Shown: positions 1 to 24,536 of the stretch, in pieces | Layout: each line of letters begins with the position of its first letter | Numbering within the stretch: position 1 is the stretch's first letter | Source: a virus | DNA length: 24,536 nt | Direction: 5' to 3' (one strand) | IMG/VR virus record: IMGVR_UViG_3300047661_000100 | Coordinates: 1-24,536 of that record | The notes under the pieces: generated by a model | The model's input: the letters and a program-made list of their open reading frames with translations, nothing else | Database searches by the model: none | What the model was told of the DNA's origin: nothing | Made by a program: the position numbers and the translations under genes

Positions 1-1170
1 CTACACGGCCACTGAAATGGCAATGTCGGAGGTTTTGTCGTAATCCTGTCGAGGTTCTGTCGTAACGATGTGCAGGCCTCGTGCAGCATTGCGGCGGTTA
101 ACTGCATCCGTAGCTCCTGACGTCTTCGGATGTAAGTACTTCATCGTAGTTCCCAGGCTTTCATGCCCCATCAGGTCCTTCACTTGGACCACGTCCATCT
201 GCTCTAGCATGTCGGTGGCAAAGGTGTGGCGGGCACAGTACAACACAAGCTCCTCAGAGATGAGGGGCTTTTTCTGTTTTTGGGCTTCTATGTTGGCGGC
301 CAGTACAGTCGCTGTCCATTGTTTGGCGACAGTAGTCAGATGGCCGCAATGTGCGCGCTTCGAAGGGAACACCCAAGGGCTTGGCACCTCCTCGGTCACG
401 TCCGCTTGGCGAAGCTGCAAGAGTTCGCGCACGCGATCGCTGAGCGGGACGAAGCGCTTGCTCTTGAAGCTCTTTCCGTAGGGGACCAGCATGACGCGCC
501 GGCTCCAAAGGATATGCTCCCAGCGGAGTCGCATGGCTTCCTCGGGCCGCAAGCCGGCATCCATGATGATGGTTAGGATGTCCGCGAGTGGCTGCGGAGC
601 GACGTCGAGCAGCAGTGTCTCTTGTGCCGATTCGATCAATGCTGTGCGGCCGTGTTCCTCGACGGTCTTGATCTTGGGGGCGGCGCGCATGATCCTCCAC
701 TCGACAGCTAGGTTGAGCATCCGACGCAGGGTCCGGAATGCCTGGTTGGTGTAGGACGGACTACCGTCGAACTTGATCACGGCCGCATCGCTGCGGCTGA
801 TCTGATCTATGGGCATGCTCGCCAAGCTGGTTGCCTGCAGCAGTTTCCAGCCGTAGGTGTAATAGCGCTTGGTGTCCGGGTCTAGCTGGTCTGCCGCTGT
901 TTCCGCGTTGATGAATTCGAGGAAACGCACGGCAAACTCCTGGAGTGTTGGTGGCCGCTTCAACTGCGGGTTCGCGCCGCGGTCGCGAAGATTTGCGATG
1001 AGCAGCGAGAGAAATGTGTTGGCACGGGACTTGACTGTTTCTTTGGTTGAGCCCCAGTACCGCTGGCCGTGCAGCATGAACTCGTAATTCCAGTATTTAC
1101 CGCGCTTTTTGAGAGACAAGGCGATCCTCCACACTGGCCCGCACGGATGATTGCCTGCCTTTTTCGACAT
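1..1170 (-). CDS. int: Tyrosine recombinase / phage integrase
   Basis: Site-specific recombinase that would integrate and excise the phage at its att site. From the ATG at 1170 the product is 389 aa: an N-terminal arm/core-binding region (about 1-165) and a C-terminal catalytic domain. Visible catalytic elements are Arg208 in GLRPEEAMRLRW, a YCARHTF box (Arg314) where the usual HxxR histidine is Tyr311, GH at 336 and the tyrosine nucleophile in KYLHP (Tyr345). The frame is closed by TGA at 1186-1188, so the only starts are ATG 1170 or TTG 1176. Neither has a clear Shine-Dalgarno, and the ATG sits in a perfect inverted repeat (1165-1184). The upstream excisionase frame overlaps the 5' end by about 74 nt, suggesting translational coupling. 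att is probably just left of the window. Confidence 0.95.
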   Translation of the reverse strand: MSKKAGNHPCGPVWRIALSLKKRGKYWNYEFMLHGQRYWGSTKETVKSRANTFLSLLIANLRDRGANPQLKRPPTLQEFAVRFLEFINAETAADQLDPDTKRYYTYGWKLLQATSLASMPIDQISRSDAAVIKFDGSPSYTNQAFRTLRRMLNLAVEWRIMRAAPKIKTVEEHGRTALIESAQETLLLDVAPQPLADILTIIMDAGLRPEEAMRLRWEHILWSRRVMLVPYGKSFKSKRFVPLSDRVRELLQLRQADVTEEVPSPWVFPSKRAHCGHLTTVAKQWTATVLAANIEAQKQKKPLISEELVLYCARHTFATDMLEQMDVVQVKDLMGHESLGTTMKYLHPKTSGATDAVNRRNAARGLHIVTTEPRQDYDKTSDIAISVAV

Positions 1171-1312
1171 ACGCAAGTATGTCGCTCAAATGGTAGCGCA
1201 CAGCCCTTTCCAATTTCAGGAAATCTGGACCCTTCCCGGCGCAGCGCCATCGGCTGAGTGTACCGCGATGTATGCCAGTAAGCTAAGACACATCGAACTC
1301 ATTGAGCAGTAT
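1097..1312 (-). pseudogene. Excisionase-like (AlpA/MerR HTH) frame with in-frame amber
   Basis: Reading the minus strand from about 1312 gives ILLNEFDVS, a TAG at 1283-1285, then LTGIHRGTLSRWR, CAGKGPDFLKLERAVRYHL and SDILAYVEKGRQ, ending at TAA 1097-1099. This is the layout of AlpA/HTH_17-type excisionases: a helix-turn-helix, then a GPxFxKLxRxVRY wing, then a SDILAYVEKGR helix. The segment after the amber is 61 codons. No ATG begins the frame; the codon where Met would be expected is ATA (1310-1312), with CTG next. The position directly upstream of and overlapping int is typical of xis. Either it is a decayed xis (lost start plus amber) or it is expressed by readthrough or from an unusual start. 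HTH family call is good; functional status is uncertain. Confidence 0.7.
1165..1184. promoter_or_regulatory. Perfect inverted repeat over integrase start
   Basis: CGACATAC-GCAA-GTATGTCG forms a perfect 8-bp stem with a 4-nt loop. It contains the integrase ATG (1168-1170) and alternative TTG (1174-1176). It could be an operator or an mRNA hairpin that hides the int start until the overlapping upstream frame is translated. Function is inferred. Confidence 0.5.
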
Positions 1313-1385
1313 GTGTTTTTCACATCCAGGGATCTTGGATCTCAGGCTTGCACTGCGCGATGCAATGTATTGAGCCGTATTGAGC
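1301..1385 (+). repeat. ATTGAGC direct repeats in int-regulator intergenic region
   Basis: TATTGAGC occurs at 1368-1375 and again at 1378-1385, ten bases apart (one helical turn). A third ATTGAGC is at 1301-1307. They lie between the divergent int/xis and regulator genes, where repressor or Xis/Int arm sites are expected. The left copy lies at the start of the excisionase-like frame. Confidence 0.4.
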
Positions 1386-1424
1386 ATCTTTCTAGGCCTC
1401 TCTTTTCTTTTTGTCATTTTTTCC

Positions 1425-1453
1425 TTGACGTGTCGCACTTGGTGACTTACTGT
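1425..1453 (+). promoter_or_regulatory. Candidate early rightward promoter
   Basis: TTGACG (1425-1430) and TACTGT (1448-1453) are separated by 17 bp, a sigma-70-like arrangement with a strong -35 and a weak -10. GTGAC repeats at 1443-1447 and 1453-1457 (10-bp period) and flanking GTGTC/GACAC half-sites suggest operator overlap. It would drive the regulator and the early operon. Confidence 0.4.
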
Positions 1454-1460
1454 GACACAA

Positions 1461-1473
1461 AGGTATGATACCT
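1461..1473. promoter_or_regulatory. AGGTAT-G-ATACCT palindrome at regulator start
   Basis: Perfect 6-bp inverted repeat around one central base, containing the first ATG of the LexA-like gene. It could be an autoregulatory operator. It also removes a normal Shine-Dalgarno spacing for ATG 1465. Confidence 0.35.
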
Positions 1474-1737
1474 GTAATGAAAGTGCAAGAAAAAAATAGG
1501 ACGGCTCGGAAGATCACGGCGGCGCAGGCTGGGTTTCTGGAGTTGATTCGGCAACTGATCCGCAAGGAATCGGTCTCGCCGACGCTTGAGGAGCTGGCCG
1601 CGGCGCGCGGTGTAACGAAGTCGACAGCGGCTGCGTATGTTCGGCGGCTGAAGGCTGCTGGCTGCCTGGTCCAAACCAAAGGAAAGTTCCGCAGCATCCG
1701 TCCGGCTGAGCCAGCCCGGCGGCAGCGTGCGCACTAA
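1465..1737 (+). CDS. LexA-type winged-helix regulator without peptidase domain
   Basis: A 90-aa DNA-binding protein, probably the phage regulator. Residues about 17-75 match the LexA N-terminal winged helix: ITAAQAGFLELIRQLIR, then SPTLEELAAARGVTKSTAAA (recognition helix region), then YVRRLKAAGCLVQTKGKFRSI (wing). The S24 autocleavage domain of LexA/CI is absent: the protein stops soon after the wing with a basic tail. ATG 1465 has AAAGG directly abutting it; ATG 1477 is an alternative with the same AAAGG 13 bases upstream, so a leaderless or downstream start is possible. It lies divergent from int and just ahead of the early operon. If it is a repressor, induction cannot be by RecA-stimulated self-cleavage. 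Confidence 0.8.
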   Translation: MIPVMKVQEKNRTARKITAAQAGFLELIRQLIRKESVSPTLEELAAARGVTKSTAAAYVRRLKAAGCLVQTKGKFRSIRPAEPARRQRAH

Positions 1738-1749
1738 AAGGAGAAATCT

Positions 1750-2646
1750 ATGGGCGACCCTCGCACTGTCCCTTCCGTCTCTGCCGCCCTGGCGGAGGAG
1801 TCTTTCGCTGAACAACCCACTGTCGAGCTCACCGATCTAGCTGAGGGCCGTAGTTTAGATGCCCCAGCCTCTGTTTTGCGGTTTGATTCGGAACCTGAAA
1901 GTCCTTGTTGTGTGGGCGTCGATGTGCCGGGAGTTGGGCTTACCCATTCGTACGGATGCCCGCGGGCGCAGCACAAGTGCCTGTCGGGTTGCAGTGAGAA
2001 TGTCGTGGGTGAAGTGCCGGAGCCGCTGCGCACCTATGTTGAGGATCCGGCACGGGCGGAGCGTGATGGGCTGCTATCGCAGTTGATTAACGCTGCGCGG
2101 GCACAGGTAGAGGGGCGGATTGAGTCGCTGAAGAATGGGCAGTATATCTGCGCCAACTGCCTGATGTCCGGGACATGGGACGAATTGCAGAGCGCAGCCC
2201 ACACCTGCGGTGTGGGCCGCGTGCTGGGCTTGATCAAACGGCTCTGTGCGCTGGCTGAGAGTGTTGCAAACAATTCCACAACAAAGGAGGATGCGCCAGT
2301 CGAGGAGGGGGGCCGCGCGGGCGATGGGATTCGTTCGCGCGGGCTATGCGAGAAGGTTTGTTTTAGGTGCGGGAAGCGAGGCGGCGTTTGGGATGCGGAG
2401 CTGCAGCTGGGTCGGAAGCTTTTGCTCTCTGAGCTTGCACTGAATCAATGTGTGGAAGCTTGGGGCGATGGCCAAGGCTACACGCTCTACACGCATGAGT
2501 GCCCAAAGTCGCTCAACGAAATTCGAATGGCTGAGCAACTGCACGCACAGAGCTTGGATGTTCGCCAGTGTGACGGCTCTTGCGATAACGATTGGTGCAC
2601 AGCGACACCGTCGACAGCTGCTGGGCAGCAAGGCGGTGCGGAATGA
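1750..2646 (+). CDS. Cys-rich hypothetical early protein
   Basis: No family recognised. The 298-aa protein has an acidic, low-complexity N-terminus (about 1-50) followed by Cys-containing blocks: CPRAQHKCLSGC (about 74-85), a CANCLMSGTWDEL box with later H and C (about 138-157), CEKVCFRCGKRGG (about 207-219), and a C-terminal CDGSCDNDWC. The CxxC pairs suggest several small zinc-ribbon-like units. The start is well supported by AAGGAG at 1738-1743. The stop overlaps the parB start (ATGA), so the two are translationally coupled. Its role is probably early and linked to the ParB-like protein, but this is inference from position. Confidence 0.75.
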   Translation: MGDPRTVPSVSAALAEESFAEQPTVELTDLAEGRSLDAPASVLRFDSEPESPCCVGVDVPGVGLTHSYGCPRAQHKCLSGCSENVVGEVPEPLRTYVEDPARAERDGLLSQLINAARAQVEGRIESLKNGQYICANCLMSGTWDELQSAAHTCGVGRVLGLIKRLCALAESVANNSTTKEDAPVEEGGRAGDGIRSRGLCEKVCFRCGKRGGVWDAELQLGRKLLLSELALNQCVEAWGDGQGYTLYTHECPKSLNEIRMAEQLHAQSLDVRQCDGSCDNDWCTATPSTAAGQQGGAE

Positions 2647-4535
2647 CTGCTACCGCTCCCGTCGTTGCCGATGTTCAAGTGCGCGAGATCCCGATCGACG
2701 ACCTGTTTGTGTCACCGGATAATCCGCGCAAGACGTTTGACCAGACGCAGCTTGAAGAGCTGGCTGCCACTATCCGCAAGGGTGGGATTCTTGTACCGCT
2801 ATCGGTACGTCCTCAGATGTATCGATTTGAGATTGTTTGCGGGCAACGTCGCTATGCCGCTGGGAAGATTGCGGGGCTCGTAACCTTGCCGTGCATTGTA
2901 CGAAAGATGACAGACGCTGAAGCGGCTGAACTTGCGCTAGTCGATAACCTGCAGCGCGCGGATGTGCCGCCGCTGGAAGAGGCGCGGGCATTCGAGGCAT
3001 TGCTCAAGCAACTCGGCTCAATCGAAGCTGTGGCGGCGCGAGTAGGCAAGGAAGTATCCCATGTGGCACGGCAGCTCAAACTGTGCTCGCTGGGACTTGC
3101 GCCGTGCGATGCGCTCCGGGAAAAACTTATCACGGTGGATCATGCACTGCTGCTGGCGCGGCTGGGCCTGGATGAGCAAGATCAGGCCTTGAAATGGGTG
3201 ATCGATCCGCAGGCCGGCGTTAAGAAGTCTGTCAGCGATGTGATCGACGCCCGAATCGCTGCGCGGGCAAAGTGGGAAGAAGAGGGCAAGAACTGGAGAG
3301 CTTGGGAGCCGGAGTCGGTACTGCGGCTCAAGGAGCACATCCAAGGAGGTGCCGGTCCAGAACTTAGCCGCGCGCCTTGGTCGCTCGGTGATTTCGACCT
3401 GCTGCCGGAATTAGGCTCTTGTCTCGACTGCCCGAAGAATACCAAGGTCAATGCGCCGCTGTTTGCTGATCTGGAGATTGGTGAGCCGACTTGCACCGAT
3501 GGTGGATGTTTCAAACAAAAGACAGAAGAGTTCGTAAGGCTCGAGGCGCACTATGAGGCAAACAGGGCCGCACAGAAAGCTGGACAGCCGCCGGTCCCAG
3601 GCGCATTTGAGCCCCTCCGGGCGAGTTGGAAGCCGACTAGCTCAGAACCGCGCAAGACGAAGGTGAAGACTGACACACTAGGGCAACCGACGAAGGGAAG
3701 TATCGTCATCAATCTCGCCCAGGACTTCAAGGCTGGTCAGTGGGTTGAGGCAAAGAAGCACTGCGAACATGCGCGTGCAGCCGTCACCGTGGATTGGAGT
3801 GACAATGCGAACCGCGGCTACATGGGCCGAAACGAGAAGCTGCGCAAGCCAGGCGAGATCCTCCAGGTGTGCGTAGTGTCGGGGTGCAAGGCCCATCCGA
3901 AGGCCTGGGAGAAAGCGAAGAGCGAAGGCGGTGCGCGGCGCGATCCGGCAGCAGAGAAGGCCGCTGAGGAAAAGCGCGCGGCTGAGGCTCGTGCTGAAAG
4001 TAAGTTGCGGGTTGCGGTGGCATCCAAGGCGTTGGAATCGATTACTGCGATACCGGCCGACGTGCTGCGCGTACTCGTCATCGCAATAGCTCCCAACTAT
4101 GGCGACGCACTGAAACTTTCCGAAGCTGCGCTGCCTGGTTTTACCAAGACACTTAAAACCGCAAAGGTGGACAGTGTGGAATTTGCGAAGGCTGTCGCGC
4201 TTGTTTCACTTGACAACATCTCAGCCAATGAATATCAGGGCACGAAGTACGGCAGAGACAAGTTCTTGGCGTCGGTGAAGCGGCTAGGTTTTGACGGCGC
4301 GTATGCGTGGAAGACCTCCAGGGCGAGCAAATCTACCAAGAAGAGCGCAGTGAAGAAGACTGTGAAGGCTGCGAAGAAGGAAGCGACACCGGCGAAGCGG
4401 ACGCTATCTGCTGAGCAGAAAAAGCGCATCAAGGATGCGGTCAAGCGGCGCTGGGCGGGGCAAGGAGTACATGCACCGGCGACCAAGCTCCAGGTTACTC
4501 TGACCGACGACGAACCGGATGGAGGTGACTCATGA
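2643..4535 (+). CDS. parB: ParB/RepB/Spo0J-family protein (no ParA partner)
   Basis: A 630-aa ParB-like DNA-binding protein. The N-terminal ParB/Srx fold (about 12-105) begins REIPIDDLFVSPDNPR and contains GQRRYAAG (67-74), a variant of the canonical GERR CTP-binding motif. A KorB/ParB helix-turn-helix follows (SIEAVAARVGKEVSHVARQL, about 126-145). Further on is a possible zinc site (C260, C263, C284, C289) and a long Lys/Ala-rich, basic C-terminus. It is much longer than chromosomal ParB (about 300 aa). ATG 2643 overlaps the upstream stop and follows AAGGCGG, so this start is preferred over GTG 2592. No parA is nearby; parS-like sites occur at 11194-11228. Role may be segregation, nucleoid anchoring or transcription regulation. 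Confidence 0.9.
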   Translation: MTATAPVVADVQVREIPIDDLFVSPDNPRKTFDQTQLEELAATIRKGGILVPLSVRPQMYRFEIVCGQRRYAAGKIAGLVTLPCIVRKMTDAEAAELALVDNLQRADVPPLEEARAFEALLKQLGSIEAVAARVGKEVSHVARQLKLCSLGLAPCDALREKLITVDHALLLARLGLDEQDQALKWVIDPQAGVKKSVSDVIDARIAARAKWEEEGKNWRAWEPESVLRLKEHIQGGAGPELSRAPWSLGDFDLLPELGSCLDCPKNTKVNAPLFADLEIGEPTCTDGGCFKQKTEEFVRLEAHYEANRAAQKAGQPPVPGAFEPLRASWKPTSSEPRKTKVKTDTLGQPTKGSIVINLAQDFKAGQWVEAKKHCEHARAAVTVDWSDNANRGYMGRNEKLRKPGEILQVCVVSGCKAHPKAWEKAKSEGGARRDPAAEKAAEEKRAAEARAESKLRVAVASKALESITAIPADVLRVLVIAIAPNYGDALKLSEAALPGFTKTLKTAKVDSVEFAKAVALVSLDNISANEYQGTKYGRDKFLASVKRLGFDGAYAWKTSRASKSTKKSAVKKTVKAAKKEATPAKRTLSAEQKKRIKDAVKRRWAGQGVHAPATKLQVTLTDDEPDGGDS

Positions 4536-4777
4536 GTTATGCGCCGCCGGGTGAGTGCCGGTACTGCCACTGCACCGAAGTGGATCCCTGCACTCTGAGC
4601 GATGGAGATACCTGTAGCTGGGCTAATCGGGAGAGGAATGTGTGCACCGGAGACAAGTGCATGCGGGCCTACCTGGCGGCAGGCAGGAAAGCGAAGGCGA
4701 ATAGGCCGCGCAAGAAGTCCACGGCCGAAGTACACGCGCTGATTTGCGGAAAGCGCAGAAAGAAGAAGGCGGCATGA
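4532..4777 (+). CDS. Small Cys-rich zinc-binding phage protein
   Basis: An 81-aa protein with CRYCHCTEVDPCTL, CSW and CTGDKC blocks in its first 43 residues, then a basic Lys/Arg-rich tail ending GKRRKKKAA. The Cys spacing resembles a small phage zinc-binding family often seen beside ParB-like genes (pattern CxxCxCxxxxPC...CxW...C). The basic tail suggests nucleic-acid binding. ATG 4532 overlaps the parB stop by 4 nt and its own stop overlaps the next start, so it belongs to the coupled early operon. Exact function unknown. Confidence 0.85.
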   Translation: MSYAPPGECRYCHCTEVDPCTLSDGDTCSWANRERNVCTGDKCMRAYLAAGRKAKANRPRKKSTAEVHALICGKRRKKKAA

Positions 4778-5115
4778 ATCAATCAATGAAGAGCTTGATT
4801 CCTTGGTTGGAAATAACGAAAAAGGCGCAAGAGTGCCGTAGCTGCGGCGAGCCTACGATGGGCCACTTTCGCGACGTTCCGATGTGCGCTGAGTGCAGCC
4901 TGGATTGCATGCGGTTGGAAGAGCTCTATGCGGTGCCGAGTTCGGAAGAGAAGGCGGACCAGGCTCCGGCAGTTAGAAGTTTCGTGCAGCGCATACAGCT
5001 GCGCCGTTGGCTTGATGTACTGACGATTCTTGCAGGGTTGGGCCTGTGGGGTTATCTGGCTCACAAGACTTACGTCGTAATCGTTGAATGGGTGCGTTTA
5101 GGAGGAGTGCAGTGA
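4774..5115 (+). CDS. Zinc-ribbon plus single-TM hypothetical protein
   Basis: A 113-aa protein with a four-Cys knuckle (CRSCGEPTMGHFRDVPMCAEC, about residues 21-41, split as CRSC and CAEC) and one predicted membrane segment near the C-terminus (WLDVLTILAGLGLWGYLA, about 79-96). ATG 4774 is chosen because it forms an ATGA overlap with the upstream stop and follows AAGAAGGCGG. An earlier in-frame start at 4744 would lie inside the previous gene. The combination suggests a membrane-tethered metal-binding protein; no function recognised. Confidence 0.75.
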   Translation: MNQSMKSLIPWLEITKKAQECRSCGEPTMGHFRDVPMCAECSLDCMRLEELYAVPSSEEKADQAPAVRSFVQRIQLRRWLDVLTILAGLGLWGYLAHKTYVVIVEWVRLGGVQ

Positions 5116-5504
5116 TCAAGGAAAAAGAAGAGAAGGCGGCGAATGAGCCGCAGTTGATCGACATCGAGTCGATCTCAGAGGGCGCAATGGTTCAGGCTTT
5201 CGGCATAAAGCTTGCCGAGGCAATGGAAAACATCGCTGATCCAAACACGCCCGCAACGGCTAAGCGCCAGATTACTTTGACGCTGACCCTTCACCCCAAA
5301 GAAGACCGTACGCAGATCGATACGCAGTTTACCTGCAAGGCTGCGCTGGCTTCGATCATTCCATCTACATCACGGATCTATATGGGCCGCGATGAAGAAG
5401 GCAACTACTACGCGCTCGACCGTGATCCGCGTCAGCAGAATCTGTTCACTCCGCCCACGCCAAAGGAAGCACCAGCGCCGCTTTCTTTTAAGGCTGGCAA
5501 CTAA
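5112..5504 (+). CDS. Phage protein resembling 'replication terminator' family
   Basis: A 130-aa cytoplasmic protein starting at GTG 5112, in a GTGA overlap with the previous stop and after GGAGGAG at 5101-5107. The layout (IDIESISEGAMVQAFGIKLA, then ENIADPNTPATAKRQITLTL, then a second beta segment with hydrophobic alternation) resembles small phage proteins of Gram-positive phages annotated 'replication terminator protein', where an EN(I)ADPNT motif is also seen. That annotation has little experimental support, so treat the name as a family resemblance only. The C-terminus is Pro-rich. It is in the early operon next to the ParB cluster. Confidence 0.7.
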   Translation: MIKEKEEKAANEPQLIDIESISEGAMVQAFGIKLAEAMENIADPNTPATAKRQITLTLTLHPKEDRTQIDTQFTCKAALASIIPSTSRIYMGRDEEGNYYALDRDPRQQNLFTPPTPKEAPAPLSFKAGN

Positions 5505-5545
5505 CCTGCGTGGCTGATCGCCACGTAACTCAGAAGGGGAATGCA

Positions 5546-6286
5546 ATGGTTGAGTTTTTGAAATATCTGCTTGATCGCGTGAAGGCTGAAGTGCCTGTGT
5601 CGAAAGAGATCGCCGGACAGCACTATGCGGTGCAAGCGAATGGAACGTTGGGTGCGCCGATTAGGCCGCTTGCTCCGCAGTGGGAATATCCAACGTTGAA
5701 GGTTTCTTCGCTGGATGGCCTCATTGCCGCCTATACGGCAAAGCTTGACAACTTGCCCACAGAAGTGGCTGTGCGCATTGTCGATTACTTGAGAGTCGAG
5801 CTGATCTCGCTCAAGGCCGATGAGTATGGACGCCGGCATGTGTGGGCCTCGGCAACCTATCTCGACGAAACGCCCTTCACGTTCGGCAAATTCTACACGC
5901 CGGAAGAGTTTCTGATTGATTTCCGATCCTCCTTTTATTTCAACGATCAGGCGGTCAATGTGCAGCGATTGGCGTCGACGGTGTCTCACGAAACGTCTGT
6001 CTCTGTCGCTGATGACGGCATGTCGCAGGCGATCACGATAAAGGATGGCGCGGTGACCCGCACGGCTTGCGAGCTGCCTGCAGACGGCATTCCGCTGGTA
6101 CCGTGGCGCACCTTCCGTGAGGTCAATCCAGTGGAGTCCAAGTTCCTTCTCCGCATGAAGGGCATCAAGGATGAACTTCCGCGTATCGGCCTGTTTGAGA
6201 TCGATGCCAAGTGGAAGGTGGATACCGTCAAAAGCATCCAGGGCTATCTCTTCAAGGCTCTTCCTGACGTTCCGATCATCGTATAG
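5546..6286 (+). CDS. Phage hypothetical protein, early operon
   Basis: A 246-aa soluble protein with no recognised catalytic motif. The sequence opens MVEFLKYLLDRVKAEVP, has a central block (SLDGLIAAYTAKLDNL) and a region YTPEEFLIDFRSSFYFND followed by a beta-rich C-terminus. This general layout recalls DUF2303/YfdQ-type phage proteins, but the match is weak. ATG 5546 is preferred over GTG 5510 because GAAGGGGA lies 5-6 bases upstream. It closes the coupled early operon; a non-coding, structured stretch follows. Confidence 0.75.
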   Translation: MVEFLKYLLDRVKAEVPVSKEIAGQHYAVQANGTLGAPIRPLAPQWEYPTLKVSSLDGLIAAYTAKLDNLPTEVAVRIVDYLRVELISLKADEYGRRHVWASATYLDETPFTFGKFYTPEEFLIDFRSSFYFNDQAVNVQRLASTVSHETSVSVADDGMSQAITIKDGAVTRTACELPADGIPLVPWRTFREVNPVESKFLLRMKGIKDELPRIGLFEIDAKWKVDTVKSIQGYLFKALPDVPIIV

Positions 6287-6318
6287 CAATTAAGTTTCGC
6301 GCCGGAGTGCGAGCAACG

Positions 6319-6406
6319 GTGCGAGAGCGTGCGGCGGGGAACATCCGGTAAGTCCGGTCCCGCGATTGGGCTACCCCCGTCGCACGTAGTAAGCGTCGGC
6401 ACTACG
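6319..6406 (+). ncRNA. Candidate structured RNA or 5' leader element
   Basis: The 140-nt gap between genes can fold strongly. Bases 6328-6339 (CGTGCGGCGGGG) pair with 6375-6386 (CCCCGTCGCACG): 11 Watson-Crick pairs plus one G-U. The enclosed loop holds two more hairpins, CCGG-TAAGT-CCGG (6345-6357) and CCC-GCGATT-GGG (6359-6370). A 3' hairpin CGTAGT/ACTACG (6385-6390/6401-6406) follows, then a strong Shine-Dalgarno for the next gene. The order GGTGC, GGGAA, CGGTAAGTCCGG, CCCGCGATTG resembles the 5' core of cobalamin-type riboswitches, but no B12-box-like 3' half is visible. Structured RNA is likely; class is uncertain. Confidence 0.5.
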
Positions 6407-6426
6407 GTACGTGAGAGGGAGGATAG

Positions 6427-6780
6427 ATGTACTGCACTAACAAAGATGAAGTCAAGCAGAGCATAAGGCAGAATCAGATGGCGCACGGACCCCGAGGCAT
6501 AGGAAAGACTCAGGGGATTCTGGAGGTCATCCATGAAGACCATCAAGGGGCCGCAGTCCTAATGGTGCCGTTTTCTGCTCTCAAAAGCATCGCCAGGCAG
6601 CGGTATAAAGAAGCGTTTCCGCATGATGTGGTGCCAATTATCTGCACTCTGTGTGGTCTCCGAAGTGCCATTGCGGGGACGAATATCCCGGTGTACGTCG
6701 ATACGCTCGATCTTGTCGATGCTTTTGATCGAGAGCGAGTTCACGAACTTCTCTGTGGAAGAGTAATCGGGGCTTGGTAG
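6427..6780 (+). CDS. P-loop mini-protein
   Basis: A 117-aa protein with a Walker A motif HGPRGIGKT (about residues 20-28) followed by an amphipathic helix, and a hydrophobic strand ending in Asp (NIPVYVDTLDLVD, about 86-98) that could serve as Walker B. This is far shorter than normal P-loop ATPases and lacks room for sensor or lid elements. The start has an excellent GAGGGAGGA site. It is preceded by the structured RNA and followed directly by the first TAGGCACCGTCGCGA element. It may be a minimal phage P-loop protein or a remnant of an ATPase. Confidence 0.8.
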   Translation: MYCTNKDEVKQSIRQNQMAHGPRGIGKTQGILEVIHEDHQGAAVLMVPFSALKSIARQRYKEAFPHDVVPIICTLCGLRSAIAGTNIPVYVDTLDLVDAFDRERVHELLCGRVIGAW

Positions 6781-6807
6781 GCACCGTCGCGATGGGTGCT
6801 GGGTTTC
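6778..6807 (+). repeat. CACCGTCGCGA hairpin element, copy 1
   Basis: TAGGCACCGTCGCGA (6778-6792) with GCACC/GGTGC pairing (6781-6785 with 6795-6799). It begins at the upstream stop codon and lies 38 nt before the next start (ATG 6830). Copies 2 and 3 are at 12005 and 12186. Confidence 0.6.
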
Positions 6808-6829
6808 TGTGAGCGGAGTTGGGAGTGTC

Positions 6830-7090
6830 ATGGCAAAGCGCGAACCGGACTGGACCAAGACGGGAACCATTGTGGCGTATGCAGAGTGGCTGCGCGGCAA
6901 GTGTGGAGCATTCGCGGTGGTTGTGGTGCGGCGGGACGATGCGGCGCTGGCGGCCGATGTGGAGCTCACACCGGCGGATGTGAAGGACTTGATCGAGGAT
7001 CGGACCTCGAGGATGGTGTGGGATCTGGAAGCGGCTAGGAAAGAGAAACGTAAGGCGGCGCGGTTGGAGCTGGGCCCGTTGCACGAATAA
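6830..7090 (+). CDS. Hypothetical phage protein
   Basis: An 86-aa protein, no family recognised. It begins MAKREPDWTKTGTIVAYAEW, has a hydrophobic strand AFAVVVVRRDD, an acidic middle (LTPADVKDLIEDR) and a C-terminal charged helix (EAARKEKRKAARLELG). The strand-plus-helices layout suggests a small alpha/beta soluble protein. ATG 6830 has GGGAG six bases upstream; GTG 6809 is a less likely alternative. It follows the hairpin element. Confidence 0.65.
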   Translation: MAKREPDWTKTGTIVAYAEWLRGKCGAFAVVVVRRDDAALAADVELTPADVKDLIEDRTSRMVWDLEAARKEKRKAARLELGPLHE

Positions 7091-7132
7091 CCGGAAGCAA
7101 GCGCGCCGGGCGGCGCGGGAAAAGGTGGCGGC

Positions 7133-7519
7133 ATGGTCAAGGTAAGAAAGACGATTCAGCGGTCGGATGCGGAACTCGGATCACTCGTACTGGGTGAGAT
7201 GTTGCTCAATCCGTTGGCGGTGCATGAGCTGATTGGCGCCATGTTGTTGTCTGTGGATTGCTTCGTCCTGGACGCGCACCGGGTGATCTTCGAAGCGATC
7301 CGACAGTTGCACGGTGCGGGCTATTCGATCGGCCTGGCTACTGTGGCATCGGCTCTGGTCGATTGCGGCACGCTGAAGCGGGCGGGTGGCGTGGCGAACC
7401 TTGTGAAGCTTATGGAGCACGTCCCGAGCAAATACTTTGGCCCGATGCTGCATGGGCAATGCGCTGATCTTAGGGATCGCATGCTTGAGCGCAAGGTCCG
7501 TAGGAGCGCGGCGCGGTGA
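7133..7519 (+). CDS. Stand-alone DnaB-type helicase N-terminal domain
   Basis: A 128-aa protein whose residues about 11-100 match the N-terminal domain of replicative DnaB helicases: DAELGSLVLGEMLLNPLAVH, then DCFVLDAHRVIFEAIRQLH, then SIGLATVASALVDCG, then GGVANLVKLMEHVPS. The RecA-like motor domain, normally about 300 more residues, is absent; the gene ends in a short basic tail (ERKVRRSAAR). In DnaB this domain forms the collar and binds primase. A free copy could bind primase or interfere with or redirect host helicase assembly. That role is inferred. A clear AAAAGGTGG site precedes ATG 7133. The stop overlaps the next small gene (GTGA). Confidence 0.85.
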   Translation: MVKVRKTIQRSDAELGSLVLGEMLLNPLAVHELIGAMLLSVDCFVLDAHRVIFEAIRQLHGAGYSIGLATVASALVDCGTLKRAGGVANLVKLMEHVPSKYFGPMLHGQCADLRDRMLERKVRRSAAR

Positions 7520-7632
7520 GGATGCAAGTGGAGTTTGTGCCGGCGCTGATGGTGGGCTTCAGTATTGATCTTCATGAGCAGGCGGCCTACGCGATCCTGC
7601 TCTTTGTGGGGGTTTGTATCTCCTGGGAGTAG
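7516..7632 (+). CDS. Small hydrophobic protein (38 aa)
   Basis: A 38-aa frame starting GTG 7516, in a GTGA overlap with the upstream stop, with TAGGAG nine bases before. ATG 7522 is in the same frame. It reads MRMQVEFVPALMVGFSIDLH followed by a hydrophobic helix AAYAILLFVGVCISW, suggesting a membrane micro-protein. It is followed five bases later by another small membrane gene. Confidence 0.5.
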   Translation: MRMQVEFVPALMVGFSIDLHEQAAYAILLFVGVCISWE

Positions 7633-7636
7633 GGCG

Positions 7637-7810
7637 ATGGCGAAGAACGTGTTGAGGGTTTTGTTGGCGGTATTTGTGGCCGTGGTCTTTTGGCGCTTGG
7701 CGTGCCATGTGTGCAGTCGACTTGATGTTTGGCTTGGATGTGCGGTGGGCGTCTTTAGCTGGGAACTGATACGGGGAGAGGAATGCGATGAGCGTAAAGG
7801 CAGAGAGTAA
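7637..7810 (+). CDS. Small membrane protein
   Basis: A 57-aa protein with a hydrophobic segment VLRVLLAVFVAVVFWRLA near the N-terminus, a second moderately hydrophobic stretch (VWLGCAVGVFSW), and a charged C-terminus. The end overlaps the next gene by 23 nt. Shine-Dalgarno is weak (GGGAGTAGGGCG). No family recognised. Confidence 0.55.
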   Translation: MAKNVLRVLLAVFVAVVFWRLACHVCSRLDVWLGCAVGVFSWELIRGEECDERKGRE

Positions 7811-8477
7811 GCCCTACAACTGGTCGGAGCACGACTTGAAAGAGCTGCGCCGGCTGGCGCCGAAGACGCGAGTGCGTGACCTGGTTAAACTATTTGGGCG
7901 CTCGAAAGACTCCATTGTTGGGCAGTTGCAGCGGTTGAAATTGAAGAGCTTCAATCCGCTGCTTTGGCGGCAGGATGAGCTGGATGTTATCCGCAACGCC
8001 AAGCCAGACCAAAGAATTGGGCACCTGGCCAAGCAGTTGGGACGCTCGTATAACTCGGTACGCGACAAGGCGCAGAAACTGGGCGTACAACTCCGCGGGA
8101 TGAAGCGCTGGACAGAGGCGCAGGAAGCCGAACTGCTGAAATTGTCGGACACGCTGACGGAAGAGCAGATCTCTGAGCGGATCGGCCGGTCGGTGCGCGG
8201 CGTGCAATGGAAGGCTGTCGAACTTGGCATTGTGTTGCGCAAGGGGATGAAAGAAGCGCGGGGGGCGCGACGGCAGCCAGTACGGCGCGCGGCTAAGGTT
8301 GCGGCACGGAAGAGCACGCCGGCGGTGTGGGTGTCGCAGTTGGAGCGTTGCCCCCAGTGTGAGTGCATGGTGAGCAACTGGCAGCAGCACTTTGAGCGGA
8401 TGGGGCACCGGAGGCCGTTTTTCTGCGGCGTTGACCTGGCTAGCAAGGTGGACATAGCTACGGGGCGGCGGGCATGA
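7788..8477 (+). CDS. Triple Myb/SANT-like HTH protein with zinc finger
   Basis: A 229-aa DNA-binding protein made of three consecutive Trp-led helical repeats: residues about 12-53 (WSEHDLKELRRLAPK...GRSKDSIVGQLQRL), 60-100 (WRQDELDVIRN...GRSYNSVRDKAQKLG) and 108-148 (WTEAQEAELLKLS...GRSVRGVQWKAVELG). Each has the Myb/SANT pattern of acidic helix 1 and a GRS-led recognition helix. A basic linker (about 155-180) leads to a zinc finger C188, C191, H201, H207 with C213 nearby. RBS GGGGAGAGG precedes ATG 7788. The stop overlaps the next start. It is likely a phage transcription or genome-structuring factor; the target is unknown. Confidence 0.8.
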   Translation: MSVKAESKPYNWSEHDLKELRRLAPKTRVRDLVKLFGRSKDSIVGQLQRLKLKSFNPLLWRQDELDVIRNAKPDQRIGHLAKQLGRSYNSVRDKAQKLGVQLRGMKRWTEAQEAELLKLSDTLTEEQISERIGRSVRGVQWKAVELGIVLRKGMKEARGARRQPVRRAAKVAARKSTPAVWVSQLERCPQCECMVSNWQQHFERMGHRRPFFCGVDLASKVDIATGRRA

Positions 8478-8755
8478 AGGCGACCAAGCGGCAGCGGCCG
8501 GAAGATGGCGGCGTGGAGTGGCACGAGGAGCTGAACGCCTTTGAGTGCTTGGCGTGTTTTGAGTTTCTATCGGTGCGTCGTCGGGATCGCAATCCGGAAA
8601 AGCTAGCCGAGCTGAAAGAGTTGCTCATTATCGACCATACCGAGTGCTGGGAATTCGACGATCCGCGGATGGCTCGGAATGCGCGGCGGTTCCGGCGAGA
8701 GATCAAGCGGCAAAGCAACTTGGCTGCACAGCGGACCAGTTGGAGGGGGCGGTAA
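8474..8755 (+). CDS. Small CCHC zinc-binding hypothetical protein
   Basis: A 93-aa protein with CLAC (about 25-28) and a later HTEC (about 55-58) that could form a CxxC...HxxxC zinc site, then a basic C-terminal helix (MARNARRFRREIKRQ). ATG 8474 is fixed by the ATGA overlap with the previous gene. No family name can be given. The basic helix suggests nucleic-acid contact. Confidence 0.7.
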   Translation: MKATKRQRPEDGGVEWHEELNAFECLACFEFLSVRRRDRNPEKLAELKELLIIDHTECWEFDDPRMARNARRFRREIKRQSNLAAQRTSWRGR

Positions 8756-8760
8756 GTCAG

Positions 8761-9078
8761 ATGGACAGAGTGAAGATTGCAGCTTATTTCCCTGAAGTGC
8801 AATGGTCGGATCGCCTAGCGGCAGTGAGGATCGTTGGCCGGGCGTATGTGATTGGACTTGATCGAAATGAGCAAGGATCGGTGGCGCATTTATATCGCGG
8901 AACCTTTCAAAGAGTGGGTAACCCGATGTGCCGGCGTGGGTGGAATCGCTCGAACGGTTTTGGGTGGTCGATTTTCCGTAACTGTCTGGGAAGAGGTATT
9001 TGCAAAGTTTGCTTACGACGTGCGTTGAAGAAGTTTAAGCCGGTGCGATCAGTTAGACGAGAGACGAAGTGGCTGTGA
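8761..9078 (+). CDS. Small zinc-ribbon hypothetical protein
   Basis: A 105-aa protein with an N-terminal beta-rich part (KIAAYFPEVQWSDRLAAVRI) and a C-terminal four-Cys unit: MCRRGWNRSNGFGWSIFRNC then GICKVCLRRAL. This CxRGWNR...C...CxxC arrangement is a recurring small phage zinc-ribbon pattern of unknown function. ATG 8761 is five bases after the previous stop with GGGGCGGTAAG upstream. Longer in-frame starts would lie inside the previous gene. Confidence 0.65.
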   Translation: MDRVKIAAYFPEVQWSDRLAAVRIVGRAYVIGLDRNEQGSVAHLYRGTFQRVGNPMCRRGWNRSNGFGWSIFRNCLGRGICKVCLRRALKKFKPVRSVRRETKWL

Positions 9079-9098
9079 GTTGAAGGGGATGGTGGGGA

Positions 9099-9374
9099 AT
9101 GGGGAAGCGCGGTCCAAAGCGATGGAAAGAGTCGAGCGAGCGTGTGATGCCGATTGCGGTGATCGCCAAGCGGCTTGGGGTGTCGGTGCGCACGGTGGAA
9201 TATGACTGGCGCCGCGGGATAGGCAAGCTGAAGCGAATTCCTGGGGCCTTCGAACTGCTGTTGGATTTTGTGCATGCCTCAGCGGCTTCTGATCAGGAGC
9301 TATTGCGTGCGGGGTCGGCGGAATGCCGGACGGAGTTTGTAAACGAGTGGGGCGGAACGAGGGAGAGAGCATGA
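9099..9374 (+). CDS. Small HTH protein (sigma region-4-like)
   Basis: A 91-aa DNA-binding protein. Residues about 17-45 read MPIAVIAKRLGVSVRTVEYD then WRRGIGKLKR, a helix-turn-helix with the IAxxLGVSxRTVExxxRRGxxKL pattern of sigma-70 region 4 and related regulators. No other sigma region is present, so it is a stand-alone regulator rather than a sigma factor. ATG 9099 follows GGTGGGGA; the next gene overlaps its stop (ATGA). Confidence 0.75.
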   Translation: MGKRGPKRWKESSERVMPIAVIAKRLGVSVRTVEYDWRRGIGKLKRIPGAFELLLDFVHASAASDQELLRAGSAECRTEFVNEWGGTRERA

Positions 9375-9916
9375 AGAAATTTGGAGCGCAGTTGGCGAAA
9401 TGGAAGCGCGGGTGTGGGCGGGTGTTGCTTCCGAAGCGGTGGCGGGAATATTTGGAGTATTTGGACAAGTTCGAGAAGGATCGTGACGAGTTCCGCTCGC
9501 TTGCGATTCACTTGGGCTACATGGGGCACGGAAGTTATGAGGCGTTGGTGGCTATTGCGAAGCGGTGCAAGGCTGCTGAGGACAAACTGACAGCGTCCCA
9601 GTACTGCGAGGCGGAAGAGAGGGCTGCGGCGGGACTTCCAGGCCTGACAGCGGCGGAGGTAGAGCGGTTGGCGGTGTTGGCTGAGGAATGCGGCGAAGTG
9701 GCGCAGGCGGTGGGCAAGGTGCTGCGGCATGGGTGGCGGAGCGCTTCGCCTTTTGGTGGACCAATCAACCGCGTTTCGTTAGAGAGCGAAATGGGCCATG
9801 TGCGCGCGGCGATCGACTTGATGGTCGATGCGGGCGATGTGCGGCATGGGGATATAGCGGCCTGGCGGCGCAGGAAGCTGGCCAGTTTGGGCCAGTGGCT
9901 GCATCACCAAGGGTAA
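9371..9916 (+). CDS. MazG-like nucleotide pyrophosphohydrolase domain protein
   Basis: A 181-aa protein. Residues about 92-165 resemble the all-alpha MazG-like family: LAVLAEECGEVAQAVGKVLR (EExxE motif 105-109), HGWRS and an NR linker, then LESEMGHVRAAIDLM (138-151). Such enzymes hydrolyse NTPs or dNTPs to NMP plus pyrophosphate using Mg2+ held by Glu/Asp. In the second helix the usual acidic residue after EMG is His143, so the metal site may be altered. The N-terminal 90 residues are helical and charged and not recognised. ATG 9371 overlaps the upstream stop. Confidence 0.75.
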   Translation: MKKFGAQLAKWKRGCGRVLLPKRWREYLEYLDKFEKDRDEFRSLAIHLGYMGHGSYEALVAIAKRCKAAEDKLTASQYCEAEERAAAGLPGLTAAEVERLAVLAEECGEVAQAVGKVLRHGWRSASPFGGPINRVSLESEMGHVRAAIDLMVDAGDVRHGDIAAWRRRKLASLGQWLHHQG

Positions 9917-9998
9917 GTTGCGACGCCGGAATAGAAGCCAGGAATCTGAGAACGGAAAGACTCCGCGGAACTGTTGAAGCGGGGCATGGGGAAACACT

Positions 9999-10622
9999 GT
10001 GAGCGCACGGGCAAGTGGGTACATGAAAGGGCTGGTTTTTTGCCCGAACGGAGAGCGGCTGACGCCTCGGGAGAAGCTCGTCGGCATGGTCCTGGCAGAC
10101 TCGCACCAGGACAAGGCCAAGAGCTTCACTTATCCCTCGGTGGAGACGATAGCCGAGGAATCTCTGAGCGATAAGCGGACCTGTCAGCGGTATCTCGAAG
10201 CGCTGGAACGCAAGGGCGTGATTCTTCGCTTGAGGCCTAAAGGGCAAGGTCGCGGATGTTTGGTCTTCTACTTCTTTCCGGCGTTGGATGTGATGCCGGA
10301 AGGGTGGCAGGGTACCGCCCTTTTGGGTGGGTCCACTCTTGCGCGAAAGGGTGGCGGAAGGGTGTCAGAAGGGTGGCAAGACGCGCACTGCCCCAGTAGT
10401 ACGCGCGCGGGAACGGGAACAGCAACGGGAACAAGAACAAGTACTAACCCCCCAACCCCCGCAAGCGGGGGAGTGCGGAGACGACAGGGATCAGGTTTCA
10501 GAGATCGGAGATCAGGAAAGGCAAAAACATGCAGAGGAGAAAGACGCAAGCGCCCAAGGTGTGGCGCAGAACGGCATTCCGGAAAAGGAAAACGAACTCG
10601 TCTCGATGGATCAGGGAGTTGA
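9999..10622 (+). CDS. Winged-helix replication-type protein (C-terminus in doubt)
   Basis: The ORF encodes 207 aa. Residues about 20-85 form a helix-turn-helix/winged helix typical of phage replication initiators: LTPREKLVGMVLADSHQD, then SFTYPSVETIAEESLSDKRT, then CQRYLEALERKGVILRLRPK. The residues after about 100 are Gly/Thr/Arg-rich and basic and look like out-of-frame coding, while the +1 frame over 10327-10622 is an acidic linker leading into a well-formed C-terminal region. The protein may therefore normally continue in the other frame (see the overlapping CDS). Start GTG 9999 has GGGGA upstream; ATG 10023 is an alternative. Confidence 0.75.
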   Translation: MSARASGYMKGLVFCPNGERLTPREKLVGMVLADSHQDKAKSFTYPSVETIAEESLSDKRTCQRYLEALERKGVILRLRPKGQGRGCLVFYFFPALDVMPEGWQGTALLGGSTLARKGGGRVSEGWQDAHCPSSTRAGTGTATGTRTSTNPPTPASGGVRRRQGSGFRDRRSGKAKTCRGERRKRPRCGAERHSGKGKRTRLDGSGS

Positions 10623-11190
10623 ACCTCGAAATCTGGAAAGCGATTCTCGCGGTGATAGAGGAGGAGAAAATTGCGACTCGGCCGAATTTGGGTCTGTATG
10701 CGGGGGCTTGACCGAGGCGCAGCTTGCACACATTGAGAGCCTTCATCCGGGAGCGGATCGGCGTCTATGGGAAGAGTTTTACCGCGAGCAAAATCGGAAG
10801 GCATCCGCCATCGCGCCGAAACGGGAGGAGGCACAGCGGGCAGATGCATTGAAGGAGAAGCTGTGCGATATGCCGGCGGCGCGGGACTGGGTGATGCGGC
10901 AGTGTGGCTTCGTGCGGCGCGAGCGGCGCGGGCCGCGCATCGGCGGTATCGGTCCGGTGATTGAGGCTGTGTTGCAGCAAGAGCTGGATAAAGAGCAGCC
11001 GCTGTGGCATACCGCGCCGAAGATGGCGGAAAGCTGGAAGAAATTCAAGCGCAACGGAGAGTTCATCGACGTGCATTGGGGCCCGGTTAAGTTCTTCGAG
11101 TTAGGAATTTGGAGCGATGAACGGGGTTGGGCGTGGAATCAGCAAAAGCTGGATAGTTTGGCTGGAGCAAGTGTCGGAAGTAGGAAATAG
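10327..11190 (+). CDS. Hypothetical protein, possibly frameshifted C-terminus of HTH protein
   Basis: The ORF encodes 287 aa from GTG 10327, in the +1 frame relative to the preceding gene and overlapping it by 296 nt. The first 125 residues are Glu/Gln/Arg-rich linker (EREQQREQEQ). The C-terminal part (about 128-280) looks well conserved in style: LTEAQLAHIESLHPG, DWVMRQCGFVRRERRGPRIG, GPVIEAVLQQELDKEQP, GWAWNQQKLDSLAG. GTG 10327 has no convincing Shine-Dalgarno and ATG 10606 is poorly placed as well. The simplest reading is one replication-type protein split by a frameshift, or a programmed shift, within the overlap. Confidence 0.6.
   Translation: MGPLLRERVAEGCQKGGKTRTAPVVRAREREQQREQEQVLTPQPPQAGECGDDRDQVSEIGDQERQKHAEEKDASAQGVAQNGIPEKENELVSMDQGVEPRNLESDSRGDRGGENCDSAEFGSVCGGLTEAQLAHIESLHPGADRRLWEEFYREQNRKASAIAPKREEAQRADALKEKLCDMPAARDWVMRQCGFVRRERRGPRIGGIGPVIEAVLQQELDKEQPLWHTAPKMAESWKKFKRNGEFIDVHWGPVKFFELGIWSDERGWAWNQQKLDSLAGASVGSRK
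10448..10471 (+). other. C-run and CCCCCGC/GCGGGGG hairpin in frame overlap
   Basis: Six C residues (10448-10453) are followed by CCCCCGC-AA-GCGGGGG (10456-10471), a very stable inverted repeat inside the two-frame overlap. It has no U-tract, so it is not an intrinsic terminator. It is a natural slippage or frameshift-stimulating site. Confidence 0.5.
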
Positions 11191-11193
11191 AAG

Positions 11194-11209
11194 TGTTTCA
11201 CGTGACACG
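11194..11209. promoter_or_regulatory. parS-like site 1
   Basis: TGTTTCACGTGACACG differs from the widely conserved bacterial parS TGTTTCACGTGAAACA at 2 of 16 positions and keeps the central CACGTG. It sits in the 55-nt gap before the gene at 11246. Confidence 0.65.
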
Positions 11210-11212
11210 TTT

Positions 11213-11228
11213 TGTTCTACGTGGAACA
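11213..11228. promoter_or_regulatory. parS-like site 2
   Basis: TGTTCTACGTGGAACA is palindromic in 7 of 8 base-pair positions and is one base from the parS variant TGTTCCACGTGGAACA. Centre-to-centre distance to site 1 is 19 bp. Confidence 0.65.
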
Positions 11229-11245
11229 GAAAGAGAGGGAGAGCA

Positions 11246-11542
11246 ATGAAGTATCGTGAGGCGGGAACACTGTGCAGCGGAGGATGTGGCAAGGAACGGC
11301 GCAAAGGGCAACGGGATTGCGCTGAGTGCCACGCGAAGGCGATGCGAACGTATCGCAAGAAAAAAGTCTTGCGCACGGGGACTGAGATTCTCGACCGGGC
11401 CTCGCAGCACTTGGCGCAGCAGTGCTGGCGTGATATGCCCAAGGCTGAATTCAAGGCCAACATGGATGCTCGGTGCCTGTTGATCAGCTTGCAGATCAAA
11501 GTGCTCAACGAGCCGATGGAGCAGGAGCTAAAAGCGGCATAG
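11246..11542 (+). CDS. Small zinc-ribbon hypothetical protein
   Basis: A 98-aa protein beginning MKYREAGTLCSGGCGKERRK followed by GQRDCAECHAKAMRTYRKK: a four-Cys ribbon (CxxxC and CxxC) and a basic helix, then an alpha-helical C-terminus. ATG 11246 is chosen because GAGAGGGAGAG lies just upstream and the longer in-frame start (11117) would run through the parS-like pair and the previous gene. A DNA-binding or accessory replication role is plausible but unproven. Confidence 0.75.
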   Translation: MKYREAGTLCSGGCGKERRKGQRDCAECHAKAMRTYRKKKVLRTGTEILDRASQHLAQQCWRDMPKAEFKANMDARCLLISLQIKVLNEPMEQELKAA

Positions 11543-11554
11543 GTGGTATTTTCT

Positions 11555-11576
11555 GGGAATTGCATAGTTGATTCCC
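11555..11576. terminator. Weak hairpin between convergent genes
   Basis: GGGAAT-10 nt-ATTCCC, a 6-bp inverted repeat between the plus-strand gene ending at 11542 and the minus-strand gene ending at 11636. No long U-tract follows, so terminator function is uncertain. Confidence 0.3.
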
Positions 11577-11635
11577 TTAACATCGTCGCTGGCACTGCGA
11601 TGCCAAGAGAAAGGCTAAAGATGTCTGCTGAAGTT

Positions 11636-11884
11636 CTAGGTCTTTTTCAAGAACTTGGCGAACTCAGGCGTAACAGGAACGGACAGCCATGTAAACGGCT
11701 CTCTTTGCTTGAGGAGCCTCACAGGTTCGGACAGAGCTGTCCCATTGAGGCCCAAAGCTTTGAGTGCATCTTCAAGGTCCTTGAGGTCCAAGCTCGCCTT
11801 TCTCGTCTTTCTATCGGCGTCCGTAAGCCCCACTTCGACTTCGCTTCCATTCTTCAGCGCGATATTCGAAACAAATTCGCTCAT
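11636..11884 (-). CDS. Lone minus-strand small protein
   Basis: An 82-aa protein reading MSEFVSNIALKNGSEVEVGL, then TDADRKTRKASLDLKDLEDA, and ending VPVTPEFAKFLKKT. It is a small charged alpha/beta protein with no recognised family. It has an excellent Shine-Dalgarno (AAGGAGGA, seven bases before ATG) on the minus strand, which makes it real even though it opposes the surrounding operon. A TATGAT-like -10 lies at 11909-11914 on the minus strand. It is a good candidate for an independently expressed lysogenic (moron) gene. Confidence 0.75.
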   Translation of the reverse strand: MSEFVSNIALKNGSEVEVGLTDADRKTRKASLDLKDLEDALKALGLNGTALSEPVRLLKQREPFTWLSVPVTPEFAKFLKKT

Positions 11885-12004
11885 AGAGGTTTCCTCCTTC
11901 GGCTAAACATCATAACGCACGAGCCGTCAGGGGCGATAGGAGGACTTTTTAGCGGAAAGAGGCGAAACGGTGAAGCCAAAAGTCTGCGCTGCCTGTGACC
12001 AAGT

Positions 12005-12026
12005 TAGACACCGTCGCGAGGGTGAC
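12005..12026 (+). repeat. CACCGTCGCGA hairpin element, copy 2
   Basis: TAGACACCGTCGCGA (12005-12019) with CACC/GGTG pairing (12009-12012 with 12021-12024). It ends directly before ATG 12027. Confidence 0.55.
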
Positions 12027-12188
12027 ATGAAACTGCGAACTGAAATCAATTGGTGGATTCCGGGTGGCAGTATCGTCTATATCGGCACACCAAAGACTAG
12101 GGCCGCGTGGGTTCAATTGACTTGGCGCGGATACGTTGCTTGGTGGCATCTGATCTTCCTTGCACTATGGAAGACGATTAAACGCTAG
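12027..12188 (+). CDS. Small hypothetical membrane-associated protein
   Basis: A 53-aa protein from ATG 12027, preceded by GAGGGTG: MKLRTEINWWIPGGSIVYIG, then a Trp-rich hydrophobic C-terminus (YVAWWHLIFLALWKTIKR) that could insert in a membrane. An upstream in-frame GTG (11970, with AAAGAGG) would add a CAAC-containing N-terminus. In that case the repeat copy at 12005 would be coding, unlike the other copies, so the shorter form is preferred. Function unknown. Confidence 0.5.
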   Translation: MKLRTEINWWIPGGSIVYIGTPKTRAAWVQLTWRGYVAWWHLIFLALWKTIKR

Positions 12189-12216
12189 GCACCGTCGCGA
12201 ACGGTACTACGGTTCC
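12186..12216 (+). repeat. CACCGTCGCGA hairpin element, copy 3
   Basis: TAGGCACCGTCGCGA (12186-12200), identical to copy 1 over 15 bases including the upstream stop codon. ACCGT-CGCGA-ACGGT (12191-12205) is a perfect stem. The next start, ATG 12231, is 30 nt beyond the first stem base region. Confidence 0.6.
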
Positions 12217-12230
12217 AAGAAAGCGAGAAA

Positions 12231-12461
12231 ATGGATACACCTGAGTTGGAAATTAGCGTTTTGGAAATGGCTGAAGGAATCGAGCGCATGACTGGCGGCC
12301 GCATCTCGGGAGACAGGGCTGTCTGGCACGCTGAGGCGCTCAAGGATGTGATTAACGGAACATACGATCCAGATGCGTGGGTGTATGTTGATGAGCTTGG
12401 ATTTCGCATACGCAAGTCAGAAGCGCATCGTCTTTGCACCGCTCCGGATTTACAAATTTAG
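12231..12461 (+). CDS. Small acidic hypothetical protein
   Basis: A 76-aa protein (MDTPELEISVLEMAEGIERM...DAWVYVDELGFRIRKSEAH), acidic and probably soluble. No family recognised. It follows hairpin element copy 3 and has a GAAAGCGAG site before ATG 12231. After it the sequence is poorly coding for over 300 bases. Confidence 0.6.
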   Translation: MDTPELEISVLEMAEGIERMTGGRISGDRAVWHAEALKDVINGTYDPDAWVYVDELGFRIRKSEAHRLCTAPDLQI

Positions 12462-12798
12462 AGAATGACCTATAGTGAGTGAGGAACAAGGCAGCCGCCG
12501 ATTTCGTTTTTGATGTGAAGTTTGTGGCTGCCAAGTTGCTTCTACCGCCCTAGCCAACCAAAGGCAGGTGCCCCGCGGATCGAAGTGGGCGCTTCAAGAG
12601 TTAGCTGAATCACGTCTAAAATCTGGGCAAGTCCATCCCACACTGGCAGCAATGCCGGTTGCGGCTTGCTCTGTTTCCCCTCCTCGACAGGCGCGCAATG
12701 CGATGGGCACACGTCCACGGATACGCGCATCTAATAGCGATTACGCGTTGGCGATTTTCCCACCTAATACGACGTTGGGGTGGCGAGTCGTCGGCAGA
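12462..12798. other. Poorly coding stretch with GGCAGCC inverted repeat
   Basis: About 337 bases without a convincing gene. A GTG-started frame (12475) reads MSEEQGSRRFRF, meets TGA at 12511-12513, then continues CEVCGCQVASTALA in the same frame and stays open into the downstream gene. An inverted repeat GGCAGCC (12490-12496) / GGCTGCC (12526-12532) surrounds the stop. The composition of the intervening peptide is unlike the other proteins here. It may be decayed coding sequence or an insertion or deletion scar. Confidence 0.4.
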
Positions 12799-13197
12799 GT
12801 GTCATCCGCTGTGGGCGACAAAAAAGTCGCCAACGGAGAATGGCGTCGCGTCAATAATGAGCTCGGCGAGCATGTTGGTTATCAGGCCCTGGCTACATTC
12901 CAAACAGACAAAGACCTTCCATCGACCCCAAGCTCCTGCTCTATCACGGTGCGCCAGGTGGAGTTGATTGCGGGCACTGCGTTCAAGCACGGCAAGTCGC
13001 GCACGCTGGGGATGCCGGAAGAGAAGAGAATCTGCCGGCGCAACCCGAAGAGCGGAAGAGCGTTGCCGCCGGAAGATGCGGTAGAGCTGGCGCTGGCAAA
13101 GATGGAGCAATGGCTGCATCCTGCGTCGCGTATCGATGATGGACGCGGTGAGCCAGTATATGGCGATAAGGCTGTGCGGGTTTACCCCAAACCTTGA
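12799..13197 (+). CDS. Phage hypothetical protein
   Basis: A 132-aa protein. The credible coding part begins near GTG 12799 (SSAVGDKKVANGEWRRVNNE) and continues LGEHVGYQALATFQ, then SCSITVRQVELIAGTAFKHG, and ends with VYGDKAVRVYPKP. It looks like a soluble phage-encoded protein of unknown role. No start has a strong Shine-Dalgarno; the frame is open back to 12514 (GTG 12568 possible), but the upstream peptide looks non-coding. The start is therefore uncertain. It is followed by the membrane/lysis genes. Confidence 0.55.
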   Translation: MSSAVGDKKVANGEWRRVNNELGEHVGYQALATFQTDKDLPSTPSSCSITVRQVELIAGTAFKHGKSRTLGMPEEKRICRRNPKSGRALPPEDAVELALAKMEQWLHPASRIDDGRGEPVYGDKAVRVYPKP

Positions 13198-13213
13198 AAG
13201 CGAGGACGCCTGA

Positions 13214-13483
13214 GTGCAGATGCCTGTCACGGTGCAGCAGGTGCAATGGCCGTTTCTGATTGCTGTATTGATCGCGTCGTCTGTAGTGCTTACGGCGGTG
13301 TGGAAGATTGCACATGTGCTTCGTGCGTTTACAGCGCCATTGCGGCAGTTTGTGAGCGAGCACGATGCGCTTTGGGAAGACTACAACATCCGGACTGGCG
13401 GAACGTATCGGCGCGCGACTGGGCGCGGTGCGCCGCCGGATCCGGAGGATTTCTATCGTGCGCATGAGCCGCACGGTAATTGA
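13214..13483 (+). CDS. Single-TM protein near lysis genes
   Basis: An 89-aa protein with one clear membrane helix (WPFLIAVLIASSVVLTAVW, about 12-30) followed by a charged soluble domain (SEHDALWEDYNIRTGG...DPEDFYRAHEPHGN). GTG 13214 has GAGGA seven bases upstream; ATG 13220 is an in-frame alternative. Placement just before a holin-like gene and the endolysin suggests a lysis accessory or spanin/holin-like role, but no family is recognised. Confidence 0.65.
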   Translation: MQMPVTVQQVQWPFLIAVLIASSVVLTAVWKIAHVLRAFTAPLRQFVSEHDALWEDYNIRTGGTYRRATGRGAPPDPEDFYRAHEPHGN

Positions 13484-13529
13484 TAACCGGTAACCCGCCA
13501 AAGCAAGTGAAAAGAGGGGGCTGAAAAGC

Positions 13530-14297
13530 ATGAACCCTATTGAAATGATCCGGCTTATTGGACTTTGGGGAAAGTTCAAGGCCTTAGCGAAGGAGAAAGG
13601 AAGTTTTATGTCGAAGCTATCGCAGTATGTTCATTTGGCGGTCACGCTTGCGGGTGTGATCGGCGTTCCGACATTGGCGGGAAAATGGCTTGATCAGCCT
13701 GTACACGAGACCATCTTCGCGGTACTCGTGGGAGTTTCTGTGTTACTTCACGCGATGCTGCCGTCGATCTTCGGAGCTCCGAGCGATAATGCTCAGGCGG
13801 AGGCTGGACTGACAAAAGCAGGGATGATCTTGTTTTGCTTGCTGGTTGTGCCGAGTTGCTTTGGGCAGACGGCGACCTCGGACAGCATCCAGAATCTCTA
13901 CGCGGCGGGAGTATCTTACAACGTCAACGCTAGTCCAGGTATTGCCGGAACGGGACTTTATGCACGCTTAGTGGCTGGGAGTGGTACTTACGCATTTACA
14001 GCAGTGGATGCGCTACCAACCACTGTGAAGCCGTTCTCTGTGACCACCAATATCGGAGCAGGCATTGCACAGAAGCTGACCTCGATTGGCAAGGTCGACA
14101 TCTATGTACCGACCGCGGCGGGAATCAGTTGGAGCGGAACGAATACTGGCTGGCAGTGGAACGGCGGTGCGATCGCCGCGATTCCGTTGAAGAATGCTTA
14201 CTATCTCATGCCGACGATTCGGTTTCTGAAGTCTTCTGTGTCGGGCGGGTCGGACTACCAGCCGATTATCGGGGTTCTGTTCGGTTTGGGCAAGTAG
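13530..14297 (+). CDS. Holin-like N-terminus joined to outer-membrane barrel-like region
   Basis: A 255-aa protein. Residues about 30-80 contain two hydrophobic helices (YVHLAVTLAGVIGVPTLAG and TIFAVLVGVSVLLHAMLP), as in small holins. Residues about 95-113 read KAGMILFCLLVVPSCFGQTA, a signal-peptide-like segment, and the rest is Gly/Ser/Thr-rich with alternating beta pattern, as in outer-membrane barrel or surface proteins. The two parts may be a fusion or two overlapping products: ATG 13530 (GAGGGGG site), ATG 13608 (AAAGGAAG site) and ATG 13824 are all in frame. It lies directly before the endolysin. Holin function is inferred from position and topology. Confidence 0.65.
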   Translation: MNPIEMIRLIGLWGKFKALAKEKGSFMSKLSQYVHLAVTLAGVIGVPTLAGKWLDQPVHETIFAVLVGVSVLLHAMLPSIFGAPSDNAQAEAGLTKAGMILFCLLVVPSCFGQTATSDSIQNLYAAGVSYNVNASPGIAGTGLYARLVAGSGTYAFTAVDALPTTVKPFSVTTNIGAGIAQKLTSIGKVDIYVPTAAGISWSGTNTGWQWNGGAIAAIPLKNAYYLMPTIRFLKSSVSGGSDYQPIIGVLFGLGK

Positions 14298-14385
14298 CCG
14301 CAAGGATTGGATTCTAACGAGAAAACCCAACGAGGGCGCTGAGTAGTGAAATGCGAAAGGCGCCGTTTGATTTTAAGGGGAAGCA

Positions 14386-14826
14386 ATGCAGTTGACAGAG
14401 CATTTCACTGAAGAAGAATTGGGCGTTGCTGGTTGCGATCAGCGGCTTATCGCTAACGCTGATTATCTATGTATGAGTGTGCTGGAAGCGATCCGTGCGC
14501 AATGGGGTGAAGTGCGCGTGCATGATTGGTATCGCGACCCTGGGCACAATGCGCGTGTGGGTGGGAAGACGGCGAGTTACCACCTATTCGATGATGGCCA
14601 TGCAGCGGCAGATATAGACGTGCCTGCTGTGTCGATTCGCGGATTGTTCAATTGGCTATGTGAGAAGAGTGGCTTGCCATTCGATAAGGCGATCCTGGAA
14701 ACGAATGCTGCAGGGGTAGCAGCGTGCGTACATATACAGGTCGACCGGCTCAACGCACCGCGGCGGTGGGCATACATCGGAAGTACCGGCGCAGCCACGG
14801 AATATCTGCCGGTTGCGGTGAAGTAG
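14386..14826 (+). CDS. Endolysin, peptidase M15 family
   Basis: A 146-aa peptidoglycan peptidase of the M15 (VanY/D-Ala-D-Ala carboxypeptidase-like) type. Zinc ligands are visible: His66 in ASYHLFDDGHAAADIDV, Asp76 in the same box, and His116 in CVHIQVD. The SYHxxG(x)AAD pattern is diagnostic. No signal peptide or membrane helix is present, so export would need a holin. RBS AAGGGGAAG precedes ATG 14386. Cell-wall degradation at lysis is the likely role. Confidence 0.88.
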   Translation: MQLTEHFTEEELGVAGCDQRLIANADYLCMSVLEAIRAQWGEVRVHDWYRDPGHNARVGGKTASYHLFDDGHAAADIDVPAVSIRGLFNWLCEKSGLPFDKAILETNAAGVAACVHIQVDRLNAPRRWAYIGSTGAATEYLPVAVK

Positions 14827-14829
14827 GCA

Positions 14830-15186
14830 ATGCCAAGTCGAAGCAAGCATCCGTGCGGATCTCCTGGATGCGCGGCGCTGGTCATCGGCTCACGGTACTG
14901 CGTACAGCATCAGTCGCTCACGAATCAGGTTAAGCATGAGTTTGACCGATTCCGAGGCAGTGCCGCTGCGCGTGGATATGACCGTGCCTGGCGGATGTTT
15001 CGGGCGTGGTTCTTGCGTCGGCATCCGGTGTGTGTGGATTGTGAGGAGCGCGGCATTGTGCGACCGGCTACGGATGTGCACCACGTCCAGAAGGTTGCCG
15101 ACTATCCGGAGTTGGAACTGGTCGAGAGCAACTGCATGGCGCTTTGCCATGAGGATCACAGTATCCGAACGGCACGCGGTGAGTAG
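14830..15186 (+). CDS. HNH endonuclease (packaging-associated)
   Basis: A 118-aa HNH nuclease. An N-terminal zinc knuckle (C9, C14, C24, H27) precedes the HNH core: HPVCVDCEERG (C68, C71), TDVHHVQKV (H84/H85), VESNCMALCHEDH (N101, C106, H110). In HK97-like phages a similar HNH protein, encoded next to cos and terS, stimulates terminase cleavage of cos DNA. Here the gene is directly upstream of the probable cos region and terS, matching that arrangement. Start ATG 14830 lies three bases after the endolysin stop with a weak AGTAGG site. Confidence 0.9.
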   Translation: MPSRSKHPCGSPGCAALVIGSRYCVQHQSLTNQVKHEFDRFRGSAAARGYDRAWRMFRAWFLRRHPVCVDCEERGIVRPATDVHHVQKVADYPELELVESNCMALCHEDHSIRTARGE

Positions 15187-15403
15187 GTACTCCCGGTAGG
15201 GGAGGGCGGGTGAAATCCCTTAGCGCCTCGGTCTGGAGACCGACATAGCCTTATCCCTGGCGTGTCCACAAAATGGAGGTTTTGCCCAAAATATCCATTT
15301 GAAGTGGGTTTGACTAAATGCCCTAATGTTACGGCCTCTGCCAGCGCAGGAAAGGCCCTTCAAGGCTCTACTGGTTCTGAAATCTTGCGCGGAAGTGACC
15401 TGA
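15187..15403. other. Probable cos region
   Basis: A 217-nt non-coding gap between HNH and terS, the place where cos lies in HK97-type phages. It holds a G-rich tract (GGGGAGGGCGGGTGAAATCC, 15199-15218), a CTCCC/GGGAG hairpin (15190-15194 with 15200-15204) and a near-perfect dyad TCGGTCT-GG-AGACCGA (15228-15243). These are good candidates for terminase binding or nicking. The exact cut cannot be fixed from sequence alone. Confidence 0.6.
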
Positions 15404-15850
15404 ATGGCTGGACGGCCTCCTAAACCGACAAACCTCTTGCAGCTCACGGGAGCCTTCAAAGCGAATCCAAAGCGGGCCGCGGCGCGCGCAGGAGAACCCA
15501 AACCGGACGGCCCTTTGGGTGGACCACCTAAGCGCTGGGAGATTGTTTCTCCTGCGACTGGATACCAGGAAGCGGAAAAGATGCGCGGCCTTTGGGCTGA
15601 GGTCGCAGAGATGGCTCCCTGGCTTACGTCGGCTGACCGATGGACGGTCGAAAGCATCTGCGAACTGAAGTTTCGCGAGCGTAATCGCTCCATCAAGCCA
15701 GGTGAGCGCGCCGAGCTGGGGCGTCTCTGCGGAAAGTGTGGCCTCAATCCGTCTGACCGTGTCCGCGTCAACACCTTTCCCGCGGTCCCGCAGAAAACTG
15801 AGGCGGGCGATCCGCGCGACAAGTATATGGAGCAGCGTCGCCAAGGATGA
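15404..15850 (+). CDS. terS: Terminase small subunit (P27 family)
   Basis: A 148-aa DNA-packaging protein. The N-terminus MAGRPPKPTNLLQLTGAFKA is the signature of P27-type small terminases, followed by a Pro/Gly/basic linker (GEPKPDGPLGGPPKRW) and an alpha-helical central domain (WAEVAEMAPWLTSADRWTVE). It recognises cos DNA and recruits TerL. GGAAGTG lies upstream of ATG 15404. TerL begins eight bases after its stop. Confidence 0.9.
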   Translation: MAGRPPKPTNLLQLTGAFKANPKRAAARAGEPKPDGPLGGPPKRWEIVSPATGYQEAEKMRGLWAEVAEMAPWLTSADRWTVESICELKFRERNRSIKPGERAELGRLCGKCGLNPSDRVRVNTFPAVPQKTEAGDPRDKYMEQRRQG

Positions 15851-15858
15851 GTTAAGTC

Positions 15859-17541
15859 ATGGGTAGAGCCAGGAGCGTCGCCGAAAAGTATATCGCCGAC
15901 GTCCTGCGCGACAAGATTGTTGTTTCAAAGTTCGTCAGGCTGCAGATCGAGAGGCATGTTAAGGACCTGAAAGATGGCGCGGCCCGCGGCCTGGTCTTTG
16001 ATCGCAAAGCGGCTGAAGCTGTTATCGATTTCTTCCCGCTCTTCCTCAAGCACACTCAGGGAGAGTATGACGATCAGCCCTTCACCTTGCTGCCGTTTCA
16101 GCAGGCGCAGTTATGGATTCTGTACGGGTGGAAGTGGAAGGCCACCGGGTACCGCCGTTTCAAGTTTGCGTATAACGAGATCGCCGCCGGCAATGGAAAG
16201 TCGGCCTTTGCCTCAGGTCTCTGCCTCTATGAACTCTATGCGTTTGGCGAGCCAGGCGCAGAAGTATTCTCGGCATCGACCGACAAGAAGACAGCGAAGC
16301 TAGTCTTCGATACCGCCAGCCTGATGGTCAGAAAGTCTGACTATCTGCGTTCGCGGATACTTGTCGGCGTCGGGAACATGAGTCTTCCCGGAACGGCGTC
16401 GAAGTTTGAGCCGCTCGCTTCTGAGGACCAAAACCTCAATGGTTTGCGGCCATCGTTTTCCGTGCTGGATGAGCTCCATACACATCGCAGTTCGGGCGTG
16501 TGGGACCAGATCGTCACCCGCATGGGCAAGCGGCGTAACCCGCTGCTCTTTGCGATTACCAACTCTGGTTTCGACCGGCACTCAGTCTGCTGGCAGCAGC
16601 GTGAGTACTCTGTCAAGGTTCTGCTCGGCGTCATCAAGGATGACACCTGGTTCGCATGGATATGCGGCCTCGACGATGGAGACGATTGGGAGGACGAACG
16701 GAATTGGCCTAAGGCGAATCCTGCACTTGGCAGCATCGTGCAGCTTGAGACGCTCCGCGAACAAGCGGCTAAAGCAAAGAACGATCCGTCCGCGTTCAAT
16801 GCATTTCTCCGCTTTCAAATGTCCGTCTGGACCACCGGCCATTCTGCCTGGATGCCCATGGATAAGTGGGACCTGTGCGGCGAAGACTTCGCACTCGACT
16901 TGCTTCTCGGCCGCGTTTGTTTCGGCGGACTCGATCTCTCAACTACCACGGATATTTCTGCGTTCGTTCTTTTGTTTCCGCCCACGGTAGACGATCTCAA
17001 GTGGCGCGTTCTTCCGTTCTTCTTCCTACCTAAAGAGGCGATTGAGAAGCGTAGCAAAAAAGATCGCGTTCCCTATGACATCTGGGCGCTTCAAGGGCTT
17101 TTCATTCTCACCTCTGGAGACGTAATCGACTACGACTTCATCCGGTCAAAAGTTAACCAGGTCGCAGGCGAGTACGAGATCAAAGAGATTGCCTACGACC
17201 CGTACAACGCACAGCAGCTCGTCACGCAACTCACCGGAGATGGTTTCACGATGGTCCCGCTGAGGCAAAGCTTCCTCAGCTTGAACGCGCCCACCAAACG
17301 CCTCATAGAAATGGTTCTCACTGGTGTGCTGGCGCATGGCGGTAACCCTGTGCTTCGCTGGATGGCCAGCAATGTCATCGTTGCCATCGACGCGGCCGGC
17401 TGCATCAAGCCAGATAAGGCCGTAAGCAGCGAAAAGATTGACGGCATTGCCGCCCTGGTCGACGCACTGGCGCGGTCCATCGTGGTTCCATCTGACTCAA
17501 AGAAATCCGTGTATGAAGAGCGAGGGCTCCTAGTCCTATGA
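15859..17541 (+). CDS. terL: Terminase large subunit
   Basis: A 560-aa packaging motor and nuclease. The ATPase domain has LLPFQQAQLW (about 77-86), a Walker A AAGNGKS (109-115) and Walker B FSVLDELH (200-207). The RNase H-like nuclease domain shows metal-binding Asp residues: CFGGLDLSTTTD (D359, D365), AYDPYN (D447) and KIDGIAALVDA (D528, D535). Length and layout are typical of Terminase_1/HK97-like enzymes. The stop overlaps the next gene by ATGA. It translocates DNA into proheads and cuts cos ends. Confidence 0.96.
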   Translation: MGRARSVAEKYIADVLRDKIVVSKFVRLQIERHVKDLKDGAARGLVFDRKAAEAVIDFFPLFLKHTQGEYDDQPFTLLPFQQAQLWILYGWKWKATGYRRFKFAYNEIAAGNGKSAFASGLCLYELYAFGEPGAEVFSASTDKKTAKLVFDTASLMVRKSDYLRSRILVGVGNMSLPGTASKFEPLASEDQNLNGLRPSFSVLDELHTHRSSGVWDQIVTRMGKRRNPLLFAITNSGFDRHSVCWQQREYSVKVLLGVIKDDTWFAWICGLDDGDDWEDERNWPKANPALGSIVQLETLREQAAKAKNDPSAFNAFLRFQMSVWTTGHSAWMPMDKWDLCGEDFALDLLLGRVCFGGLDLSTTTDISAFVLLFPPTVDDLKWRVLPFFFLPKEAIEKRSKKDRVPYDIWALQGLFILTSGDVIDYDFIRSKVNQVAGEYEIKEIAYDPYNAQQLVTQLTGDGFTMVPLRQSFLSLNAPTKRLIEMVLTGVLAHGGNPVLRWMASNVIVAIDAAGCIKPDKAVSSEKIDGIAALVDALARSIVVPSDSKKSVYEERGLLVL

Positions 17542-18170
17542 AGAATCTCTTTGCTTATCTCGTCAAACTGCTACGCCCACGCAAAACTGTTATCTCGGCT
17601 CCGTGTCGTCGCTGGATTGACGTGATTGATTGGCTTAAATGTGAGGAAGAGTTTAATCGTTATGACCTCAAGGGGAGGCAGTGCTTTGGCGGCATCGCAC
17701 TCGCGAACATTGAGGGATTTTCGGTATTCGTGCTCGTGTTCCCTCCTATCGCCATCGATCCGAAATATTACGCGGTCTCTTTCTGTTTTCCTGCCAGGCA
17801 GAACGTAGAAGGTATCCGCCTACGGATAGGCGAACTCAATACAATCTTTCACCCAGAGGCAGTAGGTTTCGATCCATGGGAGGGGGCATCGCTTATGTCG
17901 CAGCTCTACGGAGATGGCCTCCCGACGGTGAAAGTGAGGCAAGGTTTTAGCTCGTTAAGTTCGCCCACCAAAAGAATGAAAGAGCTAGTTTTGTGGGGGC
18001 TTCTAGCGTTTAGCCGTGATTCGGTGCTGCTAGATGCGATTTATGGCTTTGAGGTGAGAGTTGATGCGTCGGGCAACGTTGCTCCAATTCTTGTGGGTAA
18101 AAGTCGTCCGATTGGTGCGCTGATCAACGCGCTCGCGGTGTCCGGTATGTCTGCGCAAGAGGGGTGCTGA
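17538..18170 (+). CDS. Duplicate TerL nuclease-like domain, catalytic Asp residues lost
   Basis: A 210-aa protein that aligns along its length with the TerL C-terminal nuclease domain: LKGRQCFGGIALANIEGFSV matches LLGRVCFGGLDLSTTTDISA; FDPWEGASLMSQLYGDGLPT matches YDPYNAQQLVTQLTGDGFTM; SSPTKRMKELVLWGLLAFSR matches NAPTKRLIEMVLTGVLAHGG. Key acids are replaced: A54 for TerL D359, G60 for D365, R190 and N197 for D528 and D535; only D112 (for D447) is kept. There is no ATPase domain. ATG 17538 overlaps the terL stop, so it is translationally coupled. It is likely inactive as a nuclease and may be a regulatory or structural subunit, or a decaying copy. Its sequence looks more AT-rich than terL. 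Confidence 0.85.
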   Translation: MKNLFAYLVKLLRPRKTVISAPCRRWIDVIDWLKCEEEFNRYDLKGRQCFGGIALANIEGFSVFVLVFPPIAIDPKYYAVSFCFPARQNVEGIRLRIGELNTIFHPEAVGFDPWEGASLMSQLYGDGLPTVKVRQGFSSLSSPTKRMKELVLWGLLAFSRDSVLLDAIYGFEVRVDASGNVAPILVGKSRPIGALINALAVSGMSAQEGC

Positions 18171-18174
18171 TCTT

Positions 18175-18342
18175 ATGAAGAAAAATCCTTCTGCAGTCGG
18201 GGACGCGACGGGCCTGTTCGGCATGGTCCTCATGAGCGTGGGCACCAGCATGATCTATCGTCCTGCTGGCGTCATCCTGGGCGGCGTTTTGCTTGTGCTG
18301 CTCGCGTTGTTCGGATTTAAACCTGAAAAGACTGAAAACTGA
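18175..18342 (+). CDS. Small two-helix membrane protein
   Basis: A 55-aa protein with hydrophobic segments TGLFGMVLMSVGTSMIY and AGVILGGVLLVLLALFG and a charged tail. AGAGGGG lies upstream of ATG 18175, and the stop overlaps the portal start by one base (TGATG). Such small membrane ORFs are sometimes found between terL and portal. Role unknown. Confidence 0.65.
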   Translation: MKKNPSAVGDATGLFGMVLMSVGTSMIYRPAGVILGGVLLVLLALFGFKPEKTEN

Positions 18343-19919
18343 TGGCCCTCTTCGGCAATATCCGCAACGCGATCAGTATCGCTGGCGACTCAGTTTCGCA
18401 GCCCACTGGATGGTTGCAGCGCCTGCTGGCGCTTTCGCAAACATCCTCGGGAATCACGATTCATGAGGCCAACGCGCTCACCGTCAGCGATGTCTACAAG
18501 TGCGTCAATGTCATCGCCCAAACTGTGGCGATGTTGCCCTGGAAGGTCTACCGTAACCTCGATCCGCGGGGCCGCATCGAGGCGAAGAAGCACTCGCTCT
18601 ATTTCAGGCTGCACGACGAGCCCAACGAGCGCATGACCTCGTACACGTATCGCTGGACTATGATGGCTCACTTGCTTATCTGGGGCCGCCACGCTAGTTA
18701 CATTGAACGCGACGCCGCCGGCAAGGTGGTTGCACTGCGGCCGCTTCGTCCAGACCTGTTTTACTGGCAGATCCGCGACGGGAAAATGTGGTTCTACGCC
18801 TCCACGATCGACGGCGTGCAGCAGCAGTTTTGGGAAGACGAGATCCTCTACATCACGGGTGGAACACGCGACGGCTATAACGCCTACTCGCCCACCAATC
18901 TGCACCGAGAGACGCTTGGTCTGAGTAAGGCGCTTGAAGTCTTTGGCGCGAAGCTCTTCGGTAACGGATCGATGCCGGGGGGCTTCCTAAAGCACCCGGG
19001 AAATCTCTCGAAAGAGGCTGCTCAGCGGCTCAAAGAGAGCTTCGAAGAAAAGCAGCGTGGCCTTGATACTGCGCATCGCCTCGCTGTTCTGGAAGAGGGT
19101 TTGGATTATGTTCCGAATCCGCTCGACCCGGAGAAGGCGCAAGCCATTCTTACCCGGCAATTCCAGCGTGCGGATCTGGCCGGCTTGTGGCGTGTTCCTC
19201 CGCACAAAATCGGAGACCTGAGCCGCTCGACCAACAACAATATCGAGCATCAGGATCTGGAGTTCCTGCGCGACTGCATCGCGCCTTGGCTGGTTTGTAT
19301 TGAGCAGGCCTGCAATCGTTCGCTTTTGCTACCACGCGAGAAGGGGAATTTCTTCACCGAGTTCGACGTCAACGGCATGATGCGCGGTGACACGGCGGCG
19401 CGCACGTCTCACTGCAAAGATATGTTCATGATCGGGGCTTACTCCGACAATGACGTCCGCGAATACCAAGGACTCAACCCAATTCCAGGCGGCGATCGCT
19501 ACTTTATCCCGCTCAATATGATGCCCATCGACCAGCTCGACGACACTCCCAACGCGGATACGCTCGACGAGGACGGCAAGCCAATTCAGCGGGCCATCTC
19601 TCCTGGCCAAGCGCTGGCTGCTGTCGGTCGCATCCGCCAGGCGCATGAGCGCTTTTTTCGAGACGCTGTGGGCCGCATTGTGCACCGCAAACCCGGCGAA
19701 CGGAGCAATTACGCGGAATCTGCGCTAATTTCGCCTATTTTGAGCCTGATTGAGGGTCTTTTCGACGAAATATCTGCGGAAAACAAGCTTTTTGCGAGCT
19801 CCTTTGCGCGCGAAATTGGCATCGACGCGCCCAATTGGGCGGCCGAAAACGCTGACATGATCGCCGGTTACCAGCTTGACCGCACGATCCGCATCCTGCT
19901 GCCGAGGAAGGCGAATTAG
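18342..19919 (+). CDS. Portal protein, HK97 family
   Basis: A 525-aa portal subunit. The N-terminal region contains the family signature AL(T)VSDVYKCVNVIAQTVAML followed by PWKVYRN, then LTSYTYRWTMMAHLL-type helix and GRHASYIERD. Central wing/stem features include the GNGSMPGGFL stretch and the NIEHQDLEFLRDCIAPWL helix. It forms the dodecameric DNA channel at one capsid vertex and docks TerL. ATG 18342 overlaps the preceding stop; the protease begins immediately after its TAG. Confidence 0.95.
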   Translation: MALFGNIRNAISIAGDSVSQPTGWLQRLLALSQTSSGITIHEANALTVSDVYKCVNVIAQTVAMLPWKVYRNLDPRGRIEAKKHSLYFRLHDEPNERMTSYTYRWTMMAHLLIWGRHASYIERDAAGKVVALRPLRPDLFYWQIRDGKMWFYASTIDGVQQQFWEDEILYITGGTRDGYNAYSPTNLHRETLGLSKALEVFGAKLFGNGSMPGGFLKHPGNLSKEAAQRLKESFEEKQRGLDTAHRLAVLEEGLDYVPNPLDPEKAQAILTRQFQRADLAGLWRVPPHKIGDLSRSTNNNIEHQDLEFLRDCIAPWLVCIEQACNRSLLLPREKGNFFTEFDVNGMMRGDTAARTSHCKDMFMIGAYSDNDVREYQGLNPIPGGDRYFIPLNMMPIDQLDDTPNADTLDEDGKPIQRAISPGQALAAVGRIRQAHERFFRDAVGRIVHRKPGERSNYAESALISPILSLIEGLFDEISAENKLFASSFAREIGIDAPNWAAENADMIAGYQLDRTIRILLPRKAN

Positions 19920-20768
19920 ATGAAGGGCAAAATGAAGCGAATTTTTGCTGCCGCGGTCATGAACTCGACTCTTGAGCTGCTCGTTTACGACGAGATTGGC
20001 GAAAATTTCTGGACTGGTGGCGGCATCACGGCCTCCTCGGTTGCCGCGGCCATCAAGGATGCCGGTATTTTTGACCGCATCTCGCTGCGCGTCAACTCGC
20101 CCGGCGGCGATTGCTTTGAGGGCGTGGCGATCTACAACCTGTTGCGCGCACAAGCGAAGCCGATCGATGTTTTCGTTGACGGTATCGCGGCGTCGGCAGC
20201 ATCTGTCATTGCCATGGCTGGTGACACCGTGAGCGTTGGTGTTGGCGCCATGATCATGATCCACAATGCCGCTGTCGGCATTTACGGGGATGGGCCCACG
20301 CTGCGCAAGACTGCCGACACGCTCGACAAGATTTCGCAGACGGTGGGTGGCATCTACGTTGCCAAGACGGAGCAGACGCCCGAGGCCATCAAGACTCTCA
20401 TGGATGCCGAGACATGGATGGGCGCTCAAGAAGCCATCGATAACGGCTTCGCCGATCAGATCCTCACCTTGGACGAAGGCGCAGCTACAGAGGCCCAGGC
20501 GCTCGTCAAGACGTTCAATCTGAGCCGCTACTGTAAGCACGTCCCAGAGAAGCTGCAGCGCACACGCAAGCCGCGCGCCGATACATCTGGATGCCAGTGC
20601 GATTGCCAGCCCTGCATCGATGGAGACTGCCAGGGTTGCTCGCATGATCCATGTGACTGTGAGGGATGCGATTGCCCACAGCATGACTCAAACGTGGGTA
20701 GCAAGGCTGCTGACACAGCGTTCGATGAAGTTGCGCGCCAGCGCCTTGCGCTTTACGAACGCTCTTAG
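19920..20768 (+). CDS. ClpP-like head maturation protease with Cys-rich tail
   Basis: A 282-aa prohead serine protease of the ClpP/S49-like type. Core motifs are RVNSPGGDCFEG (57-68), GIAASAASVIAMAGD with probable nucleophile Ser92, and MIMIHNAAVG with His115. It would process the capsid protein and scaffold. After about residue 205 comes an unusual tail with ten Cys in 28 residues (C225 to C252: CQCDCQPC, CQGC, CDCEGCDC), suggesting metal binding or disulfides. ATG 19920 follows the portal stop directly; ATG 19932 is an alternative. Confidence 0.92.
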   Translation: MKGKMKRIFAAAVMNSTLELLVYDEIGENFWTGGGITASSVAAAIKDAGIFDRISLRVNSPGGDCFEGVAIYNLLRAQAKPIDVFVDGIAASAASVIAMAGDTVSVGVGAMIMIHNAAVGIYGDGPTLRKTADTLDKISQTVGGIYVAKTEQTPEAIKTLMDAETWMGAQEAIDNGFADQILTLDEGAATEAQALVKTFNLSRYCKHVPEKLQRTRKPRADTSGCQCDCQPCIDGDCQGCSHDPCDCEGCDCPQHDSNVGSKAADTAFDEVARQRLALYERS

Positions 20769-20858
20769 CTAGATTGTATCGACTTGAATTGAATGGAGGG
20801 AAACAAGGTTGTCCATCGGGTCCGACAATAGATCAATGGGTGGGTATCGAGGTAAGCA

Positions 20859-21593
20859 ATGACCCCGTACTACGAGCATGCGGGCATCAAGATTTATCAC
20901 GGGGATTGCAGAGACGTTCTAGAAGCCGAGGATGTAAATTCTGATCTTCTCTGTATGGATCCTCCGTATGGGATCGGTATGTGCCGTGGCCGCATTGGAG
21001 GCAGCAGTGGAAAGGGGGGCTTCGGAGGCAGAAAGTTCTGCAGGACCTATCCGGCTAGGGATTGGGGTGAATCTGACTGGGATGATGTCCCTGCTGCCGA
21101 TGATCTGATCGAAATATGTCGCGGCGCTGCTCCTGCCCAAGTGATATGGGGCGGAAATTATTTTCATCTTCCTCCGTCGATGCGCTGGCTTGTTTGGGAT
21201 AAGCGCAACGATGGCACAGGGTTCGCCGATTGCGAGCTGGCCTGGACAAATCAAAGAAGTGCGGTGCGGATCTTCAGACACCGCTGGAATGGGATGCTCC
21301 AAGAATACGGAGGCAGATCCAAAGAACTCCGATTACACCCCACAATGAAGCCATTGTCTCTGATGAAATGGTGTATAGGCTTCTTCCCTGATGCGAAGTC
21401 TGTCCTTGATCCTTTTATGGGAAGTGGCACCACGTTGGTCGCTGCCAAGGCAATCGGTCTATCTGCTGTTGGTATAGAACGCGAAGAGAAGTACTGCGAG
21501 ATTGCGGCCACGAGATTAAGCCAGGAGGTTTTCGATTTTGGGGGATCTGGAAATCTACCTTCTAGCGAAGGCGGCCAAATAATCATGACGTGA
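20859..21593 (+). CDS. DNA methyltransferase (N4/N6-type, beta class)
   Basis: A 244-aa site-specific amino-methyltransferase. DPPYG (34-38) is the catalytic motif IV; DPFMGSGTT (184-192) is the SAM-binding motif I; HPTMKP (160-165) precedes it. The order IV then I marks the beta class. It modifies adenine N6 or cytosine N4; the target is unknown and no partner restriction enzyme is adjacent, so it is likely an orphan methylase protecting phage DNA or marking it. RBS GAGGTAAG is before ATG 20859. It interrupts the usual protease-capsid order and ends with its own terminator, as expected for an inserted (moron) gene. Confidence 0.9.
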   Translation: MTPYYEHAGIKIYHGDCRDVLEAEDVNSDLLCMDPPYGIGMCRGRIGGSSGKGGFGGRKFCRTYPARDWGESDWDDVPAADDLIEICRGAAPAQVIWGGNYFHLPPSMRWLVWDKRNDGTGFADCELAWTNQRSAVRIFRHRWNGMLQEYGGRSKELRLHPTMKPLSLMKWCIGFFPDAKSVLDPFMGSGTTLVAAKAIGLSAVGIEREEKYCEIAATRLSQEVFDFGGSGNLPSSEGGQIIMT

Positions 21594-21633
21594 TTCTTGC
21601 CACTTAATTCGAATATTCCTTGTCGCTGTAAAG

Positions 21634-21661
21634 AAGGCCTCGCTATCGCGAGGCCTTTTTT
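21634..21661 (+). terminator. Intrinsic terminator after methyltransferase
   Basis: AAGGCCTCGC-TATC-GCGAGGCCTT is a perfect 10-bp stem (21634-21643 with 21648-21657) followed by a run of T residues to 21661. A textbook Rho-independent terminator. Confidence 0.92.
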
Positions 21662-21789
21662 ATGCCCCAAAGTTTTGCCCGCTCGACCGCGCCCGCTGGG
21701 CTGGACCCGGAGTCCATGCGGTTTTCGGGAAACCATCGACAACCTCCCGCAGAGGCTGCCGGATGAATTCGTTTGTCCAGGAGAATGTA

Positions 21790-23037
21790 ATGCGCAAGTC
21801 GATTGAACTGAAGAACGAAAAGGCTACCCTGACCGAGCAGTATCGCACTGTTCTGGATCGGGCCGCCGGCGAGAAGCGGGCCACCAACGCGGAAGAGAAA
21901 GAGCAGCTCCGCAAGATGGATACACGCTTCGACGAACTGGGCACAGAGATCCTGATGTACGAGAAGCAGGAGACTCGCGAGTCCGAGCTGGCCGTACGAG
22001 GCAATCATGGCAATGGCACGCAGCCGCAGAACGATGGCCGCGGTGAGGGATCCGGCAAGCCACAAGGTATCCGCGCCACTGCGGCCTACCATGCTGCTTT
22101 TGTTGCTGCCGTTTTTGGCGGCGGCATGCCGTCCGATGTATCGCCGGAAGTTCGCAATGCTTTGCAGTCGGACTCCGATGAGGGCGGCGGCTACCTGGTC
22201 TCCTCCGAGCAGCTCGCCAATCGGCTCATTGAGGCTGTTGACAACGAAGTCTTCATCCGCACCATGGCCACCAAGAGCACGGTGACCAGTGCCCAGTCGC
22301 TCGGCATTCCCACCCGTTCCGGCGATGTGGACGATGCCGACTGGACGCCGGAAATCGCAACCGGCAATGAGGATACGGGCCTGAAGTTTGGCAAGCGCGA
22401 ACTGCGACCGCACCCGTTGTCCAAGCGCATCAAGATCAGCAAAAAGCTGATTCGGTTGACGCCGATGGTCGAAGACAAGGTGATCGAGCGCCTGGGCTAC
22501 AAGTTCGGCGTCGCGCAGGAAAAGGGCTTCCTGTTGGGTACCGGAGCCGAGCAGCCGCTGGGCGTGTTCGTTCCTAGTACTGATGGCATCAGTACCGCCC
22601 GCGATGTCTCCACCGGCTTGGCCACCGGCTTCTCGGACGCCGACGTGCTTGTCGATGCGCTGTATTCCCTGAAAGGCCAGTACCAAAAGAAGGCCGTCTG
22701 GGGGTTCCATCGCGATGCGGTCCGTAAGATTCGTAAACTGAAGGATCTGTACGGGCAGTACGTCTGGCAGCCGGGCATTAGCGGCGGCCAGCCGGACACC
22801 ATCCTCAACCGGCCGTTCTTTATGTCGGAGTACATCCCGAACACGTTCACCACTGGCCAGTACGTGGGCATCATCGGAGACTTCTCGAAGTATGAGATTG
22901 CCGATGCACTCACCATCGAAATCCAGCGTCTCATCGAGCTCTATGCCGAGAAGAACCAGGTGGGCTTCATCGGTCGCCTTGAGACGGATGGCATGCCCGT
23001 TCTCGAAGAGGCTTTCGTTCGCCTGAAGACTGCCTAA
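21790..23037 (+). CDS. Major capsid protein, HK97 fold
   Basis: A 415-aa HK97-type capsid subunit. The first about 75 residues form a charged coiled-coil delta/scaffold domain (MRKSIELKNEKATLTEQYRT...), normally removed by the protease. The body then shows the family pattern EGGGYLVSSEQLANRLIEAV, SLGIPTRSGDVDDADWTPE, GKRELRPHPLSKRIKISKKL and GTGAEQPLGVF. ATG 21790 is preferred to 21763 because AGGAGA lies five bases upstream. It follows the methylase terminator, so it may have its own promoter or depend on antitermination. A hairpin follows its stop. Confidence 0.94.
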   Translation: MRKSIELKNEKATLTEQYRTVLDRAAGEKRATNAEEKEQLRKMDTRFDELGTEILMYEKQETRESELAVRGNHGNGTQPQNDGRGEGSGKPQGIRATAAYHAAFVAAVFGGGMPSDVSPEVRNALQSDSDEGGGYLVSSEQLANRLIEAVDNEVFIRTMATKSTVTSAQSLGIPTRSGDVDDADWTPEIATGNEDTGLKFGKRELRPHPLSKRIKISKKLIRLTPMVEDKVIERLGYKFGVAQEKGFLLGTGAEQPLGVFVPSTDGISTARDVSTGLATGFSDADVLVDALYSLKGQYQKKAVWGFHRDAVRKIRKLKDLYGQYVWQPGISGGQPDTILNRPFFMSEYIPNTFTTGQYVGIIGDFSKYEIADALTIEIQRLIELYAEKNQVGFIGRLETDGMPVLEEAFVRLKTA

Positions 23038-23054
23038 ACAGCGGTTAGGGCGTC

Positions 23055-23078
23055 GGGGCACTGCCACTGCGGTGCCCC
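23055..23078 (+). terminator. Hairpin after capsid gene
   Basis: GGGGCAC-10 nt-GTGCCCC, a 7-bp GC-rich stem followed by TAAACATTTT. The T-run is weak and displaced, so it is more likely a partial terminator or mRNA-stabilising hairpin. Confidence 0.5.
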
Positions 23079-23119
23079 TAAACATTTTCCACTCTTACAG
23101 AGAAGTGAGGAATTGATTC

Positions 23120-23560
23120 ATGAATCTTGCAAAAAGCACCAAAGTGACCCGCGTCCTCATTGCAACTGCGCTGGGCACTGCCTCGGTCAATGGCTCCGTC
23201 ATCGATATGCAGGACTTTGAGGGCGTTGTCTTTACCGCGCAGCTCGGCGCAATCACCGACGGCACGCCTTCCCTCAAGGCGCAGGAAGGCACGTTGCCCG
23301 ACGGCTCCGATATGACCGATCTGGCAGGCAGCAATACCCCGCTTGCCATCACCGACGATGAAAAGTGCGCAGTCCTGGAGGTTTACCGTCCGGTCAAGCG
23401 CTATCTTCGTCCCGTCGTTGTCCGCGGCGGAGCCACCGGGTCTGTTATTGACTCAGTGATTGCCCTCCAGCACTCGGCACGGGTCCTGCCTACCACCAAC
23501 GATCCGGCAACCGTCGCGGCTACCAACGTCCTGGTCAGCCCTCTTGAAGGCGCGGCCTAA
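23120..23560 (+). CDS. Post-capsid protein, candidate head decoration protein
   Basis: A 146-aa beta-rich protein (MNLAKSTKVTRVLIATALGT, IDMQDFEGVVFTAQLGAITD, VLEVYRPVKRYLRPVVVRGG, VIDSVIALQHSARVLPTT). Similar small proteins of unknown function follow the capsid gene in many phages, and a decoration or stabilisation role is suspected from position. RBS GTGAGGAA is before ATG 23120. It is bracketed by a hairpin upstream and a strong terminator downstream, implying high, separate expression. Confidence 0.75.
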   Translation: MNLAKSTKVTRVLIATALGTASVNGSVIDMQDFEGVVFTAQLGAITDGTPSLKAQEGTLPDGSDMTDLAGSNTPLAITDDEKCAVLEVYRPVKRYLRPVVVRGGATGSVIDSVIALQHSARVLPTTNDPATVAATNVLVSPLEGAA

Positions 23561-23577
23561 ATCGCTGCTTTTTTGGG

Positions 23578-23621
23578 CGGGCCGGAGAATTCACAGAACA
23601 TTTCTCTCCGGCCCGATTTTT
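23578..23621 (+). terminator. Intrinsic terminator after post-capsid gene
   Basis: CGGGCCGGAGA (23578-23588) pairs perfectly with TCTCCGGCCCG (23605-23615), 11 bp with a 16-nt loop, followed by A and five T residues. Confidence 0.85.
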
Positions 23622-23654
23622 GAACGCTGTTTCTATCTCATTCGAGGTGCTTGC

Positions 23655-24536
23655 GTGGCGGGTCTCAGCATATTGAAAAGAGCGGTCTGTGAGCCGATCA
23701 CACTCGCGCAGGCGAAGCGCCAGTGCCGGATCGATGACGCGAACACGCTTGACGACATCGATCTGGAAGACTTGATTGCGGATGCACGGGGGGAAGCGGA
23801 GCTGCATACAGCTCGCTCTTACGTCCTCCGCACTTATCGCGAGTACTTCGACCATTTTCCAGGCCATCGCCTGCCGATTCCCTACAACGTGATTTACGAT
23901 GCGCCCACCCGTCATGACTTGTCTGGCGAACAACGCAACCATTTCGAACTGTCCCGCTCTCCGCTGCGCTCCGTTTCGCAGATCCAGTATCTCGATCAAG
24001 ACGGAGCAGTTCAAACTCTCGACCCAAACATCTATGTCATCGCTCCGCATTGTGAACCGGCGAAGATTTACCACGCTCCGCATGCGGACCCATGGCCTCA
24101 GGCACTGCATCAGGTCGACAGCATCTGGGTCGATTACATAGCAGGCTACGGGACGATGGTCACTGTCACGATAGGGGCCGCTTCGAATGCTGTGACCGGC
24201 GCTGTCTTTTCTCAAGAGGATGCCGGCCGGGAGATTTATATTCCAGGCGCTGGTGCGGCTGGTGCGGTGGGCGCGGCTGCTGCAACCTTGCGTACTACGA
24301 TTGCGGCCGTTGACGAAAATGGCGCGGCCACTCTTGCGGATGAGGCTGTTACCGCTGTTGCCGGCGTCGGTGCCTGGCTGGGAGAGCATATTCCGGGAGT
24401 CGCGCGGCGGGCCATGCTGATGCTCATCACGCACTGGTTTGAGAATCGCACGCCAGTCCAGTCTGGAACGCAAGCTGAACTGCCCTACATGGTCAAGGAT
24501 CTGCTCGACCAGAATCGAGTGTATTACCAGCCATGA
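23655..24536 (+). CDS. Head-tail connector (phiE125 gp8-like) with inserted beta module
   Basis: A 293-aa connector protein. The N-terminus (SILKRAVCEPITLAQAKRQC, then DIDLEDLIADARGEAELHTA and SYVLRTYREYFDHFP) and the end (VARRAMLMLITHWFENRTPV) are the two halves of the gp8/gp6-like connector helices. They are separated after DYIAGYG (about 165) by about 70 residues (FSQEDAGREIYIPGAGAAGA...TLRTTIAAVDENGAATLADE), a GAG-type beta module otherwise seen in phage fibre and tailspike proteins. Normal family members are near 190-200 aa. GTG 23655 is chosen for the GAGGTG site; the longer frame would cross the terminator. It ends at the window edge. Confidence 0.85.
   Translation: MAGLSILKRAVCEPITLAQAKRQCRIDDANTLDDIDLEDLIADARGEAELHTARSYVLRTYREYFDHFPGHRLPIPYNVIYDAPTRHDLSGEQRNHFELSRSPLRSVSQIQYLDQDGAVQTLDPNIYVIAPHCEPAKIYHAPHADPWPQALHQVDSIWVDYIAGYGTMVTVTIGAASNAVTGAVFSQEDAGREIYIPGAGAAGAVGAAAATLRTTIAAVDENGAATLADEAVTAVAGVGAWLGEHIPGVARRAMLMLITHWFENRTPVQSGTQAELPYMVKDLLDQNRVYYQP

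Follow-up and report, generated by a model that had tools for sequence, protein, structure and literature searches.

The terL locus of the window

The window, by which we mean the whole stretch of DNA analysed, is a complete IMG/VR record of 24,536 bases. Its source is a temperate, HK97-like phage. An integrase gene lies at the left end and is followed, in this order, by genes for an HNH endonuclease, the small and large terminase subunits (terS and terL), the open reading frame studied here (the ORF), a small membrane protein, the portal, a ClpP-type protease, a DNA methyltransferase and the capsid (Table 1). The ORF spans 633 bp (210 codons), begins with ATG and contains neither a stop nor a frameshift. 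The ATGA overlap with terL noted in a preliminary description of this DNA was confirmed from the sequence: the start codon of the ORF runs into the terL stop codon (TGA, 17539-17541).

Table 1. Features of the packaging region of the window
Feature	Position	Strand	Basis or remark
HNH endonuclease	14830-15186	+	profile matches
terS, small terminase	15404-15850	+	phrog_83
terL, complete HK97-type large terminase	15859-17541	+	ATPase PF03354 and nuclease PF20441; catalytic acids present
terL segment with no counterpart in the pseudonuclease	17044-17139	+	residues ~396-427, two helices and a strand
ATGA overlap of terL stop and pseudonuclease start	17538-17541	+	sequence
Stand-alone putative pseudonuclease (the ORF), TerL nuclease-domain homologue, 210 aa, catalytic site apparently lost	17538-18170	+	homology, alignment, predicted fold
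Small membrane protein, 55 aa, phrog_502	18175-18342	+	adjoins the terL 3′ end in relatives
Portal protein	18342-19919	+	profile matches

Two further genes of the window deserve mention. In the early region (2592-4535) a 647-aa frame starting from TTG encodes ParB N-terminal and HTH domains. The DNA methyltransferase gene (20859-21593) has a low GC3 (0.52); a 43%-identical copy is present in locus L004, and none was found in loci L006, L027, L030 and L084.

Homology to the TerL nuclease domain

Homology between the ORF product and the TerL nuclease domain is far above chance. BLASTP aligned the product with residues 316-540 of the neighbouring TerL at 31% identity (E 2e-29), Pfam family PF20441 matched it with 39.7 bits (curated cut-off 24), and PHROG terminase families matched down to 4e-20. 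The motifs CFGG, FVLxFPP, DP, GDG and RQxFxSLxxPTKR occur in both proteins in the same order, so the shared blocks reported earlier were recovered in the alignment. Coverage of the entire nuclease domain, also reported, was not: about 30 residues (TerL ~396-427) are missing. The ATPase domain is absent as well, since the ORF begins at the TerL linker and has no match to PF03354. Identity over aligned columns is 36% with the TerL of L194, 35% with that of L027 and 34% with the neighbour. Being about equally close to other TerLs and to the neighbour, the product is no simple copy of the adjacent gene; of the term ‘duplicate’ used previously the homology stands, while copying of the neighbour is unproved.

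The catalytic site

The catalytic centre of HK97 TerL comprises D302, D388 and D471, and K463 enters the site (PMC9410871). Mapped through an alignment with chain 6z6d, these residues correspond to D359, D447, D528 and K520 of the window TerL. In the ORF, D359 is replaced by A54 and K520 by L185, D447 is kept as D112, and the position of D528 is occupied by G193 in the gapped and by R190 in the ungapped alignment. Two of the three catalytic acids are therefore gone, and only HK97 D388 retains a counterpart (D112). The preliminary description had counted four of five metal-ligand Asp residues as changed; the loss of catalytic acids holds and the count does not, because D365 (G60 in the ORF) is conserved in TerLs but lies outside the catalytic three, and D535 is not conserved among TerL relatives. 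Further conserved residues lost from the ORF are H493, W501, N505 and E525.

Across the 49 columns that are at least 93% conserved in 32 TerLs, the ORF keeps 19, changes 20 and lacks 10. Polar columns were lost more often than others (11 of 15 versus 9 of 24; Fisher p 0.048, or 0.007 when conservative changes count as kept), in a grouping that was chosen after the data had been seen. In the TerL model the missing segment folds as two helices and a strand. In position and make-up it appears to correspond to the alpha-alpha-beta element of HK97 TerL, as read from secondary structure rather than from superposition. The HK97 authors describe this element as HK97-specific, an extra relative to pac terminases, and suggest it as a possible platform for the HNH protein (PMC9410871).

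These alignments support the view that the nuclease site of the ORF has been dismantled and that the domain is apparently dead. An active enzyme with a rebuilt site, in which D112 and nearby acids such as E59 bind metal, would make use of the retained D112 and of E59, one position before the lost D365. We regard it as highly improbable, given that no acid is found at or near the D359 and D528 positions, that the switch lysine is lost and that the element holding RDxVPYD is deleted.

Substitutions of catalytic acids were also seen in single TerLs of other loci. A full-length TerL (L211:835-2709) has its first catalytic Asp changed to Ala (GLALS), and its other acids read Glu (GFEKHG, RVEGI). 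The TerL of L209 (minus strand), whose contig is cut at the TerL 5′ end, likewise has Ala for the first Asp and keeps the other acids.

Predicted fold

The structure prediction proposed in the preliminary description was carried out with AlphaFold2, using an alignment of TerL homologues as input. The ORF product was predicted with confidence (pLDDT 85.9, pTM 0.82; first 23 residues poorly predicted) as an RNase H-like TerL nuclease fold, an outcome that the TerL sequences in the alignment favour. The best PDB match found by VIA-align was HK97 TerL (6Z6D; Z 21.4, rmsd 2.1, 173 residues), followed by other terminase nucleases (Z 13-17) and then by lower-scoring recombinases and RuvC.

The model also aligns to Avs3-bound TerL (8dgc, Z 11.3). 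The terminase large subunit is among the phage proteins that trigger Avs1-4 defence (PMC12931631), and prophage proteins that inhibit virion assembly are known (PMC10884400). A dead domain made with the late genes might thus blunt TerL-recognising host sensors of the Avs type or poison the packaging of other phages; the integrase carried by the phage would fit such a role, and occurrence in a single record (see below) would suit an accessory gene. This explanation nevertheless seems improbable to us: the Avs3 match reflects the shared TerL fold only, no PADLOC match was obtained, and a late-operon position beside terL fits a packaging role equally well.

Occurrence among relatives

In the four nearest relatives with the same gene order (L004, L006, L027 and L030; TerL identity 69-74%) the ATGA overlap is between terL and the small membrane-protein gene themselves, and no second domain intervenes. 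A second nuclease domain is likewise missing beside the closest TerL found (L194, 80%). When all reading frames of 208 loci were searched with an HMM, such a domain turned up only in the window and the three loci taken from it; L159 gave, in addition, a weak, frameshifted TerL remnant.

Other searches gave the same picture. Among phage records matching TerL there were 2,788 match places in 2,786 records, so at most two records have a second match. Peptide patterns taken from the ORF retrieved no relative from viral or genome contigs, a DNA-level search of phages with the ORF gave no match, and a motif scan of 36 TerL loci revealed the second domain in none. Scanning for the dead first strand (CxGGxAL and FPP at fixed spacing) returned four loci, namely two TerLs and two chance matches. 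Plasmids yielded eight places, six annotated as TerL and two without annotation. Three of the 298 genomes of the L087 phylum had matches, in frames of 567-678 aa, and the matches listed for PF20441 over 299 genomes of the L088 phylum included no full TerL with a short second copy next to it. In the open literature we found nothing on point for a duplicated or decoy terminase nuclease.

The ORF is thus known from one record in the collections searched, which may leave out near-identical phages. The search for the same pair of terL and orphan domain in other phages, suggested in the preliminary description, found none in these collections; with a single record, and with relatives that have similar TerLs and lack the ORF, conservation of the pair is not demonstrated.

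Three other arrangements were observed at terL genes. In a Christensenella MAG contig (L159:4889-5320) the frameshifted TerL nuclease piece follows a full TerL and an HNH gene and looks like a decaying terL remnant. In G307:C1:304284-311474 some 6 kb separate two partial matches to the nuclease profile, which lie in frames of 449 and 212 aa, and the TerL gene looks split by insertion. In contigs L021-L026, imperfect repeats encoding (A)VAERWRSGG(E/G) lie between terL and portal, before a membrane-protein frame, and differ in number between contigs.

Origin of the ORF

In the TerL tree the ORF, whose branch measures 2.2 substitutions per site, falls at the base of a clade formed by the neighbouring TerL's clade and L019, a placement open to long-branch attraction. 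Several alternative positions were not rejected, among them sister to the neighbouring TerL (AU p 0.068) and sister to L198 (0.218); grouping with L005, the L008-group, L017, L021, L032 or L205 was rejected. Recent tandem copying of the adjacent terL, although not rejected outright by the AU test, is not favoured because of the very long branch and because relatives with 69-80% identical TerLs lack the ORF. TerLs of the L084/L085 type showed no similarity to the ORF at E 1e-3. The best explanation of these comparisons is that the ORF descends from a TerL nuclease domain of its neighbour's broad TerL group. Either tandem duplication or recombination with a related terL may have placed it between terL and the small membrane-protein gene, after which it would have diverged far with its reading frame intact. 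A tandem duplication could have spanned the stretch between the TerL linker and the beginning of the small gene; the similar N-termini, MKN in the ORF and MKK in the small gene, are a weak hint.

Exchange of terL upstream of the junction with the small gene does occur in relatives. L084:1316-4779 carries the small gene, portal and capsid of the window lineage (59, 73 and 70% identity) with a TerL only ~30% identical, and its terL too is joined to the small gene by an overlap; conversely, L194 combines an 80% TerL with a 32% portal. In L085 the small gene, portal and capsid are likewise of the window lineage and the TerL is only ~30% identical.

Such exchanges raise the possibility that the ORF is a recombination remnant: the 3′ portion of an earlier or foreign terL, stranded between terL and the membrane-protein gene, functionless and open by chance. 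Its single record, its lower GC3 (0.54 versus 0.67 for terL) and the existence of a decaying remnant downstream of TerL in L159 point the same way. Yet a recently displaced TerL should retain the invariant catalytic residues, the L159 piece is frameshifted and the ORF is not, and the exchanged TerLs of L084 and L085 do not match it. We hold this origin to be a real possibility, though a lesser one than a function.

Selection on the ORF

Selection was assessed with a codon model written for this analysis. Neutral evolution of the ORF branch was rejected (2dlnL 30.2, p 4e-8), also when the ORF was placed as sister of the neighbouring TerL (2dlnL 35.9), and each half of the ORF departed significantly from neutrality (weakest p 0.04). 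Because synonymous sites are saturated, omega of the ORF has no usable value. Simulated neutral loss of conserved residues gave 4.9 expected stops and a probability of 0.012 of none, before indels are counted; a functionless remnant is thus unlikely to have accumulated its changed and deleted conserved columns with no stop or frameshift (P ~0.01 on stops alone). We infer that selection acted on the ORF after its release from TerL function. This is an argument and not a proof, since the branch may also cover a long earlier period in a working TerL and the test cannot date the constraint.

Simple decay of the ORF is not favoured, as the frame is open and a neutral branch is rejected. The two signs by which the preliminary description would have recognised a decaying duplicate, absence of the pair elsewhere and dN/dS near 1, split: the pair was not found elsewhere, yet neutrality was rejected and omega itself was unusable. 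Its alternative of a recent recombination remnant is weakened by the rejected neutrality and the open frame and is left standing by the single record, the low GC3 and the terL exchange in L084. Its central proposal, a maintained, open and apparently dead nuclease domain, gains support from the confident predicted fold, the dismantled site, the rejected neutrality and the uninterrupted frame.

A putative trans-acting pseudonuclease

We conclude that a stand-alone, apparently dead TerL nuclease domain beside a complete TerL is a real and unusual gene. That it encodes a co-translated pseudonuclease, which binds TerL, portal or DNA without cutting, we judge just short of an even call. This functional reading is ahead of its rivals by a small margin, as the ORF is a single case in the searches made. 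The ATGA start, as for the next gene in relatives, was counted in favour of coupling, and the product, if made, probably acts by binding and not by cutting.

Under the functional reading, translation of the pseudonuclease from the late packaging operon would be coupled to that of TerL. As a free, non-cutting domain it could take up the contacts that nuclease domains make with TerL, portal, TerS or DNA, and so limit or time TerL docking or cleavage; alternatively, a free domain of the same fold could bind DNA ends. In HK97 motors the TerL nuclease domains are arranged as a ring immediately below the portal, with which the terminase ring makes asymmetric contact (PMC10359639); with the nuclease ring so placed, a free non-cutting copy could compete at portal/TerL contacts. 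More specifically, and rather doubtfully, the terminase might possess a dedicated trans-acting pseudonuclease subunit, a free dead nuclease copy which, by entering or guarding the motor, would control docking or cleavage.

The question touched is what restrains TerL cleavage while DNA is being translocated and what switches it on at the end. If the functional reading is true, a nuclease domain that occurs naturally in free, non-cutting form beside an active TerL would offer a ready reagent for this question, and the idea of pseudoenzyme regulators would extend to viral packaging. If the ORF is a remnant only, it would record, in well-preserved form, an exchange of terL at the terL/portal boundary.

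Comparison with known systems

The nuclease domain of HK97 TerL (6Z6D; PF20441) and the ORF product are homologous and share the RNase H-like fold, with one catalytic Asp kept in the latter. Unlike HK97 TerL, the product lacks the ATPase domain, two of the three catalytic Asp residues, the switch Lys and the alpha-alpha-beta element, and is encoded by a separate gene beside a complete TerL. The L159 remnant is likewise a second TerL nuclease piece downstream of a full terL; it is frameshifted and short, whereas the ORF is intact, folds in prediction and stands in translational overlap. The C-terminal domain of phi29 gp16 is a vestigial nuclease with the terminase fold, from which the catalytic residues are gone and in which DNA/RNA binding is kept (PMC7672431); a terminase nuclease fold can therefore be retained for binding after catalysis is lost. 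Like the ORF product it has the RNase H-like terminase fold in a reduced structure, while the ORF still has one of the three acids (D112). The phi29 domain lies within the motor ATPase and works with pRNA, whereas the ORF encodes a free 210-aa copy beside an active-looking TerL.
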